NCBI RefSeq assembly: GCF_017948245.1
Contig: NZ_CP072865.1
Coordinates: 3,745,501 to 3,809,500, forward strand
Direction of reading: 5' to 3'
Source of the DNA: Rhizobium sp. NLR16a
Lineage (GTDB): Bacteria; Pseudomonadota; Alphaproteobacteria; Rhizobiales; Rhizobiaceae
Length of the DNA: 64,000 nt
Shown here: positions 1 to 64,000 of the stretch, one piece after another
How the letters are laid out: the number at the start of each line of letters is the position of its first letter
How positions within the stretch are numbered: the stretch's first letter is position 1
Notes under the pieces: generated by a model
What the model saw: only the letters and a program-made list of their open reading frames with translations
The model's database searches: none
Told to the model about the DNA's origin: nothing
Translations under genes and position numbers: made by a program

Positions 1-1
1 G

Positions 2-337
2 CCCGGCCGCGCCGTGCTGGCGGCGATGGACGCCAAGCGGGACGAAATCTATCTCCAGTCCTTCGCAGCCGATGGTTCCCCGCTCGATCAGCCGCGGGCG
101 GCAAGCGTCGCCGAGGCCCAGGCTTTAGCGGCCGGCTTCGACGGTGAAATCACCGGTTCGGCAACGCCGCTCCTGAAGGCCAGCGCCGGTGGCGATCACC
201 CCAACGTCTTTCCGATTTCGATTGTCGCGCGTCTGGGGGCTGCCGCCCCTGCCGATGCCGGAAAGCCCAAGCCCCTTTATCTGCGCGGACCGGATGCCAA
301 GCCGCAGGCCGGATATGCGATTGCGCGACGAGTGTGA
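2..337 (+). CDS. tsaB: tRNA threonylcarbamoyladenosine biosynthesis protein TsaB (C-terminal part)
   Basis: The reading frame is open from the window edge, so the N-terminus is missing and the GTG at 14 is internal. The residues DAKRDEIYLQ match the conserved VxDARxxEVY segment of TsaB, the inactive-kinase-fold partner of TsaD in making the t6A modification of ANN-decoding tRNAs in the cytoplasm. It overlaps or abuts rimI, the usual bacterial tsaB-rimI pairing, which supports the call. Only about 111 codons are visible, so the identification rests on this segment and on context. Confidence 0.8.
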   Translation, partial: PGRAVLAAMDAKRDEIYLQSFAADGSPLDQPRAASVAEAQALAAGFDGEITGSATPLLKASAGGDHPNVFPISIVARLGAAAPADAGKPKPLYLRGPDAKPQAGYAIARRV

Positions 338-339
338 CC

Positions 340-834
340 ATGCTGGAAGCCTATCTGACGCTGAAGCCGGAATTTGAAATCATCGCCATGGAGCGCGAGG
401 ATTGCCGCGACGTCGCCGTCCTGCATGGCGAGCGTTTCGCCCGGCCCTGGGGCGACGGCGAATTCCACAGCCTGCTGTCGCAGGAGACTGTTTTCGGCTT
501 CGTCGCGCGCCAGACCAATGCCATCCTGAAAAAGCCGCTTCCCGGCTTTATCCTTGCCCGCCAAGTCGCCGGCGAGGCCGAGATCCTGACGATTGCCGTG
601 CAGGCGAAGGTCGCCCGTGCCGGGCTGGGCTGGCGGCTGATGCAGGCGGCGATGCGCGAGGCGCGGGCGCGTGGCGGCGAGAGCATGTTTCTCGAGGTCG
701 ACAGCGGCAATACGGCGGCGCTCGGCCTATACCGCAAGCTCGGCTTTGAAAAGGTCGGCGAGCGCCAGGGCTACTACAAGCAGGAAAACGGCGCCCGTTC
801 CACGGCGCTTGTCATGAAGCGCGTTCTTCGATAG
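340..834 (+). CDS. rimI: ribosomal-protein-alanine N-acetyltransferase RimI
   Basis: This 164-residue GNAT-family acetyltransferase is expected to acetylate the N-terminal alanine of ribosomal protein S18 using acetyl-CoA. The C-terminal half carries the GNAT acetyl-CoA loop (QAKVARAGLGWRLM) and the typical ending EVDSGNTAALGLYRKLGF. ATG at 340 is preferred. An in-frame GTG at 334 overlaps the tsaB stop and would add two residues. Position directly after tsaB, with translational coupling, is the standard arrangement. Confidence 0.88.
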   Translation: MLEAYLTLKPEFEIIAMEREDCRDVAVLHGERFARPWGDGEFHSLLSQETVFGFVARQTNAILKKPLPGFILARQVAGEAEILTIAVQAKVARAGLGWRLMQAAMREARARGGESMFLEVDSGNTAALGLYRKLGFEKVGERQGYYKQENGARSTALVMKRVLR

Positions 835-915
835 TTCCCTGCAGAGCATGACATGCGGACCGGCGCAAACGCCGTGCAGGCATTGTGAAAACGCGATTAT
901 TTTTGAAGGCGGGCC

Positions 916-1344
916 ATGACCGACGTAGCCAAGACCCTCGAGGAGCTTTGCGCCGAACGTGGCATGCGCATGACCGAGCAGCGCCGCGTGATCGCGCGCA
1001 TCCTCGAAGAGTCGGAAGACCATCCTGACGTCGAAGAGCTTTACCGCCGTTCCGTGAAGGTCGATGCGAAGATCTCGATCTCCACGGTCTATCGCACCGT
1101 CAAATTGTTCGAGGATGCCGGCATCATCGCCCGCCACGACTTCCGCGACGGGCGCTCGCGCTACGAAACGGTGCCGGAAGAGCATCATGACCACCTGATC
1201 GACCTGAAGACCGGCACGGTCATCGAATTCCGTTCGCCTGAGATCGAGGCGCTGCAGGAGCGCATCGCCCGCGAGCACGGCTTCCAGCTGGTCGACCACC
1301 GCCTGGAGCTCTACGGCATTCCGTTGAAGAAGGAAGATCTCTGA
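916..1344 (+). CDS. mur: Fur-family metalloregulator, probably Mur (manganese uptake regulator)
   Basis: This is a 142-residue Fur-superfamily repressor. It has an N-terminal winged helix (residues about 8-80, with SISTVYRTVKLFEDAG as the recognition region) followed by the metal-sensing HHDHLID segment at residues 90-96 and a dimerisation domain. It lacks the C-terminal CxxC zinc pairs of E. coli Fur, as is usual for rhizobial Mur proteins. In Rhizobium, the Fur homologue at this locus responds to manganese and represses sitABCD-type uptake, while iron control falls to RirA and Irr. The Mur assignment is therefore family knowledge plus context; the sequence alone says only Fur family. It starts 82 bases after rimI and is followed 18 bases later by the acyltransferase. 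Confidence 0.82.
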   Translation: MTDVAKTLEELCAERGMRMTEQRRVIARILEESEDHPDVEELYRRSVKVDAKISISTVYRTVKLFEDAGIIARHDFRDGRSRYETVPEEHHDHLIDLKTGTVIEFRSPEIEALQERIAREHGFQLVDHRLELYGIPLKKEDL

Positions 1345-1362
1345 AGCGATGGCAGCCCGGGA

Positions 1363-2169
1363 GTGCCGCATTTGATTGCCTGGCTGCGCATTGCCTTCGC
1401 TGCGGTCGTCATCCTTGCCGTCAGCATCGTGCTCATGCCGCTGCAGGTCTTGGCCCTGCGTTTCGATTGGCGGCTGCGCCGTAGTCTTCCGCGCGTCTGG
1501 CACCGTATCATCTGTTATTGTCTCGGCCTCCGCGTCCGGGTGACAGGCAGGCTGGAAGACCGCCGACCGCTGATGCTCTGCTCCAACCATTCGTCCTGGC
1601 TCGACATCATGGTGATGTCGGCCGTCGCCGACGTCGCCTTCATCGCCAAGATCGAAGTCGCCGATTGGCCGATCTTCGGCACCCTCGCCAAGCTGCAGAA
1701 GAGCGTGTTCGTCGTGCGCGAGGAGAGGCGCAAGACCGGCCATCAGGCAAATGAAATCGCCGGGCGCATGGCCGACGGCGAGATTGTCGTGCTCTTCCCC
1801 GAGGGCACGACCTCGGACGGCAACCGGTTGCTGGAGGTCAAGTCGTCGCTGTTCGGCGCTGCCGCGATGGCGGTGCCTTATTCGCCGACGGGAACCGTCG
1901 TGGTGCAGCCGGTGGCCGTTGCTTATACCAGAGTGCACGGCCTTCCGATGGGACGCTACCACCGGCCGCTTGCCGCCTGGCCGGGGGATATCGAGCTCCT
2001 GCCGCATCTGATCGACATTCTCAGATGCGGCGCCATCGACGCGGAAATTTCCTTCGGCGAGGCGGTGGAATACCGCGCCGACAGCAATCGCAAGGAGGTA
2101 AGCGCGACGATCGCCTCGCGCATCCGCAGCCTTCTCATCACAAGCCTGCGCGGTCGCGATATCGGCTAA
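1363..2169 (+). CDS. olsA: 1-acyl-glycerol-phosphate/lyso-ornithine lipid acyltransferase, OlsA-like
   Basis: This 268-residue membrane-associated acyltransferase of the PlsC family begins with a hydrophobic N-terminal segment (residues about 1-30). It carries the catalytic HX4D motif in SNHSSWLDIM and the substrate-binding block FPEGTTSDG. In Sinorhizobium meliloti the gene next to miaB-phoH-ybeY is OlsA (SMc01116), which adds the second acyl chain to lyso-ornithine lipid. The same neighbourhood here favours that role over general phosphatidic acid synthesis. The start is GTG at 1363, because the ATG at 1349 runs into a stop after eight codons. Confidence 0.75.
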   Translation: MPHLIAWLRIAFAAVVILAVSIVLMPLQVLALRFDWRLRRSLPRVWHRIICYCLGLRVRVTGRLEDRRPLMLCSNHSSWLDIMVMSAVADVAFIAKIEVADWPIFGTLAKLQKSVFVVREERRKTGHQANEIAGRMADGEIVVLFPEGTTSDGNRLLEVKSSLFGAAAMAVPYSPTGTVVVQPVAVAYTRVHGLPMGRYHRPLAAWPGDIELLPHLIDILRCGAIDAEISFGEAVEYRADSNRKEVSATIASRIRSLLITSLRGRDIG

Positions 2170-2218
2170 GCCGAGAGGTCTCTTTTCTCGGGCGGCAAAA
2201 ACCACTAAATAGCGCGCC

Positions 2219-3628
2219 ATGACACAGGATAACGCCCTTCTTCAGGCCCCGGAGGTTTCTCTCCGCGACGGCAGCAACAGCCGCAAGGTCTTCATCAAGA
2301 CCTATGGCTGCCAGATGAACGTCTATGATTCCACGCGCATGAGCGATGCGCTTGCCCGCGACGGCTACGAACCGACCGAAGACATGGAACAGGCGGATCT
2401 CGTTCTGCTCAACACCTGTCATATAAGAGAGAAGGCGGCGGAGAAGGTCTATTCGGCGCTCGGGCGGCTGCGCGAGATGAAAAAGAAAAAGGCCGCCGAC
2501 GGCCGGGAGATGATGATCGGCGTTGCCGGCTGCGTCGCCCAGGCCGAAGGCGAAGAGATTCTGCGCCGCGCCCCCGCCGTCGATGTCGTCATCGGGCCGC
2601 AGACCTATCACCGCCTGCCGGAGGCGCTGCGCCGGGCCAAAGAGGGCCAGCGCGTCGTCGATACGGAATATGCGATCGAGGACAAGTTCGAGCACCTGCC
2701 GCTCGCCGAGAGCCGCAAGATCCGCGCCCGCGGCGTCACCGCGTTCCTGACGGTGCAGGAGGGTTGCGACAAGTTCTGCACCTTCTGCGTCGTGCCCTAT
2801 ACGCGCGGCTCGGAAGTGTCGCGGCCGGTTTCGCAGATCGTCGAGGAGGCTGAAAAGCTCGTCGAAGCCGGAGTGCGCGAAATCACCCTGCTCGGCCAGA
2901 ACGTCAACGCCTGGCATGGCGCCGGACCGCGCGGCGAGGCGTGGAGCCTCGGCGACCTCCTCTACCGCCTTGCCGAGATCCCCGGCCTGGCGCGGCTGCG
3001 TTACACCACAAGCCATCCGCGCGACATGGACGACCGGCTGATCGAGGCGCATCGCGACCTCAGGGCGCTGATGCCCTACCTGCACCTGCCGGTGCAATCG
3101 GGCTCCGACCGTGTCCTGAAGGCGATGAACCGGCGTCATACGGCGGCCGAATATCTCAGTCTGATCGAGCGCATCCGCGCCGTGCGCCCGGACATCGCGC
3201 TGTCGGGCGATTTCATCACCGGTTTTCCGGGGGAGACAGACAAGGATTTTGCGGATACACTCAGACTTGTGGAGGAGGTGCGCTATGCGCAGGCCTTCTC
3301 GTTCAAATACTCGACTCGGCCGGGCACACCCGGCGCGGAACTGAAGGACCAGGTGCCGGAAGAGATCAAGGCAGAACGGCTGGAACGCCTGCAAGCGCTT
3401 CTTTTGAAGCAGCAGCAGGAGTTTGCCGAATCCTGCATCGGCAAGGAGATCGATCTGCTGCTCGAAAAACCCGGCCGCATGCCGGGCCAGCTGATCGGAC
3501 GTTCTCCCTGGCTTCAATCCGTGAATGTTGATGCAAAAGCATCGCAAATCGGTGACATTATCAAAGTGCGAATCACCGGAACCGGAACGAACAGCCTGTT
3601 TGCCGAACGCGCAGAGGCTGCGGTCTAA
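2219..3628 (+). CDS. miaB: tRNA-2-methylthio-N6-dimethylallyladenosine synthase MiaB
   Basis: This 469-residue radical-SAM methylthiotransferase converts i6A37 to ms2i6A37 in tRNAs reading UNN codons. The N-terminal UPF0004 domain ([29 protein letters not shown]) supplies three cysteines for one 4Fe-4S cluster. The CxxxCxxC motif in [17 protein letters not shown] binds the radical-SAM cluster, and a C-terminal TRAM domain (about residues 395-465) binds tRNA. Length is normal for the family. It precedes phoH and ybeY, the conserved alphaproteobacterial order. Confidence 0.96.
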
Positions 3629-3646
3629 CCCAAGGAGCCCGACCGC

Positions 3647-4699
3647 TTGAACGGACAAGAATTGGTTTCTTCTTCACCGCGCCACCCCCGCACGCCGAGC
3701 GACACCAATCACTTCGTCCTGACGTTCGAGAACAATCGGTTCGCCAGCGAACTCTTCGGCCAGTTCGACCAGAACCTCAAGCTGCTCGAGGAGCGGCTGA
3801 ACATCGATGCGCGGGCGCGCGGCAATTCCGTCGTCATATCGGGCGATGTCGTGACCACCAATCAGGCACGGCGCACGCTCGATTATCTCTATGAAAAGCT
3901 TCAGAAAGGCGGCAGCGTGGAACGATCCGACGTCGAGGGCGCAATCCGCATGGCGGTCGCCGCCGACGATCAGCTCAGCCTTCCCACCATGGAGCGCAAG
4001 GCCAAGCTGACAATGGCGCAGATTTCGACGCGCAAGAAGACGATCATCGCCCGCACGCCGACGCAGGACGCCTATATCAGGGCGCTGGAGCGCGCCGAAC
4101 TCGTCTTCGGCGTCGGCCCGGCCGGCACCGGCAAGACATATCTCGCCGTTGCCCATGCCGCCCAGATGCTCGAGCGCGGCGCGGTCGAAAAGATCATCCT
4201 GTCGCGCCCGGCCGTCGAGGCCGGGGAGCGCCTCGGCTTCCTGCCAGGCGACATGAAGGAAAAGGTCGATCCCTATCTTCGCCCGCTCTATGATGCGCTC
4301 TACGACATGATCCCGGCCGACAAGGTCGATCGGGCGATCACCGCCGGCGTCATTGAAATCGCCCCGCTCGCCTTCATGCGCGGCCGCACGCTCGCCAACG
4401 CCGCCATCATCCTCGACGAAGCGCAGAATACGACATCGATGCAGATGAAGATGTTCCTGACGCGTCTCGGCGAAAATGCCCGCATGATCGTCACCGGCGA
4501 CCCGAGCCAGATCGACCTGCCGCGGGGCGTCAAATCCGGCCTCGTCGAGGCCCTGGAGCTGCTGAACGGCGTCGAGGGCATCTCGATCGTGCGCTTCAAG
4601 GACACCGACGTCGTGCGCCATCCGCTGGTCGGCCGCATCGTCAGAGCCTATGACGCCACCTATCTTGTCGAAGCCGAAGACGTCGGTCGGCAGGACTGA
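3647..4699 (+). CDS. phoH: PhoH family ATPase
   Basis: This is a 350-residue PhoH-like P-loop protein. A KH-like N-terminal region precedes a RecA-like ATPase with Walker A in GPAGTGKTY (about residue 160), Walker B in AIILDEAQN, and the family motif [24 protein letters not shown]. The start is an unusual TTG at 3647, supported by the Shine-Dalgarno sequence AAGGAG about 10 bases upstream. Its stop codon overlaps the ybeY start. PhoH/YbeZ proteins work with YbeY in rRNA maturation and RNA quality control. The exact biochemical role is unsettled. Confidence 0.93.
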
Positions 4700-5214
4700 T
4701 GGCCGAACTCGATATCCAGATCAGCATCGAGGACATCGGCTGGCCCGGCGAGGAAACGCTGCTGGTTTTTTGCGAGCGCGTGCTCGGGGCCGCCGCGGTC
4801 TATCTCAGCGACAATGAGAAGCAGCCCTTTCCGAAGATGCCGCCGGAAGTTTCGCTGGTCTTTACCGACGATGCCTCGATCCAGGACATCAATGCCGAAT
4901 GGCGCGGCAAGGACAAGCCGACCAATGTCCTCTCCTTCCCGGCCTTTCCGGTTGAGCGCGGCAAGATGCCCGGGCCGATGCTCGGCGACATCATCATCGC
5001 CCGGGAGACGGTGGAGCGGGAAGCCCAGGAACTCGACAAGAGCTTCGACGACCACCTGACCCATCTTCTGGTGCACGGTTTCTTGCATCTTCTCGGCTAC
5101 GACCATATGAATAATGCCGAAGCCGAAATTATGGAGGGGCTGGAGACTCGCATTTTGGCGCAGCTCGGCCTATCTGATCCCTACGAGGGTCAAGACCTTA
5201 AAATGGAACCATGA
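4699..5214 (+). CDS. ybeY: endoribonuclease YbeY
   Basis: This 171-residue single-strand-specific endoribonuclease takes part in 16S rRNA 3'-end maturation and 70S quality control. The catalytic zinc site is the HxxxHxxxxxH motif in [15 protein letters not shown] near the C-terminus. The ATG at 4699 shares a base with the phoH stop, so the two are probably translationally coupled. In Sinorhizobium the orthologue (SMc01113) is well studied for effects on small-RNA regulation and symbiosis. Confidence 0.95.
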
Positions 5215-6356
5215 GCGACTTTACGACGAAGCCGGCGACAGACGCCAAGGACTCCGAATCATCATCTTCTTCGGATGAGGTAGGCAGTAGTAGTCGGCCA
5301 TCCGGCCGATCCCAATCCTTCTGGTCGCGCGCCGCCCGCATTCTCCGCCCGCAGCAGGGCTCGCGACTGCGCGAGGATCTTGCCGACGCGCTGATGACCG
5401 ATGCGGCCGGCGACGACGCTTTTTCGCCCGACGAACGGGCGATGCTGCACAATATCCTGCGCTTTCGCGAGGTGCGCGTCGCCGACGTGATGGTGCCGCG
5501 CGCCGATATCGAGGCGGTGGACCAAAATATCACCATCGGCGAACTGATGATCCTTTTCGAGGAATCCGGCCGCTCGCGCATGCCTGTTTATGCCGATACG
5601 CTCGACGACCCGCGCGGCATGGTGCATATCCGCGACCTGCTCTCCTATGTCGCCAAGCAGGCGCGCAACAAGCGCCGCGGCCCGGCAAAGCCGGCCGCTG
5701 CAGCGCCGGCGATCGACGTCGCGCCGGAGAACATCCAGAAGCCGCCGCGCTCGACCAAGCCGAATTTCGATCTTGCCCGGGTCGACCTGCAGAAGACGCT
5801 GGCCGAGGCCGGCATCATCCGCAAGATCCTGTTCGTGCCGCCGTCGATGCTGGCCTCCGACCTGCTGCGCCGGATGCAGGTGAACCGTACGCAAATGGCG
5901 CTCGTCATCGACGAGTATGGCGGCACCGACGGGCTCGCCTCCCATGAGGACATCGTCGAAATGGTGGTCGGCGACATCGACGACGAACATGACGACGAAG
6001 AGGTGATGTTTAAGCGCGTTGCCGAAGACGTTTTCGTCGCCGACGCCCGTGTCGAACTGGAAGAGATCGCCGAAGCGATCGGACCGGATTTCGACATCAG
6101 CGAACAGGTCGACGAAGTCGACACGCTGGGCGGGCTGATCTTCTCCGCGCTCGGCCGCATCCCCGTTCGCGGCGAAGTGGTCCAGGCTCTGCCGAACTTC
6201 GAATTCCATATTCTCGACGCCGATCCGCGCCGCATCAAGCGGCTGCGCATCACCCGCAAGCGCCACGCGATCCGCCGCCGCGCCAAAGAGGCTGGCGACA
6301 TCACGCCGGGATCCGAGACCGGCGACGACCGGCCGGCCGAATCGACCACCAACTAG
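5211..6356 (+). CDS. CorC/HlyC-family CBS-domain protein (hemolysin-like)
   Basis: This 381-residue protein has two CBS domains (about residues 85-150 and 205-265, including [10 protein letters not shown] and [14 protein letters not shown]). They are followed by a CorC_HlyC transporter-associated domain with [20 protein letters not shown]. No membrane-spanning DUF21 segment is present, so it resembles soluble CorC (magnesium/cobalt efflux support) rather than integral YtfL-type proteins. The linker between the CBS domains is rich in Lys, Ala and Pro. It overlaps ybeY by ATGA. The ybeY-corC-lnt order is shared with many Proteobacteria. True haemolysin activity is not implied. Confidence 0.88.
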
Positions 6357-6467
6357 GCATCGGTACGAGAGTCGGAATCGCCTTTCGGGCCGACGCGGAA
6401 ACAGGACAAAGAGCCGCTTTTTTGAAAGACTGCGAATGGGTTGATTCGCGGTTTGATGGGAGTGCGC

Positions 6468-8072
6468 ATGGAGCGGCTTGCGGACAGGGTTATCCTCGTC
6501 TGGGGGTTAAAACGGTCGTTGCTGGCCGTCGCCGCTGGAGCATTCGCCGCTCTGGCGCTGCCGCCTTTCGGTTTTTTCGCGGCGATGTTTCTCTCCTTCA
6601 CGCTGCTCGTCTGGCTGCTCGACGGGGCGGCGGCTTCTCCTGAAAGCGGCCTGATCGGCAGGCTATGGCCGGCCTTTGCCGTCGGCTGGCTGTTCGGCTT
6701 CGGCTATTTCGTCGCCGGCCTTTGGTGGATCGGCCATGCCTTGCTGGTCGATTCGGAGGAATTTGCCTGGGCACTGCCCCTGGCAGTCCTCGGACTGCCG
6801 GCCGGCCTTGCGGTCTTCTACGGGCTGGCGACTGCACTTGCCCGGATCGTCTGGTCCGACGGCATGGGACGGATCGCCGCGCTGGCGGCCGGCTTCGGCC
6901 TGATGGAATGGCTTCGAAGCATGATCCTCACCGGCTTTCCCTGGAATGCCATCGGCTACGGCCTGATGCCCGTTCCGCTGATGATGCAGTCGGCGCATGT
7001 GATCGGTGCGATGGGGGTGACTGCACTTGCCGTCTTCGTCTTTTCCGCCCCGGCGCTGATCGGAACGCGACAGGGCGCGAAGTCGGGAATTGCGCTCGCC
7101 GCCCTGCTGTTTGCCGCCCACCTCGGTTACGGCGCCTATGCCGTCCATCTGGCGCCGCGGCCGCAGCCCTTGCCCGAGGACAAGCGTCCGGTGGTGCGGC
7201 TGGTGCAGCCGGCCATCGACCAGTCGGCGAAGATGGACAACGACGCCGACCGCAATGCGATCTTCGAGACCCATCTGAAGCTTTCCGCCGAAGCGCCCAG
7301 GAATGGCGGCCGCAAACCCAACATTATCGTCTGGCCGGAAACCTCGATCCCCTTCATCCTCACCGACAACCAGGATGCGCTGACGCGGATCGCCGATACG
7401 CTCGACGACGACCAGGTTCTGATCGCCGGCGCGGTGCGCGCCGAGGAGATGGGGCCTGGCACACCGGTGCGCTACTACAATTCCATCTATGTGATCGACG
7501 GCCGCGGCCAGATCATCGCCGCCTCCGACAAGGTGCATCTCGTGCCTTTCGGCGAATATCTGCCCTTCGAGGACATCCTCACCGAACTCGGCATCCAGAA
7601 CGTCGTCGAGATACCGGGCGGCTTTTCGGCCGCCGCAAGCCGGCACCTGCTGGCGTTGCCCGGCGGTCTCAATCTCTACCCGCTGATCTGCTACGAGATC
7701 ATCTTTCCGGGCGAAATGACCGGCGACATCGTGGATGCCAACGCGCTCCTCAACCTCACCAACGATGCCTGGTTCGGCATCACGCCCGGGCCCTACCAGC
7801 ATTTCCAGCAGGCGCGTGTTCGAGCAATCGAGACAGGCCTGCCGCTGATTCGCGACGCCAACAACGGCATTTCGGCAATCGTGAACGCGCATGGGGAAAT
7901 CATCGCGGGCCTCGATCTTGGTGAGACTGGCTTCATTGATGCAACTGTTGATGGGCTCGGCAATGGGTTCGGAACCACATACCCCCGTGAGACATACTTC
8001 TGGTTGACCGAAGCACTGTTGATGTTGATTGCGCTAATTTCACGCGGAAGTTTTATTTTAGGGTTGAATTGA
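6468..8072 (+). CDS. lnt: apolipoprotein N-acyltransferase Lnt
   Basis: This 534-residue inner-membrane enzyme adds the third acyl chain to lipoproteins. Six or so hydrophobic helices in the first 210 residues precede a nitrilase-like periplasmic domain. The triad is visible as E291 in VWPETSIP, K355 in DKVHLVPFGEYLPFE and C408 in LICYEIIFPG. A last hydrophobic segment closes the protein. ATG 6468 is chosen because it gives a normal length. In-frame ATG 6456 and TTG 6441 are alternatives. The last codons are AT-rich and contain the -35 box of the praR promoter. Confidence 0.95.
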   Translation: MERLADRVILVWGLKRSLLAVAAGAFAALALPPFGFFAAMFLSFTLLVWLLDGAAASPESGLIGRLWPAFAVGWLFGFGYFVAGLWWIGHALLVDSEEFAWALPLAVLGLPAGLAVFYGLATALARIVWSDGMGRIAALAAGFGLMEWLRSMILTGFPWNAIGYGLMPVPLMMQSAHVIGAMGVTALAVFVFSAPALIGTRQGAKSGIALAALLFAAHLGYGAYAVHLAPRPQPLPEDKRPVVRLVQPAIDQSAKMDNDADRNAIFETHLKLSAEAPRNGGRKPNIIVWPETSIPFILTDNQDALTRIADTLDDDQVLIAGAVRAEEMGPGTPVRYYNSIYVIDGRGQIIAASDKVHLVPFGEYLPFEDILTELGIQNVVEIPGGFSAAASRHLLALPGGLNLYPLICYEIIFPGEMTGDIVDANALLNLTNDAWFGITPGPYQHFQQARVRAIETGLPLIRDANNGISAIVNAHGEIIAGLDLGETGFIDATVDGLGNGFGTTYPRETYFWLTEALLMLIALISRGSFILGLN

Positions 8073-8097
8073 CCAAAAACCCCTAAAATTGCATAGT
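8069..8097 (+). promoter_or_regulatory. sigma-70-type promoter candidate for praR
   Basis: TTGACC at 8069-8074 is separated by 17 bases from CATAGT at 8092-8097. This is a good match to the rhizobial housekeeping consensus and overlaps the lnt stop codon. It leaves a leader of about 115 bases before praR that includes a GC hairpin (CGGCGGG/CCCGCCG, 8130-8145). Prediction only. Confidence 0.5.
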
Positions 8098-8219
8098 GGT
8101 GTCAATCGGCGTTCTTAACGTATGTTTGTCGGCGGGTTCCCGCCGCTTACAACGTGGCGTTTTGGGATGGATCAGGGGCATGCCGGTTGGAAACAGAAAT
8201 TCGTAGCTAGGGCACGACC

Positions 8220-8639
8220 ATGATTGAAAATAAGAAGAAGCCGAATCCGATCGACATCCATGTTGGCAGCCGCATTCGCCTTCGCCGAACGATGTTGGGC
8301 ATGAGCCAGGAAAAGCTTGGCGAAAGCCTCGGCATCACCTTCCAGCAGATCCAGAAATATGAAAAGGGCACCAACCGTGTCGGCGCAAGCCGTCTGCAGA
8401 ACATCTCGAGCATCCTCAATGTTCCGGTCTCCTTCTTCTTCGAAGATGCGCCCGGCGAACATGCCGGCGCCGTCGGCGGCATGGCCGAAGCCTCCAGCTC
8501 GAATTACGTCGTAGACTTCCTCTCCTCCTCGGAGGGCCTGCAGCTCAACCGCGCCTTCGTCAAGATTTCCGATCCCAAGGTTCGCCGGAAGGTCGTGGAG
8601 CTGGTCAAGGCGCTCGCTGCCGAAGCTGACGCTGACTGA
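8220..8639 (+). CDS. praR: XRE-family transcriptional regulator PraR (PhrR-like)
   Basis: This 139-residue protein has an N-terminal lambda-repressor-type helix-turn-helix (about residues 14-70: MSQEKLGESLGITFQQIQKYEKGTNRVGA). A flexible middle and a helical C-terminus (SDPKVRRKVVELVKALAAEA) follow. The family is the rhizobial PraR/PhrR group, encoded directly upstream of metK. In R. leguminosarum PraR represses quorum-sensing genes such as rhiR and raiR and affects biofilm and root attachment. That role is carried over by homology and synteny. A good terminator follows, so it is likely transcribed apart from metK. Confidence 0.87.
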   Translation: MIENKKKPNPIDIHVGSRIRLRRTMLGMSQEKLGESLGITFQQIQKYEKGTNRVGASRLQNISSILNVPVSFFFEDAPGEHAGAVGGMAEASSSNYVVDFLSSSEGLQLNRAFVKISDPKVRRKVVELVKALAAEADAD

Positions 8640-8661
8640 TCCAGCTCTCATCGCAAAATGG

Positions 8662-8688
8662 AAAGGCGGTCGAAAGGCCGCTTTTTTT
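8662..8688 (+). terminator. rho-independent terminator after praR
   Basis: A stem AAA(G)GCGGUC / GGCCGCUUU, with a GAAA tetraloop and one bulged G, is followed immediately by seven Ts (8682-8688). It lies 22 bases after the praR stop and separates praR from metK. Confidence 0.85.
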
Positions 8689-8706
8689 GTGTTTTTGGGG
8701 CAAAAT

Positions 8707-8736
8707 TTGTCACTTCGCCGCGGATATAAAGATATA
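8707..8736 (+). promoter_or_regulatory. promoter candidate for metK
   Basis: TTGTCA at 8707-8712 lies 18 bases upstream of GATATA at 8731-8736, just after the praR terminator. A leader of about 75 bases follows, with the short inverted repeat GCGC..GCGC near 8750-8765. I could not match it to SAM-II or SAM/SAH riboswitch consensus sequences by eye. Control of metK by a leader RNA is therefore open. Confidence 0.45.
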
Positions 8737-8817
8737 TTTATGTCCTTGTGCGCTTGTCATCGGCGCTCGAACTGAGTACCTACTAGCTGGCTTTTATTCT
8801 TTGAGGGGAATCCCGGA

Positions 8818-10071
8818 ATGCGCGCGAATTATCTCTTTACCAGCGAATCTGTTGCCGAAGGTCATCCGGACAAAGTGTGTGACCGCATCTCCGACGAGAT
8901 CGTCGACCTGGTCTACCGCGAAGCGGCCAAGACCGGCGTCAATCCGTGGGGCGTGCGCATTGCCTGCGAAACGCTGGCAACAACCAATCGCGTCGTTATT
9001 GCCGGCGAGGTCCGCCTGCCACCGAGCCTGATGAAGAAGGACAAGGACGGCAAGGACGTCATCAATCCCTCGAAGTTCAAGGCCGCCGCCCGCCGCGCCA
9101 TCAAGGATATCGGCTACGAGCAGGACGGCTTCCACTGGAAGAAGGCAAAGATCGACGTGCTGCTGCACTCTCAGTCGGCCGACATCGCCCAGGGCGTCGA
9201 CAGCGCCGCCGACCAGCAGGGCGACGAGGGCGCCGGCGACCAGGGCATCATGTTCGGTTACGCCTGCAAGGAAACGCCGGACCTGATGCCGGCCCCGATC
9301 TATTATTCCCACAGGATTCTGCAGCTGCTAGCAGCCGCCCGCAAGAAGGGTGACGGCGAAGTCGCCAAGCTCGGCCCCGACGCCAAGAGCCAGGTGACCG
9401 TGCGTTACGTCGACGGCAAGCCGTCGGAAGTGACCTCGATCGTGCTTTCGACCCAGCATCTCGACGAGAGCTGGGATTCCAAGAAGGTTCGCGCGGTCGT
9501 CGAACCCTATATCCGCGAAGCACTCGGCGAACTGAAGATCGCCGAGGATTGCAAGTGGTACATCAACCCGACCGGCAAGTTCGTCATCGGCGGACCGGAC
9601 GGCGATGCAGGCCTCACCGGCCGCAAGATCATCGTTGACACCTATGGCGGTGCGGCTCCGCATGGCGGCGGCGCATTCTCCGGCAAGGACACGACCAAGG
9701 TCGACCGTTCGGCTGCCTATGCCGCCCGCTACCTCGCCAAGAACGTCGTCGCCGCCGGCCTTGCCGACCGCTGCACGATCCAACTCTCCTACGCCATCGG
9801 CGTCGCGCAGCCGCTGTCGATCTATGTCGACCTGCACGGCACCGGCAAGGGTGTGTCGGAAGACCAGGTCGAAGCGGCGATCCGTCAGAATATGGACCTC
9901 TCGCCATCGGGCATCCGCCGTCACCTCGACCTCAACAAGCCAATCTACGCCAAGACCTCGGCCTACGGCCATTTCGGCCGCAAGGCCGGCCGTGACGGCT
10001 CGTTCTCCTGGGAGCGCACCGACCTCGTCAAGGCGCTCAAGGAAGCCGTCAAGACCAAGGCTGCTGCATGA
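8818..10071 (+). CDS. metK: S-adenosylmethionine synthetase MetK
   Basis: This 417-residue cytosolic enzyme makes SAM from methionine and ATP. The start [22 protein letters not shown] is the N-terminal signature. DQGIMFGYA and [23 protein letters not shown] are the two PROSITE-type methionine adenosyltransferase motifs. It is slightly longer than E. coli MetK (384 residues) because of insertions such as [15 protein letters not shown], typical of alphaproteobacteria. Its stop overlaps the trmB start by ATGA. Coupling SAM supply to a SAM-dependent tRNA methyltransferase is common in Rhizobiales. Confidence 0.97.
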
Positions 10072-10769
10072 CGGATATGGAGCGCCGGGGACGGGCGACC
10101 GAAGCCTTTTTCGGTCGCCGCAAGGGAAAGGCCCTGCGCGAACAGCAGGCGGAAACGCTGAACAGCCTGCTCCCGGCATTCCTCATCGATCTCTCGGCGG
10201 CTCCCCCGGAGCCGCTGACATCCCTCTTCCCGATCCCGGTCACGACATTGCGGCTGGAAATCGGTTTCGGCGGCGGCGAACATCTGATTCATCGGGCGCT
10301 CGAAAGACCTTCGACCGGTTTCATCGGCGTCGAACCCTTCGTCAATTCGATGCAGAAGCTTTTGTCGCGCATCGGCGAAACCGGTGCCTCCAATATCCGC
10401 GTCTATAATGACGATGCAACGCAACTGCTCGACTGGCTGCCGGATGGCACGCTCGACAAGATTGATCTGCTCTATCCCGACCCATGGCCGAAGCGGAAGC
10501 ACTGGAAGCGCCGCTTCGTCTCGAAGACCAATCTCGACCGCTTTCATCGCGTGCTGAAGCCCGGCGGCCTTTTCTGCTTCGCCTCCGACATCGACACCTA
10601 TGTGAACTGGACGCTGATCAAATGCCGCGACCATGGCGGCTTCGACTGGATGGCGGAAAACGCGGCGGATTGGCTGACCCCCTATGAGGGCTGGCCGAGC
10701 ACGCGCTACGAGACGAAAGCGCGCCGCGAGGGCCGTTCCTCGGCCTATCTGACATTCAGGAAGATCTGA
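10068..10769 (+). CDS. trmB: tRNA (guanine-N7-)-methyltransferase TrmB
   Basis: This 233-residue class I SAM methyltransferase forms m7G46 in tRNA. It shows the SAM-binding [14 protein letters not shown], the acidic GVEPF turn, and the TrmB signature [21 protein letters not shown] 10068 overlaps the metK stop, so the two form an operon. A hairpin with a T-run about 90 bases downstream probably ends the transcript. Confidence 0.95.
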
Positions 10770-10857
10770 CTTCAGCGAACACTGCGCTGGAAGCAATTGA
10801 AGGCCATGTAGTGCCGTGCGGCACCAACGACGATTAGTTCCGAAGCAGTATGGCTTT

Positions 10858-10883
10858 CAAATGCATGATGGCATTTGGTTTTT
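10858..10883 (+). terminator. terminator downstream of trmB
   Basis: CAAATGC (10858-10864) and GCATTTG (10871-10877) form a 7-bp stem with a six-base loop, followed by GTTTTTC. It sits between trmB and the convergent DUF1150 gene, so it may also serve the opposite strand, where the T-run is weaker. Confidence 0.6.
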
Positions 10884-10908
10884 CATAGGCACTGATGGCG
10901 TTTGACGG

Positions 10909-11166
10909 TCAGTGCAGACTGACTGTCTTCAATTCGTCTTCGGCCGCCTTGAAGAAGGTGCTGGAGCGGTTGTCCGTCAGAAGGATGGGCGTGCCGTCGG
11001 CGCCGAAGAGTGCCCAGAGATCGACGTTCGGATCGATATCCGGTGCCTCTGGGAAGCACTTGGCGACCTCTTCAGTGCGCATCTTTCTGATATAGGCGAC
11101 CTCGCCGTTGCCGATGTGGGCAAGCTCGGATTTGGTCAAGCGAGACGTGGCTTCTTTCATCAACAT
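10909..11166 (-). CDS. DUF1150 family small protein
   Basis: This 85-residue protein of unknown function belongs, by its look, to the alphaproteobacterial DUF1150 family. These proteins are typically encoded next to small heat-shock genes. The start at 11166 is chosen because GGAGGA lies six bases upstream. Conserved-looking blocks are LAHIGNGEVAYIRKM and LWALFGADGTPILLTDNR. It follows hsp20 by 47 bases on the same strand, so it is likely heat induced with it. No catalytic residues are recognised. Confidence 0.78.
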   Translation of the reverse strand: MLMKEATSRLTKSELAHIGNGEVAYIRKMRTEEVAKCFPEAPDIDPNVDLWALFGADGTPILLTDNRSSTFFKAAEDELKTVSLH

Positions 11167-11213
11167 TCCTGTTCCTCCGGGAGAAGGGACCAACGGTTCG
11201 ACAAACCGTTGTG

Positions 11214-11639
11214 CTACTGTGAAACCGAAATGTTAATTTTCTTGACCATGCGGGCGGGTTCGGGACGAATTAGATCGACGGAGAGCAGACCGTTCTTGAG
11301 GCCGGCGCCAAGCACCTGCATGCCGTCGGCCAGCACGAAGGTGCGCTGAAACTGGCGGGCGGCGATGCCGCGATAGAGATAGTCCCGCTCGCCCTGCTCC
11401 AGCTGGCGGCCGCGGATCACAAGCTGGTTCTCCTCGGTGGAGACATCAAGCTCCTCCTCGCTGAAACCGGCAACCGCAAGGGTGATGCGCAGACGTTCGG
11501 GGGCGCCGCTGTCGGCGGCGATGCGTTCGATATTGTAAGGCGGGTATCCGTCGCTCGCCTTGGAAATGCGCTCCAGCGTCTTTTCCATGGCGTCGAAGCC
11601 CAGAAGCAAAGGGCTGGCGAAAGGCGTAATGCGGCTCAT
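11214..11639 (-). CDS. Hsp20/alpha-crystallin small heat-shock protein
   Basis: This 141-residue IbpA-like chaperone holds unfolding proteins in large oligomers. The alpha-crystallin domain spans about residues 35-125, with RITLAVAGFSEEELDVSTEENQLVIRG and the ending GLLSVDL that precedes the conserved IXI-type tail. The N-terminus MSRITPFASPLLLGFDAMEKTLERI is typical of rhizobial class A sHSPs. An RpoH-like promoter and a ROSE-like leader lie directly upstream, and a DUF1150 gene is downstream. Confidence 0.93.
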   Translation of the reverse strand: MSRITPFASPLLLGFDAMEKTLERISKASDGYPPYNIERIAADSGAPERLRITLAVAGFSEEELDVSTEENQLVIRGRQLEQGERDYLYRGIAARQFQRTFVLADGMQVLGAGLKNGLLSVDLIRPEPARMVKKINISVSQ

Positions 11640-11700
11640 CTCTTTTCAAGTCCTTGATGCAAGCGACCATCCCGGACCTCAAGCGCAGCATCCGGATGCC
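11640..11700 (-). ncRNA. ROSE-like RNA thermometer in the hsp20 5' leader
   Basis: The predicted leader is short (about 60 bases) and folds into two hairpins. The first is built on the perfect palindrome GCATCCGGATGC. The second has UC-G-CUUG pairing with CAAGGA across a CAU loop (forward 11650-11666), leaving the G of the UYGCU motif bulged opposite the AAGGA Shine-Dalgarno. That is the diagnostic arrangement of ROSE elements, which melt on heating and free the ribosome binding site. Folded by hand, so pairing energies are not known. Confidence 0.68.
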
Positions 11701-11702
11701 GC

Positions 11703-11733
11703 TAATATGGGGGCATGATTACGGCGCTGCAAG
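11703..11733 (-). promoter_or_regulatory. RpoH (sigma-32) type promoter for hsp20
   Basis: On the minus strand CTTGCA (11733-11728) and CCCCATATTAG (11712-11702) are separated by 17 bases counted from CTTG. This matches the heat-shock consensus CTTG...CCCCAT-T. It places the transcript start near 11695, just before the ROSE-like leader. Confidence 0.7.
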
Positions 11734-11920
11734 GCGCGCACGACCCTCCCCAATTTAAACATCTGTCAATTTTCGAATGGCCGCGGCCGCCTCCTTGCTT
11801 GACAAAGGACCTGCTGCCTCGCATCAAAACATGCCCGCGCGTAATGTGCCGATTTGCGACGGGAAATGAAGAGATGGTGTCTGCCGGGACAACCGGCATG
11901 GCGGAAACGGGACGAGTGGA

Positions 11921-12865
11921 ATGGCAAGCGCGAGAAAGATCATCATCGACACGGATCCCGGCCAGGATGACGCGGCCGCCATCATGCTGGCTTTCGGCAG
12001 CCGCGATGAGCTCGAGGTGCTGGGGATCACGACGGTCGCTGGCAACGTGCCGCTGTCATTCACCAGCCGCAACGCGCGCATCGTCTGCGAGCTCTGCAGC
12101 CGCACGGATGTAAAGGTTTTCGCCGGAGCCGATAGGCCGATCGCCCGCAAGCTGGTGACGGCAGAGCATGTGCATGGCAAGACCGGGCTCGACGGCCCTG
12201 ATCTGCCCGAACCGACGATGGCGCTGCAGCCCGGCCACTCCGTCGATTTCATCATCGAGACGCTGCGCCGCGAGCCGGAGGGCACAGTGACGCTCTGCAC
12301 GCTCGGGCCGCTCACCAATATCGGCATGGCCTTCCAGAGGGCGCCCGACATCGTTGCCCGCGTTCGCGAGCTGGTGATGATGGGCGGTGGCTTTTTCGAG
12401 GGCGGCAACATCACACCGGCCGCCGAATTCAACATTTATGTCGACCCCGAAGCCGCCGACATCGTTTTCCGCTCCGGCGTCCCGATCGTGATGATGCCGC
12501 TCGACGTGACGCACCAGCTGCTGACCCGCAAGGACCGGGTCAAGCGCATGGCCGAGATCGGCACGGCGCCGGCAAAGGCCATGGTCGAAATGCTGGAATT
12601 CTTCGAACGCTTCGATATCGAGAAATACGGTTCCGACGGCGGGCCGCTGCACGACCCGACGGTTGTCGCCTATCTGCTGAAACCAGAGCTTTTCCAGGGC
12701 CGGGACTGCAATGTCGAAATCGAGGTCCAGTCCGAACTCACCGTCGGGATGACCGTCGTCGACTGGTGGCATGTGACCGACCGCAAGCGCAATGCCAAGG
12801 TCATGCGCCATGTCGATGCGGACGGCTTCTTCGATCTGCTGATCGAACGCTTCGCCCGCATCTGA
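11921..12865 (+). CDS. inosine-uridine preferring nucleoside hydrolase
   Basis: This 314-residue calcium-dependent N-ribohydrolase family member would split purine and pyrimidine nucleosides into base and ribose. The calcium-binding signature DTDPGQDDAAAI is at residues about 9-20. FNIYVDPEAADIVF and the late HDPTVVAYLL, which contains a conserved active-site Asp/His, complete the pattern. The gene stands alone between the heat-shock pair and grpE. ATG 11921 is preceded by a weak GACGAGTGGA ribosome site. Substrate preference cannot be read from sequence. Confidence 0.92.
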   Translation: MASARKIIIDTDPGQDDAAAIMLAFGSRDELEVLGITTVAGNVPLSFTSRNARIVCELCSRTDVKVFAGADRPIARKLVTAEHVHGKTGLDGPDLPEPTMALQPGHSVDFIIETLRREPEGTVTLCTLGPLTNIGMAFQRAPDIVARVRELVMMGGGFFEGGNITPAAEFNIYVDPEAADIVFRSGVPIVMMPLDVTHQLLTRKDRVKRMAEIGTAPAKAMVEMLEFFERFDIEKYGSDGGPLHDPTVVAYLLKPELFQGRDCNVEIEVQSELTVGMTVVDWWHVTDRKRNAKVMRHVDADGFFDLLIERFARI

Positions 12866-12904
12866 TTTTTATCTCCTTCTCCGAGCCGGAGAGGGAAACC
12901 GAGC

Positions 12905-13540
12905 TCAGGCGTCCTTCTCGTCGAAGACGGAATTGATCTCGGCCTCGACCGGCTTCGGGCCACCCTTGGCGACGCCGACCATGGCCGGGCGCAGGACGCG
13001 TTCGCCGATGGTGAAGCCGGCCTGCACGACCTGGACGACGGTATTGTTCGGCACTTCGGAGTTCGGCACTTCGAACATCGCCTGATGGAAATTCGGATCG
13101 AATTTCTGGCCAACCGGCTCCAGCTTGCGAACGCCGTGGCGCTCCAGCGCCGCGAGCATCGCGCGCTCGGTCATCTCCACACCTTCGATCAGCGTGGTGA
13201 GGCCGGCATCGGCCGTGGCCTTGGTCTCCGGAGAGATGGCGTCCAGCGCCCGGCGCAAATTGTCCGAGACGGCGAGCATGTCCCGGGCGAAACCGGCGAC
13301 GGAATAGGATTTTGCATCCTTGACCTCGCGCTCGGTGCGGCGGCGCAGATTATCCATCTCGGCGGCAAGGCGCAGATAGCGGTCACGCAGCTCGGCATTC
13401 TCGGCCTTCAGGAGGTCGAGCGGATCCGGCTGGTTTGCCTCCTCCTGCCCGGCAGTGGCTGTTTCGACGTTGACGGCAGCGTCGGCTGCGGCGTTGGCCG
13501 CAGTTGCGTCAGGTCCGTTTTTCGTCGTTTCATCGGTCAT
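12905..13540 (-). CDS. grpE: nucleotide exchange factor GrpE
   Basis: This is a 211-residue DnaK co-chaperone. A low-complexity acidic/alanine-rich N-terminus (about 40 residues) precedes the long dimer-forming coiled coil ([29 protein letters not shown]). The C-terminal beta domain carries the signature [43 protein letters not shown]. It lies downstream of hrcA on the same strand with a 111-base gap, as in many alphaproteobacteria. Confidence 0.96.
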
Positions 13541-13651
13541 GACGGTCTCCGGTTGGTGTTTTCAGATGCGCCCGATATCGAGGTTTGACCGGAAAAAATC
13601 AAGTCTGCGTGACGAAGAAGCGAAAATTCCGCAGCTTCGCCAGTGATGACA

Positions 13652-14740
13652 TCAAAGCGGATTGCGCGACAGGCGGGAGACGAGCTGGGCGGTATAATCC
13701 ACCATCGGCACGATACGGGAATAATTGAGCCGCGTCGGGCCGATGACACCGACAGCGCCGACAATCCGGTCGTCCTCGTCGCGATAAGGCGCGACGATGA
13801 GCGACGAGCCGGACAGCGAGAAGAGCTTGTTTTCCGAACCGATGAAGATCCGAACGCCCGAACCACTTTCGGCCAGGTTAAGAAGCTCGATCAGGCTATC
13901 CTTCTTTTCGAGATCATCGAACAGCATGCGCAGCCGGTCGAGATCCTCGGCGCCGGCGAGGCCTTCCAGCAGATTGGCGCGGCCACGGATGATCAGCTGG
14001 GCGGGCTTTCCCTCGTCCGGGCTGCCGGCCCAGACGGCGATGCCGCGCTCGACAAGATCGCGCGAGAGCGCATCGAGTTCGTGACGGACATCATCCTTCA
14101 GACGGCTTAATTGTTTGCGCAGCTCCGGCAGCGTCTGGCCGGACATGTGGGCGTTGAGGAAATTCGCCGCCTCCGTCAATTGCGACGAGGTGATGCCTGC
14201 CGGCAGTTCGATGATGCGGTTTTCCACCTGATCGTGATCGCCGACGAGTACAGCGAGCGCCTTTGTCGGCTCAAGCCGGATGAACTCGACATGTTTCAAC
14301 ACCGGATCGCTTTTCGAGGTGATGACGAGGCCGGCCCCGCGCGAGATGCCGGAAAGCATGCGACTCGCCTCGTTCATCATCGATTCTACCGGATTGCCGC
14401 CGCTTTCGGCCCGCACCTGGCGATCGATGCTGGCACGCTCCTCGGCGGAGAGATCGCCGATCTGCATGAAGGCATCGACGAAGAAGCGCAGCCCGATCTG
14501 GGTCGGCAGCCGGCCGGCGCTGACATGCGGGGAATAGATGAGACCGAGCTCTTCGAGATCGCTCATGACGTTGCGCACCGAGGCCGGCGACAGCGACATC
14601 GGCAGCAGGCGCGACAGATTGCGCGAGCCGAGCGGCTCGCCGCTTTCAAGATACCCTTCGACGATGCGGCGGAAAATTTCCCTGGAGCGTTCGTCCAGTG
14701 CAGCAACGGCATCCGAAACCGACGTCGACCTGATGCCCAT
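13652..14740 (-). CDS. hrcA: heat-inducible transcription repressor HrcA
   Basis: This 362-residue repressor binds CIRCE operators (classically at groESL). It has an N-terminal winged helix ([56 protein letters not shown]), then GAF-like and dimerisation regions. The start at 14740 ([10 protein letters not shown]) is chosen over an upstream in-frame ATG at 14851, because homologues begin here and the extension overlaps the divergent rph start. No CIRCE repeat is visible between hrcA and rph, so autoregulation is not evident. Confidence 0.94.
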
Positions 14741-14866
14741 GAACCTTTTCAAACCCACGCTGATGATGCTCCCGAAAATATAGTCAAACTCGCACCCGTG
14801 GCAAAAGGGAATTTGCAAATGGGCGCCGCCAATCGTAGAAGCGGTCAACAACTCCAGGAGATGAGA

Positions 14867-15586
14867 ATGCGGCCTTCAGGCAGAAAAACCGACCAGATGC
14901 GCAAGGTCTCGTTCGAGCGCAATTTTTCCAAGCATGCGGAAGGCTCGTGCCTGGTGAAATTCGGCGATACGCACGTGCTTTGCACCGCGAGCCTCGAGGA
15001 AAAGACGCCGCCATGGCTGCGCAACACCGGCAAGGGCTGGGTCACGGCCGAATACGGCATGCTGCCGCGGGCAACCGGCGAGCGCATGAAGCGCGAGGCC
15101 GCCGCCGGCAAGCAGGGCGGCCGCACGCAGGAAATCCAACGGCTGATCGGCCGGTCGCTGCGCGCCGTCGTCGATCTGCAGGCGCTCGGCGAAAAGCAGA
15201 TCACGCTCGATTGCGACGTCATCCAGGCCGACGGCGGCACACGGACGGCCTCGATCACCGGCGGCTGGATCGCGCTCTACGACTGCCTGAAATGGATGGA
15301 AAGCCGCAACATGATCAAGGTCGACCGGGTCCTGAAGGACCACGTCGCCGCCATCTCCTGCGGCGTTTTCGCCAGCCAACCGGTCATCGACCTCGATTAT
15401 CTCGAGGATTCCTCGGCCGAGACCGACGCAAATTTCGTCATGACCGGCGCCGGCGGCATCGTCGAAATCCAGGGCACGGCCGAAGGCACGCCGTTCAGCG
15501 AAGAGGAATTCAGTTCGCTGATGCGGCTTGCCAAGAACGGCATCGGCGAACTCGTCGCCCTGCAGAAAGAGGCGATTGCGGGATGA
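14867..15586 (+). CDS. rph: ribonuclease PH
   Basis: This 239-residue phosphorolytic 3'-5' exoribonuclease trims tRNA 3' ends. It shows the RNase PH core [17 protein letters not shown]..., [29 protein letters not shown] (phosphate binding) and [22 protein letters not shown] 14867 is preferred over ATG 14861, because AGGAG at 14856-14860 is correctly spaced only for the former. Divergent from hrcA, and it overlaps the next gene by ATGA. Confidence 0.96.
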
Positions 15587-16008
15587 ACCCCATGCTGGAA
15601 GGCATGTTGGAAACGGCGCTCTATGCGCGCGATCTCGATCAGGCCGAGACGTTCTACGAAGACGTTCTCGGGCTTGAAAAGATCACCCGCGCCGGCAATC
15701 GGCATGTCTTCTTCCGCTGTGGGCCTGGCGTTCTCCTGATCTTCAACCCCGAGGAAACGATAAAGCCACCGGCACCCGACGCACTGCAGGTGCCGCCGCA
15801 CGGCACGACCGGGCAAGGCCATGCCTGTTTCCGGGTGTCCGGTCGCAATATCGATGCGATGGCCGAACAGCTGATGGCGGCTGACGTCGCGATCGAATCC
15901 GAGGTGTACTGGCCAAACGGCGGCCGCTCGATCTATTTCCGCGACCCTGCCGGCAACAGCCTGGAATGCGCGGAGGCAAAAATCTGGGGCATCGAACAGG
16001 ATATCTGA
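15583..16008 (+). CDS. VOC/glyoxalase-family protein
   Basis: This 141-residue single-domain vicinal-oxygen-chelate protein has the paired beta-alpha-beta-beta-beta halves ([22 protein letters not shown] and [19 protein letters not shown]), ending [14 protein letters not shown]. The likely metal ligands include the H in GQGHACF and the E of SLECAE. The family covers glyoxalase I, dioxygenases and bleomycin/fosfomycin resistance proteins, and the substrate is unknown. It is translationally coupled to rph and directly abuts rdgB, so it is part of a house-keeping operon. Confidence 0.87.
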
Positions 16009-16653
16009 ATGCGCAAGCTCGAAACCAAAACCATCGTCGTCGCCAGCCACAATGCCGGCAAGATCCGCGAGATCCAGGAACTGATCGGACCGCTCGGCTT
16101 CACCGCCAAGTCTGCGGCCGAACTGAATTTCGTCGAACCTGACGAGACCGGCACGAGCTTCGAGGAGAATGCGACGATCAAGGCGGTCGCTTCAGCCAAT
16201 GCCGCGGGCATGCCGGCGCTTTCGGATGATTCCGGCCTGGTGGTCGACGCGCTCGGCGGCGATCCCGGCGTCTACACCGCCAACTGGGCGGAGACGGCAG
16301 ACGGCACGCGCGACTTCGACATGGCGATGGCCAAGGTGGAAAAGGCGCTGCAGGATGCGGGCGCCACGACGCCGGAACAGCGCGGGGCGCGTTTCGTCAG
16401 CGTACTTTGCCTGGCTTGGCCGGACGGGCACACGGAGCTTTTCCGCGGCGAGGTCGAAGGCAACGTCGTCTGGCCGCCGCGGGGCACCCAGGGCTTCGGC
16501 TATGATCCGGTTTTCCAACCCGAGGGTTACGACGTTACCTTCGGCGAAATGAGCGGCGAGGAGAAACACGGCTGGAACGTCGGCAAGCCACAGGCGCTGT
16601 CGCACCGGGCCCGTGCCTTCAAACTTTTCGTCGAAACCTGCCTGGAGGCATAA
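16009..16653 (+). CDS. rdgB: XTP/dITP diphosphatase RdgB (HAM1 family)
   Basis: This 214-residue nucleotide sanitiser hydrolyses ITP, XTP and dITP to monophosphates. It starts with the family motif [16 protein letters not shown] and contains [26 protein letters not shown] and [13 protein letters not shown], the base-recognition and catalytic segments. It starts on the base after the VOC stop and is followed 9 bases later by hemW; the rdgB-hemW pairing is very widely conserved. Confidence 0.96.
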
Positions 16654-16662
16654 GGTCTGTTC

Positions 16663-17865
16663 GTGGGCAATTTCGATACGCCAAGCCTCTCGCGCGACGC
16701 CGCGCTGCTGCCCGATACCGGCGAGCCCGGCTTCGGCGTCTATGTGCATTGGCCCTTCTGCGCGGCGAAGTGTCCCTATTGCGACTTCAACAGCCATGTA
16801 CGCCATCAGCCGGTGGACCAGGAGCGCTTTGCATCAGCCTTTTTGAAGGAGATGGCGGCGGTCCGGGCAATGAGCGGTCCGAAGACGGTGACGAGCATCT
16901 TTCTCGGCGGCGGCACACCGTCGCTGATGAAGCCGGAGACGGTCAATGCCATTCTTGACGGCATCGCACGGCACTGGCATGTGCCCGCCGGCATCGAAAT
17001 CACCATGGAGGCCAATCCGTCGAGCGTCGAGGCCGAGCGGTTTCGCGGCTACCGGGCTGCCGGCGTCAATCGTGTCTCGCTCGGCGTGCAGGCGCTGAAC
17101 GACCGGGATCTGAAATTCCTCGGCCGGCTGCATGACGTCGCCGACGCGCTGAAGGCGATCCGGCTGGCGCGCGAGATCTTCCCGCGCATGTCTTTCGACC
17201 TCATCTATGCCCGGCCGGAGCAGACGGTCGAGGAATGGGAGAAGGAACTGAAGGAAGCGATCTCCTATGCAGTCGACCATCTGTCGCTCTATCAGCTGAC
17301 CATCGAGGAAGGCACACCCTTCTTTGGCCTGCACAAATCGGGCAAGCTGATCGTGCCGGACGGCGAGCAATCGGCCCTGCTCTACGAGGCGACGCAGGAG
17401 ATCACGGCGCGTGAAGGCATGCCCGCCTACGAGGTCTCCAATCATGCCCGGCCGGGCGCCGAAAGCCGCCATAACCTGACCTACTGGCGTTACGGCGACT
17501 ATGCCGGCATCGGTCCGGGCGCACACGGCCGGCTGACGCGTGGGCATGAGAAGCTTGCGACGGCGACCGAGCGCAAGCCGGAAGCCTGGCTCGAGATGGT
17601 CGAGCGCGACGGCCACGGCATTCTCGACCAGGAACGGCTCGGTTTCGAGGAACAGTCGGACGAGTTGCTGCTGATGGGACTGCGGCTCCGGGAAGGTGTC
17701 GATCTCGCCCGCTGGCAGCAGCTTTCGGGCCGTGAGCTCGACCCGAAACGAGAGGAATTCCTGCTCGAACATAAATTCGTCGAGCGGATCGGCAATTCGC
17801 GCCTGCGCTGCACTCCATCGGGCATGCTGATCCTCGATTCCGTCGTCGCTGATCTCGCCTGCTGA
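16663..17865 (+). CDS. hemW: radical SAM protein HemW (heme chaperone)
   Basis: This 400-residue HemN-like protein has the cluster motif CAAKCPYCDF, i.e. CxxxCxxCxF. Having Phe instead of the fourth Cys is a mark of HemW rather than coproporphyrinogen oxidase HemN. GGGTPSLM is the SAM-binding glycine motif. A C-terminal HemN_C domain follows. HemW binds heme and hands it to membrane targets. GTG 16663 is the only sensible start. Confidence 0.92.
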   Translation: MGNFDTPSLSRDAALLPDTGEPGFGVYVHWPFCAAKCPYCDFNSHVRHQPVDQERFASAFLKEMAAVRAMSGPKTVTSIFLGGGTPSLMKPETVNAILDGIARHWHVPAGIEITMEANPSSVEAERFRGYRAAGVNRVSLGVQALNDRDLKFLGRLHDVADALKAIRLAREIFPRMSFDLIYARPEQTVEEWEKELKEAISYAVDHLSLYQLTIEEGTPFFGLHKSGKLIVPDGEQSALLYEATQEITAREGMPAYEVSNHARPGAESRHNLTYWRYGDYAGIGPGAHGRLTRGHEKLATATERKPEAWLEMVERDGHGILDQERLGFEEQSDELLLMGLRLREGVDLARWQQLSGRELDPKREEFLLEHKFVERIGNSRLRCTPSGMLILDSVVADLAC

Positions 17866-17926
17866 CATCCAACGAGGTTGATCCGGGCGCGGCAGCGACA
17901 TCGCCGTCCGCGCCGGAAAACAAGTC

Positions 17927-19009
17927 TCAGCCGTGGCTGGTCGCGCCCGCCTTGAACAGGCTGCCGGTCGGCGTCTTCAGGAACATCTCGAGCGGAATGT
18001 GTTCCTGGTGCAGGAAGCCGGTCGCCGGCAGCAGGCCGTCGCGGACCATTTCTATGACGGCGACGACAGAGGCCGACGTCGTCCAGGCAATCGCCGTGCG
18101 GCGGGCGCCGGCAATTTCGATCGGGTAATAGGCGCGCACGAATTCCTTGCGGCGCAGGTTGCCGTTCTCCGTGCCTTCCGCGGCGACATGGACATAGACG
18201 ACATCGTCTTCAACAGGCGGCTTGGCATTGGTCAGGATTTCGCCGGCGAGCCTGCGCTTGTCGCGCATCAAGAGCTCATGGAAGAAGAAGTTCATCAGCT
18301 CCATGTGCCCGGGATAACGCATGGTCTTGTAGTCGAGATTGTCGACCTTATCGAGCATGGTGTCGCACATGGTGCCGAGGCCGCCCGATGTCGTGAAGGC
18401 TTCGAGCTTGACGCCGCCGACATAGATGGTCTCGTGCCACTCCATCGGCGAGACGAGCTTGCGCACGCCGCCTTCGATGACCTCACAGTCGTTCAGATAT
18501 TCGTTGACGACGCCTTCCGGCGACCAGTTGAAGGCATAGCCGAGGAGACCCGTCGGATGCTGCGGCAGGGCGCCGACGCGCATGCGGATCGATCGGCAGC
18601 GATCGAAGCCATCGGCGAGGCTTGCCCCGACGACGCCGACGAAACCGGGCGCCAGGCCGCATTGCGGCGCCATCAGTCCGCGGGCGGTCTTCGACAGCTC
18701 GATGATGAAATTGGTGGTCGGGACGTCTTCGGTCAGATCGAAGTAATGGACGCCGGCAAAATGGGCGGCACGGGCCAGCTCAATGTTCAGATGATAGGGC
18801 AGGCAGGACAGCACCGCCTCGACATTCGAGAGCAGTTCGCCGATCAGCTGCGGATCGGATACGTCGCCTGCGCGGCATCTGAAGGGCACCTCGCCCGGGG
18901 GCAGCTGCGCATCGACACCGATAACCTCGAAGCCGCCTTCATGCAAAAGCGTTGCCGCCAGCCGCCCGACCTTGCCCAGGCCGAGAACGGCGATCTTTTC
19001 GAAACTCAT
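17927..19009 (-). CDS. saccharopine dehydrogenase-like NAD(P)-binding oxidoreductase
   Basis: This is a 360-residue protein with an N-terminal Rossmann fold (IAVLGLGKVGRLAATLLHEGGFEVIGVD). A saccharopine-dehydrogenase C-terminal catalytic domain follows (MAPQCGLAPGFVGVVGASLADGF, EYLNDCEVIEGG, FTTSGGLGTMCDT). The CGLAPG block resembles lysine 6-dehydrogenase and carboxynorspermidine synthase. The precise reaction is unknown. It lies alone between hemW (convergent) and dnaA (same strand, terminator between). Confidence 0.8.
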   Translation of the reverse strand: MSFEKIAVLGLGKVGRLAATLLHEGGFEVIGVDAQLPPGEVPFRCRAGDVSDPQLIGELLSNVEAVLSCLPYHLNIELARAAHFAGVHYFDLTEDVPTTNFIIELSKTARGLMAPQCGLAPGFVGVVGASLADGFDRCRSIRMRVGALPQHPTGLLGYAFNWSPEGVVNEYLNDCEVIEGGVRKLVSPMEWHETIYVGGVKLEAFTTSGGLGTMCDTMLDKVDNLDYKTMRYPGHMELMNFFFHELLMRDKRRLAGEILTNAKPPVEDDVVYVHVAAEGTENGNLRRKEFVRAYYPIEIAGARRTAIAWTTSASVVAVIEMVRDGLLPATGFLHQEHIPLEMFLKTPTGSLFKAGATSHG

Positions 19010-19085
19010 TCATTCCCTCCCATGCGCCCTTTCGGCGCTCGTTCTCGAATGCGGGAGGTATAAAATAAAAAACCTATAAAGGAAA

Positions 19086-19109
19086 ACGGCTGGAATCGCT
19101 TCCAGCCGT
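19086..19109 (-). terminator. terminator downstream of dnaA
   Basis: A perfect 10-bp stem ACGGCTGGAA/TTCCAGCCGT has a four-base loop. On the minus strand it is followed by TTTTCCTTT. It lies 25 bases beyond the dnaA stop and insulates the saccharopine-dehydrogenase-like gene. Confidence 0.85.
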
Positions 19110-19133
19110 CAAATTTCCCGACAGGTCCGCCGG

Positions 19134-20684
19134 TTATTCGTTGATCAGCCGCTTCAGCAGCTCGATTTCGTGCGAAAGCTTGGTGTCACCGGATATCAGC
19201 TCCTCGATCTTGCGCACGGCGTGCAGCACGGTCGTGTGATCGCGCCCGCCGAAGCGGCGGCCGATTTCCGGAAAGGAGCGCGGCGTCAGCGTCTTCGACA
19301 GATACATGGCAATCTGGCGCGGCTTGACGATGACGCGGGTGCGGCGATTGGAGACCAGTTCCTGGCGCGAGACGTTGTAGTGCCTGGCGACGATGCGCTG
19401 AATATCCTCGATCCGCACGCGGCGCGGTTCGCCCGAACCGACGAGATGGGCGAGCAATTCGTCGACGCGCTCGATCGACAGGTTCGGTTCGAAGGAGCGG
19501 CGGAAGATCAGTTGGTTGAAGGCGCCTTCGAGTTCGCGGCCGCTGGCCGTGATGTTGCGGGCGACGTGCTGAAGCAGATCTGCCGGAATTTCGAGCGACG
19601 GATCCTCGAGACGGGCCGCGGCCAGACGCCGCTTGAGGATTTCGAGGCGCATTTCGTAATCCGGCGCGTCGAGTTCGATGGCAACGCCGCCCTGCAGGCG
19701 TGAGCGGACGCGCGGATCGAGAGACTCCAGCTCCCATGGCGCGCGGTCGGCGGCGACGACGACCTGCTTGGCGCTGTCGAGCAGCATATTCAGGAGGTGG
19801 CAGAATTCATGCTGGATCATCTTGCCCTGCAGGAACTGCATGTCGTCGATGATCAGGAGATCGATGTTGCGCAATGAATCCTTCAGCGTCAGCGCGTCGT
19901 TGTCGCGGATCGCCGTGGCGAAGCGCCACATGAAATATTCGGCCGTCAGATAGACGACGCGCAGGGCTCGCGGGTTCTGCACCGCCGCATTGGCGATCGC
20001 CTGCAGCAGATGGGTCTTGCCGAGCCCGACCGTCGAATGGACGAAGAGCGGATTGAAACGTACGGCGCCGGAGCCAACTTCCGCGATCGTCTTGGCAGCC
20101 GCAAGCGCGACGCGGTTCGAGCTGCCTTCCACGAAGGTATCGAAGGTGAAACGGCTGTCGAGCGGCGAACCGAACAGCGGCGTACCGAGGCTTGCGGGCC
20201 TTGCGGCGGCAACGGCCGAAACCGCCTGCTGGACGGCCTGACCGGCCGGCTGGGCGCTTGGCGGACGGCGCATCTGCGCGGGAGCAGCCGGCTCGGGCTG
20301 GACCACCTCGTCGACGGCCTTCATGCCGCTGCGGGTTGCCGTGCGCACCAGGATTTCGATCTTCAGGATTTCCGGGTCTTCGGCCTGAAACAGACCGGTA
20401 ATGAGATCGAGATAACGATTGTTGATCCACGACTTCAGGAAGGTCGTGGGAACCGAAAGGCGAACAACGCTCTTTGATACCGAATGCAGCTTCAGCCTGG
20501 CGAACCAGCTGGCATAGACGTCAGGACCGACCTGGGCCTTCAAGCGCGCGCTGACACGCTCAAACAAAATGCTCTGCTTCATTTCCGCCTTTGCTTCCCC
20601 CACTTCCTGGCGAATGGAGCCGAACGCCTGCGGTGCCGCATCCCCGTTGTCGAGCCCGCCCGCCATCATCGTATTTATCTGCAT
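19134..20684 (-). CDS. dnaA: chromosomal replication initiator protein DnaA
   Basis: DnaA binds origin DnaA boxes and opens the duplex. Domain I ([21 protein letters not shown]) is followed by a variable linker of Ala, Pro and Gln, and an AAA+ domain with Walker A in [11 protein letters not shown] and Walker B in [10 protein letters not shown]. The C-terminal helix-turn-helix DNA-binding domain has the signature [21 protein letters not shown]...[17 protein letters not shown]. The start is uncertain: 20684 gives 516 residues and has AAAGG upstream, whereas the in-frame ATG at 20582 gives 482 residues, closer to the usual rhizobial length. The mRNA leader or promoter region is long and rich in GANTC sites. 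Confidence 0.96.
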
Positions 20685-20705
20685 AATGCCGCCTTTCAAT
20701 TCCAC

Positions 20706-21194
20706 CGGGCGGCCTCCGCTAAAACAGCCGCCCGATCATTCCCCGCTTTGACGGGCTGGCGGCATCCTCATGAAGCCACCCGCCTGCCGGTTCACTCAAA
20801 CACGGCACAGAAGCCCGTTGCAGGTACCGCGTTCATGCGGCGCCTTCATCGGCTTTCCATGCCAAGCTGTCGGTCAATCCTCGTTTTCGGCCGACCAGCC
20901 CGAACGCAATATTACTATCCCCTATCCGGCAGCCTCACGCTAAACGTGTGATTGCCATAGGCACAAAACATCCCTGCCCCGTAACAGCCACGTTACGGCC
21001 CAAATCCGTCAAGTGCTTGAAAAAACGGAAGCGCAAGGCTCCGTAACAGATGGCACAAATTCATCGCCCTGCCGACGTGGCAGTTAAGACCGAACTCTAC
21101 AGGTGATGTCCGCGCCCTCTGTTGGACGCCATTTAGGCAGGATCAAATGGCAAGATCAACGATGAATTTTACGCAAAATTAAGATGCGGCCATT
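20706..21194. other. proximal dnaA upstream region, no gene seen
   Basis: About 490 bases without a credible gene. It contains no TTATNCACA-type DnaA box that I can find and no GANTC site. Three GTAAC motifs occur, two forming the inverted repeat GTAAC-N6-GTTAC (20981-20996) and one at 21043-21047. A CtrA-like sequence lies at its far end. The dnaA promoter is expected in or beyond this stretch. Confidence 0.5.
21168..21182. promoter_or_regulatory. possible CtrA-binding site
   Basis: TTTA-N7-TTAA (21168-21171 and 21179-21182) is one mismatch from the CtrA consensus TTAA-N7-TTAA. It lies upstream of dnaA and next to the GANTC cluster, both typical of cell-cycle-controlled alphaproteobacterial promoters. 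A single short motif is weak evidence. Confidence 0.3.
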
Positions 21195-21466
21195 GACTCC
21201 AGCGACCCTTTTCGGGCGTCACACCAGCGTCAAAAAAGAATCGCAGTTGAATCAACGAGATTCCCCGTTCGGGCTATTTTGACACGCAAAGAAAGAAAAA
21301 AAATAAAAATCTGCTTGACTCGCCCCTGATCCGCAAAGGTTCGGCCAGAGTCGCGCAGCGAGAAAGCATCCTTGCGCAAGTCATTGTTTTTGAACACTTT
21401 TTCCTGTCATGGCACTGACACGAAACAGTCGTGAGATTCACCATGCAGAGGCCGTTCGGCAGAATC
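21195..21466. promoter_or_regulatory. cluster of eight GANTC (CcrM) sites upstream of dnaA
   Basis: GANTC occurs at 21195, 21238, 21249, 21259, 21317, 21348, 21435 and 21462. That is eight sites in 272 bases, where about one is expected at this base composition, and none occurs in the 489 bases nearer dnaA. An A-rich tract (about 21288-21310) lies in the middle. CcrM methylates GANTC and its hemimethylated state controls dnaA and ctrA expression in Caulobacter. The role here is inferred. Confidence 0.6.
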
Positions 21467-21493
21467 GAAAAAGCCCGGTAAAATTACCGGGCT
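21467..21493 (-). terminator. terminator of rpsT
   Basis: AGCCCGGTAA (21472-21481) and TTACCGGGCT (21484-21493) form a near-perfect stem. Read on the minus strand it ends in GCTTTTTCG, so five Ts follow the hairpin. It lies about 30 bases past the rpsT stop. Confidence 0.88.
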
Positions 21494-21523
21494 AATCATA
21501 ACGAGGAGGTCGTTAATGGATTA

Positions 21524-21802
21524 TTACGCGGTCGTGGAGACCGACAGAGCCTTCACACGAGCGGCCAGGCGAGAGACCTTGCGCGACGCCGTGTTGGAGT
21601 GCAGCACGCCCTTGCTGGCGGCGCGGGCGAGTTCCGGCTGAGCGGCCAGGAAAGCTGCCTTCGCCTTGTCGGCGTCACCGGATGCGATGGCCTCTTCGAC
21701 CTGGCGAACGAAAGTACGAACGCGCGAGCGACGAGCCTTATTGACGTCGGTACGGCGGGCGATCTTGCGGGTCGCTTTTTTCGCCGAAGTTGTATTGGCC
21801 AT
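21524..21802 (-). CDS. rpsT: 30S ribosomal protein S20
   Basis: This small, very basic ribosomal protein (92 residues) binds 16S rRNA. The start [27 protein letters not shown] (ATG at 21802) is chosen, because S20 proteins begin MANxxSAKK. The longer frame from 21829 adds nine non-homologous residues. Position upstream of dnaA is the standard rhizobial order. Confidence 0.95.
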
Positions 21803-21993
21803 GGATGCCTCTCTCAAGAATTCGAACAAACTCCGCCATTACCGCGGGCCCTGCGGCCACCAAATCCAGCAATGCGGGAGCAATCGCGGAAAACCAGAGC
21901 GGCTTTCCGAACCGTGGGCGGGCATATAACCCTAAAGCCGGCCCACGTCAACGCGGATTTTCAAGCTTTCCGGCGGCAAGCGCCGAAAAGCAT

Positions 21994-22767
21994 TCAACGG
22001 TGCTTGAAGGCAGGTTTGCGCTTCTCGATGAAGGCGGTCATGCCTTCCTTCTGATCGTCCGTGGCAAAGAGACTATGAAACAGGCGGCGTTCGAACCGCA
22101 ACCCTTCCTCCAGCGTCGTCTCGAAGGCGCGGTTGACCGCCTCCTTGGCCATCATGACCGAGGGCTGCGACAGCGCGGCGATCTTTTCGGCGGCGGCCAA
22201 AGCCTCATCGATGAGACGCTCGGGCGCCACCACACGCGAAACGAGTCCCGACCGTTCCGCCTCGGCCGCATCCATCATGCGGCCGGTCAGGATCAGATCC
22301 ATGGCCTTCGCCTTGCCGACGGCGCGTGTCAGCCGCTGAGAGCCGCCCATGCCGGGAATGACGCCAAGGTTGATCTCCGGCTGGCCGAACTTCGCGGTCT
22401 CCGAAGCGATGATGAAATCGCACATCATGGCGAGCTCGCAGCCACCACCGAGGGCAAAACCGCTGACGGCAGCGATCACCGGCTTGCGCGCCTTGGCGAC
22501 ATCATCCCAGCCGCTGATGAAATCACTCTTATAGATATCGGCGAACTGAAGCGACTGCATCTCCTTGATGTCGGCGCCGGCGGCAAAGGCGCGTTCGGAA
22601 CCGGTGAGCACGATCGCGCCGACGGCATCGTCTTCATGGAAAGCGGCATAGGCCTGCTTCAGCTCCCTCAGCACGGTAGAATTCAGCGCGTTCAGCGCCT
22701 GCGGGCGGTTCAGCGTGACGAGGCCGACAGTGCCTCGGGTTTCGACGATCAAGGTCTCGTAAGCCAT
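21994..22767 (-). CDS. enoyl-CoA hydratase (crotonase family)
   Basis: This 257-residue crotonase hydrates trans-2-enoyl-CoA in beta-oxidation-type pathways. The oxyanion-hole segments [11 protein letters not shown] and [15 protein letters not shown] are present. The two catalytic glutamates are in the GGCELAM and [15 protein letters not shown] blocks. The start at 22767 ([15 protein letters not shown]) matches family length, and the longer open frame upstream is not family-like. Fatty-acid versus phenylacetate or amino-acid catabolism cannot be decided. Confidence 0.92.
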
Positions 22768-22790
22768 GCTGTTCTCCCGGTTTCTCACTG

Positions 22791-23681
22791 TTACTTCTGA
22801 CAGGCGGCGCAATAGAAGGTGGAGCGGCCCGCCTGCACGACACGGGCGACCGTACCGCCGCAGCCGGGCGTGCCGCAAGCCTCACCTTCGCGATCATAGA
22901 CGGAGAAGGAATGCTGGAAATAGCCGAGCGATCCGTCGGCCTGGATATGGTCTCGCAGCGACGATCCGCCGGCGGCGATCGCATCGGCGATGACGTCGCG
23001 GATCGAGGCGACCAGCAGGTCGAGCTGCTGCTTCGGCCGGCCGCCCGGTGTCACCAGCGTGCCGGCAGCACGCAGCGGCGACAAATGCGCGCGCCACAGC
23101 GCCTCGCATACATATATATTGCCGAGACCGGCAATGTTCTTCTGGTCGAGCAGCGCGCTCTTCAGCGGCTGTGCCTTGTCGCGAAGACGTTCGGCCAGAT
23201 AAGTGGCGCCGAGTTCGTTTCCCGTCGGCTCCGGGCCGAGATCGCGGAAGAAGGGATGGGCGGCGAGATCGGCGCGTCCGACCATATCCATGAAGCCGAA
23301 ACGACGCGGGTCGTTGTAGATGACGCGGCGCGCACCGTCCGGACCCTGCAGATGAAAGACGACGTGATCGTGTTTCTCATCCTTCGAGCGGGCGTGGTGG
23401 AATTCGCCCGCCATTGCGGAGGCGGAGCCCTTCTCGATGCGAAAGGAACCGGACATGCCGAGATGGGAAATCAGCGTGTTGCCGTCGTCGAGATCGACCA
23501 GCAGATATTTGGCGCGCCGACCAAGGCCGATGATGGTGCGGCCGGAAACCCTGTCCGCCAAGGCATCGGGAAAGGGGAAGCGCAAATCCTTACGCCGCAG
23601 TTCCAGCCTGGCAATGAGAGCTCCTTCCATCGCCGGCGCCAGGCCGCGTTTGACGGTTTCGACTTCTGGCAATTCCGGCAT
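22791..23681 (-). CDS. mutM: formamidopyrimidine-DNA glycosylase MutM (Fpg)
   Basis: This 296-residue bifunctional glycosylase/AP lyase removes 8-oxoguanine. The N-terminal proline nucleophile is in [10 protein letters not shown], directly after the initiator Met. The helix-two-turn-helix is in [22 protein letters not shown]-terminal zinc finger follows with four cysteines (CGTPGCGG...FYCAAC). Divergent from ubiE and 23 bases upstream of the enoyl-CoA hydratase on the same strand. Confidence 0.96.
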
Positions 23682-23829
23682 CTTAACCCATCTCTATTGA
23701 ACGTGTTTCAACCGAGGACGATGTGCGCTATAGCGCCAGTGTGCCGCGGAGAGCGCGGTCCAGTGATAACGTCGCGCGCGGTCTTTCGCTACGGTCGCCG
23801 CGCCGATCTTCAAGGAACGGAGCAGCCTG

Positions 23830-24606
23830 ATGTCAGAAAGCCGCACTTCCGCCGATGGCGGCATGGAGACCTCCTACGGCTTCCGCGAGGTGCCGGGCGG
23901 CGAGAAGCAGGGCCTGGTCAACCAGGTGTTCCACAAGGTCGCCAAGCGCTACGACATCATGAACGACGTTATGTCGGCCGGCATGCACCGGGTCTGGAAA
24001 GATGCGATGATCTCGGCGCTCAACCCGCGCAAGGAGGCGGGCTACAAGGTGCTCGACGTGGCCGGCGGCACCGGCGACATCGCCTTTCGCATCATCGAGG
24101 CCTCGGGCCGGCAGGCACGCGCGACGGTGCTCGATATCAACGGCTCGATGCTCGGCGTCGGCGCCGAACGGGCGGCAAAGAAGAAGCTTTCCGACAATCT
24201 CACCTTCATCGAGGCGAATGCCGAGGAACTGCCGTTCGAGGCCGCCAGCTTCGACGCCTATACGATCGCCTTCGGCATCCGCAATGTGCCGAGGATCGAC
24301 AAGGCGCTGTCTGAGGCCCATCGCGTGTTGAAGCGCGGCGGACGGCTGCTGGTCCTGGAATTTTCCGAAGTCGACATGCCGCTTCTCGACAAGATCTACG
24401 ACGCCTGGTCGTTCAACGCTATTCCCCAATTCGGCAAGGTGATCACGGGCGATGCCGAACCCTACCAGTATCTGGTGGAATCGATCCGCAAATTCCCGAA
24501 CCAGGAGAACTTCGCGGCGATGATCCGCCAGGCCGGCTTTTCGCGCGTCACCTACACCAATTATACCGGCGGCATCGCTGCGCTGCATTCCGGCTGGAAG
24601 CTCTGA
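23830..24606 (+). CDS. ubiE: ubiquinone/menaquinone C-methyltransferase UbiE
   Basis: This 258-residue SAM-dependent C-methyltransferase acts in ubiquinone synthesis. It has the UbiE signatures [18 protein letters not shown] and [18 protein letters not shown], plus the SAM-binding [16 protein letters not shown] 23830 follows the AAGGAACGGAG ribosome site. It is separated from ubiB by a palindromic repeat, but the two belong to the same pathway. The mutM-ubiE-ubiB order is conserved in alphaproteobacteria. Confidence 0.95.
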
Positions 24607-24630
24607 GGGAATGATGCAGTCTCCACGTTT

Positions 24631-24787
24631 TCCCTCATTCCCTTCCTCGGGTTTTGCCCGAGGGATGTCACAGGAAGCCAGCGCAGCCCGGTCCCGGGCT
24701 GCAAAAGATTCTTTTATATTTCCTGACTCATTCACCGCGCAGACGCGCGGTGGCCGGATTCCTGTGACGAGCACAGGAATGAGGGAG
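24631..24787. repeat. palindromic intergenic repeat element between ubiE and ubiB
   Basis: An approximately 157-base element is bounded by 11-bp inverted ends TCCCTCATTCC (24631-24641) and GGAATGAGGGA (24777-24787). It contains four internal hairpins: CCTCGGG/CCCGAGG, CAGCCCGG/CCGGGCTG, ACCGCGC/GCGCGGT and ATTCCTGTG/CACAGGAAT. It resembles the non-coding mosaic repeats scattered in rhizobial genomes. It has no coding capacity. Confidence 0.6.
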
Positions 24788-24825
24788 GAGAGATTGGCCG
24801 CGCCTTCACAAGCAGGCCAGCCTGC

Positions 24826-26400
24826 ATGAGCACTTTCGGAGCCTATTTCCGCCTCTGGCGCGTCGGCTGGGTGCTCGTGCGTGAGGGCGTCGTGTCGGCC
24901 CTGCCGTCCGAAGGCCTGCCGCCTTCGGTCGCGCTTGCCAAATCCTTCGTCACGATATTCGAGCGCGGCAGGGCGCGGTATCAGAAGCGCAGCGATCGGC
25001 TGGCACAGGCGGTCGAGCGGCTCGGCCCCTCCTATGTCAAGATCGGTCAGTTCCTGGCGACGCGGCCCGACGTCGTCGGCGTCGAATTCGCCAACGACCT
25101 GTCACAGTTGCAGGACCGGATGGCCTTCTTCCCCTCGGCGGCCGCAAAGGCGAGTATCGAAGGATCGCTCGGGCGGCCGGTCGACGAACTCTATGCGAGC
25201 TTCGGCGAGCCGATCGCCGCCGCCTCGATCGCGCAGGTGCATCCGGCCGAAGTCGAAACGGTAGAAGGCCGAAGGAAGGTCGCCGTCAAGGTCGTCCGGC
25301 CGGGCGTGCGCCAGCGTTTTGTCCATGACATCGAGGCAATGTATCTGGTCGCCCACATGCAGGAGCGGTTCATGCCGTCCAGCCGGCGGCTGCGGCCGGT
25401 CGAGGTGACGAAGACGCTGGAACAGACGACGAAGGTGGAGATGGACCTTCGCCTAGAGGCGGCAGCGCTTTCGGAGATCGCCGAAAACACCGGCAGCGAC
25501 CCCGGCTTTCGCGTGCCGAAGGTCGACTGGGAGCGCACAGGGCGCGACGTCATCACCATGGAATGGATCGACGGCACGAGAATGTCCGATGTCGAGGGCT
25601 TGCGCGCGGCCGGCCACGACCTCAACCTGCTCGCCGATACACTGATCCAGTCCTTCCTGCGCCACACGCTGCGCGACGGTTTCTTCCATGCCGACATGCA
25701 TCCCGGCAATCTCTTCGTCGATGCCGGCGGTTTGATCGTCGCCGTCGACATGGGCATTGTCGGGCGGCTCGGCAAGAAGGAGCGACGGTTCCTGGCCGAG
25801 ATCCTCTATGGCTTCATCACCCGCGATTACATCCGCGTCGCAGAGGTGCATTTCGAGGCCGGCTACGTGCCCGGCCACCACAATGTCGAAAGCTTCGCCC
25901 AGGCGATCCGGGCGATCGGCGAGCCGATCCACGGGCAGCCGGCCGAAACGATCTCGATGGGCAAGCTCCTGACGCTGCTGTTCGAAGTGACCGAACTCTT
26001 CGACATGGCGACACGGCCGGAACTGGTGATGCTGCAGAAGACCATGGTCGTGGTCGAAGGCGTGTCGCGCATGCTCAACCCGCGCTTCAATATGTGGAAG
26101 GCCTCCGAGCCTGTCGTCGGCGACTGGATCCGCACCAATCTCGGCCCGAAGCGGATCGTCACCGATCTCAAGGACGGGCTGAAGGCGGCGGTCAAGCTCG
26201 CCGAAGCCGCGCCGGAAATCGCGGCGAAAACTGAGAAATTCCACCATCAGCTGCTGCATATGAGCGAGCACGGCCTGCGTTTCGACGATCAGACGGCCGA
26301 GGCGATCGGCACGGCCGAGGCGCGGCACAACCGCTCGGGCAGGATCGCGCTCTGGGTGATTGCATTGACGCTCCTCTATATTGCCTGGATGCTGAGCTGA
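24826..26400 (+). CDS. ubiB: ubiquinone biosynthesis protein UbiB (ABC1/ADCK kinase family)
   Basis: This 524-residue atypical kinase-like membrane protein is needed for ubiquinone synthesis. The family-specific KxGQ motif is in SYVKIGQFLATRPDVVG. HADMHPGNLFV and AVDMGIVGR supply the catalytic-loop and metal-binding aspartates. A C-terminal hydrophobic anchor (IALWVIALTLLYIAWML) is present, and some homologues have two such helices. ATG 24826 is chosen because it gives the normal N-terminus. Confidence 0.94.
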   Translation: MSTFGAYFRLWRVGWVLVREGVVSALPSEGLPPSVALAKSFVTIFERGRARYQKRSDRLAQAVERLGPSYVKIGQFLATRPDVVGVEFANDLSQLQDRMAFFPSAAAKASIEGSLGRPVDELYASFGEPIAAASIAQVHPAEVETVEGRRKVAVKVVRPGVRQRFVHDIEAMYLVAHMQERFMPSSRRLRPVEVTKTLEQTTKVEMDLRLEAAALSEIAENTGSDPGFRVPKVDWERTGRDVITMEWIDGTRMSDVEGLRAAGHDLNLLADTLIQSFLRHTLRDGFFHADMHPGNLFVDAGGLIVAVDMGIVGRLGKKERRFLAEILYGFITRDYIRVAEVHFEAGYVPGHHNVESFAQAIRAIGEPIHGQPAETISMGKLLTLLFEVTELFDMATRPELVMLQKTMVVVEGVSRMLNPRFNMWKASEPVVGDWIRTNLGPKRIVTDLKDGLKAAVKLAEAAPEIAAKTEKFHHQLLHMSEHGLRFDDQTAEAIGTAEARHNRSGRIALWVIALTLLYIAWMLS

Positions 26401-26488
26401 CCATTCCGATAACATGCTGTGTTCGGCATTTAGGATATCCCATGTGACGGAGGGCTGGCTTAGTCTCGCAGTTTAGGAGATACGGCAC

Positions 26489-28066
26489 ATGCAGCACGAA
26501 CGCCTTGGCATCGAACTTTCCGGACGACCGCTCGGTTTTGCCGAGATGGTGACGATTGGTGCCGGCAAGGCGAGGATTTCGGCTTCACCGACCGGCATGG
26601 CCCGCATCGCGATTGCGCGCGAGATCGTCGAGGACGCGATTGCTTCAGGCACGCCCGTTTACGGATCGACGACCGGCGTCGGCGCCATGAAGGACGTGGA
26701 GTGGTCGGCCGACGAACTCGACACCTTCAATCTCGGCCTGGTGCGTGCCCATCACTTCGGCACCGGCACACCCTTTTCCTGCAATGTGGTGCGCAACGCC
26801 ATGGCCATCCGCGTCAACACGGCGCTGACCGGCCAGGTCGGCTGCACGCCGGAGCTGATCGAGGCCTATATCAGAATGCTCGAGGCCGATCTCATCCCAG
26901 TCGTGCGCCGCACCGGCTCGATCGGCTGCGCCGATATCGGCCTGATGGGACAGATCGGCGCGGTGTTGACCGGCGTCGGCGAAGCAGTCTACCGCGGCAG
27001 CCGGATGCAGGCGGCCGACGCTTTCCGGGCAGCGGGGATAGAACCGGTGCGGATGGCGCCGCGCGACAGCCTCGCTTCGCTGAGCGTCAATGCGGTGAGC
27101 TTTGCGGCGGCAGCGGAAACGACGCGCAATGCCGCGGCCTCGATCCGCATCCTGCTCGCCACCGGGATGATGGCGGCCGGCGCGCTCGGCGCCTCCCGCG
27201 ATCCATGGAAGGCAGTGCGCCATGTCGGCACAGCGCGCGAGGCGCTGATCGGCGCCTGGCTCTGCAACGCCTCGGACGAATGGGACTGGCCGGTTGCAAC
27301 GCATGTGCAGGATCCGCTCAGCCTGCGCATGATCGCCCAGGTGTTCGGCGCCGTCATCGAAAATCTGCTTTCGACCGGTCACAAGATCCTTGCCGCCACC
27401 GGACGCTCGGACGACAATCCTGTCGTCGTCGAGGGCCGGGTGATGACATCAGGCGGTTCGCTTCCGCTCGATGTGACGATCCTGCTCGAATCGGCCGCAC
27501 TCTGTATGGCGCATGCGGCGCGCAACGCCTTCAACCGCTGCGTCATTCTCGGCAACGGCCAGCGGCGCGACCTCCCGGTCAACCTCGTGCCGCCGGGACG
27601 GATTGCCACCGGCTTCGGGCCGATCATCAAGCTTGCCGGCGAAATCTTCTCGCGTGTCCTGTCGATGTCCGGTCCCGTTTCGGCGCAGTCGCTGGTCGTT
27701 GCGGCCGGCCTGGAGGACGAGGCCGCCTTCCTGCCGCTGGTCATCGAGCGTTTCGAGCGGCAGATGCAGGCGCTGAAGCGCCTCGCCGCTCTCGAGGCGC
27801 TCTTGTCTGCCCAGGCGATCGACATTCTCGGCGATGAACCGAAGGGTGTGGCCGGCATGCTCTTTGAGGTCGTGCGCAAACATGCGGCTTTTTACACCGT
27901 CGACCGGCCGCTTTCAGCTGAGGTGGAGGCGATCGAGGAAGAGCTCGGATCGGACGATTTTCTCGCGAAGCTGACCGAGCAGGTTCCGATCGCCTCCTTC
28001 GACGATTTCTTCGCTCTCGGTTCGCCGGAGCCCATCGAAGGGCGCCTGGCCAGCCGAGCAGGATGA
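26489..28066 (+). CDS. histidine ammonia-lyase homologue lacking the MIO triad, probable ergothionase
   Basis: This 525-residue protein has the aromatic-amino-acid lyase fold: VYGSTTGVGAMKDVEW corresponds to the YGxNTGFG loop, and it retains LVRAHHFGTG and a helical core. Where true histidine lyases have GSVGASGDLAP, this protein reads GSIGCADIG (Gly143-Asp149). It is one residue shorter and has no Ala-Ser-Gly, so the MIO electrophile is unlikely to form. Ergothionase is such a homologue. It eliminates trimethylamine from ergothioneine to give thiourocanate, using acid/base catalysis. The four other pathway enzymes are encoded just downstream. It has a good ribosome site (GGAG at about -11) and is first in the operon. 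Confidence 0.8.
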   Translation: MQHERLGIELSGRPLGFAEMVTIGAGKARISASPTGMARIAIAREIVEDAIASGTPVYGSTTGVGAMKDVEWSADELDTFNLGLVRAHHFGTGTPFSCNVVRNAMAIRVNTALTGQVGCTPELIEAYIRMLEADLIPVVRRTGSIGCADIGLMGQIGAVLTGVGEAVYRGSRMQAADAFRAAGIEPVRMAPRDSLASLSVNAVSFAAAAETTRNAAASIRILLATGMMAAGALGASRDPWKAVRHVGTAREALIGAWLCNASDEWDWPVATHVQDPLSLRMIAQVFGAVIENLLSTGHKILAATGRSDDNPVVVEGRVMTSGGSLPLDVTILLESAALCMAHAARNAFNRCVILGNGQRRDLPVNLVPPGRIATGFGPIIKLAGEIFSRVLSMSGPVSAQSLVVAAGLEDEAAFLPLVIERFERQMQALKRLAALEALLSAQAIDILGDEPKGVAGMLFEVVRKHAAFYTVDRPLSAEVEAIEEELGSDDFLAKLTEQVPIASFDDFFALGSPEPIEGRLASRAG

Positions 28067-28197
28067 TTGTGGGCCGAGGCCCAAAATCTCAATCCTGCTC
28101 TACATTAACCGGTGCGTGATCCATCCGAAAGGCGTTCAAGCCTTGGCATCATGCTCCAGCCGGCAACGGTTCCGACGTCAGTCTAGGAGGAAGCGGC

Positions 28198-29577
28198 ATG
28201 GACTTCGATCTCGTTCTGCAGGGCACGGTGGTGCTGCCGGACCGCATCGTCGAAGCGGGTTATGTCGCCGTGTACGCCGGCAAGATCGCCGAAGTCGGCC
28301 TCGGCGTGCCGCCCGCGGCGCGCGAACGGCATCTGCTCGGAAGAGCGCTGATCCTGCCCGGCGCCATCGATGCGCAGGTGCATTCGCTGTCCCAGAAGGA
28401 TCAGGAGGATTTCGTCTGGTCGACGCGGTCGGCAGCGGCCGGCGGCGTGACCACGATCGTCGACATGCCTTATGACGAGGGCAATCTCGTCTGCTCGGCG
28501 GCGGCGGTCAAGCGAAAGATCGACCATGCCGCCCCGCAGGCGCGTGTCGATTTCGCGCTTTACGGCACCATCGATCCGCAAGAAGGCCCGGCGCGAATCC
28601 CGGAGATGGTCGAGGCCGGCGTCGCCGCCTTCAAGTTTTCGACCTTCGGTACCGATCCCAGACGATTTCCGCGCATTCCGCCTGCCCTGCTCGAGGCCTG
28701 CTTCGCGGCAATCGCGCCGACTGGGCTGACGGCAGGCGTGCATAATGAGGATGACGAGGCCGTGCGCAGCTATATGGAGCAGGTGAAGGCAAGCGGCATC
28801 ACCGACTGGCGGGCGCACGGCCTGTCTCGGCCGGCGATTACCGAGCTCCTGGCGATGCACACGATCTTCGAGACCGGGGCCGATACCGGCTGCCCCGCAC
28901 ATGTGGTGCACTGCTCGCTCGGGCGCGGCTATGACATCGCACGCGCCTACCGCCGCGACGGTTTTGCCGCGACTGTCGAGTGCTGCATCCATTACCTGAC
29001 GCTGGACGAGGAAAACGACGTGAGGCGCCTCGGCGGCAAGGCGAAGATCAATCCGCCGGTTCGGCCGCGCGCCGAAGTGGAGCGGCTCTGGCGGAAAGTG
29101 GCCGAGGGCGACGTCTGGCTGGTCTCGACCGATCACGTCAGCTGGTCGGAGAACCGCAAGACCAACCCCGACATGCTCGCCAATGCATCCGGTGTTCCCG
29201 GCCTCGAGGTTATGGTGCCGCTATTCGTCAAAGGCGCTCTCGAGCGCGGCATTCCCCTGACCTGGGCGGCGCGGCTGATGGCGGAGAATCCGGCGAAACA
29301 TTTCCGGCTCGACCACATCAAGGGGGCGCTGACACCAGGCAAGGACGCCGACATTACCGTGCTGGAGCCGCGCGAAAGCACCTATGATGCGGCTGCGAGC
29401 GGCAACAACGTCGTCGACTGGAGCCCGTATAATGGCATTCGCCTGCCCTGGACCGTCTCCGCCACCTATCTGCGCGGCGAAAGGATCGCCGAGGGCGGCA
29501 AGGTGCTGGCCGCGCCCGGCACCGGCCGATTCGTCCGGCCGCCGTCGCGCCAGGTCATTTCGGGAGCAGCCGCATGA
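28198..29577 (+). CDS. hydantoinase/dihydropyrimidinase-family amidohydrolase, probable hydantoin-5-propionate hydrolase
   Basis: This 459-residue cyclic amidohydrolase would open the hydantoin ring to N-carbamoyl-glutamate, the fourth step of ergothioneine breakdown. TRSAAAGGVTTIVDMP, carbamylated-lysine candidate K146 (AAFKFSTFG), CPAHVVHCS and STDHVSWS follow the allantoinase/hydantoinase pattern. The first metal motif is unusual: DAQVHS, so the first His of HxH is Gln60. The start has a strong AGGAGG. It ends in an ATGA overlap with the next gene, indicating coupling to the carbamoyl hydrolase, as in hydantoin and uracil catabolism. Confidence 0.82.
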   Translation: MDFDLVLQGTVVLPDRIVEAGYVAVYAGKIAEVGLGVPPAARERHLLGRALILPGAIDAQVHSLSQKDQEDFVWSTRSAAAGGVTTIVDMPYDEGNLVCSAAAVKRKIDHAAPQARVDFALYGTIDPQEGPARIPEMVEAGVAAFKFSTFGTDPRRFPRIPPALLEACFAAIAPTGLTAGVHNEDDEAVRSYMEQVKASGITDWRAHGLSRPAITELLAMHTIFETGADTGCPAHVVHCSLGRGYDIARAYRRDGFAATVECCIHYLTLDEENDVRRLGGKAKINPPVRPRAEVERLWRKVAEGDVWLVSTDHVSWSENRKTNPDMLANASGVPGLEVMVPLFVKGALERGIPLTWAARLMAENPAKHFRLDHIKGALTPGKDADITVLEPRESTYDAAASGNNVVDWSPYNGIRLPWTVSATYLRGERIAEGGKVLAAPGTGRFVRPPSRQVISGAAA

Positions 29578-30854
29578 GCCGCAATCTTCCCGTGAATGCC
29601 GGCCGGATCGCTGAAGATATTGAGGCGCTTGCCGATATTACCGAGCCGGCGCGCGCCTGGACACGGCGGGCTTTCACGCCGGTCTTTCTGGAAGGCCGGG
29701 CCTATATCGAGGCGCGGATGAAGGCGGCAGGGCTGGAAACGCGGATCGATGCCGCCGGCAATCTGATCGGCCGGCGCACCGGCAGGAAACCCTGGCTCGG
29801 CACGATCATGCTTGGCTCGCATTCCGACACGGTGCCGGACGGCGGCCGCTTCGACGGCATTGCCGGCGTGGTCTCGGCGCTTGAGGTGGCGCGGGCGCTT
29901 CGTGACCACGGCATGGAACTGGACCACGATCTCGAGATCATCGATTTTCTTGCCGAGGAGGTCAGCATCTTCGGTGTCTCCTGCATCGGCAGCCGCGGCA
30001 TGACCGGGCAATTGCCGGAAGCCTGGCTGTCGCGGGCAAGCGGCGGCCTCGATCTTGCCGGCGGCATCGCCCAGGTGGGCGGCGAGCCTGGCGTGCTGGG
30101 ACGGCAGAAGCGGCCCGATTTGGCAGGCTTCCTGGAGCTCCATATCGAGCAGGGGCCGGTGCTCGAAGCCGAAAGGGAGGATATCGGCATCGTCACCGCA
30201 ATATCGGGCATCACCCGTATCGAGATCACCATCGAGGGGCGGGCCGACCACGCCGGCACGACGCCGATGGACAGGCGGGCGGATGCGCTGGTCGCGGCTT
30301 CGGAGCTGGTGCTCGACATCCGCAACGCCGCCGCCGAGCTTGCCAGAACGCCGGGACATTTCGCGGCGACAGTTGGCGAGTTCAGGATCGAGCCGAATGC
30401 GGCCAATGTCGTGCCCTCCAAGGTCGTGCTGCTGATCGACGGGCGCGCGGAAATCCGCGCAGATATGGAGGCCTTCTGCCGCTGGCTCGACGGCCATGTC
30501 GAAAAGCTGGCGACCGCTTACGGCGTGACGATCGAGGCGCCGAATCGGGTTTCCGACAATCTGCCGACGCCCAGCGATGCCGCGCTGCTTTCGACGCTGG
30601 AGGCCGCCTGCGAACGCGTCGGCGCAAAATACCGGCGCATGGCCTCCGGCGCAGGGCACGATACCGCCTGGATCGCCAAGGTGGCACCGGCAGCAATGAT
30701 CTTCGTGCCCTGCCGGGGAGGTCGCAGCCACTGCCCCGACGAATGGGCCGACAATGACGATATCGCGCTCGGCGCAGCCGTGCTTTTCCAAGCGGTGCGC
30801 GAGATGGACAAGGATTCGAAGCGGGAGAAGGCCGATGGGACGCATACTGGTTGA
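29574..30854 (+). CDS. M20-family N-carbamoyl-amino-acid amidohydrolase, probable N-carbamoyl-glutamate hydrolase
   Basis: This 426-residue member of the HyuC/beta-ureidopropionase/allantoate amidohydrolase group would release glutamate, CO2 and ammonia. Metal-binding motifs are LGSHSDTVPDGGRFDGIAGV (His, Asp), DFLAEEVSIFGVSC (Glu-Glu) and LELHIEQGPVLE (His), with the last ligand in GGRSHCPDEW. The lid-domain motif GRADHAGTTPMD is also present. It starts inside the hydantoinase stop codon and its end overlaps the next gene by 20 bases, so the operon is tightly packed. Confidence 0.87.
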   Translation: MSRNLPVNAGRIAEDIEALADITEPARAWTRRAFTPVFLEGRAYIEARMKAAGLETRIDAAGNLIGRRTGRKPWLGTIMLGSHSDTVPDGGRFDGIAGVVSALEVARALRDHGMELDHDLEIIDFLAEEVSIFGVSCIGSRGMTGQLPEAWLSRASGGLDLAGGIAQVGGEPGVLGRQKRPDLAGFLELHIEQGPVLEAEREDIGIVTAISGITRIEITIEGRADHAGTTPMDRRADALVAASELVLDIRNAAAELARTPGHFAATVGEFRIEPNAANVVPSKVVLLIDGRAEIRADMEAFCRWLDGHVEKLATAYGVTIEAPNRVSDNLPTPSDAALLSTLEAACERVGAKYRRMASGAGHDTAWIAKVAPAAMIFVPCRGGRSHCPDEWADNDDIALGAAVLFQAVREMDKDSKREKADGTHTG

Positions 30855-31932
30855 GAAGGATGTCGAAGCCGCCGTCAAAGGCGGCTCCGTCTATGCCGCC
30901 GGCGGCGGCGGCTGGGCCGATCACGGGCGGATGCTTGGGCTTGCGGCCGTCACCATCGGCAAACCGGAGTTGGTATCGGTCGACGAATTGAAGGATGACG
31001 ACTGGATCGCCACTGCGGCCGCGATCGGCGCGCCGGCCTCCACGACGCCCTGGGAAATGCAGGGCGTCGATTATGTGAAGGCGGTGCAATTGCTGCAGGA
31101 GGCGCTCGGCGAAAGGCTCTCCGGGCTGATCATCGGCCAGAACGGCAAATCCTCGACGCTGAACGGCTGGCTGCCGTCGGCGATCCTCGGCACCAAGGTG
31201 GTCGATGCCGTCGGCGATATCCGCGCCCACCCGACCGGCGACATGGGCTCGATCGGCATGGCCGCCTCACCCGAGCCGATGATCCAGACCGCCGTCGGCG
31301 GCAACAGGGCCGAAAACCGTTACATCGAGCTGGTGGTGAAGGGCGCGACGGCAAAGATCTCGCCGGTGTTGCGCGCCGCCGCCGATCAGTCCGGCGGTTT
31401 CATCGCCAGCTGCCGCAATCCGCTCCGGGCCTCCTATATCAGGGCGCATGCGGCCCTCGGCGGCATCTCGATGGCGCTTGCGCTCGGAGAAGCGATCATT
31501 GCGGCGGAGAAGCGGGGCGGGCCAGCGGTCATCGATGCGATCTGCAGGACGACGGGCGGGCATGTCCTCGCCGAAGGCGTCATCAGCCGGAAGGACGTCG
31601 TCTATACCAAGGAAGCCTTCGATATCGGCACCATCGCCGTCGGCTCGGGTGATAAATCGGTGACGCTGCATGTGATGAACGAATATATGGCCGTGGACGA
31701 TGCGGGCGGCGGGCGGCTTGCGACCTTCCCCGCCGTGATCACTACGCTGTCGTCTGAGGGCGAGCCGCTGAGCGTCGGGCAGTTGCAGGAAGGCATGCAT
31801 GTCTTCATCCTGCATGTGCCGATGGATATCATTCCGCTGTCGGCTAGCGTGCTCGATCCGACAGTTTATCCCGTCGTCGAAAAGGCTATGGGAATCGAGA
31901 TCGCGCGTTATGCACTGGCGGCGAAGGCCTGA
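30835..31932 (+). CDS. DUF917 protein, probable thiohydantoin desulfurase of ergothioneine catabolism
   Basis: This 365-residue member of the DUF917 (S-methyl thiohydantoin desulfurase) family has an N-terminal glycine-rich AAGGGGWADHGRML. The central block DAVGDIRAHPTGDMGSIGM and the end HVFILHVPMDIIPLSASVLDP are also present. In the reconstituted ergothioneine pathway a new enzyme type replaces the sulfur of 5-oxo-2-thioxo-imidazolidine propionate by oxygen, linking the urocanase-like and hydantoinase-like steps. This gene is the natural candidate. ATG 30835 overlaps the carbamoyl hydrolase by 20 bases. Confidence 0.8.
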   Translation: MGRILVEKDVEAAVKGGSVYAAGGGGWADHGRMLGLAAVTIGKPELVSVDELKDDDWIATAAAIGAPASTTPWEMQGVDYVKAVQLLQEALGERLSGLIIGQNGKSSTLNGWLPSAILGTKVVDAVGDIRAHPTGDMGSIGMAASPEPMIQTAVGGNRAENRYIELVVKGATAKISPVLRAAADQSGGFIASCRNPLRASYIRAHAALGGISMALALGEAIIAAEKRGGPAVIDAICRTTGGHVLAEGVISRKDVVYTKEAFDIGTIAVGSGDKSVTLHVMNEYMAVDDAGGGRLATFPAVITTLSSEGEPLSVGQLQEGMHVFILHVPMDIIPLSASVLDPTVYPVVEKAMGIEIARYALAAKA

Positions 31933-31935
31933 GCC

Positions 31936-32265
31936 ATGGCACGCGATCCCGGCCTTGAAGAACTGCTGCGTGAGGAACTCGGCGATCGTCCTGGCCTCAG
32001 CGAAAAATCCATGTTCGGCGGCCGCGCCTTCCTGCTGAACGGCAATCTTCTCTGCGGCGCGCGCAGTGACGGCATGTTGATCCGTCTCGGCAAGGGCAAT
32101 GATGATTGGGCGCTGGCGCTGCCCGGCGTAATCCGGATGCTGATGGGCGAGCGGGTCATGCACGGCTGGCTGCGCGCCTCCGCCGAGGCTTACGGCGACG
32201 ATGCCCTGAGACGGCGTCTGCTCGATGCGGCGCTTGCCTATGTGGAATCGCTGCCGGGCAAGTGA
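31936..32265 (+). CDS. TfoX/Sxy N-terminal-domain protein
   Basis: This 109-residue protein consists only of a TfoX_N domain (SEKSMFGGRAFLLNGNLLCGARSDGMLIRLG). It lacks the C-terminal domain of the competence regulator Sxy. Stand-alone TfoX_N proteins are common in soil bacteria and of unknown function. It starts three bases after the desulfurase stop and precedes thiourocanate hydratase, inside the operon. It may be a bystander, or it may have a role in the pathway that has not been described. Confidence 0.82.
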   Translation: MARDPGLEELLREELGDRPGLSEKSMFGGRAFLLNGNLLCGARSDGMLIRLGKGNDDWALALPGVIRMLMGERVMHGWLRASAEAYGDDALRRRLLDAALAYVESLPGK

Positions 32266-32278
32266 CCAATTAGCTTCC

Positions 32279-32301
32279 CCTTCTCCCCAGCGGGGAGAAG
32301 G
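32279..32301. repeat. intergenic hairpin repeat
   Basis: CCTTCTCCCC (32279-32288) and GGGGAGAAGG (32292-32301) form a perfect 10-bp stem with an AGC loop. No T-run follows, so it is not a typical terminator. Similar CTTCTCCCC-type hairpins are frequent between rhizobial genes. It may moderate expression inside the operon. Confidence 0.55.
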
Positions 32302-32332
32302 AAAAAGCAGAGAACCAAGCGAGGAACCCGTG

Positions 32333-33994
32333 ATGCCGAAGGCCAATCCACGCCATCCGAAATTTCCAATTCCCGGCGGACCGGAGTTGCGTGCCAAGGG
32401 CTGGCGACAGGAGGCGCTGCTGCGGCTCCTCGAAAACGTGCTCGCCGTCGGCGAGGATCCCGACAATCTGATCGTCTATGCCGCGCTCGGCAAGGCAGCG
32501 CGCAACTGGCCGGCGCACAAGGGCATCGTCAAGGCGCTGACGGAGATGGATGAGGACCAGACGCTGCTCATCCAGTCAGGCAAGCCGATCGGGGTCGTAA
32601 AGACCCATGCAAAGGCGCCGCTCGTCATCATGGCGAACTGCAACATCGTCGGGCAATGGGCAAAGGCCGAAGTGTTCTACGAGCTGCAGCGCAAAGGGCT
32701 GATCTGCTGGGGCGGGCTGACGGCCGGCGCCTGGCAATATATCGGCAGTCAGGGCGTCATCCAGGGTACTTACGAGATTTTCATGCGCATCGCCGAACGC
32801 CGCTTCGGCGGTGATCTCCATGGCCGATTCGTGCTGACGGCCGGCCTCGGCGGCATGGGCGGGGCGCAGCCGCTCGCCGGCCGCATGGCAGGCGCGGCGA
32901 TCCTCTGCGTCGACATCGATCCGGAGCGGGCGCGAAAACGCCAGCAGATCGGCTATCTCCAGAAAATCGCTCCCGATCTCGATACCGCGCTTGAAATGAT
33001 CGATGCGGCGGCGAAGGAGAAGCGGGCGCTGTCCGTCGGCCTCGTCGGCAATGCGGCGGAGGTTTATCCCGAGATCGCTCGGCGCGGCATCGTGCCCGAT
33101 ATCGTCACCGATCAGACCTCGGCGCATGACCTCGTCTATGGCTACGTACCGAAGGGCATGAGCCTTGATCAGGTCAGAGGCCTGCGCGACGACGGCCAGG
33201 GGCAATTGATGGCGGCAAGCCGCGCCTCGATCGTTGATCATGTCACCGCGATGCTGGAGTTCCAGAAGAAGGGCTCCGAAGTCTTCGACAATGGCAACCT
33301 CATCCGCACGCAGGCGAAAGAGGGCGGTGTCGCCAACGCCTTCGATATTCCGATCTTCACCGAGGCCTATCTCAGGCCGCTCTTTGCCCGGGCGATCGGG
33401 CCGTTCCGCTGGATGGCGCTGTCGGGCGAGGAGAGCGATATCGCCCGGATTGACGACCTGCTCATCGAGATGTTTCCCGACAACAAGATCATCACCAATT
33501 GGATCCGGCTGGCGCGCGAGCACGTGCCCTTCGAGGGGCTGCCGGCACGCATCGCCTGGCTCGGACATGGCGAACGTACGGCGCTTGCTCTTCGCGTCAA
33601 TGCGCTGGTGGCGAGCGGTGTGCTGAAAGGTCCCGTCGCCTTCTCCCGCGACCATCTCGATGCCGGCGCCATGGCGCATCCGAATATCATGACCGAGCGG
33701 ATGAAGGACGGGTCCGACGCGATCGCCGACTGGCCGCTGATCGATGCGATGATGCTCTGCTCCTCGATGGCCGATCTCGTCGTCGTCCATTCCGGCGGCG
33801 GCGGCTATGCCGGCTACATGACGAGCTGCGGCGTCACCGTGATCGCCGATGGCACCGATGCCGCCGAAGAACGGCTCGACCACGCGCTCACCAACGACAC
33901 GGCGCTCGGCGTGATGCGCTATGCCGATGCCGGATATGACGAGGCGCTTGATGAGGTGGCGAGGAAGGACGTGCCCTATCTCAGACTAGATTGA
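32333..33994 (+). CDS. urocanase homologue, probable thiourocanate hydratase
   Basis: This 553-residue protein has the urocanase NAD-binding core RFVLTAGLGGMGGAQPLAGRMAGAAILCVDID. A late glycine-rich segment VVHSGGGGYAGYMTSCGV differs from the usual histidine-pathway HutU ending. Urocanase adds water to urocanate using tightly bound NAD as electrophile. The thio-variant converts thiourocanate to the thiohydantoin acid precursor. Genes for imidazolonepropionase and formiminoglutamase are absent here, and the five ergothioneine-type enzymes are together, so the thio-substrate is preferred. ATG 32333 follows GAGGA; the longer open frame from 32225 reads through the hairpin repeat and is not used. 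Confidence 0.8.
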   Translation: MPKANPRHPKFPIPGGPELRAKGWRQEALLRLLENVLAVGEDPDNLIVYAALGKAARNWPAHKGIVKALTEMDEDQTLLIQSGKPIGVVKTHAKAPLVIMANCNIVGQWAKAEVFYELQRKGLICWGGLTAGAWQYIGSQGVIQGTYEIFMRIAERRFGGDLHGRFVLTAGLGGMGGAQPLAGRMAGAAILCVDIDPERARKRQQIGYLQKIAPDLDTALEMIDAAAKEKRALSVGLVGNAAEVYPEIARRGIVPDIVTDQTSAHDLVYGYVPKGMSLDQVRGLRDDGQGQLMAASRASIVDHVTAMLEFQKKGSEVFDNGNLIRTQAKEGGVANAFDIPIFTEAYLRPLFARAIGPFRWMALSGEESDIARIDDLLIEMFPDNKIITNWIRLAREHVPFEGLPARIAWLGHGERTALALRVNALVASGVLKGPVAFSRDHLDAGAMAHPNIMTERMKDGSDAIADWPLIDAMMLCSSMADLVVVHSGGGGYAGYMTSCGVTVIADGTDAAEERLDHALTNDTALGVMRYADAGYDEALDEVARKDVPYLRLD

Positions 33995-34078
33995 TTCAAG
34001 GGCGGGCCTTACCTGAAGCATGACGGCGATATCGGCGACGGTCAGCACGAGATGGCCGAGACGGTCGATGCTGATCAT
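33986..34078 (-). pseudogene. remnant of a VOC/glyoxalase-family gene
   Basis: Thirty codons (MISIDRLGHLVLTVADI then a diverged tail) match the first strand and helix of VOC proteins, which normally run to 120-150 residues. The frame ends at TAG 33988-33986, inside the end of the convergent thiourocanate hydratase gene. Its ATG overlaps the MFS stop by four bases, so it was probably the second gene of that operon and was truncated by a deletion. Confidence 0.65.
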
Positions 34079-35343
34079 GCCTTTCTCCTTGCGAAGTGGT
34101 GCGCGACACAGGCCGACATAAAGGCGAGCGCCAGCATGGCAAGGGTGAAGATGACGACGGCTGCCCAGCCTTCGACCGCGAAGAACCAGCCGCCGGCCGA
34201 GCCGATGAGGCTGGAGCCGACATAATAGGCCAGCATGTAGATCGATGAAGCGTGCCCCTTGTTGCCGAGGGCAAGCTTGCCGACAAGGCCGCTGGCGATG
34301 GAATGGCTCATGAAGAAGCCGGTCGTCAGCACGATGATACCGAGGATGATCGACGGCAGCGACGCGAAGAGCGTCAATGCGCTGCCGGCGGCCGTCAGCG
34401 CGAGGCCGAAGAGAAGCACCGGAAAGTGGCCGATCCGGTCTCCCAGCAGGCCGCCGATCGAGGTGGCGCCGATGCCGAAGAGATAGACGGTGAAGATCAA
34501 TCCGAGTTCGGTCTGATTGAGGCCGTAAGGCGGCGCCATGAGGCGGAAACCAGCGTAATTGTAGATCGTCACGAAGGAGCCCATCGCCAGGAAGGCGATG
34601 GCGAAGAGGAAGGGCAGCGCCGGATTTCTGAGATGGCCAAGCCAGGCTCTGGCGTGAAAACGCGGATCGAAACCCGGCCGACGGACGAAATTCTTTGACG
34701 GCGGCAGGAGGGCGATAAAGCCGATCGCCGCGGCAAGTCCGATGGCGCCGATCAAGAAGAGCGCCGGGCGCCAGCCAAGATATTCGGCGAAGATGCCTGT
34801 CAGCACGCGGCCGGACATGCCGCCGAAGGCCGTGCCGCCGACATAAAGGCCCATGGTGGCGCCGAGGCCGCGGGGATCGATCTCCTCGGCAAGATAGGCC
34901 ATGGCGACGGCGGGCACGCCGCCGAGAACGAGACCCTGGAGGGCGCGGATGACGAGCAGCAGATGCCAATTCGGGGCGAAAGCCGTAGCAATCGTCAGCA
35001 ACGCCGCACCGACCAGCGATATCGACATCAGGCTGCGGCGGCCAAGGCCTTCCGAGACGGCGGCGGCGCAGACGATGGCAACCGCCAGGAAACCGGTGGA
35101 GAGCGACAGCGACAGCGAGCTTCCGGCCGGGCTGACGGAAAACTCCTGCGATAAGACCGGCAGCAGCGGCTGCACGCAATAGAGCAGCGAGAAGGTGGAA
35201 AAACCGGAGAGAAAGAGCGCCAGGCTGGCGCGGCGATAGGCACCTGTGCCGCGCGTCAGGTAATGCTTTTCTCCTGCGATCACGGTTTTCACGGTTCGCG
35301 CTGGCGGCGGCATATCTTCATTCTGGTGGGCGTTCGAATTCAT
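34075..35343 (-). CDS. MFS transporter, YnfM-like
   Basis: This is a 422-residue major facilitator with about twelve hydrophobic segments. The loop-2 motif is around VSEGLGRRSLM, and GRVLTGIFAEYLGWRPALFLIGA is typical of drug-efflux or YnfM families. The first 35 residues are hydrophilic and cytoplasmic. It is transcribed with, or from beside, the LysR gene: only three bases separate the LysR stop (35347) from the end of this gene at 35343, on the same strand. The substrate is unknown. It is convergent to the ergothioneine operon, so it is not clearly part of it. Confidence 0.86.
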   Translation of the reverse strand: MNSNAHQNEDMPPPARTVKTVIAGEKHYLTRGTGAYRRASLALFLSGFSTFSLLYCVQPLLPVLSQEFSVSPAGSSLSLSLSTGFLAVAIVCAAAVSEGLGRRSLMSISLVGAALLTIATAFAPNWHLLLVIRALQGLVLGGVPAVAMAYLAEEIDPRGLGATMGLYVGGTAFGGMSGRVLTGIFAEYLGWRPALFLIGAIGLAAAIGFIALLPPSKNFVRRPGFDPRFHARAWLGHLRNPALPFLFAIAFLAMGSFVTIYNYAGFRLMAPPYGLNQTELGLIFTVYLFGIGATSIGGLLGDRIGHFPVLLFGLALTAAGSALTLFASLPSIILGIIVLTTGFFMSHSIASGLVGKLALGNKGHASSIYMLAYYVGSSLIGSAGGWFFAVEGWAAVVIFTLAMLALAFMSACVAHHFARRKA

Positions 35344-35346
35344 GTG

Positions 35347-36252
35347 TTAACCCGCTGGATCCCAATAGGGCGGATCCCCGAAGCTCTTCCTCAAGTGATC
35401 GGCGATAGCGCGGAGCTTGGCCGAGGGATTTCGGCCCTCGGGATGGGCCAAATAGATGAATTCGGCCTCCGGCCTGTGACCGACATCGATTTCGGCAAGC
35501 CGGCCCTCGCGAATGGCCGGGCCGGCGATGAAGGCCGGCAGCAGGGCGATGCCGAGGCCGGCAATCGCGGCATCGCGCAGCATGTCGCCATTGTTGATGC
35601 CGAGCGCCAGTTTGGCGCGGACGACGACCGCCCCCTCCGGGGTCTCGAAGCGCCAGTCGGCAACGCCGCGATTGGTATAGAAGACGCCGCGATGGCGGTT
35701 CAGATCGGCGAGCGACGATGGCGTTCCCTCGCGGGCGAGATAATCCGGCGAAGCGCAGAGAAGTCGGCGGCTGCGGGTGAGCTTCCAGGCGACCAGTCGG
35801 CTGTCGGCGATCGGGCCGTTGCGGATGATGGCGTCGTAGCCGTCCGAGGCCGCATCGACGCGGCGGTCATCGATGTCGAGCGTCAACTCGATGTCGGGAT
35901 GGTCGGCAAGAAAGGGGTAGAGCGCCGGGCCGAGATGCATGCGGCCGAACGTGACCGGGGCGGCGATGCGGATCGGGCCGGACAGCGTGCCGCGCCGCTC
36001 GGCCATGTCGGCGGCGGCCTCGTCAATCTCACGCACGATGCGCGCGGCGCGCTCGAGAAATGCAGATCCGTCCTCCGTCAAGGTGAGCTTGCGGGTCGTT
36101 CGGTGCAGCAGGACGCCGCCCAACGACTTCTCCAATTCCGCCAGCCTTTCGCTGACGACGGACTTGGAGAGCCGCAGCCTCCTGGCCGCCTCGCTGACCG
36201 AGCCTGCCTCCGCCACGGCGACGAAAGCCGCAATGCCTTCTATCCTGATCAT
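35347..36252 (-). CDS. LysR-family transcriptional regulator
   Basis: This 301-residue regulator has the N-terminal LysR helix-turn-helix (AEAGSVSEAARRLRLSKSVVSERLAELEKSLGGVLLHR). A periplasmic-binding-like effector domain follows (SGPIRIAAPVTFGRMHLGPAL), of the CrgA/DmlR-like group. It is divergent from an SDR gene and sits immediately upstream of the MFS gene on its own strand. The 126-base divergent region holds TTCGG-N5-CCGAA (36255-36269), a possible operator. It probably controls one or both neighbours. Confidence 0.9.
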   Translation of the reverse strand: MIRIEGIAAFVAVAEAGSVSEAARRLRLSKSVVSERLAELEKSLGGVLLHRTTRKLTLTEDGSAFLERAARIVREIDEAAADMAERRGTLSGPIRIAAPVTFGRMHLGPALYPFLADHPDIELTLDIDDRRVDAASDGYDAIIRNGPIADSRLVAWKLTRSRRLLCASPDYLAREGTPSSLADLNRHRGVFYTNRGVADWRFETPEGAVVVRAKLALGINNGDMLRDAAIAGLGIALLPAFIAGPAIREGRLAEIDVGHRPEAEFIYLAHPEGRNPSAKLRAIADHLRKSFGDPPYWDPAG

Positions 36253-36254
36253 CG

Positions 36255-36269
36255 TTCGGTATTTCCGAA
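36255..36269. promoter_or_regulatory. inverted repeat, possible LysR operator
   Basis: TTCGG-TATTT-CCGAA lies a few bases upstream of the LysR start in the LysR/SDR divergent region. A second pair, CGTTCGG and CCGAACG, spans it. The position suits autoregulation, but no experimental consensus is known to me for this regulator. Confidence 0.35.
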
Positions 36270-36378
36270 TTCGAGTTCCTTAATCTGGAGACTAACCCGA
36301 ACGAAATGAACATGCCATCTTCTGGTCAACGAAAGGGACGGCAGGGGCCGCCTCGGATCAACAACAGGAGATGGAACC

Positions 36379-37143
36379 ATGAACCGCTTAAACAACAAGG
36401 TCGCGATCGTTACCGGCGCAAGCTCCGGCATCGGCCGCGTCACGGCAAAGCTCTTTGCGGCCGAAGGTGCGAAGGTCGTCGTCGGCGCCCGTCGCGAGCG
36501 TGAACTCGACAGCCTGGTCGCGGAGATCGAGGCAGAAGGCGGCAAAGCCATTGCCGTTGCAGGCGACGTCCGCTCGGAAGATTATCATAAGGCGCTGGTC
36601 GCGGCTGCCGTCACCAACTACGGCAAGCTCGATATTGCCTTCAACAATGCCGGCATCATCGGCGAAGCTGGGCCGAGCACCGGTATCTCGGAAGCAGGCT
36701 TCAGCGAGGCACTGGCCGTCAATCTGACCGCCTCCTTTCTCGCTGCCAAGCATCAGATCGTCGCGATGACGAACAATGGCGGCGGCTCCGTGATCTTCAC
36801 CTCGACCTTCGTCGGCTACAGCTTCGCCTTTCCCGGCATTGCCGCCTATGCCGCCAGCAAATCCGGCCTGATCGGCCTGACGCAGGCGCTGGCCGCCGAG
36901 TTCGGACCGCAGGGCGTGCGCGTCAACGCCATCCTGCCGGGCGCCGTCGATACCGACATGTACCGCGACGTGAACAATACGCCCGACAAGCAGGCCGCCA
37001 TCACCAATATGCACGCGCTGAAACGCGTCGCGACACCGGATGAAGTCGCCCGCTCGGTACTCTACCTCGCCTCCGACGATGCGAGCTTCGTCACCGGTAC
37101 GGCCTCGCTGGTCGACGGCGGCATCTCGATCACCCGCAGTTGA
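36379..37143 (+). CDS. short-chain dehydrogenase/reductase, SDR family
   Basis: This 254-residue classical SDR has the cofactor motif TGASSGIG at residues about 13-20, NNAG in AFNNAGIIGEAG, and catalytic Ser...Tyr-x3-Lys in YAASKSG. ARRE after the second strand suggests NADP(H) preference. It ends in the common VDGGISITRS. Alcohol or ketone substrate unknown. It is divergently transcribed from the LysR gene, a likely regulator. Confidence 0.92.
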   Translation: MNRLNNKVAIVTGASSGIGRVTAKLFAAEGAKVVVGARRERELDSLVAEIEAEGGKAIAVAGDVRSEDYHKALVAAAVTNYGKLDIAFNNAGIIGEAGPSTGISEAGFSEALAVNLTASFLAAKHQIVAMTNNGGGSVIFTSTFVGYSFAFPGIAAYAASKSGLIGLTQALAAEFGPQGVRVNAILPGAVDTDMYRDVNNTPDKQAAITNMHALKRVATPDEVARSVLYLASDDASFVTGTASLVDGGISITRS

Positions 37144-37182
37144 GACCGGGCTGCCGCCATCGACCAGGGTCGGGCGCGGAAA

Positions 37183-37220
37183 GACCCCTCCCCCTTGTGG
37201 GGAGGGGTTGGGGAGGGGTC
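37183..37220. repeat. intergenic palindromic repeat
   Basis: GACCCCTCCCC (37183-37193) and GGGGAGGGGTC (37210-37220) are perfect 11-bp inverted arms around CCTTGTGGGGAGGGGTT-like sequence. The whole belongs to the CCCTCCCC-rich intergenic repeats seen in rhizobia. It lies between the SDR gene and coaBC. Confidence 0.55.
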
Positions 37221-37341
37221 CTCGCCGACGCAACCAGTCGCCCGTCTCGAGCAGATCCGATACCTGTCGTCCGCGCGATTGCATGTTCTCCGCCAAAGGC
37301 TTAGGGTCGAGGCCGGTCAGAAAAGCGACGGGTACAAGACC

Positions 37342-38550
37342 ATGGCTCTCAGCGGCAAACGCATCCTCCTCATCATCTCGGGCGGCATCGCCGCCTATAA
37401 GAGCCTGGATCTGATCCGCCGGCTGCGGGAGCGCGGCGCGAGCGTGCGTCCGGTCATGACCAAGGGGGCGCAGGAATTCGTCACGCCGCTTGCCGTCGGC
37501 GCTCTGGCTGCCGACCACGTCTTTGTCGATCTGTTTTCGCGGCAGGACGAACAGGATGTCGGCCATATCAGGCTGGCGCGCGACTGCGACCTCGTGCTGA
37601 TTGCCCCCGCCAGCGCCGACCTGATGGCGAAGATGGCGAACGGCCTAGCCGACGATCTCGCCTCGACCGTGCTTCTCGCGACCGACAGGCCGGTGCTGGC
37701 CGCACCAGCGATGAACCCCAGAATGTGGGCGCATCCGGCGACACGGCGCAATGCGGCGAGACTCAGGGACGACGGCGTGCGCTTCGTCGGGCCGATGGCC
37801 GGCGAGATGGCTGAGAGCCGGGAGGCGGGGCTCGGCCGGATGGCGGAGCCGCCGGCGATCGTCGCGGCGGCCGACACCATGCTCGAGGAGGGGGAAAAGC
37901 CGCTGAAAGGACGCAAGGCGATCGTCACCTCGGGACCGACCCATGAGCCGATCGATCCGGTGCGCTATATCGCCAACCGCTCCTCCGGCCGGCAGGGGCA
38001 CGCGATCGCCGCAGCCCTGGCGAAGCTCGGAGCCGACGTGACGCTGGTCTCCGGGCCGGTGTCGATCGCCGACCCGATCGGCACCAATGTTGTCCATGTC
38101 GAGCGGGCCGAGGAGATGCGCGATGCCGTGCTGGCGGCGCTGCCGGCCGATATCGCCGTGATGGTGGCGGCGGTGGCAGACTGGCGGGTGGCCTCGGCCG
38201 CCGACCAGAAACTGAAGAAACATCCGGGTGAATCCATTCCGACGCTGGCGCTGACCGAGAACCCAGACATCTTGAAGACCCTCGGACATCACACGATGCG
38301 ACCGAGGCTGGTGATCGGCTTTGCCGCCGAGACGCAGGACGTGGAAAGCAATGCCAAGGCGAAGCTCGAGCGAAAGGGCGCCGACCTGATCGTCGCCAAT
38401 GACGTTTCTCCTGCGACCGGCATCATGGGCGGCAGCCGCAACAGCGTCAAACTCATTCGCCACGACGGCGTCGAGCAATGGCCAGACCTGACGAAGGAAG
38501 AGGTCGCCGAAAGGCTGGCGGCGCTGATCGCCGAACGCTTCCGCGCATAA
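37342..38550 (+). CDS. coaBC: bifunctional phosphopantothenoylcysteine decarboxylase/phosphopantothenate-cysteine ligase CoaBC
   Basis: This 402-residue bifunctional enzyme of coenzyme A synthesis. The N-terminal flavoprotein decarboxylase shows GKRILLIISGGIAAYKSLDLIRRL, LAPASADLMAKMANG-type and PAMNPRMWAHPATRRN motifs. The C-terminal CTP-dependent ligase (from about residue 190) shows GPTHEPIDPVRYIANRSSGRQGHAIA and KKHPGESIPTLALTENPDIL. ATG 37342 gives the canonical N-terminus. The open frame further upstream runs through the repeat. Confidence 0.95.
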   Translation: MALSGKRILLIISGGIAAYKSLDLIRRLRERGASVRPVMTKGAQEFVTPLAVGALAADHVFVDLFSRQDEQDVGHIRLARDCDLVLIAPASADLMAKMANGLADDLASTVLLATDRPVLAAPAMNPRMWAHPATRRNAARLRDDGVRFVGPMAGEMAESREAGLGRMAEPPAIVAAADTMLEEGEKPLKGRKAIVTSGPTHEPIDPVRYIANRSSGRQGHAIAAALAKLGADVTLVSGPVSIADPIGTNVVHVERAEEMRDAVLAALPADIAVMVAAVADWRVASAADQKLKKHPGESIPTLALTENPDILKTLGHHTMRPRLVIGFAAETQDVESNAKAKLERKGADLIVANDVSPATGIMGGSRNSVKLIRHDGVEQWPDLTKEEVAERLAALIAERFRA

Positions 38551-38587
38551 TCCCTCATCGAAAATCGATCCCGTTTTTCGGAAAGGA

Positions 38588-39400
38588 TTATGCCGAGACA
38601 GCCATGCGTTGCGATTTGGCTTTGCTCGGCTTTTCCGGCCGGAATTCCGCGACATCGATACTGTTTTTGCCGACGATGACGGCGCTGCCATCAGGAATCT
38701 CCGCCCAGGCGTCGACATCGTCGTTCAACGGTTCGGAGACCAGGCAGTAGCCGGCACCGACGGGCGAGGCATAGAGCGTCGGCGCCTTGCGATCCGTGGC
38801 ATAGCGGATCGCATAGAGCGACTTGCCGTCGGAGAAGGCGGCGGTAAAGCGCAGCAGGATCGAGCCGATGGTGTTTTCGGCCAGATCCTCGACGAAACCA
38901 ATCATTTCAGCCATAGCGGCGATCGGCGCCTCGCGCAGGCCGAATTGCAGCGCCAGCAAGAACATCAGCTCGGAATCGGTCGTGCCGCTGCGGGCATTGA
39001 ACAGCTCGTCGTCAAGCGTCGCCTCCATCGGCCGGCGCAAGCGCTCGAAGCCCGATATCTGGCCGTTGTGCATGAATGACCAAGTATCGTGGGTAAAGGG
39101 ATGGCAATTGTCCCGGCGCGTGCCGCCGCCGGTGGCGGCGCGGACATGGGCGAGGAAGAGCGGCGAGCGGATCTGCCGCGCCAGGCTCTTGAGATTGCAA
39201 TCCGACCAGGCCGGCAGGATATCGCGGTAGCGGCCGGGCTCGGGCCTGTCGCCATACCAGGCGATGCCGAAGCCGTCGCCATTGGTCGCCGTCTTGGCGC
39301 GGGTGGCGCAATGGGACTGCTCGATCAGCGAATGGGCGGGCGAGGATACCAGCTCCTCAAGGTAGAGAGGGTCTCCGCGATAGGCTGCCCAGCGACACAT
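38588..39400 (-). CDS. class II glutamine amidotransferase
   Basis: This 270-residue Ntn-type amidotransferase is of the YafJ/EgtC-like group. The start at 39400 (MCRWAAYRGDPLYLEELV) is decided by the catalytic Cys, which must be residue 2 after Met removal. The longer frame to 39460 would bury it. GDGFGIAWYG and FLAHVRAATGGGTRRDNCHPFTHDTWSFMHNGQISG are the glutamine-binding motifs. There is no synthase domain. EgtC is a family member in ergothioneine synthesis, but egtABD genes are absent here, so the function is left open. Confidence 0.87.
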   Translation of the reverse strand: MCRWAAYRGDPLYLEELVSSPAHSLIEQSHCATRAKTATNGDGFGIAWYGDRPEPGRYRDILPAWSDCNLKSLARQIRSPLFLAHVRAATGGGTRRDNCHPFTHDTWSFMHNGQISGFERLRRPMEATLDDELFNARSGTTDSELMFLLALQFGLREAPIAAMAEMIGFVEDLAENTIGSILLRFTAAFSDGKSLYAIRYATDRKAPTLYASPVGAGYCLVSEPLNDDVDAWAEIPDGSAVIVGKNSIDVAEFRPEKPSKAKSQRMAVSA

Positions 39401-39670
39401 GGCTCTTTTGCTCCGGAACCCGCGGCATCGGCGGGCATGCTCTAAATTGTCGAACGCCACGGCTAATAACAGCTTAACGCGCGACTGATTTGCAGGCCGA
39501 TCATGACGGTTTGGTGACCGAGTGGAACTTCAAATTCGGCAAAAGCCTGTGTTCTTTTGTGAACGCGGGTCCGACCCAGGTGGATGTCTCGAGTGCAATT
39601 TCTTCTTGCATCTGGCGCGAATCGTCCTACCTTTTCCCTATCAGCAACAGAACGAAAGGAAGGTGATCCA

Positions 39671-39742
39671 ATGTCTAATGAGATTTCGGACCTCGTATCG
39701 GGCATGGAAGTGGTGATGAAAGCGAGGCAGCCCTCGCTCTAA
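39671..39742 (+). CDS. possible 23-residue small ORF or structured small RNA
   Basis: ATG 39671 opens a 23-codon frame (MSNEISDLVSGMEVVMKARQ..) preceded by an unusually strong AGGAAGG ribosome site. Its last codons form the 7-bp hairpin AGCGAGG/CCTCGCT, and CCTTCCT shortly after the stop could pair with the ribosome site. A strong terminator ends the unit at about 39827. This could be a small protein, a leader peptide or a non-coding RNA. I do not recognise a family. Confidence 0.4.
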   Translation: MSNEISDLVSGMEVVMKARQPSL

Positions 39743-39800
39743 GACCCGCCTTCCTGGGGCTGCTTTGACAGTCCAGGCCAGTTCGAGGCCAAACTCATGG

Positions 39801-39827
39801 AAAGGGTCGCCGAGGCGGCCCTTTTTT
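39801..39827 (+). terminator. rho-independent terminator
   Basis: AAAGGGUCGCC pairs with GGCGGCCCUUU (one G-U wobble), followed by six Ts. No gene longer than 23 codons precedes it on this strand, so it implies a short transcript from the 39.6-kb region. Confidence 0.8.
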
Positions 39828-39865
39828 GTTGCCTGAGTTTCCGACATTGACGCATGATCGGAATT

Positions 39866-39906
39866 CTTCTACTCATAAAGTCATCTGATGACTTTATGAG
39901 TAGAAG
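39866..39906. promoter_or_regulatory. 41-bp perfect palindrome at the gntR start, probable operator
   Basis: Two 20-bp arms, CTTCTACTCATAAAGTCATC and its exact complement, flank a single central T. The right arm ends one base before the gntR ATG. The core GTCATC-T-GATGAC has the dyad spacing expected of FCD-type GntR operators, so autorepression is likely. As RNA it would form a 20-bp hairpin covering the normal ribosome binding position. Confidence 0.7.
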
Positions 39907-40584
39907 ATGCAGGCGCTCAGCAAGACCAATCTCGCCGATGAGGCGATCGAGGCAATCCGCAGCGACATTGTCGGCAAGCGCTGGGCAGTCGGCGACAAGC
40001 TGCCGAACGAGGCCTCGTTGTCGGCCATGCTCTCCGTCAGCCGCGGCACGGTGCGCGAGGCAGTGCGGGTTCTTGTCTCCCAGGGTTATCTCGAAACCCG
40101 GCAGGGGTCGGGCACCTATGTGCGTTCGACCAGCGACGCCGGCCGGCCGCTGACCATGGCGCGGCGCGCCAGCCTGCGCGATCAATTCGAAGCGCGCTTA
40201 GCACTCGATGTCGAGGCGGCACGACTGACAGCAATGCGCAAGACGCCGGAGACGATTGCCGAGCTGCGCCGGCTGCTGAACGAACGCGGCAGTTACGCCG
40301 GCGGCGATGAAGCCGCCTTCATCGAACGGGACCTCGCCTTCCACAAGGCGGTCATCGCTGCTTCCGGCAATCGGGCGATGATCGAGATCTACGATTTCTT
40401 CTCGGCTTCGATCGCCGACACGATTGCGGCGACGCTCGGCAAGGATATTCCCGAACCCGACATGCAGGCGCATGTCGATATCGTCGATGCGATCGACACC
40501 GGCGATCCCGGCCAGGCGGATGCGGCGGTGCGCCGATTCATGGCGCCCGTTCTTGCTGCACTCGATCGGATGATCCTGTCATGA
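39907..40584 (+). CDS. GntR-family (FadR/FCD subgroup) transcriptional regulator
   Basis: This 225-residue regulator has an N-terminal winged helix (LADEAIEAIRSDIVGKRWAVGDKLPNEASLSAMLSVSRGTVREAVRVLVSQGYLETRQGSGTY in overlapping segments, residues about 6-70). It is followed by a helical FCD effector domain with metal-binding-type residues in FIERDLAFHKAVIAASGN and HVDIVDAI. The start ATG directly abuts a 41-bp palindrome, leaving no free Shine-Dalgarno. It overlaps the downstream MFS gene by ATGA, so the regulator probably controls that transporter in response to its substrate. Confidence 0.9.
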   Translation: MQALSKTNLADEAIEAIRSDIVGKRWAVGDKLPNEASLSAMLSVSRGTVREAVRVLVSQGYLETRQGSGTYVRSTSDAGRPLTMARRASLRDQFEARLALDVEAARLTAMRKTPETIAELRRLLNERGSYAGGDEAAFIERDLAFHKAVIAASGNRAMIEIYDFFSASIADTIAATLGKDIPEPDMQAHVDIVDAIDTGDPGQADAAVRRFMAPVLAALDRMILS

Positions 40585-41870
40585 ACACGCCTTCCAACAA
40601 TGCCGCCATCACGCTTGACGTGGCCGACGAATTGCTGATCGATGCCGAGGCAGGCAGCTTTCCCGCCCCGCAGGCAGTGCCGGTACGGGATGGAGCAGAC
40701 AGTTTGCTGCTCGGCGCCAGCCTCGTGCTGATCGCTTTCAACCTGCGCCCGGTCTTTTCGAGCGCCTCGGCGCTGCTGCCGGAGATCCGCTCCGAACTCG
40801 GGCTGAGCGCGCTTGGCGCCAGTCTGCTGACGACGCTTCCGGTCGTCTGCCTCGGCGTCTTCTCGCCGCTTGCGCCTCGTCTTGCCCAGCGCATCGGAAC
40901 CGAACGCACACTGCTCGGCGTTGTCCTGCTGCTTGCGCTCGGCACAGCCATGCGCGGGCTTTCCTCCGTGCCGCTGCTCTTTATCGGCACGGCCCTTGCC
41001 GGTGCCTGCATCGCCGTCGGCAACGTGTTGCTGCCGGGACTGGTGAAGCGGGACTTCCCCACGCGCGCCGCGCTGATGACCGGCTTTTATACGATGGCGC
41101 TCTGCGCAGGTGCTGCCAGTGCGGCCGGGCTGACGCTGCCGATCGAACATGCGCTCGGCGGCTCTCTCCAAGGCGCGCTCGCCGCCTGGGCGCTGCCGGC
41201 GCTCGCCGTCGGCCTCATCTGGTTGCCGCAGGTCCTTCGCGGCGGTGCCGAAGCAAGGCGAAACGGCTTTCGCGTCGACGGACTCTGGCGGGACCGGCTG
41301 GCCTGGCAGGTGACGCTGTTCATGGGGCTGCAATCGGCGCTTGCCTACTGCGTCTTCGGCTGGCTGGTTCCCATCCTGCGCGAACGCGGGCTCGACGGCG
41401 TCACGGCCGGGGCGATCGTTTCGCTCTCGGTGATGGTGCAGGCGGCCTCCTGCCTCGTTGTGCCGCATATCGCCGTGCGCGGCCGCGATCAGCGATTGAT
41501 CAATGCCGGCCTCTGCGGCGTCGCCGTCACCGCTCTGCTCGGGCTGCTCTTTGCGCCGCTTTCGAGCGTCTGGCTGTGGGCGGTGCTGCAGGGCATCGGC
41601 CAGGGCGGACTGATCGCGGCCGCCATGACGACGATCGTGCTGCGCTCGCGCGATCCCGATGTGGCCGCCCATCTCTCCGGCATGGCGCAATGCGTCGGCT
41701 ATCTGCTCGCCGCAATCGGCCCGCTGATCGTCGGCCTCATCCGTGGCTGGACCGGAAGCTTTTCCTGGTGCGCGGTTCTGTTCATCGCGCTCGGGCTGGG
41801 GGCCGCGATCAACGGCTGGAGGGCCGGCCGAGCGCTGGAGGTGAATGTGCACGCGGTCGAGAAAGTCTAG
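40581..41870 (+). CDS. MFS transporter, CynX/NimT-like
   Basis: This is a 429-residue major facilitator with twelve predicted helices. The N-terminus is a hydrophilic stretch of about 40 residues, then LLGASLVLIAFNLRPVFSSASALLPEIRSELGLS, a pattern typical of the CynX/NimT (cyanate, 2-nitroimidazole) branch. It is translationally coupled to gntR. The true substrate is unknown; CynX names in this family are by homology only. Confidence 0.87.
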   Translation: MNTPSNNAAITLDVADELLIDAEAGSFPAPQAVPVRDGADSLLLGASLVLIAFNLRPVFSSASALLPEIRSELGLSALGASLLTTLPVVCLGVFSPLAPRLAQRIGTERTLLGVVLLLALGTAMRGLSSVPLLFIGTALAGACIAVGNVLLPGLVKRDFPTRAALMTGFYTMALCAGAASAAGLTLPIEHALGGSLQGALAAWALPALAVGLIWLPQVLRGGAEARRNGFRVDGLWRDRLAWQVTLFMGLQSALAYCVFGWLVPILRERGLDGVTAGAIVSLSVMVQAASCLVVPHIAVRGRDQRLINAGLCGVAVTALLGLLFAPLSSVWLWAVLQGIGQGGLIAAAMTTIVLRSRDPDVAAHLSGMAQCVGYLLAAIGPLIVGLIRGWTGSFSWCAVLFIALGLGAAINGWRAGRALEVNVHAVEKV

Positions 41871-41958
41871 CCCCACCGGTCCATCACCATCTCTTGATGC
41901 CGGTCGCCAGCCGCGGATGCTACGCTATCTCAGCCTGCATCCGCCCGGAGGACAAATC

Positions 41959-43485
41959 GTGCGCATACGAACCCTGTTTCTGCTCACCGCGTTGATGGCG
42001 TCGCTGGGGCCTGCCCTTTCCCCAGCGCAGGAAAGCGGCGGGCGCCAGGCAAATGTCGAGCGCAGTGCGCGCGACGGCGTGCTGAAGCTGCTGCCGGCCG
42101 ACTCCGTCACGGAGCACGAGTTGACGGTCGACGGCCGGAAGATCGCCTACACCGCGACCGCCGGCACTCTCGATCTCTTCGGTCAGGACGGAGCGCAAAC
42201 CGGCGCGATCTTCTACACCGCCTATGTCGCCAGCGGTGGCGGGTCGGATCGGCCGCTGACCTTTGCCTTCAACGGCGGGCCGGGCGCGGCCTCCGCCTTT
42301 CTGCATCTCGGGCTGGTCGGGCCCAAAGTGCTCGATTTCGGGCCGCAGGCACGTGACGGCGCCCATGCGAAACTCGTCGATAACGAGCAAAGCTGGCTCG
42401 ATTTTACCGATCTCGTGCTGATCGATCCGATCGGGACCGGCTGGAGCCGGACGGCGAAGGCGGACGACGCCTCCAACTATTACAACGTCAACTCGGATGC
42501 CCAGAGCATCGCCAAGGCGATCGCGCTCTATGTCGCGCATAATAATCGTTCCAACTCGCCGAAATATCTGCTCGGCGAAAGCTATGGCGGTTTCCGCGCC
42601 GCCAAGGTCGCCTCCGCCCTGCAGGAAAGCCAGGGCATCGTCGTCGCCGGCGCCGTGATGCTCTCGCCGCTGCTCGAAGGGCAGCTGATGTTCAATGCCG
42701 ACCAGTTCGCGCTCGGCGCGGCGCTCGAGCTACCATCGCTGGCTGCGGCCGAACTCGACCGGCAAAATGGCTTTACCGAGGAGAAGCAGAGGCAAGCGGA
42801 GCGTTTCGCGCTCGGCGACTATTTGACGACGCTCGCCGGCCCGCCGCCGACGGGCGCCGATGCCGCAGCCTTCTATGGCAGAATCGCCGGGCTAACCGGC
42901 ATTCCGCAGGATATCGTCGCCCGCAATCGCGGTTTCCTCGGCAATTCCTTCGTCAAGCACTCGGACGGCGGCGGCCAGGTGGCAAGCCCCTACGATGCTT
43001 CCTTCGCGGCGCCCGATCCCTATCCGGAATCCGATTACGACCGCGGCGATGACGCCATCCTCGATGGCTTCACGCGCGCCTATGGCGGCGCCTTCGCCGA
43101 TTATGCCCGTAACGAGCTCGGCTTCAAAACCGAAATGACCTATTCGCTGCTCGACAGCGACATCAGCCGGCGCTGGGACTGGGGCGGCGGCCGCGGCGGG
43201 TCACGCCTCCAGGCGAGCGCCACCGACGACATCCGGCAGCTGCTCGCTTCGAACGCGGCCTTCCATCTGCTGATCGCACATGGCTACAGCGATCTGGTGA
43301 CGCCGTACAGCGTCAGCCGCTATGTGGTCGACCACCTGCCGCCATCGCTCGCCAGTGTCCGTGTCGGGCTGAAACTCTACCATGGCGGCCATATGTTCTA
43401 CACAAGTGCCGATGAACGGGCCGCCTTTACGGCGGATGCCAAGACCTTCTATGCCGCCCGCCCGGCCGCACAGCCGGCGGATTGA
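41959..43485 (+). CDS. secreted serine carboxypeptidase-like peptidase, S10 family
   Basis: This 508-residue protein starts with a clear Sec signal peptide (MRIRTLFLLTALMASLGPALSPA), so it is probably periplasmic. S10 motifs are present: FAFNGGPGAASAFLHLG (oxyanion), GESYGGFR with nucleophile Ser208, HGYSDLVTPY with Asp445 and YHGGHMFY with His478. Bacterial S10 homologues are less studied than yeast carboxypeptidase Y; the substrate is unknown. GTG 41959 is chosen because GGAGGA lies upstream at proper distance and the signal peptide follows. Confidence 0.88.
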   Translation: MRIRTLFLLTALMASLGPALSPAQESGGRQANVERSARDGVLKLLPADSVTEHELTVDGRKIAYTATAGTLDLFGQDGAQTGAIFYTAYVASGGGSDRPLTFAFNGGPGAASAFLHLGLVGPKVLDFGPQARDGAHAKLVDNEQSWLDFTDLVLIDPIGTGWSRTAKADDASNYYNVNSDAQSIAKAIALYVAHNNRSNSPKYLLGESYGGFRAAKVASALQESQGIVVAGAVMLSPLLEGQLMFNADQFALGAALELPSLAAAELDRQNGFTEEKQRQAERFALGDYLTTLAGPPPTGADAAAFYGRIAGLTGIPQDIVARNRGFLGNSFVKHSDGGGQVASPYDASFAAPDPYPESDYDRGDDAILDGFTRAYGGAFADYARNELGFKTEMTYSLLDSDISRRWDWGGGRGGSRLQASATDDIRQLLASNAAFHLLIAHGYSDLVTPYSVSRYVVDHLPPSLASVRVGLKLYHGGHMFYTSADERAAFTADAKTFYAARPAAQPAD

Positions 43486-43495
43486 GGAGTTGCCG

Positions 43496-43891
43496 ATGCA
43501 TATAACGGGAGGATGTCATTGCGGCGCGATCCGCTATCAGGCGGAGATCGATCCCGAGCGGGTGTCGATCTGCCACTGCACCGATTGCCAGCGACTGACG
43601 GGCTCGGCCTACCGCGTCACCGCCCCGGCGCAAAGCTTCACGCTTGTTTCGGGTGAACCGCGCAGCTATGCGAAACATGGCGACAGCGGCGCCCTCAGCC
43701 GGCAATTCTTCTGTGCGAATTGCGGATCACCGCTCTACCGCACGGATGGCGAAGGCGGCTCGATCGGCATCCGTGTCGGCAGCATCGACCAGCGGCGGGA
43801 CCTGACGCCAAGGAAGCAGATATGGTGCCGGTCGGCCCTGCCGTGGGTGGAAAATCTTCAGCCGCTGGCGCGAATTGATGGCGAGGACTAG
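43496..43891 (+). CDS. GFA family zinc-binding protein (CENP-V/glutathione-dependent formaldehyde-activating type)
   Basis: This 131-residue protein shows the GFA cysteine pattern: GGCHCGAIRY, then CHCTDCQRLTGS, then FFCANCGSPLYR, and an ending PWVENL. The paired CxC and CxxC motifs bind structural and catalytic zinc. The family name refers to Gfa of Paracoccus, but most members have no tested function. It lies 10 bases after the peptidase gene and may be co-transcribed with it. Confidence 0.88.
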   Translation: MHITGGCHCGAIRYQAEIDPERVSICHCTDCQRLTGSAYRVTAPAQSFTLVSGEPRSYAKHGDSGALSRQFFCANCGSPLYRTDGEGGSIGIRVGSIDQRRDLTPRKQIWCRSALPWVENLQPLARIDGED

Positions 43892-44512
43892 CGGAAGCAG
43901 GACGACCAGGACTGTCGAACGAGACGGTAGACCGGATTCGGTTACACCCGCTTGGTCCGCATGTCGAGTTGCGAGCCCACCACGGTGATGAGCCGCCTGT
44001 GGCGAGAGCGCAAGCCAAAGGCCACGCTCTTCGAGCGCCGGTTCACGACTTCTACTGGCCTTCCCAGAACTGAGCAGTGTGAATCCGAGCGTCACGCGAT
44101 CACCAAAAAAGAGAACCCGTTAATATTGCTCCGCTTTTAGCTCGAACTGGCTAAGTGCATCTAAGATCAATTTATAGTATACAGGAAACGGGGGGAGAAT
44201 CGCGCATACGTCGCGGCGAGATACCGCAATACCCAACGCATTTCTTCTGAATTTTGCAGCCTCGTATTGCATTTCTTTGGATGTAATCTTCAGAGATTCT
44301 ATTGCGACGGCCGTAGATTGGGACTTTAGCCGTAACGCGTATAGGGGCTTTGGTCTTAATACCCTCCAACTGTGAATGAGCTGGCCCTCTCGATCGACGG
44401 CAATCGCAGTCGATCGAGAGCTCTAGTTCAATACGCAAGAGGGTGGGTCCGGGAATGCAGTTCGGCTTCCGGGCTCTGTGACCCTCTGCGAGCTAGCCGA
44501 GGGAGAAGCTCC
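43892..44512. other. upstream region of the type I secretion locus
   Basis: About 620 bases without a recognisable gene. The part from about 44100 to 44370 is distinctly AT-richer than the surroundings. A 12-bp inverted repeat lies at 44387-44420. Short frames on both strands here have no family resemblance and look spurious. A promoter for the secretion substrate is expected in this stretch. Confidence 0.45.
44387..44420. promoter_or_regulatory. 12-bp inverted repeat upstream of the secreted repeat protein
   Basis: CTCTCGATCGAC (44387-44398) and GTCGATCGAGAG (44409-44420) are exact complements separated by ten bases, 92 bases before the start of the 1185-residue protein. This could be an operator or a leader hairpin. 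No T-run follows, so it is not a simple terminator. Confidence 0.45.
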
Positions 44513-47500
44513 ATGGCACTCGATATTACAACTCAAGATCTCATCATCGACGAAACCACTGGTTTGCAGGACGACGACGTCAACCCGGCGATTGCGCCGC
44601 ACAACAATGCGACGGTGCAATACCTGCTGGGCCTCGACGCTGCCGGCGGGCTGACCTCGCCGGAGGTCGCCTACCAGAGCAATTTCGTCGTGGCCTCGGC
44701 GAGCGCCGGAGAAACCATCAGCGCGGTCGTTCTCACCCAGAACGCCTCGGGCACCCCGTACTCCACCACGGATGGCGTCAACAGCGGCATTCGCACGGTC
44801 GACGGCAAATACGTCTGGCTGTTCCAGGATGCGACGCATGCAAACGTCGTGATCGGCGTCATCGGCACCTCCGATCCGCTCGCCGAGCCGGCCGAGACTG
44901 GGCCGCTCGCCTTTTCGCTGGCACTCCTCAGCACCAGCGCCACCAATGCCGACCTCTATACCGTCCAGTACGTGCCGTTGCTCCATCCCGATGCGAACAA
45001 CGCCGACGACCGCATCGATCTGACCAACAAGGTGTTTGCGTCGGTTACGGCAACCTCGGTGGTCAATTTCAGCCAGCTTGACGATGCCCCTTCCGGACAT
45101 AACAACTGGTATATTCTCGACGCCGACGCAGCCAGCCCGCAGAAGATCCTCGTCACCGCTCACGACAATGGCGTGCAGGCGGAAGTCAACGTCAGCACGC
45201 AGGGCCTCGGTGTCGCATCGCAAGACGTGCGTTTCGGCCGCGAGCTCCAGATCGACCTGATCACCGGCGGCACCCAGAGCGCGGGCAAGGATTTCACCGA
45301 CACGCCAACCGCGCCCGACTACGGCTCTCACATCGAGAACGTCTTCAGCGCCGGCTTCTCGGTCTCGCAGTCGACGCCAACCGGCACCGTCGCCGATATC
45401 GAGATCCACGCTTATAACAATGACGACAATGTCGAAGGCGCTGCATTCCCCACAGACGATAACGATACCGAGATCAACATCACCGGCGTGACATTCAAGC
45501 TGAACGGCGTCACAAAAACAGCCGCTGAGCTCGGTATCACGGTCAACCTCGCCGGCACCGGACTGATCCTCGAGAATGTCGGAGAGGGCGTGACGGTCGA
45601 TTTCACGACCGCGGGCGGAGCTGGCGGATCCTTCGACCGATTTACCATCAAGAATATCGACACCGAGAAAGACTTCTTCGATGTGAAGGAGGTGCACTTC
45701 AGCGGTGCTGTGGGCAACGCCTACAATGAAGAAGTTGGATCGTTCATCAACTTCGACGACGACGGGCCTAGCCTCGCGGCAACCGGCACCCCGCCGCAAC
45801 TGACAGTGGACGAGACCGTCCTGGCGACCAACGCCAGCGCCGACTTCTCGACCTTCTTCACCTCGAATGCGGGGGCCGATGGCGGCGCCGCCACCGCTAT
45901 CACTTATGCGCTCGGCATCAGTCAGGCCGGCAGTGCCAGCGGCCTCACCGACACCGCAACCGGCCAGTCCGTGCTGCTCTACCTCGAAGGCGGCAATGTC
46001 GTCGGACGCGCCGGATCCGCCGCCGGCGCAATCGTCTTCACCGTCAGCGTCAGCGCTGCCGGCGTCGTCACCCTCGATCAGCAACGGGCAATCGTTCATG
46101 CGGACGCCACTAACCCGGATGACAGCCGAACCCTGGCGGCCGCCAACCTCGTCACCCTGACCGCCACCATTACGGACGGTGACGGTGATCAGGCCTCGGC
46201 CAGCCGCAATATCGGCCAGAATCTCAACTTCGAGGATGACGGACCCAGCATCACGGCGAGCGGCACTCCACCGCAGGTGACAGTCGACGAGACCGTCCTG
46301 ACGACCAACGCCACCGGTGACTTCTCAACCTCATTCAACTCGAATGCGGGCGCCGATGGCGCCGCTGCCACCATCTATGCGCTCGGCATCAGCCAGGCCG
46401 GCAGTGCCAGCGGCCTCACCGACACCGCAACCGGCCAGTCCGTGCTGCTCTACCTCGAAGGCGGCAATGTCGTCGGACGCGCCGGCTCCGCCGCCGGCGC
46501 AATCGTCTTCACCGTCAGCGTCAGCACTGCAGGCGTCGTCACCCTGGACCAGCAAAGAGCAATCGTCCATGCCAATGCCAGCGACCCGGATGACAGCCGA
46601 ACCCTGGCGAACGCCAACCTCGTCACCCTGACCGCCACCATTACGGACGGTGACGGTGATCAGGCCTCGGCCATCCGCAATATCGGCCAGAATCTCAACT
46701 TCGAGGATGACGGGCCGACGATCACAAAGCCGTTCGACGGTAACCCGGCTACTCTGGCTATCGAGCATGAGACCCTGGCCAATGTACTCAACGCATCGGC
46801 GAGCGGCGCCTTCGGCTATGATATCGGCGCGGACATTCATCCGGCCGCGTTCTATGCCACAGGCTCCGACTTCGTCGACCAGGATGGCGGGACAGCCGGC
46901 GTCCAGATCGGGCTTACCGGCACGATCACCGGCGGCGGCGGCGGCAGTCTCCTCAGCTCGAATGTGACGCTCGCCTCGGAAAGCCTGAGCTCCGCGACGT
47001 TCAACTTCACCTTCACCTATGACAAGGACCCGGCGGCCGGAAACCAGATCGGAACGGCGGGTGGCACTCTCGTCTTCGACAAGGTGGCCGACACCTACAC
47101 GATCCAGCTGACGGACCCGCTCGAAGGCTTCAGCTTCGACGTGCTCCACACCAGCGAACTCTTGTCCAAGGAGCCGACGGGCAATACCGGCCACCCGCAG
47201 ATCGTGGTGGAAAAACTGCAGGCGGATGATCCGAACACAACGGCGGACGAAGACTTCTATGTCCAGTTCACCGGCAACCTGATCGACAAATCCCACCCAT
47301 TCAGCCTCACGAGCAATGGCGAGGGGTCATCCAGTGATACCGTCTTCACCCCCGGCGGGCACGAGATGGTCAGCAACACCAACGAAACCTGGGTGTCGGC
47401 GACGCAGAGCACCAACGGTGTTGCCGGCGACACGATCCAGAAAGACGAACTGTTGACCTTGCGGTTCTTCAACAGCAATGTCGGCATCGCCAACGAGGCC

Positions 47501-48070
47501 CTCACCCCAACGGCGACCGCCGGCGCGATGGCCATCAAGTTCGACGGCATCGGCAGCAGCGAGGATCTGATGCTGATCCTCAACCTGATCGACAAGAACG
47601 GCGCCGACAACATCGCCGGCAACGCGGACGACAATTCGACGATCACCCGGGCCATGTATGTGTCGAACGCCGACATCTACAAGACCGGCCAGGTCCCGGC
47701 ACCCTATAATACCGAGTTCACGCTCGACAATAATGACGGCCTCGTGATCGTCGAGCAGAACGACTACAACGCCGCCGGCGAAGACTACGTGCTGCAGGGA
47801 GCGCAAATCATGCAGTCGGGCAATGGGATTACCGGCACCGCTGCGGCGATCGACCTCAACAGGGTGACCGGCGCCAGTGGCGGCAGCAATGCGACTTCAA
47901 GCCTGGTCGATTTCGACGCCACCGACAACGACGTGCTGAAGATCACCGACATCGGCTTCACCTCGACCGTGACGCAGACGCCGGATGCCAATCTCGACTT
48001 CGCCTTCCAGGTGGCGGACGCCGATGGCGATCAGACAGCGATGCAGCACATCCTTGTCGACGTCGCCTGA
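44513..48070 (+). CDS. large repeat-containing type I secretion substrate (T1SS-143/DUF5801-like)
   Basis: This is a 1185-residue acidic protein, poor in Cys and rich in Gly, Asp, Thr and Ala. It has no Sec signal, as expected for type I export. The N-terminal third is unique (DUF5801-like look). Residues about 418-733 are two near-identical 157-159-residue repeats beginning GPS(L/I)xAxGTPPQ and containing TLDQQRAIVHA and TATITDGDGDQAS. The C-terminal part continues with a related FEDDGPTI-type domain and ends with a DADGDQTAMQ-type strand, probably the secretion signal. ATG 44513 is preceded by GGGAG. ABC and HlyD exporter genes follow. A role in surface attachment or matrix is inferred. Confidence 0.82.
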   Translation: MALDITTQDLIIDETTGLQDDDVNPAIAPHNNATVQYLLGLDAAGGLTSPEVAYQSNFVVASASAGETISAVVLTQNASGTPYSTTDGVNSGIRTVDGKYVWLFQDATHANVVIGVIGTSDPLAEPAETGPLAFSLALLSTSATNADLYTVQYVPLLHPDANNADDRIDLTNKVFASVTATSVVNFSQLDDAPSGHNNWYILDADAASPQKILVTAHDNGVQAEVNVSTQGLGVASQDVRFGRELQIDLITGGTQSAGKDFTDTPTAPDYGSHIENVFSAGFSVSQSTPTGTVADIEIHAYNNDDNVEGAAFPTDDNDTEINITGVTFKLNGVTKTAAELGITVNLAGTGLILENVGEGVTVDFTTAGGAGGSFDRFTIKNIDTEKDFFDVKEVHFSGAVGNAYNEEVGSFINFDDDGPSLAATGTPPQLTVDETVLATNASADFSTFFTSNAGADGGAATAITYALGISQAGSASGLTDTATGQSVLLYLEGGNVVGRAGSAAGAIVFTVSVSAAGVVTLDQQRAIVHADATNPDDSRTLAAANLVTLTATITDGDGDQASASRNIGQNLNFEDDGPSITASGTPPQVTVDETVLTTNATGDFSTSFNSNAGADGAAATIYALGISQAGSASGLTDTATGQSVLLYLEGGNVVGRAGSAAGAIVFTVSVSTAGVVTLDQQRAIVHANASDPDDSRTLANANLVTLTATITDGDGDQASAIRNIGQNLNFEDDGPTITKPFDGNPATLAIEHETLANVLNASASGAFGYDIGADIHPAAFYATGSDFVDQDGGTAGVQIGLTGTITGGGGGSLLSSNVTLASESLSSATFNFTFTYDKDPAAGNQIGTAGGTLVFDKVADTYTIQLTDPLEGFSFDVLHTSELLSKEPTGNTGHPQIVVEKLQADDPNTTADEDFYVQFTGNLIDKSHPFSLTSNGEGSSSDTVFTPGGHEMVSNTNETWVSATQSTNGVAGDTIQKDELLTLRFFNSNVGIANEALTPTATAGAMAIKFDGIGSSEDLMLILNLIDKNGADNIAGNADDNSTITRAMYVSNADIYKTGQVPAPYNTEFTLDNNDGLVIVEQNDYNAAGEDYVLQGAQIMQSGNGITGTAAAIDLNRVTGASGGSNATSSLVDFDATDNDVLKITDIGFTSTVTQTPDANLDFAFQVADADGDQTAMQHILVDVA
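45764..46711 (+). repeat. two tandem intragenic repeats of 477 and 471 bases
   Basis: Unit 1 (45764-46240) and unit 2 (46241-46711) are nearly identical at DNA level in their centre, for example the stretch starting GTGCTGCTCTACCTCG at 45971 and 46442. They differ by two codons near their first third. Such high identity points to recent duplication or gene conversion, and makes the copy number liable to change. Confidence 0.85.
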
Positions 48071-48083
48071 CATCTGACCAGAC

Positions 48084-48105
48084 GGGGGCAGCCATGGCTG
48101 CCCCC
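48084..48105 (+). terminator. palindromic hairpin between substrate and exporter genes, probable attenuator
   Basis: A perfect 22-base palindrome, GGGGGCAGCC joined to its complement ATGGCTGCCCCC-like arm, lies 14 bases after the stop of the secreted protein. It is followed by a weak TACTGTCTTTG. It probably reduces read-through, so that much more substrate than transporter is made, or stabilises the upstream mRNA. Confidence 0.6.
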
Positions 48106-48146
48106 TACTGTCTTTGCATGCGCATGGAATCTCGTAGGCCAGAGAC

Positions 48147-49876
48147 ATGATGATGAAAACAAAGCAACAGCCCCCTGCCCTGCAGGTGGTGATGAAAGAA
48201 GCCAGACGCGCCATCCGGCCGCTTCTCTGGTTCAGCGGGGGCATCAACGTGCTGATGCTGACCGGAGCGCTTTACATGCTCCAGGTCTACCACCGCGTGC
48301 TGTCGAGCCACAGCCTGGAGACCCTGGCGATGCTCTCGCTGATGGCGGCCGGCGCACTGGTGGCAATGGCGGGGCTGGAGGTGGTGCGCGGGCGTCTTCT
48401 GGCAAAGGTCGGGTCATGGATGAACGCACGCCTGGCCCCGGTGCTGCTGACCGCATCGGTGGAATATGCCGCTTCGGCGCCCGGCCAGGCCAACGCCCGT
48501 CCGCTGCGTGACCTCGACCAGGTACGGAATTTTTTCACCAGCCCCAGCATCTTCCCGATCCTCGACGCACCTTGGGCGCCCTTGTTTTTCGCCGCCATCT
48601 TCTTCATGCACCCCTGGCTGGGCTGGCTGGCGCTATGCGGCGGAGCGGTGCTTTTCGCGTTGGCCCTGCTCAATGAATGGCTGACACGCAAGCCGTTGAC
48701 CGAGGCCGCCGGCGCGCAGTCGCGGGCCTATCTCCAGGCGGAGGCAGCGATCCGCAATGCGGAAGTCGTCCAGGCGATGGGCATGTTGAAGCCCTTGCTG
48801 GAAGGCTGGAAGCTGCAGCAGGACGAAGCTAACAAAGGCCAGGTGGTTGCCGCCAACCGTGGCGGCATCATCTCCGCCATCGCTCGTTGTCACCGGCTGG
48901 CCCTGCAAATGGGCATACTGGGACTTGGGGCCTATCTCGTCCTTCGCAACGAAGCGTCCCCCGGCATCATGGTTGCCGCCTCCATCCTGATGGGCCGCGC
49001 ATTGTCGCCTGTGGAACAGGCGATCGGCACGTGGAAGGCAACAGTCGGAGCGCGGGCCGCTTACCGACGCCTCACCGCCGTCGCAGGCCAGCACCCCGAG
49101 GCAAGCCCGGTTCTGGCGCTGCCGCGGCCGATGGGCCGATTCGAGGCGGACAACATCGTGCTTTCCCGGCAGGGCGGCGAACATATTCTGAAAGGGATCA
49201 GCTTCCACCTCGAGCCGGGTGAATCCATGGCCCTGATCGGCCAGAGCGCGGCCGGCAAGACGAGCCTGGCGCGAATTTTGGCCGGCGCCTGGCGTCCGTC
49301 CGGGGGGCGTGCGCTGCTTGACGGCATGGATGTCGCCCAATGGGCGGCGGAGGACCGTGGTCATCATGTCGGTTACTTGCCCCAGGATATCGAGCTCTTC
49401 GCCGGCACCGTCTCCGAAAACATCTGCCGCTTCGCCACCATCAGCCCGGTTGTCTTCGACAAGGTCGTCAAGGCCGCGCAGCTGGCGGGCGTTCACGACC
49501 TGATCAAGGGGCTGCCGAAAGGTTACCTCACCGAGATCGGCGAATCCGGCGCGGTCCTCTCGGGCGGACAGCGCCAGCGCATCGGATTGGCCCGGGCTCT
49601 CTACGGCGACCCGGCGCTCGTCATCCTGGACGAGCCCAATTCAACCTCGACCGCGACGGGGAGGAGGCATTGATCTCAGCCCTCGGCACGATCAAGGCGG
49701 CGGGCACGACCGTTATCCTGATCGCGCACCGACCGAATATCATGGAGACGGTCGACAAGATACTCGTCCTCAACCGGGGCCAGCAGGATCTCTTCGGTCC
49801 ACGCGACTATGTCTTCAATGAACTCGCTGCGCGCGTGCGCAAGGTCGCTCAAATGCCGACGATCGTGGCGAAGTAG
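48147..49876 (+). pseudogene. type I secretion ABC transporter (PrsD/HlyB type), frameshifted
   Basis: This exporter has an N-terminal transmembrane domain (residues about 20-310). Its nucleotide-binding domain has Walker A in GQSAAGKTSL, the signature LSGGQRQR, and Walker B in ALVILDEP. After DEPNS the frame runs into a stop at 49673. The adjacent frame continues perfectly with NLDRDGEEALISAL, the H-loop IAHRPN and the C-terminus to 49876. Restoring one A in TTCAACC (near 49642) rebuilds a normal 576-residue protein. The 508-residue product lacks the D-loop continuation and switch His, so it should be inactive unless the deletion is a sequencing error. Confidence 0.82.
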
Positions 49877-49894
49877 CAAGGGAACGAAACCGCC

Positions 49895-51232
49895 ATGAAA
49901 AAAGACATGAAGGTCGTTCCGTTACCCGTTTCGCCGCCCCCGGCACCGGTCCCGCTGCGTCTCACGGGCCTAACTTTCACCGGCTTTGCGATCATGTTCC
50001 TGTTCTTCGGCATGGCCGGAGGCTGGGCGACGCTTGCGCCGCTCGACAGCGCCGCGGTAGCGCCCGGCCTTGTCAAGGTCGCCGGTGACCGCAAGCTCAT
50101 CCAGCACCTCGAGGGCGGCATCATTGCCGGGTTGACCGCCGCCAACGGCGATATCGTCCGGGCGGGCAAGGTCCTCCTCCAACTCGATGACACGCAGGCC
50201 AAGGCGAGGCTTGATCTGGTCCAGAACCGGATCGCAACGCGCGAGGTGCTGGCCGCTCGCCTGAGGGCGGAGCGTGACGGCAAAGCCGAGATCGAGTTCG
50301 ATCCGGCCCTGCTTGCAAACCCCAGCAAATCGGCAAAGGACGCCGTTGCCGCCCAACGTGACGTGTTTTCGGCCAAGCACCACAATCTGAAGGACGAGCG
50401 AGAAATTCTCAGCCAGCGCCGCCGCCAGACCGAGGAAGAGATAACGGGACTGCAGGAACTCATCGTCACCGAGGACAAGCAGATCGAGGTGTTCGAGGGG
50501 GAAACCAGAGATCTTGAGAGCCTCGTCAAGCGCGGCCTGGTCACCCGCGAGCGTTGGCTGCTGCTCAGACGGCAACAGCGGGAAGTCGAAGGGGAGCGGG
50601 CGACCAATGTCGCAGCCATCGCTCGCGCCAAGAGCGCCATGGCCGAGATCGACATGCAGATCGTCAACCTCAATACGTTGCAGCTGAACGAGGCCGTCGA
50701 GGAGTTGAGCAAGGTCGAGGCGGAACTGTTCGACCTCAGGCAGGAGGAGCGGTCCGCCAAGGACGTCCTTGCCCGCACCAGTGTCGTCGCGCCGGTAGAC
50801 GGCATTATCATGGACCTGAAGGTCCATACGACCGGGGGCGTGGTGAAACCCGGCGAGACCCTGATGACGATCGTGCCGATGGGACAGCAGCTCGTCATCG
50901 AGGCCATGGTCAGACCGGAAGACGTCGAGACGATCGCTCCCGGACAGCCGGCGCGCGTCAGTTTCCCGGCCTTTGCCCGTTACAACCTGCCGCCGCTCGA
51001 CGGTGTCGTGGAGATCGTATCGGCCGACAGGATGGTGGAGGAGCGCAGCGGCGCGCCTTATTTCGCCGCGACCGTCGTGATCGACCAGAGCGAGCTTGCC
51101 AAGCTGGACGGCCGCAAACTCCTGCCCGGCATGTCGAGCGAGACAATGATCCGGACGGGTGCCCGCACCGTGCTTTCTTACCTCGCCGAGCCGATCACAC
51201 AGAACTTCCGCCGGGCGATGCGGGAAAAATAG
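49895..51232 (+). CDS. HlyD-family type I secretion membrane fusion protein
   Basis: This is a 445-residue periplasmic adaptor. A short cytoplasmic N-terminus and one membrane helix (TGFAIMFLFFGMAGGWATLAPL) come first. A lipoyl half-motif (KLIQHLEGGIIAGLTAANGDIVRAG), a long alpha-helical coiled coil (residues about 95-285) and a second lipoyl/beta-barrel part (VVAPVDGIIMDLKVHTTGGVVKPGE) follow. It is of the PrsE type. It starts 18 bases after the ABC gene; no TolC gene is present, as usual in rhizobia where the outer channel is encoded elsewhere. Confidence 0.92.
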   Translation: MKKDMKVVPLPVSPPPAPVPLRLTGLTFTGFAIMFLFFGMAGGWATLAPLDSAAVAPGLVKVAGDRKLIQHLEGGIIAGLTAANGDIVRAGKVLLQLDDTQAKARLDLVQNRIATREVLAARLRAERDGKAEIEFDPALLANPSKSAKDAVAAQRDVFSAKHHNLKDEREILSQRRRQTEEEITGLQELIVTEDKQIEVFEGETRDLESLVKRGLVTRERWLLLRRQQREVEGERATNVAAIARAKSAMAEIDMQIVNLNTLQLNEAVEELSKVEAELFDLRQEERSAKDVLARTSVVAPVDGIIMDLKVHTTGGVVKPGETLMTIVPMGQQLVIEAMVRPEDVETIAPGQPARVSFPAFARYNLPPLDGVVEIVSADRMVEERSGAPYFAATVVIDQSELAKLDGRKLLPGMSSETMIRTGARTVLSYLAEPITQNFRRAMREK

Positions 51233-51262
51233 CCGCAGCCCGCACGCTTCCCAAAATCCCGA

Positions 51263-52846
51263 TCACGCCGCCTTGGCGGCGTGATATTCCTTGATGGCGA
51301 CCATCTTGATCGCCGGGTAACGCTCCGCCTCGTAGCGTAGCGAGAAGGCATCCTGGGCGAGGAAGACCGGATCGCCGTCGAGATCGCGGGCAATATCCCC
51401 GCGCTTGACGGTGAGGAACTTGTCGAGATCGGCCGGCTGATCGGCGGAGATCCAGCGGCAGACGGAGAAACGCGACATTTCGAAGGAGACCGGCAGGCCA
51501 TATTCCGCCATCAGCCGCTCCTTCAGGACATCGAGCTGCAGGGCGCCGACGACGCCGACGATCGCTGGCGAACCGTCTTCCGGCGAGAACAGCTGGACGA
51601 CGCCTTCCTCGGCCATCTGCTGTAGCGCTTCCTTGAGCTTCTTCGCCTTCATCGCATCTTCGAGACGCACGCGGCGCAGAATTTCCGGCGAGAAGTTCGG
51701 CACGCCTTGGAAGACCAGCGATTCCCCTTCGGTCAGCGTATCGCCGATGCGGAGCGTCCCGTGATTGGGGATGCCGACGACATCGCCGGCATAGGCCGTG
51801 TCGGCGAGCTGGCGCTGCGAGGCGAAGAAGAATTGCGGCGCCGTCAGGCCGAGCTGCTTGCCGGTGCGGGCAAGCCTTGCCTTCATGCCGCGCTCGAGCT
51901 TGCCCGAGCAGATGCGGGCAAAGGCGATGCGGTCGCGGTGGTTCGGATCCATGTTCGCCTGGATCTTGAAGACGAAGGCCGTCATCTTGTCGTCGGTCGC
52001 GTGCACGGTCCTGGTATCGGCGACCTGGTCACGCGGCGGCGGCGCAAACTCGCCAAGCGCGTTGATGAGGTCGCGAACGCCGTAGTTGCGCAGCGCCGAA
52101 CCGAAGAAGACCGGCGTCATATGGCCTTCGAGGAAAGAATCACGGTCGAAGGGGCGGCAGGCCTCGATGGCAAGCTCGGTCTCGTCGATAAAGGCCTGGC
52201 GCTCATTTTCCGGCAGCCTGTCGGCGACGGCTTGCGGGCCGTTGACCGGCGTCGTCTCGACTTCGGTGTCGGAACCGCGGGCGGTGCTGTTGGCGAGATG
52301 ATAAGAACCGCAGAAGGTCTTCGAACGGCCGATCGGCCAGGTGATCGGCGCCGTATCCAGCGCCAGCTTCTCTTCGACCTCGTCGAGGATCTCGAAGGGA
52401 TCGCGGCTCTCGCGGTCCATCTTGTTGATGAAGGTGATGATCGGGATATCGCGCATGCGGCAGACTTCGAAGAGCTTTAGCGTGCGCGGCTCGATACCCT
52501 TGGCGGCATCGATGACCATGACGGCGGCGTCGACGGCCGTCAGCGTACGATAGGTGTCATCGGCGAAATCCTCGTGGCCTGGTGTATCGAGGATGTTGAA
52601 GACATTGTCGTTATATTCGAAGGTCATCACCGAGGTGACGACGGAGATGCCGCGTTCACGCTCGATCTTCATCCAGTCGGAGCGCGTCTGCATGCGGTCC
52701 TTCTTCGCCTTGACTTCGCCGGCAAGCTGGATAGCGCCGCCGAACAGCAGCAGCTTCTCGGTGAGCGTCGTCTTACCCGCGTCCGGGTGGGCGATAATAG
52801 CGAATGTGCGGCGGCGGGAGACCGCCTCGGCGAGGCTTTCGGCCAT
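51263..52846 (-). CDS. prfC: peptide chain release factor 3
   Basis: This 527-residue translational GTPase removes RF1/RF2 from terminated ribosomes. G1 is in IAHPDAGKTTLTEK, the switch I region in RGISVVTSVMTFEY, G3 in LDTPGHEDFADDTYR and G4 in FINKMDRE. Length and C-terminal domains (LQLDVLKERLMAEYGLPVSFE) match RF3 rather than EF-G. It is convergent with the hlyD gene, with 30 bases between their ends. Confidence 0.95.
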   Translation of the reverse strand: MAESLAEAVSRRRTFAIIAHPDAGKTTLTEKLLLFGGAIQLAGEVKAKKDRMQTRSDWMKIERERGISVVTSVMTFEYNDNVFNILDTPGHEDFADDTYRTLTAVDAAVMVIDAAKGIEPRTLKLFEVCRMRDIPIITFINKMDRESRDPFEILDEVEEKLALDTAPITWPIGRSKTFCGSYHLANSTARGSDTEVETTPVNGPQAVADRLPENERQAFIDETELAIEACRPFDRDSFLEGHMTPVFFGSALRNYGVRDLINALGEFAPPPRDQVADTRTVHATDDKMTAFVFKIQANMDPNHRDRIAFARICSGKLERGMKARLARTGKQLGLTAPQFFFASQRQLADTAYAGDVVGIPNHGTLRIGDTLTEGESLVFQGVPNFSPEILRRVRLEDAMKAKKLKEALQQMAEEGVVQLFSPEDGSPAIVGVVGALQLDVLKERLMAEYGLPVSFEMSRFSVCRWISADQPADLDKFLTVKRGDIARDLDGDPVFLAQDAFSLRYEAERYPAIKMVAIKEYHAAKAA

Positions 52847-52936
52847 GATGTGAATCCTGTGGAATTGCCGCTTAACTAGCGATTAAAGGCCGCGATTGCA
52901 ATTGACCCCGGCCGCTCACGCGCAAAGTAATGGGCC

Positions 52937-53407
52937 ATGACCATTCATCACGATCTCAGCCCGACGCTGAACCTCATCCGCCTGGCCAATGGCGAGGGCC
53001 TCGACCTGCCCGCCTATGAAAGCAAAGGGGCGGCCGGCATGGACCTGCGCGCCGCCGTCGCCGACGGCGAACCGCTGACGCTCTCGCCCGGCAAGCGGGT
53101 GCTGGTGCCGACCGGCTTCATCTTCGAAATCCCCGAAGGGTTCGAAGGACAGGTGCGGCCGCGCTCCGGCCTTGCCTTCAAACACGGCATCACCTGCCTG
53201 AATTCGCCCGGCACCGTCGACAGCGACTATCGCGGCGAGGTGAAGGTGCTCCTCGCCAATCTCGGCGAGGAAGCCTTCACCATCGAGCGCGGCATGCGCA
53301 TCGCCCAGATGGTGATCGCGCCGGTGACAAGGGCGCGGATTTTGGAGATCACCGAAGCGAGCGAGACCATACGAGGCGCAGGCGGCTTCGGCTCCACCGG
53401 CGTTTGA
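52937..53407 (+). CDS. dut: deoxyuridine 5'-triphosphate nucleotidohydrolase (dUTPase)
   Basis: This 156-residue trimeric dUTPase keeps uracil out of DNA and supplies dUMP. All five family motifs are visible, including [48 protein letters not shown] and the C-terminal P-loop-like [10 protein letters not shown]. Divergent from prfC. Confidence 0.96.
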
Positions 53408-53463
53408 TCAACGGTTCGAATGAAGCAGCCGAACGGTTGATGAGCAGCGTTGTGGGGGCGCTT

Positions 53464-54237
53464 ATGCTATTCAAGAAGGCGCGATGGGGCGTAGTGATGG
53501 GTCTAGCGGCAGCGCTGATTGCGACGCCGGCGCTTGCGATCGATTCAACAAAGCTTCAGTCAATTCGCTCATCTTTGTCTGTGGAAGAGATCGTGGCTTT
53601 TGCCATGGCGAAGTCGACAGCGCCGATTCTCGACATCGACAAAACAATCGAGATGAACATCATCCTCAATGCAAAGGGTATGGAGCGGAGCGATGTTCAA
53701 GATTTGCAGCTCGAGTTTTTGCGCGTGTTTTTTGGGCTCATGGCTTACACAGACGTTCGTCTCAATTTCGACGCGAGCCATTCGATCGACTACTCAGTTG
53801 GATCGCCATATACCCCTTTTGGCAATCAAAACCAGCCGTCAAACACCCAGACCGTCGAAGTGTTCGTTGATCGAGATGCGCTCAAGCTTGCAAAATTGGG
53901 CCAAATAGCAGTCCACGACATAGACACGCTTCGAAGCAAGCCGGACTCATTAGAATGTTACCATGAGCGCCGAAAAGGATATCCGGTTATCAACGTGATC
54001 GTCGACCGCGATATCAATCCGGTAGGCTGCCTTTACACGGTTCTGCTGCAGTCGATCGGACTTGAGGGACCTTTCGGTGGGGTTGCAGCAACATATCGCG
54101 CCGGAGACGTTCCGGGCTTCAGGCGCAATGGCGAAATGGCGGCAGCATATGCCATTCATGAGTGCCGATCCCTTATCGGTGGAAAAGATCCGTTTGAGAA
54201 ATGCCTGCGCGATGTTCTGGACGCCGGCAAATGGTGA
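53464..54237 (+). CDS. secreted protein of unknown function, possibly DUF2927-like
   Basis: This 257-residue protein has a clear signal peptide (MLFKKARWGVVMGLAAALIATPALA), so it is exported. The mature part has three or four cysteines and a block NPVGCLYTVLLQSIGLEGP that resembles the CLYEELLQALGL-type segment of DUF2927 proteins; this similarity is weak. Base composition is visibly lower in GC than dut and the genes after it, hinting at acquisition by transfer. ATG 53464 starts the signal peptide; ATG 53440 and a TTG overlapping the dut stop are in-frame alternatives. Confidence 0.6.
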   Translation: MLFKKARWGVVMGLAAALIATPALAIDSTKLQSIRSSLSVEEIVAFAMAKSTAPILDIDKTIEMNIILNAKGMERSDVQDLQLEFLRVFFGLMAYTDVRLNFDASHSIDYSVGSPYTPFGNQNQPSNTQTVEVFVDRDALKLAKLGQIAVHDIDTLRSKPDSLECYHERRKGYPVINVIVDRDINPVGCLYTVLLQSIGLEGPFGGVAATYRAGDVPGFRRNGEMAAAYAIHECRSLIGGKDPFEKCLRDVLDAGKW

Positions 54238-54316
54238 GCGCCTAAGCGCGTCCATCACGAAGACTTCCCTTTTTCAGCTTTCGTTGATGGCGACTTGAGG
54301 GCCGCCCGGACGATAT

Positions 54317-54781
54317 CTATTTCCCACGTGAAAGCGGCGGCAGACGGCGTTTGACGGGCGACGACTTGATCATCGAGGTGTTGGTCTCTGCCCGTTCGGC
54401 AACCTTGTCGAGGATGCCGTCGAGCTCGGTCATCGAGCGCACCACCAGACGGGCGATGAAACAATCCTCGCCCGTCACCTTGTCGCATTCGACGATCTCG
54501 GGAATTTCCTGAATGAGGCGCTCGACGATGTGCAGCTGTCCTGGCAGCGGCCGCACGCGGATGATCGCCTGCAGCGGATAACCGACGGCGGCCGGATCGA
54601 GATCGATTGTGAAGGCCTTGATGACGCCGCGCTCCTCCAGCCGGCGCAGACGCTCGGCGGCACTGGGCGAGGAGAGGCCCACCTGCTGTGCCAGCTCCTT
54701 CAGCGAGATGCGGGCATTGCCGGCCAGCGCTTCGAGAATGGTCTGATCGATTTCATCAAGCATCTGGGCGCCGTTAGGCAT
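54317..54781 (-). CDS. Lrp/AsnC-family transcriptional regulator
   Basis: This 154-residue regulator has the Lrp helix-turn-helix (LDEIDQTILEALAGNARISLKELAQQVGLSSPSAAERLRRLEERGVI in overlapping segments) and the RAM ligand-binding domain (IVECDKVTGEDCFIARLVVRSM). The start at 54781 has AAAGGAAA upstream. The longer frame to 54976 extends into the divergent promoter region and is rejected. Divergent from an EamA exporter gene, which it probably regulates in response to an amino acid. Confidence 0.92.
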   Translation of the reverse strand: MPNGAQMLDEIDQTILEALAGNARISLKELAQQVGLSSPSAAERLRRLEERGVIKAFTIDLDPAAVGYPLQAIIRVRPLPGQLHIVERLIQEIPEIVECDKVTGEDCFIARLVVRSMTELDGILDKVAERAETNTSMIKSSPVKRRLPPLSRGK

Positions 54782-54893
54782 AAGCGTTTCCTTTCCTTTT
54801 ATTATTAGGCAACATCGGGGAAATTCATTCCTATCTTTATATAATTTCGCGTAGAGCCGCAATATTATCACCTCAGCAAAAACGGAGGCGATC

Positions 54894-55793
54894 ATGAGCG
54901 GCGATATCAAAAGAGGTTCGGTGGAAATGACGGCAGCGATGCTGATCTCGGGGACGATCGGCTGGTTCGTCGTCATGTCGGGTCAACCGGTCAGCGGCGT
55001 GGTCTTCTGGCGCTGCCTGTTCGGCGCGCTGACGCTGCTCGTCGTCTGCGGCGCCCTCGGGCTGCTGCGGCCCGGCATCATCACGCTGCGCGCCTTCGGC
55101 ATCGCGGTTTTCGGCGGCGTCGCCATCGTCGTCAACTGGCTGCTGCTCTTCGCCTCCTATTCGCATGCGACGATCTCGATCGCCACGACCGTCTACAACA
55201 CCCAGCCCTTCATGCTGCTGGTGCTCGGGGCGCTGTTCCTCGGCGAGAAGATCACCGCCGCCAAGCTGTTCTGGCTGACGCTCGCCTTTGCCGGCATGGC
55301 GGCCATCGTCGAAGCGAAACCTGAGGCCGGCGGGGCATCGGATGGCTACGGCCTCGGCATCCTGATGGCGCTGGGTGCGGCCTTCTTCTACGCGCTGGCA
55401 GCCCTTGCCGCGAAATGGCTGAAAGGAACGCCGCCACATCTGATCGCGCTGATCCAGGTCGCAACCGGCATGCTGATGCTGGCGCCGATGACGACGTTTT
55501 CGCAGCTTCCCGGCGATGCCGGCGGCTGGGCGATCCTGGTGACGATCGGCGTCGTCCATACCGGGCTGATGTATGTGCTGCTCTACGGTGCGATCCAGCG
55601 GCTGCCGACTCATCTGACCGGGGCGCTGTCCTTCCTCTATCCGATCGCCGCGATTCTCGTCGACCGGCTGGCCTTCGGCCACGCGCTGCAGCCGATGCAG
55701 ATCGCAGGCGCTGCAATCATCCTGCTTGCCGCCGCCGGCATGAACCTCGGCTGGAGCCCAAGATGGCTGCGGCCGAGGGCGCTTCAGGGCTGA
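54894..55793 (+). CDS. EamA/DMT-family transporter
   Basis: This is a 299-residue drug/metabolite-type transporter with ten predicted helices in two EamA repeats. The first contains FWRCLFGALTLLVV and TVYNTQPFMLLVLGALFLGEKI. The second contains YGAIQRLPTHLTGALSFLYPIAAILVDRLAFG. The conserved charged residue in FLGEKI-type motifs is present. The divergent Lrp gene and the LysE-type gene downstream suggest amino-acid efflux. Confidence 0.9.
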   Translation: MSGDIKRGSVEMTAAMLISGTIGWFVVMSGQPVSGVVFWRCLFGALTLLVVCGALGLLRPGIITLRAFGIAVFGGVAIVVNWLLLFASYSHATISIATTVYNTQPFMLLVLGALFLGEKITAAKLFWLTLAFAGMAAIVEAKPEAGGASDGYGLGILMALGAAFFYALAALAAKWLKGTPPHLIALIQVATGMLMLAPMTTFSQLPGDAGGWAILVTIGVVHTGLMYVLLYGAIQRLPTHLTGALSFLYPIAAILVDRLAFGHALQPMQIAGAAIILLAAAGMNLGWSPRWLRPRALQG

Positions 55794-55907
55794 GGTATCG
55801 GCAGGCACGCGGCGGCAGGCATTCCTTCTGGTGATGCATCCATCAGCGCCGGTGGATTGATGGCACGGCCCAGCGGATATAAAACGGCGGGGAAGAGGAG
55901 CCACCCC

Positions 55908-56525
55908 ATGAGCTTTGCCGCCTTGCTTGCCTATGCCGGAGCGTTGTTCATCGCCGCGGCCATTCCCGGCCCCGGCATCACCGCCATCGTAGCGCGTGCG
56001 CTCGGCTCGAATTTCCGCGAGACCTTCTTCATGGGCCTCGGCCTGGTGCTCGGCGATATGACCTATCTCACAGCGGTCATTCTGGGCCTGGCTTTCGTCG
56101 CGCAGACCTTCGCGGAAGTCTTCCTCATCATCAAGGTCGCCGGCGCTCTTTATCTCGGCTACATCGCCTGGAAACTGTGGACGGCAGGGCTGCTGCCGCA
56201 GGATATTGCCGCGAAAAAATCCGGCAATGTCGGCCTGTCCTTCCTCTCCGGCCTGCTGGTGACGCTGGGCAACCCGAAGACGATGCTGTTTTATGTCGCA
56301 CTGGCGCCGACGCTGATCGATATCGGCAATATCACCCTGCGCGACTATGCGCTTCTGCTCGCCGTCACCTTCGTGGTGCTGATCACCGTGCTGGTGCCCT
56401 ATATGCTGCTTGCCGCGCGCGCCCGCACGATGCTGAAACAGCCGCGCGCCCTGCGGGCGCTGAACCGGGTTGCAGCCGGCATCCTTGCGGGCACGGCGGC
56501 GTTCATCGCGACGCGGGCAGCCTGA
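55908..56525 (+). CDS. LysE/RhtB-family amino acid exporter
   Basis: This is a 205-residue membrane protein with six predicted helices. The family start AAAIPGPGITAIVARALGSNFRETFFMGLGLVLGD and the motif GLLVTLGNPKTMLFYVALAP are diagnostic. ATG 55908 follows GAGGAG. The in-frame start at 55857 would add a hydrophilic tail that family members lack. It lies 115 bases after the EamA gene; together they may form an amino-acid efflux locus under Lrp control. Confidence 0.9.
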   Translation: MSFAALLAYAGALFIAAAIPGPGITAIVARALGSNFRETFFMGLGLVLGDMTYLTAVILGLAFVAQTFAEVFLIIKVAGALYLGYIAWKLWTAGLLPQDIAAKKSGNVGLSFLSGLLVTLGNPKTMLFYVALAPTLIDIGNITLRDYALLLAVTFVVLITVLVPYMLLAARARTMLKQPRALRALNRVAAGILAGTAAFIATRAA

Positions 56526-56534
56526 AATAAACAT

Positions 56535-56552
56535 CCGCCAAGAGGCGGTTTT
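56535..56552 (+). terminator. terminator after the LysE-type exporter gene
   Basis: CCGCC (56535-56539), an AAGA loop and GGCGG (56544-56548) are followed by TTTTC. The stem is short, so termination may be partial. Confidence 0.5.
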
Positions 56553-56669
56553 CAAAGCTTATTTTCTCTCCGCCACCCCCGCCCGGCGCGAACGCGCTCT
56601 GGTCTCATTCCGTCTTTGACCCTATTCTCCTCCTCGATTTCAGGGAATGAAGTCCAAAGGGAGAGAACC

Positions 56670-57632
56670 ATGTCGCACAAACCCGGCCGCGGCCGCATCT
56701 ATTCCTCGATCACCGAGACCATCGGCGACACGCCGCTGGTGCGCTTCGACAAGCTGGCGCGGGAAAAGGGTGTGGTGGCAAACCTGATCGGCAAGCTCGA
56801 ATTCTTCAATCCGATCGCATCCGTCAAGGACCGCATCGGTGTGGCAATGATCGAAAGCCTGGAATCGCAAGGCAAGATCACATCAGGCAAAACGGTGCTG
56901 ATCGAGCCGACATCAGGCAATACCGGCATCGCACTCGCCTTTGCCGCCGCCGCCAAGGGGTATCGGCTGATCCTCACCATGCCGGAAACCATGTCGGTCG
57001 AGCGGCGCAAGATGCTGGCGCTGCTCGGCGCCGAGCTGGTGCTGACGGAAGGGTCGAAGGGCATGAAGGGCGCCATCGCCAAGGCCGAGGAGCTCGCCGC
57101 CTCCCTTCCCGACGCCATCATTCCGCAGCAGTTCGAAAACCCGGCCAATCCCGAGATCCACCGCAAGACGACGGCCGAGGAAATCTGGAACGATACCGAC
57201 GGCACGGTCGATATCGTCGTCTCGGGCATCGGCACCGGCGGCACGATCACCGGCGTCGGCCAGGTGCTGAAGAGCCACAAGCCCGAGATCCAGATCATCG
57301 CCGTCGAGCCTGCCGATTCGCCGGTGCTCTCAGGCGGCAATCCCGGCCCGCACAAGATCCAGGGAATCGGCGCCGGCTTCGCGCCGAAGATCCTCGATAC
57401 CGGCATCTATGACGAGGTCGTGACCGTCTCCAATGACGAGGCCTTCGAACAGGCCCGCCTCATCGCAAGGCTCGAAGGCGTGCCGGTCGGCATCTCCTCG
57501 GGCGCGGCGCTGACGGCGGCGATCAAGGTCGGCAGCCGGCCGGAGAATGCCGGCAAGAATATCGTCATCATCATACCGTCTTTTGCGGAACGGTATTTGT
57601 CGACGGCGCTGTTTGAGGGGTTGGGGAGCTGA
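56670..57632 (+). CDS. cysK: cysteine synthase A (O-acetylserine sulfhydrylase)
   Basis: This 320-residue PLP enzyme makes cysteine from O-acetylserine and sulfide. The PLP lysine is K53 in [11 protein letters not shown]. The substrate loop [13 protein letters not shown], the phosphate-binding [12 protein letters not shown] and [12 protein letters not shown] follow. ATG 56670 is preceded by AAAGGGAGAG. The last codons run into a GAATAGC tandem repeat that begins at the stop codon. Sulfide from the ergothioneine pathway could in principle be captured by this type of enzyme, although the genes are far apart. Confidence 0.95.
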
Positions 57633-57693
57633 ATAGCGAATAGCGAATAGCGAATAGCGAATAGCGAATAGCGAATAGCGAATAGCGAATAGG
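57631..57693 (+). repeat. GAATAGC heptamer tandem repeat
   Basis: Eight exact copies of GAATAGC start at 57631 and repeat every seven bases, with a ninth copy ending in G (GAATAGG). The array begins inside the cysK stop codon. Because seven is not a multiple of three, changes in copy number would not alter cysK itself. Two inverted copies, GCTATTC (57734-57740) and CCTATTC (57748-57754), lie about 40 bases downstream, allowing a stem. Confidence 0.92.
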
Positions 57694-57762
57694 ATGTAAC
57701 CTGCTTTGCGGCGGGCAAGCCGATTAACTAGTCGCTATTCGCAACTCCCTATTCGCTTGCGC

Positions 57763-59295
57763 TCAGGCGGCCGCCGTCAACCTCTCGCCGGCGATCCGGT
57801 AGGAGATCGCCTCAGCCAGATGCAAACGGCCAACGGTCGGTTTGTCGTCGAGATCGGCGAGCGTGCGGGCGACCTTGAGGACGCGGTGGTAGCCGCGGGC
57901 GGAGAATTTCATCTTCTCGGCGGCGTCGCGCAGGAGTTGCAGGCCGCTCGCATCGGGCTCGGCGAGTTTTTCGATCATTGATGTGGAGCAGCGGGCATTG
58001 GTGCCGATATCCCTGGCGCCGGCGCGCGCGAAGCGCTCCTGCTGGAGCTCGCGGGCGCGGGCGACGCGGCGGGCGACATCGGCGCTGGCCTCGGCCGCCA
58101 TCGGGCGGATCAGATCGGCGGCGGAGACGGCCGGCACATCGATGCGGATATCGATGCGGTCCATCAGCGGCCCGGAGATGCGGGCCTGGTAGTCGCTCAT
58201 GCAGCGCGGGCCACGGGCGCAGGTATGGCCGGGCTCACCGGCCATGCCGCAGCGGCAGGGGTTCATCGCCGCGATCAGCTGGAATTTCGCCGGATAGGAG
58301 ACGCGGTGATTGGCGCGCGCAATGACGCATTCGCCGCCTTCGAGCGGCTGGCGCAGCGCATCGAGCGCCTGCGGCGTGAACTCGGGGAACTCGTCGAGGA
58401 AGAGCACGCCGTGATGGGCGAGCGAGGCCTCGCCCGGCCGGGCGCGCAGACCGCCGCCGACAAGGGCGGCCATGGTGGCGGAATGATGCGGGGTGCGGAA
58501 GGGCCGGCGATCGGACAGCTTGCCGCCGGTGAGCTGTCCGGCGATCGAATGGACCATCGACACTTCAAGCAGTTCGGCGGGCGAAAGCGGCGGCAGGATC
58601 GACGGCAGCCGCGACGCCAGCATCGATTTGCCGGAACCGGGAGGCCCGACCATCAGGAGATTGTGGCCGCCGGCGGCCGCCACCTCGAGCGCACGTTTTG
58701 CGCTTTCCTGGCCCTTGGTCTCGGCAAGATCCGGCAGGTTGGCGGCATTGGCGCGGATCGACGGCTCCGGCCGGGAGAGCACCTGCGTGCCGCGAAAATG
58801 ATTGGCAAGGGCAATCAGGCTGCGCGGTGCGAGAATATCGACCTCGGCGCCGGCCCAGGCAGCCTCGGCGCCGCTTTCGGCCGGGCAGATCAGCCCCTTG
58901 CCGAGAGCATTGGCGCCGATCGCGGCCGGCAGCGCGCCAGCGATGGCGGCGATGGTGCCATCGAGATTGAGCTCGCCGACGACGACAAAATCCGACAGCG
59001 CATCGGCGGGAATGGCGCCGAGAGCGACCATCAGCGCCAGCGCGATTGGCAGATCAAAATGCGAGCCTTCCTTCGGCAGATCGGCGGGCGCCAAGTTGAC
59101 GGTCACCCGTTTGCCCGGCAGCGCCAGGCCGGAGGCGTGAAGGGCGGCCTGAACGCGCTCGCGGCTTTCAGCGACCGCCTTGTCAGGCAGGCCGACGATC
59201 TGCATGCCGACCTTGCCAGGCGCGATCATGACCTGGACCTCGACCGGCACGCCTTCGATGCCCTGGAATGCTACCGTACTGACACGCGCGACCAT
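57763..59295 (-). CDS. comM: ComM/YifB-family Mg-chelatase-like AAA ATPase
   Basis: This is a 510-residue AAA+ protein. The N-terminal Lon-protease-like domain (VEVQVMIAPGKVGMQIVGLPDKAVAESRERV) is followed by an ATPase with Walker A in GPPGSGKSMLASRL and Walker B in VLFLDEFPEF. A cysteine-bearing insert (NPCRCGMAGEPGHTCARGPRC) and the C-terminal Mg_chelatase_C domain close the protein. ComM is a branch-migration helicase that helps integrate DNA during transformation in Vibrio; its role in rhizobia is inferred. The start at 59295 gives the family N-terminus. Confidence 0.92.
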   Translation of the reverse strand: MVARVSTVAFQGIEGVPVEVQVMIAPGKVGMQIVGLPDKAVAESRERVQAALHASGLALPGKRVTVNLAPADLPKEGSHFDLPIALALMVALGAIPADALSDFVVVGELNLDGTIAAIAGALPAAIGANALGKGLICPAESGAEAAWAGAEVDILAPRSLIALANHFRGTQVLSRPEPSIRANAANLPDLAETKGQESAKRALEVAAAGGHNLLMVGPPGSGKSMLASRLPSILPPLSPAELLEVSMVHSIAGQLTGGKLSDRRPFRTPHHSATMAALVGGGLRARPGEASLAHHGVLFLDEFPEFTPQALDALRQPLEGGECVIARANHRVSYPAKFQLIAAMNPCRCGMAGEPGHTCARGPRCMSDYQARISGPLMDRIDIRIDVPAVSAADLIRPMAAEASADVARRVARARELQQERFARAGARDIGTNARCSTSMIEKLAEPDASGLQLLRDAAEKMKFSARGYHRVLKVARTLADLDDKPTVGRLHLAEAISYRIAGERLTAAA

Positions 59296-59449
59296 ATGCC
59301 CACCCTTGTCCCGCAAACTCTTAGAGACCGCCCCGTGGCCGTTGAAAGCCAGCGGTTGCAATCTGGCACGGAAGCAGGACTAAAACAAGAACAATAAAAG
59401 AACGCAGGCGGATAAGCAGCAGTAATCGCGGTTGTACCCGATCGCAGCC

Positions 59450-60397
59450 TCAGCCGCGCTTGCGCTCGATCGCGTCCCAGAGCAGGGCCGCGATATCGGC
59501 GCCGCCGAACTTCCTGACCTCGCGGATGCCGGTCGGCGAGGTGACGTTGATCTCGGTCATGTAATCGCCGATCACGTCGATGCCGACGAGCAGGAAGCCG
59601 CGTTCCCTCAGCGCGGGGCCGATGCGGGCGCAGATTTCCTTTTCGCGCGGCGTCAGTTCGGTCGCCTCGGCGCGGCCGCCGACATGCATGTTGGAGCGGC
59701 TGTCATGCTCGGCCGGCACGCGGTTGATGGCACCGGCAAACTCGCCGTCGACAAGGATGATACGCTTGTCGCCCTTGCGCACGTCGGGCAGATATTGCTG
59801 GGCGATGAAGGGCTCGCGGAAGAGTTGGCCGAACATTTCCAGCAGCGAGGAGAGGTTGCGGTCGTCGCGGGTCGAATGGAAGACGCCGGCGCCGCCATTG
59901 CCGTAGAGCGGCTTCAAGATGATGTCGCCCATCTCGTCGCGGAAGCGGCGGATTTCGGCGGGATCCTTGGTGATCAGCGTCTTCGGCATCAGATCGGCGA
60001 ATTCGGTGACGAAGATCTTCTCCGGTGAATTGCGCACCCAAGCCGGATCGTTGACGACGAGCGTCTTCGGATGGATGCGCTCGAGGAGATGCGTCGAGGT
60101 GATATAGGCCATGTCGAAGGGCGGATCCTGGCGCAGCAGCACCACGTCCATGGTCGAGAGATCGACGCGCTCGGGCGCGCCGAGTTCGAAGTGATCGCCC
60201 TTGACGTCACGCAGCAGCATCGGCTCGACGCTGGCAAAGAGCTTGCCGTCGCGGAAGCTCAGGCGCTCGGGGGTATAATGGAAGAGCCTGTAGCCGCGCG
60301 CCTGCGCCTCCAGGCTCATGGCGAAGGTGGAGTCCCCTGCGATATTGATGCCGGCGACATGATCCATCTGGACCGCTACATTGGTGATCTTGGCCAT
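59450..60397 (-). CDS. gshB: glutathione synthetase
   Basis: This 315-residue ATP-grasp ligase joins glycine to gamma-glutamylcysteine. It shows the N-terminal [21 protein letters not shown], the ATP-binding [12 protein letters not shown] and the C-terminal [28 protein letters not shown]. Length is normal. A 154-base gap separates it from comM, also on the minus strand. Confidence 0.96.
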
Positions 60398-60484
60398 TTC
60401 CGTCCCTCGCTGAATGCCGGACAGATGTAGGTCGGCCCGGCATCAAACGCAACGGTCATCGAAGGCTTGCGGCAGTCGCCATTT

Positions 60485-60988
60485 TCAGGCGGCGATGCCC
60501 TGGCTGCCGCCGTTGCGCAGCATGTTGCGCAGACGGTAGGCGATTGCCAAAGGCTTCGGGAAAGGCTTGCGCAGGAAGGCGACCTTGCGGACGTAACTGT
60601 CGACCCGCCAGCTCGCCCAGGTTCCACCTGCGAAAAAGGCGACGTCGCCGGCGCACAGGGTCCGTTCCGTGCCGTCCTCGGCGGTGATATGGACCTCGCC
60701 TTCGAGGATCATCACGGTCTCGTCCCAGCCGAAATACCAGCGGAATTCGCCCGCCGTGCAGTCCCAGATCGCCGTCAGCGACGCCTCGTCATGGCCGCGC
60801 GAATGTTCGGCGGTGCGGGCTTCCGGATTGCCGCTGATGATCCAGTCGGGATTGATCGGCGTCGATTTCAGCGGCAGGTGGTCGCTCGCATGCGCGACGA
60901 AGGACTTCCCGGCCGGCTTCAGCGCGATATAAGGCACCGAGCGCGCAGCCATGCCGACCGCACTTGCAAGCATCATCTTCCAGGCCAC
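60485..60988 (-). CDS. cupin-domain protein
   Basis: This 167-residue protein has a single beta-barrel cupin domain in its C-terminal two thirds (FRWYFGWDETVMILEGEVHITAEDGTERTLCAGDVAFFAGGTWASWRV in overlapping segments). It is of the Cupin_3/DUF861 type. The canonical first-motif histidines are largely replaced by Tyr and Trp, so metal binding may differ. The start MAWKMMLASAVGMAARSVPYIAL is moderately hydrophobic but is probably not cleaved. Function unknown. It lies upstream of gshB on the same strand. Confidence 0.78.
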   Translation of the reverse strand: MAWKMMLASAVGMAARSVPYIALKPAGKSFVAHASDHLPLKSTPINPDWIISGNPEARTAEHSRGHDEASLTAIWDCTAGEFRWYFGWDETVMILEGEVHITAEDGTERTLCAGDVAFFAGGTWASWRVDSYVRKVAFLRKPFPKPLAIAYRLRNMLRNGGSQGIAA

Positions 60989-61105
60989 GCCACAACCCCC
61001 AATTCTTAATCCCTACCGCGATGGTGGATAGCAGAGAGAGGTAAGGAGCTCGTTCAACCCGGGACTAAAATTTTAACAATCCGGAAACTCGGCCGGGCAA
61101 AGCGC

Positions 61106-61474
61106 TCAGAAGGCGTCGGGAAAGTGCCGCGGCAACCGGCCGGGCATGACCGCGACGATATCGTAGCGCTGGGAAAGGCGGGCGTGATCGGCCTGGCGGG
61201 CGAGCCAGAGATCGCTTGCCGCCCGGATCCGCTTCTGCGCGGCGAGAGAGACGGCGTCGATGGCCGCAGCCTCGCCATACCGGGCCTTGACCTCGACGAA
61301 GACGGCGAGATCGCCCTTGCGGGCGACGATATCGATCTCGCCGAGCCGGGTGCGGTGGCGCAGCGCCAGGATGCGGTATCCCTTCAGCATCAGGAAGACG
61401 GCGGCGACATATTCCGACATGCGGCCACGGCGCAGCGCTTTCCTTTTGATGGCAGTGGGGTCTTTATCGCCCAT
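61106..61474 (-). CDS. yraN: UPF0102 family protein YraN
   Basis: This is a 122-residue restriction-endonuclease-like fold protein. It contains GEIDIVARKGDLAVFVEVKAR, which carries the E...D...ExK pattern of the PD-(D/E)xK superfamily. It overlaps rsmI by 11 bases, the conserved rsmI-yraN arrangement. Biochemical role not established; a nuclease or DNA-processing role is inferred. Confidence 0.92.
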   Translation of the reverse strand: MGDKDPTAIKRKALRRGRMSEYVAAVFLMLKGYRILALRHRTRLGEIDIVARKGDLAVFVEVKARYGEAAAIDAVSLAAQKRIRAASDLWLARQADHARLSQRYDIVAVMPGRLPRHFPDAF

Positions 61475-62381
61475 TGCCGCCCTTCAGCTCCAGCAGGCGC
61501 TGATAGAGCGCCTTGCGCGGCAGGCCGGTGAGACGGGCGGCCTCGGTCGCAGCCTTTGCCGTCGGCATCGACGTCGACAGGTCGGCAAGCACGGCCTCGA
61601 CATCGGCCTCGGACGTTTCCGCCGGCTGCGGCGGACCGACGACGAGGACGATCTCGCCCCTGACGTTTTCCACCTGCTGGTAATGGGCGGCGAGTTCGGC
61701 CAGCGTGCCGCGGCGGAATTCTTCATAGGTCTTGGTCAATTCACGGCAGACGCAAGCCGGCCGCTCCGGGCCGAGCACATCGGCGGCGGCAAGAAGCGTC
61801 GCGCCGATGCGATGGGGCGATTCAAAAAAGATCAGCGTCGCTGGAGTTGCGGCCAATTCACCGAGACGATCGCGGCGGGCCTTGTCCTTGGGCGGCAGAA
61901 AACCGGCGAAGAGGAAGGCGTCGTTCGGCAGGCCGGAACCAACAAGGGCGGCGAGCGGCGCCGAGGCGCCTGGAATGGGAATGACGCGGTAACCGGCGGC
62001 AATCGCCTGCCGGGCCAGCCGGTAACCGGGATCGGAGACGAGCGGCGTGCCGGCATCGGACACCAGCGCTACCGAGCGGCCGGCTTCCAGCGCCTGGATG
62101 AGCCGCGGGCCGGCTTCGTCGGCATTGTGCTCGTGGTAAGCGAAGGGGCGGTTCTGGATGCCGTAGCGGTCGAGCAGAACGCGGGTGACGCGCGTATCCT
62201 CACATGCCAGCACGTCGGCGCCGGCCAGCGTTTCCAATGCGCGCAGCGTGATGTCGCCGAGATTGCCGATGGGAGTGGCAACCAGATAGAGCGCCGGCTC
62301 CAGCGGCCGCGCCGGCACCGCCATGTTGTGCAGGCGGAAGCTTCGCCTCGTGGCGTCCTCGGCTGTGGTTTGCTCGTTCAT
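61464..62381 (-). CDS. rsmI: 16S rRNA (cytidine(1402)-2'-O)-methyltransferase RsmI
   Basis: This 305-residue tetrapyrrole-methylase-fold enzyme modifies C1402 of 16S rRNA using SAM. It carries the family motifs LYLVATPIGNLGDITLRALE, CEDTRVTRVLLDRYGI, LVSDAGTPLVSDPGYRL and FAGFLPPK. The start at 62381 is preferred. An in-frame ATG at 62420 would add 13 residues (MNRQGAGGTKAKG) and is possible. It overlaps yraN and faces away from dnaN. Confidence 0.93.
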   Translation of the reverse strand: MNEQTTAEDATRRSFRLHNMAVPARPLEPALYLVATPIGNLGDITLRALETLAGADVLACEDTRVTRVLLDRYGIQNRPFAYHEHNADEAGPRLIQALEAGRSVALVSDAGTPLVSDPGYRLARQAIAAGYRVIPIPGASAPLAALVGSGLPNDAFLFAGFLPPKDKARRDRLGELAATPATLIFFESPHRIGATLLAAADVLGPERPACVCRELTKTYEEFRRGTLAELAAHYQQVENVRGEIVLVVGPPQPAETSEADVEAVLADLSTSMPTAKAATEAARLTGLPRKALYQRLLELKGGNGR

Positions 62382-62640
62382 GCCCTTTGCCTTCGTGCCG
62401 CCGGCGCCTTGCCGGTTCATCGGCCTTTATGGGCGAGCGCTGCGGCTTCGGCAAGGGTTGGGATTTCTGTGAGGATTGCTCCGGAAAACCTGAAATGCGA
62501 GGGCTCGGCCGTCCATGCCTCTTGCCATCCAATGCTGAAGTCTGCCATTTTGCCCGTCCACTCCCCCGACCTAAATCGGGAAAGCATTCTTCGGGCCTTC
62601 GATGCGCCCGGGCAGTCACGGTCGAAAGCGGTAGCATCCC

Positions 62641-63759
62641 ATGCGTATTACTATTGAGCGGTCAAACCTTCTGAAATCGCTGAACCACGTCCACCGTGTG
62701 GTCGAACGTCGCAACACGATCCCGATCCTGTCCAACGTACTGCTCAAGGCCGACGGCCAGAACCTCGACATGAAGGCGACCGACCTCGACCTCGAAATCA
62801 CCGAGGCGACGCCGGCAAGCGTCGAACAAGCAGGCGCCACCACCGTTCCCGCCCATCTTCTCTACGACATCGTGCGCAAGCTTTCCGACGGCTCGGAAGT
62901 GCTGCTGGCGACCAGCACCGATGGCGGCTCGATGACCGTCCAGTCCGGCCGGTCGAAATTCTCGCTGCAGTGCCTGCCGGAATCCGATTTCCCGGATCTG
63001 ACCGCCGGCACCTTCACGCATTCCTTCAAGCTGAAGGCGACCGATCTGAAGATGCTGATCGACCGCACCCAGTTCGCGATCTCGACGGAAGAGACACGTT
63101 ATTATCTGAATGGCATCTTCTTCCACACGATCGAGAGCAATGGTGAGCTGAAGCTCAGGGCGGTCGCGACCGACGGCCACCGGCTGGCCCGCGCCGATGT
63201 CGACGCGCCGTCGGGCTCCGAGGGCATGCCCGGCATCATCATTCCGCGCAAGACGGTCGGCGAACTGCAGAAGCTGGTCGACAATCCGGAAGCAATCGTC
63301 ACCGTCGAGGTTTCCGACGCCAAGATCCGCATGACGATCGGCTCGATCGTTCTGACCTCGAAACTGATCGACGGCACATTCCCGGATTACCAGCGCGTCA
63401 TCCCCACCGGCAACGACAAGGAAATGCGCGTCGATTGCACGACCTTCGCCCAGGCCGTCGACCGCGTCTCGACGATCTCCTCCGAGCGCGGGCGCGCCGT
63501 GAAGCTGGCGCTGTCCGAAGGTCAGCTGATGCTGACCGTCAACAATCCGGATTCCGGCAGCGCCACGGAAGAAGTCGCCGTCGGCTACGACACGGATGCG
63601 ATGGAAATCGGCTTCAACGCCAAATATCTGCTCGACATCACCGCGCAGCTTTCCGGCGAGGAAGCGATCTTCCTGCTGGCCGATGCCGGCTCGCCGACGC
63701 TGATCCGCGACACTGCCGGTGACGACGCGCTCTACGTCTTGATGCCGATGCGCGTCTGA
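62641..63759 (+). CDS. dnaN: DNA polymerase III beta subunit (sliding clamp)
   Basis: This 372-residue clamp protein forms a dimeric ring tethering polymerase III to DNA. It has the three repeated clamp domains, starting MRITIERSNLLKSLNHVHRVVERRNTIPILSN, with TDGHRLARADV in the second and the C-terminal hydrophobic pocket segment around YVLMPMRV. It lies about 43 kb from dnaA, which is normal for Rhizobiales, where dnaA and dnaN are not adjacent. Confidence 0.97.
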   Translation: MRITIERSNLLKSLNHVHRVVERRNTIPILSNVLLKADGQNLDMKATDLDLEITEATPASVEQAGATTVPAHLLYDIVRKLSDGSEVLLATSTDGGSMTVQSGRSKFSLQCLPESDFPDLTAGTFTHSFKLKATDLKMLIDRTQFAISTEETRYYLNGIFFHTIESNGELKLRAVATDGHRLARADVDAPSGSEGMPGIIIPRKTVGELQKLVDNPEAIVTVEVSDAKIRMTIGSIVLTSKLIDGTFPDYQRVIPTGNDKEMRVDCTTFAQAVDRVSTISSERGRAVKLALSEGQLMLTVNNPDSGSATEEVAVGYDTDAMEIGFNAKYLLDITAQLSGEEAIFLLADAGSPTLIRDTAGDDALYVLMPMRV

Positions 63760-63787
63760 CGGGAACGAAGGCGTCCGCTTCCGGTTT

Positions 63788-63808
63788 TCCTCCTGTCAAA
63801 CAGGAGGA
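63788..63808 (+). promoter_or_regulatory. hairpin sequestering the ribosome binding site of the DUF72 gene
   Basis: TCCTCCTG (63788-63795) and CAGGAGGA (63801-63808) form an 8-bp stem with a TCAAA loop. The right arm is the complete AGGAGGA Shine-Dalgarno, seven bases before the ATG at 63816. No T-run follows, so it looks like translational control rather than dnaN termination. Confidence 0.6.
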
Positions 63809-63815
63809 TTCCAGA

Positions 63816-64000
63816 ATGAAAAAAACCGGAGCGGTGCGCATCGGCATTTCAGGCTGGACCTATGCGCCCTGGCGCGGGCAATTCTATCCGGAGGGACTGC
63901 CGCAGAAGCAGGAGCTTTCCTACGCCGCCCGTCACTTCCGCTCGATCGAGATCAACGGCACTTTCTACGGATTGCAGAGGCCCGAAATCTTCGGCCGCTG
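63816..64000 (+). CDS. DUF72 family protein (N-terminal part)
   Basis: The first 61 codons are visible before the window ends. The start KTGAVRIGISGWTYAPWRGQFYPEGLPQKQELSYAARHF and EINGTFYGLQRPE match the DUF72/YecE family, a TIM-barrel-like protein of unknown function common in bacteria. It carries an ideal but hairpin-sequestered ribosome binding site. Confidence 0.87.
   Translation, partial: MKKTGAVRIGISGWTYAPWRGQFYPEGLPQKQELSYAARHFRSIEINGTFYGLQRPEIFGR

Follow-up and report, generated by a model that had tools for sequence, protein, structure and literature searches.

Ergothioneine is an antioxidant of fungi and actinobacteria that is taken up by plants and animals. Its catabolism in bacteria was reportedly described by Beliaeva, Leisinger and Seebeck in 2021 as a five-step pathway, and the order of reactions given here is taken from that source. 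A lyase would convert ergothioneine to thiourocanate and trimethylamine, a hydratase would convert thiourocanate to a thiohydantoin propionate, a desulfurase would turn the latter into hydantoin-5-propionate and sulfide, a hydantoinase would produce N-carbamoylglutamate from hydantoin-5-propionate, and a carbamoylase would finally yield glutamate, CO2 and ammonia. Since NCBIfam already models this pathway, the finding reported here is not new in kind; what is new is a separate lyase lineage, the distribution of the operon in Rhizobium together with its empty sites, an operon devoid of transporter and regulator genes, and a remote regulator with a shared site. According to PMC13405746 (2026), few microorganisms have a definitively identified ergothionase, and the search reported there left divergent homologues out of account. 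In the full-text literature, mostly that outside subscription, no description of a regulator of ergothioneine catabolism, or of the pathway in Rhizobium, was recognised.

The window analysed is a stretch of 64,000 nucleotides from Rhizobium sp. NLR16a. It lies on a 4.06 Mb contig (C1) in a genome of 6.58 Mb, the nearest named relatives of which are Rhizobium esperanzae and R. aethiopicum. The five-step ergothioneine-degradation operon found in it very probably makes up the catabolic part of a split regulon under a remote regulator, named ErtR. It also appears reasonably probable that this regulon comprises a tandem-HTH LysR protein, its operator, a core betaine transporter recruited as importer and a separate, unrecognised ergothionase lineage, and that the operon and the regulator are lost together, the transporter staying behind. 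The names ErtA, ErtB, ErtC and ErtR were coined in the present analysis; ErtD and ErtE are those used by NCBIfam.

Gene content and enzyme families of the operon

Six genes lie on the plus strand between positions 26489 and 33994, all of them where the initial annotation had placed them. They code for a lyase (ErtA, 26489-28066; Pfam PF00221, Lyase_aromatic), a hydantoinase (ErtD, 28198-29577; Amidohydro_1), an M20 hydrolase (ErtE, 29574-30854; Peptidase_M20), a DUF917 / S-Me-THD protein (ErtC, 30838-31932; S-Me-THD, N and C parts), a TfoX_N protein (31936-32265; PF04993, 39.6 bits) and a urocanase homologue (ErtB, 32333-33994; Urocanase). The starts given for ErtC and ErtB are the likely ones, the frames being open from 30754 and 32225, respectively. 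The three tight junctions described earlier were borne out, two of them being overlaps (4 and 17 bp) and the third a 3-bp gap. Since the gene order repeats in 80 named loci, this arrangement is not due to chance.

Four of the proteins scored over the cut-offs of curated NCBIfam equivalog models, namely ErtD (NF058538, 781 bits, cut-off 600), ErtE (NF058540, 632 bits, cut-off 520), ErtC (NF058529, 599 bits, cut-off 440) and ErtB (NF058530, 1060 bits, cut-off 930). These scores support the ergothioneine-degradation reading proposed initially; judging from sequence, the operon genes most probably form a Rhizobium pathway leading from ergothioneine to glutamate. ErtC is predicted to be the thiohydantoin desulfurase, a member of the DUF917 / S-Me-THD family. 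ErtE is a putative N-carbamoyl-L-glutamate amidohydrolase of the M20 family, and all 26 ErtE sequences aligned retain the four metal-ligand motifs inspected. ErtD is a putative hydantoin-5-propionate amidohydrolase. The metal motif of classical hydantoinases is HxH. Two PDB alignments agree with this, and ErtD does not have this motif: its first His is replaced by Gln (QxH) in 27 of the 27 ErtD sequences compared, while the Lys, His, His and Asp motifs are kept in the same set (n = 27). The TfoX_N gene was matched in 72 of the best 80 named operon loci, with an open frame in all 70 checked; no TfoX_N homologue was found among the called ORFs of 19 operon loci from across the order.

ErtB, the putative thiourocanate hydratase, shares 66% identity with 7NED, the crystal structure of the Paenibacillus enzyme, and 49% with the HutU of the same genome. 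A tree of 55 proteins had one fully supported split, with 37 thiourocanate hydratases (7NED among them) on one side and 18 HutU proteins on the other; the names in this tree were assigned by identity to the window protein, 7NED being the only independent one, and the 37 hydratases include the window protein as well as the copy from its own genome. ErtB thus sides with 7NED and not with HutU, whose company had been named in the initial annotation as the outcome that would tell against its reading. In 29 of 397 genomes from the order, the hydratase model scored over its cut-off (977 bits or more); the urocanase group reached 720 bits or less with the same model, and two incomplete matches fell between.

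ErtA is a lyase of the HAL fold that lacks the Ala-Ser-Gly MIO triad, as claimed from the outset and as is characteristic of ergothionases. The alignment has GSIGC-ADIG in the window protein versus GSVGASGDL in the rows taken as true HutH, so that the triad region is one residue shorter and altered. HutH is recognised by this triad and by Tyr280 (HAL numbering); ErtA has neither, the latter being Leu, and it scored 207 bits with the hutH model (cut-off 539). Its best PDB match, both by sequence and by fold, was the Treponema ergothionase 6S7J. Among fixed lyase columns, ErtA shared its residue with the Treponema type against HutH at 11 and with HutH against the Treponema type at none, and the Treponema type shared its residue with HutH against ErtA at 3, a pattern that favours kinship of ErtA with Treponema-type ergothionases over HutH. 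In a tree that has no outgroup and in which long branches were flagged, the ErtA lyases formed a separate deep clade (support 100/100), outside both the HutH clade and that of the crystallised Treponema ergothionase; the clustering with HutH named as a possible contrary result did not occur. Because ErtA does not fall inside the Treponema ergothionase clade, the assignment of the lyase step rests on the operon and on the shared active-site changes, which make ErtA a probable ergothionase. Databases name the proteins of this lineage histidine ammonia-lyase or aromatic amino acid lyase. As a separate observation, two HutH-like rows of the lyase alignment likewise lacked the MIO triad.

ErtA and ErtB belong to the same protein superfamilies as HutH and HutU, and ErtB scored 696 bits with the hutU model, over its cut-off of 375. 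Both could therefore be working HutH and HutU paralogues serving ordinary or auxiliary use of histidine or urocanate. This is hardly credible, however, given the missing MIO triad and a hutH score far under the cut-off, the position of both proteins outside the Hut clades, and the presence in the operon of a thiohydantoin desulfurase, which has no place in histidine use. Moreover, the genome contains a complete hut locus on contig C3 (HutH 725 bits, HutU 970 bits; HutI, HutF and HutG over cut-off), so histidine use is covered outside the operon. The absence of imidazolonepropionase and formimidoylglutamate enzymes, noted earlier, therefore holds for the operon but not for the genome, which has HutI, HutF and HutG. 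EgtD, the methyltransferase of ergothioneine synthesis, was not found in the window genome, and ergothioneine would thus come from outside the cell.

The substrate might also be S-methyl-ergothioneine, ergothioneine sulfonate or a related thiohistidine betaine, since the lyase forms its own clade, NCBIfam has separate models for an S-methyl hydratase and an S-methyl desulfurase, and PMC13405746 cites an ergothioneine sulfonate pathway beside an Agrobacterium radiobacter ergothionase. We consider a modified substrate improbable because ErtB and ErtC pass the thio models and stay under the S-methyl cut-offs (ErtB, 739 bits against 880; ErtC with NF058532, 277 bits against 450), a comparison that covers the S-methyl enzymes and not those of the sulfonate pathway. 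By the same scores, membership of the S-methyl-ergothioneine pathway was rejected.

Distribution of the operon and its empty site

Of 393 relatives found, the best 80 make up the named loci. Every one of them has ErtD, ErtE, ErtC and ErtB in this order, 79 have the lyase (in the exception, L092, the contig ends nearby) and 76 have ubiB upstream of the operon. With the desulfurase as the operon marker, the operon was scored as present in 131 of 148 same-genus genomes; in the other 17, the desulfurase was the one operon gene sought across the whole genome. It was over cut-off in six of 398 genomes drawn from the phylum, four of these six belonging to the same genus. Fourteen of the 17 operon-minus genomes contain an empty site, in which the same MFS, LysR and SDR genes have relatives within about 24-439 bp behind ubiB, with coaBC further on. 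The other three do not have the ubiB/MFS/LysR/SDR neighbourhood. The presence and absence of the operon requires four changes on ubiB trees (94 rows and 57 rows), three of the four being forced by well-supported branches in the 57-row tree. In Rhizobium, the operon is a fixed but losable block.

A candidate remote regulator, a shared site and a betaine transporter

Thirteen of the 19 other operon loci of the order include a four-gene betaine ABC transporter within the operon, consisting of an OsmF-type binding protein (502 bits, cut-off 400), two permeases and a ProV-like ATPase. It precedes ErtD and, where the stretch reaches, lies behind the lyase (in L181 it is cut by the contig end); the named Rhizobium loci have 23-146 bp at this place. 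LysR homologues of about 350-440 aa also adjoin operon genes in many loci, those of Metarhizobium, Brucella pituitosa, Paracoccus, Thalassospira and Neorhizobium included. The window operon contains neither the transporter nor a tandem-HTH LysR. Homologues of both lie together, in divergent orientation, at G000:C1 3640303-3645787, about 126 kb from the operon, and trees set the remote transporter and the remote regulator apart from their operon-linked versions by one split each. The remote ErtR candidate has the HTH_1 and LysR substrate domains of a LysR-type regulator; two HTH_1 stretches plus PF03466 were present in all three proteins scanned (L236 4304-5542, L250 and L253).

The regulator was detected (E 1e-30 or better) in 130 of the 131 operon-plus genomes and in none of the 17 operon-minus genomes among the 148 of the genus. 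The one operon-plus genome without it, G110, is 82% complete and split into 1320 contigs. The three operon-plus loci examined for comparison have the regulator beside the transporter, while none was seen there in any of the 17 operon-minus loci, one of which (L355) has a contig that ends too soon. The binding protein of the remote transporter, labelled by NCBIfam as glycine-betaine-binding OsmF, was found in 147 of the 148 genomes, with or without the operon (G045 gave a weak match only), so this transporter is not a dedicated importer; ergothioneine, itself a betaine, perhaps enters the cell through it. Three independent pairs show the joint loss of regulator and operon, with the same direction in each (sign test, p 0.25). 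These are only three to four independent events, too few for a sign test, and the strength of the co-loss therefore lies in its combination with a shared site.

This site, the predicted operator GTGTTCG-N8-GATATCCC, is present as an exact copy at 26419-26441 on the plus strand of the window, 47 bp before the start codon of the lyase gene. Another exact copy lies in the regulator-transporter intergenic region (L236 5586-5608). Since the site was spotted by eye in two alignments, one of lyase upstream regions and one of regulator-transporter intergenic regions, the window/transporter pair alone is a post hoc observation. Allowing up to one mismatch, it occurs once, on the same strand and 46-159 bp before the lyase, in 76 of the best 80 named loci. 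Among the four remaining, the contigs of L088 and L092 stop short of this place, L132 has three mismatches, and L137, a Rhizobium locus, has no site before the operon. In the regulator-transporter intergenic region, the site was found in all 33 operon-plus transporter loci (31 genomes) and, at up to two mismatches, in none of the 17 operon-minus ones. In other genera, where its core is mostly GGGATATCCC, each of the 15 upstream intervals contained the site with up to three mismatches, whereas the remaining sequence of these loci would predict 0.26. Loci of hut genes, totalling 160,977 bases, gave one match at up to two mismatches. Seven loci without the regulator (L245-L248, L174, L177 and L187) had no site at up to three mismatches before the operon; none precedes it either in L170 and L173, where the regulator homologues are weak (27-28% identical). 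We infer that the tandem-HTH LysR binds GTGTTCG-N8-GATATCCC. ErtR would occupy the copies upstream of the lyase gene and of the transporter, and would turn on both operon and transporter when ergothioneine or thiourocanate is present.

The remote LysR could instead regulate the betaine transporter only, its link with the operon reflecting common ancestry of the operon-plus lineages; the gene is divergent to the transporter, and the operon's presence needs only those four changes on the ubiB trees. We think this unlikely, because the operon-minus genomes keep the transporter without the regulator and the site, because the lyase gene, 126 kb away, has an exact copy of the site upstream, and because homologous regulators directly flank the operon in other genera. 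Control of both operon and transporter by ErtR is the preferred reading. The predicted regulator and operator provide a testable control switch for the pathway.

Comparison with described systems

The divergent lyase lineage occurs in the majority of genomes of an important root-nodule genus, so that rhizobia would probably act as a sink for ergothioneine in both soil and rhizosphere and produce trimethylamine and sulfide from it.

The Treponema denticola ergothionase (6S7J / 6S7Q) resembles ErtA in its HAL fold with the MIO serine deleted, in the replacement of HAL Tyr280 by Leu, and in 10 further columns fixed against HutH, including K381 of the window protein. Identity between the two is about 26%, however, and the window lyase has Cys-Ala-Asp where the Treponema enzyme has Glu-Gly-Asp. 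A Burkholderia arboris lyase joins the Treponema ergothionase clade, while the ErtA clade is separate. Of the 45 columns distinguishing TUH from HutU, 40 are in the TUH state in the Paenibacillus thiourocanate hydratase 7NED, and no functional difference between this enzyme and ErtB was seen.

The ergothioneine ABC transporter EgtU / EgtV of Streptococcus pneumoniae belongs to the same broad betaine-transporter superfamily as the transporter linked to the operon in relatives, whose binding protein matches EgtUC (E 1.5e-25). In overall similarity, however, this protein is far nearer to the betaine-binding 4ND9 (E 1.7e-141) and to OsmF 4WEP (2.8e-107). According to PMC9732360, the EgtU / EgtV permease is fused to the binding domain, whereas the operon-linked transporter has separate subunits.

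The window operon thus represents a five-step pathway that was already known, its probable ergothionase being divergent. All five enzyme types of the pathway attributed to Beliaeva, Leisinger and Seebeck are present, four of them passing the NCBIfam models for their steps. It differs from that pathway in having a lyase from a clade apart from the Treponema enzyme, in being devoid of a transporter or regulator, in carrying an extra TfoX_N gene and in occupying a fixed chromosomal site in Rhizobium.

The TfoX_N gene and a palindrome within the operon

The TfoX_N gene (31936-32265) starts 3 bp after the desulfurase gene, and was matched in 72 of the 80 named operon loci. The gap upstream of the thiourocanate hydratase gene holds the palindrome CCTTCTCCCCAGCGGGGAGAAGG (32279-32301); with up to three mismatches allowed, this was its only occurrence in the whole window.

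MIO-less HutH homologues and operons without an adjacent lyase

The hut locus of the window's own genome contains a second HutH homologue lacking the MIO triad (contig C3 of G000, 146662-148119, corresponding to 15651-17144 of the fetched locus L188). It reads GSAGY---ITH at the place of the triad, and the residue equivalent to HAL Tyr280 is Leu. In the comparison genome G275, a similar MIO-less row adjoins a true HutH, and scores 546 bits, above the hutH cut-off.

The lyase gene was not adjacent to the operon in five loci (L250, L252, L253, L182 and L170). The lyase-less operons of Paracoccus aminophilus and Thalassospira are located on plasmids, with TRAP transporters nearby; a polar-amino-acid ABC transporter is present with those of Neorhizobium and genome G433. 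In the lyase-less operon of genome G724, recognisable ErtD and ErtE were also missing. The best lyase match in both G433 and G724 was a true HutH, G724 having a weaker second match as well. A search covering the plasmids of Paracoccus, Thalassospira and Neorhizobium detected other MIO-less homologues, of 27-28% identity. Some carriers of lyase-less operons may feed on thiourocanate released by others.

A Treponema-type lyase in Burkholderia arboris

Burkholderia arboris encodes a Treponema-type lyase (12017-13651 of locus L249) with a desulfurase, a hydratase and an MFS gene nearby; the ErtD- and ErtE-like genes of this locus are divergent (42-43% identical). The start of the lyase, read by eye, resembles a signal peptide, and the protein is possibly a periplasmic ergothionase.

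The metal motif of ErtD

Alignment of 27 ErtD sequences showed the first His of the hydantoinase HxH metal motif (in residues 54-66 of the window's ErtD, encoded at 28198-29577) to be replaced by Gln in all 27, the variant motif being QVH or QTH; the Lys, His, His and Asp motifs were kept. ErtD may have a metal centre unlike that of classical hydantoinases.
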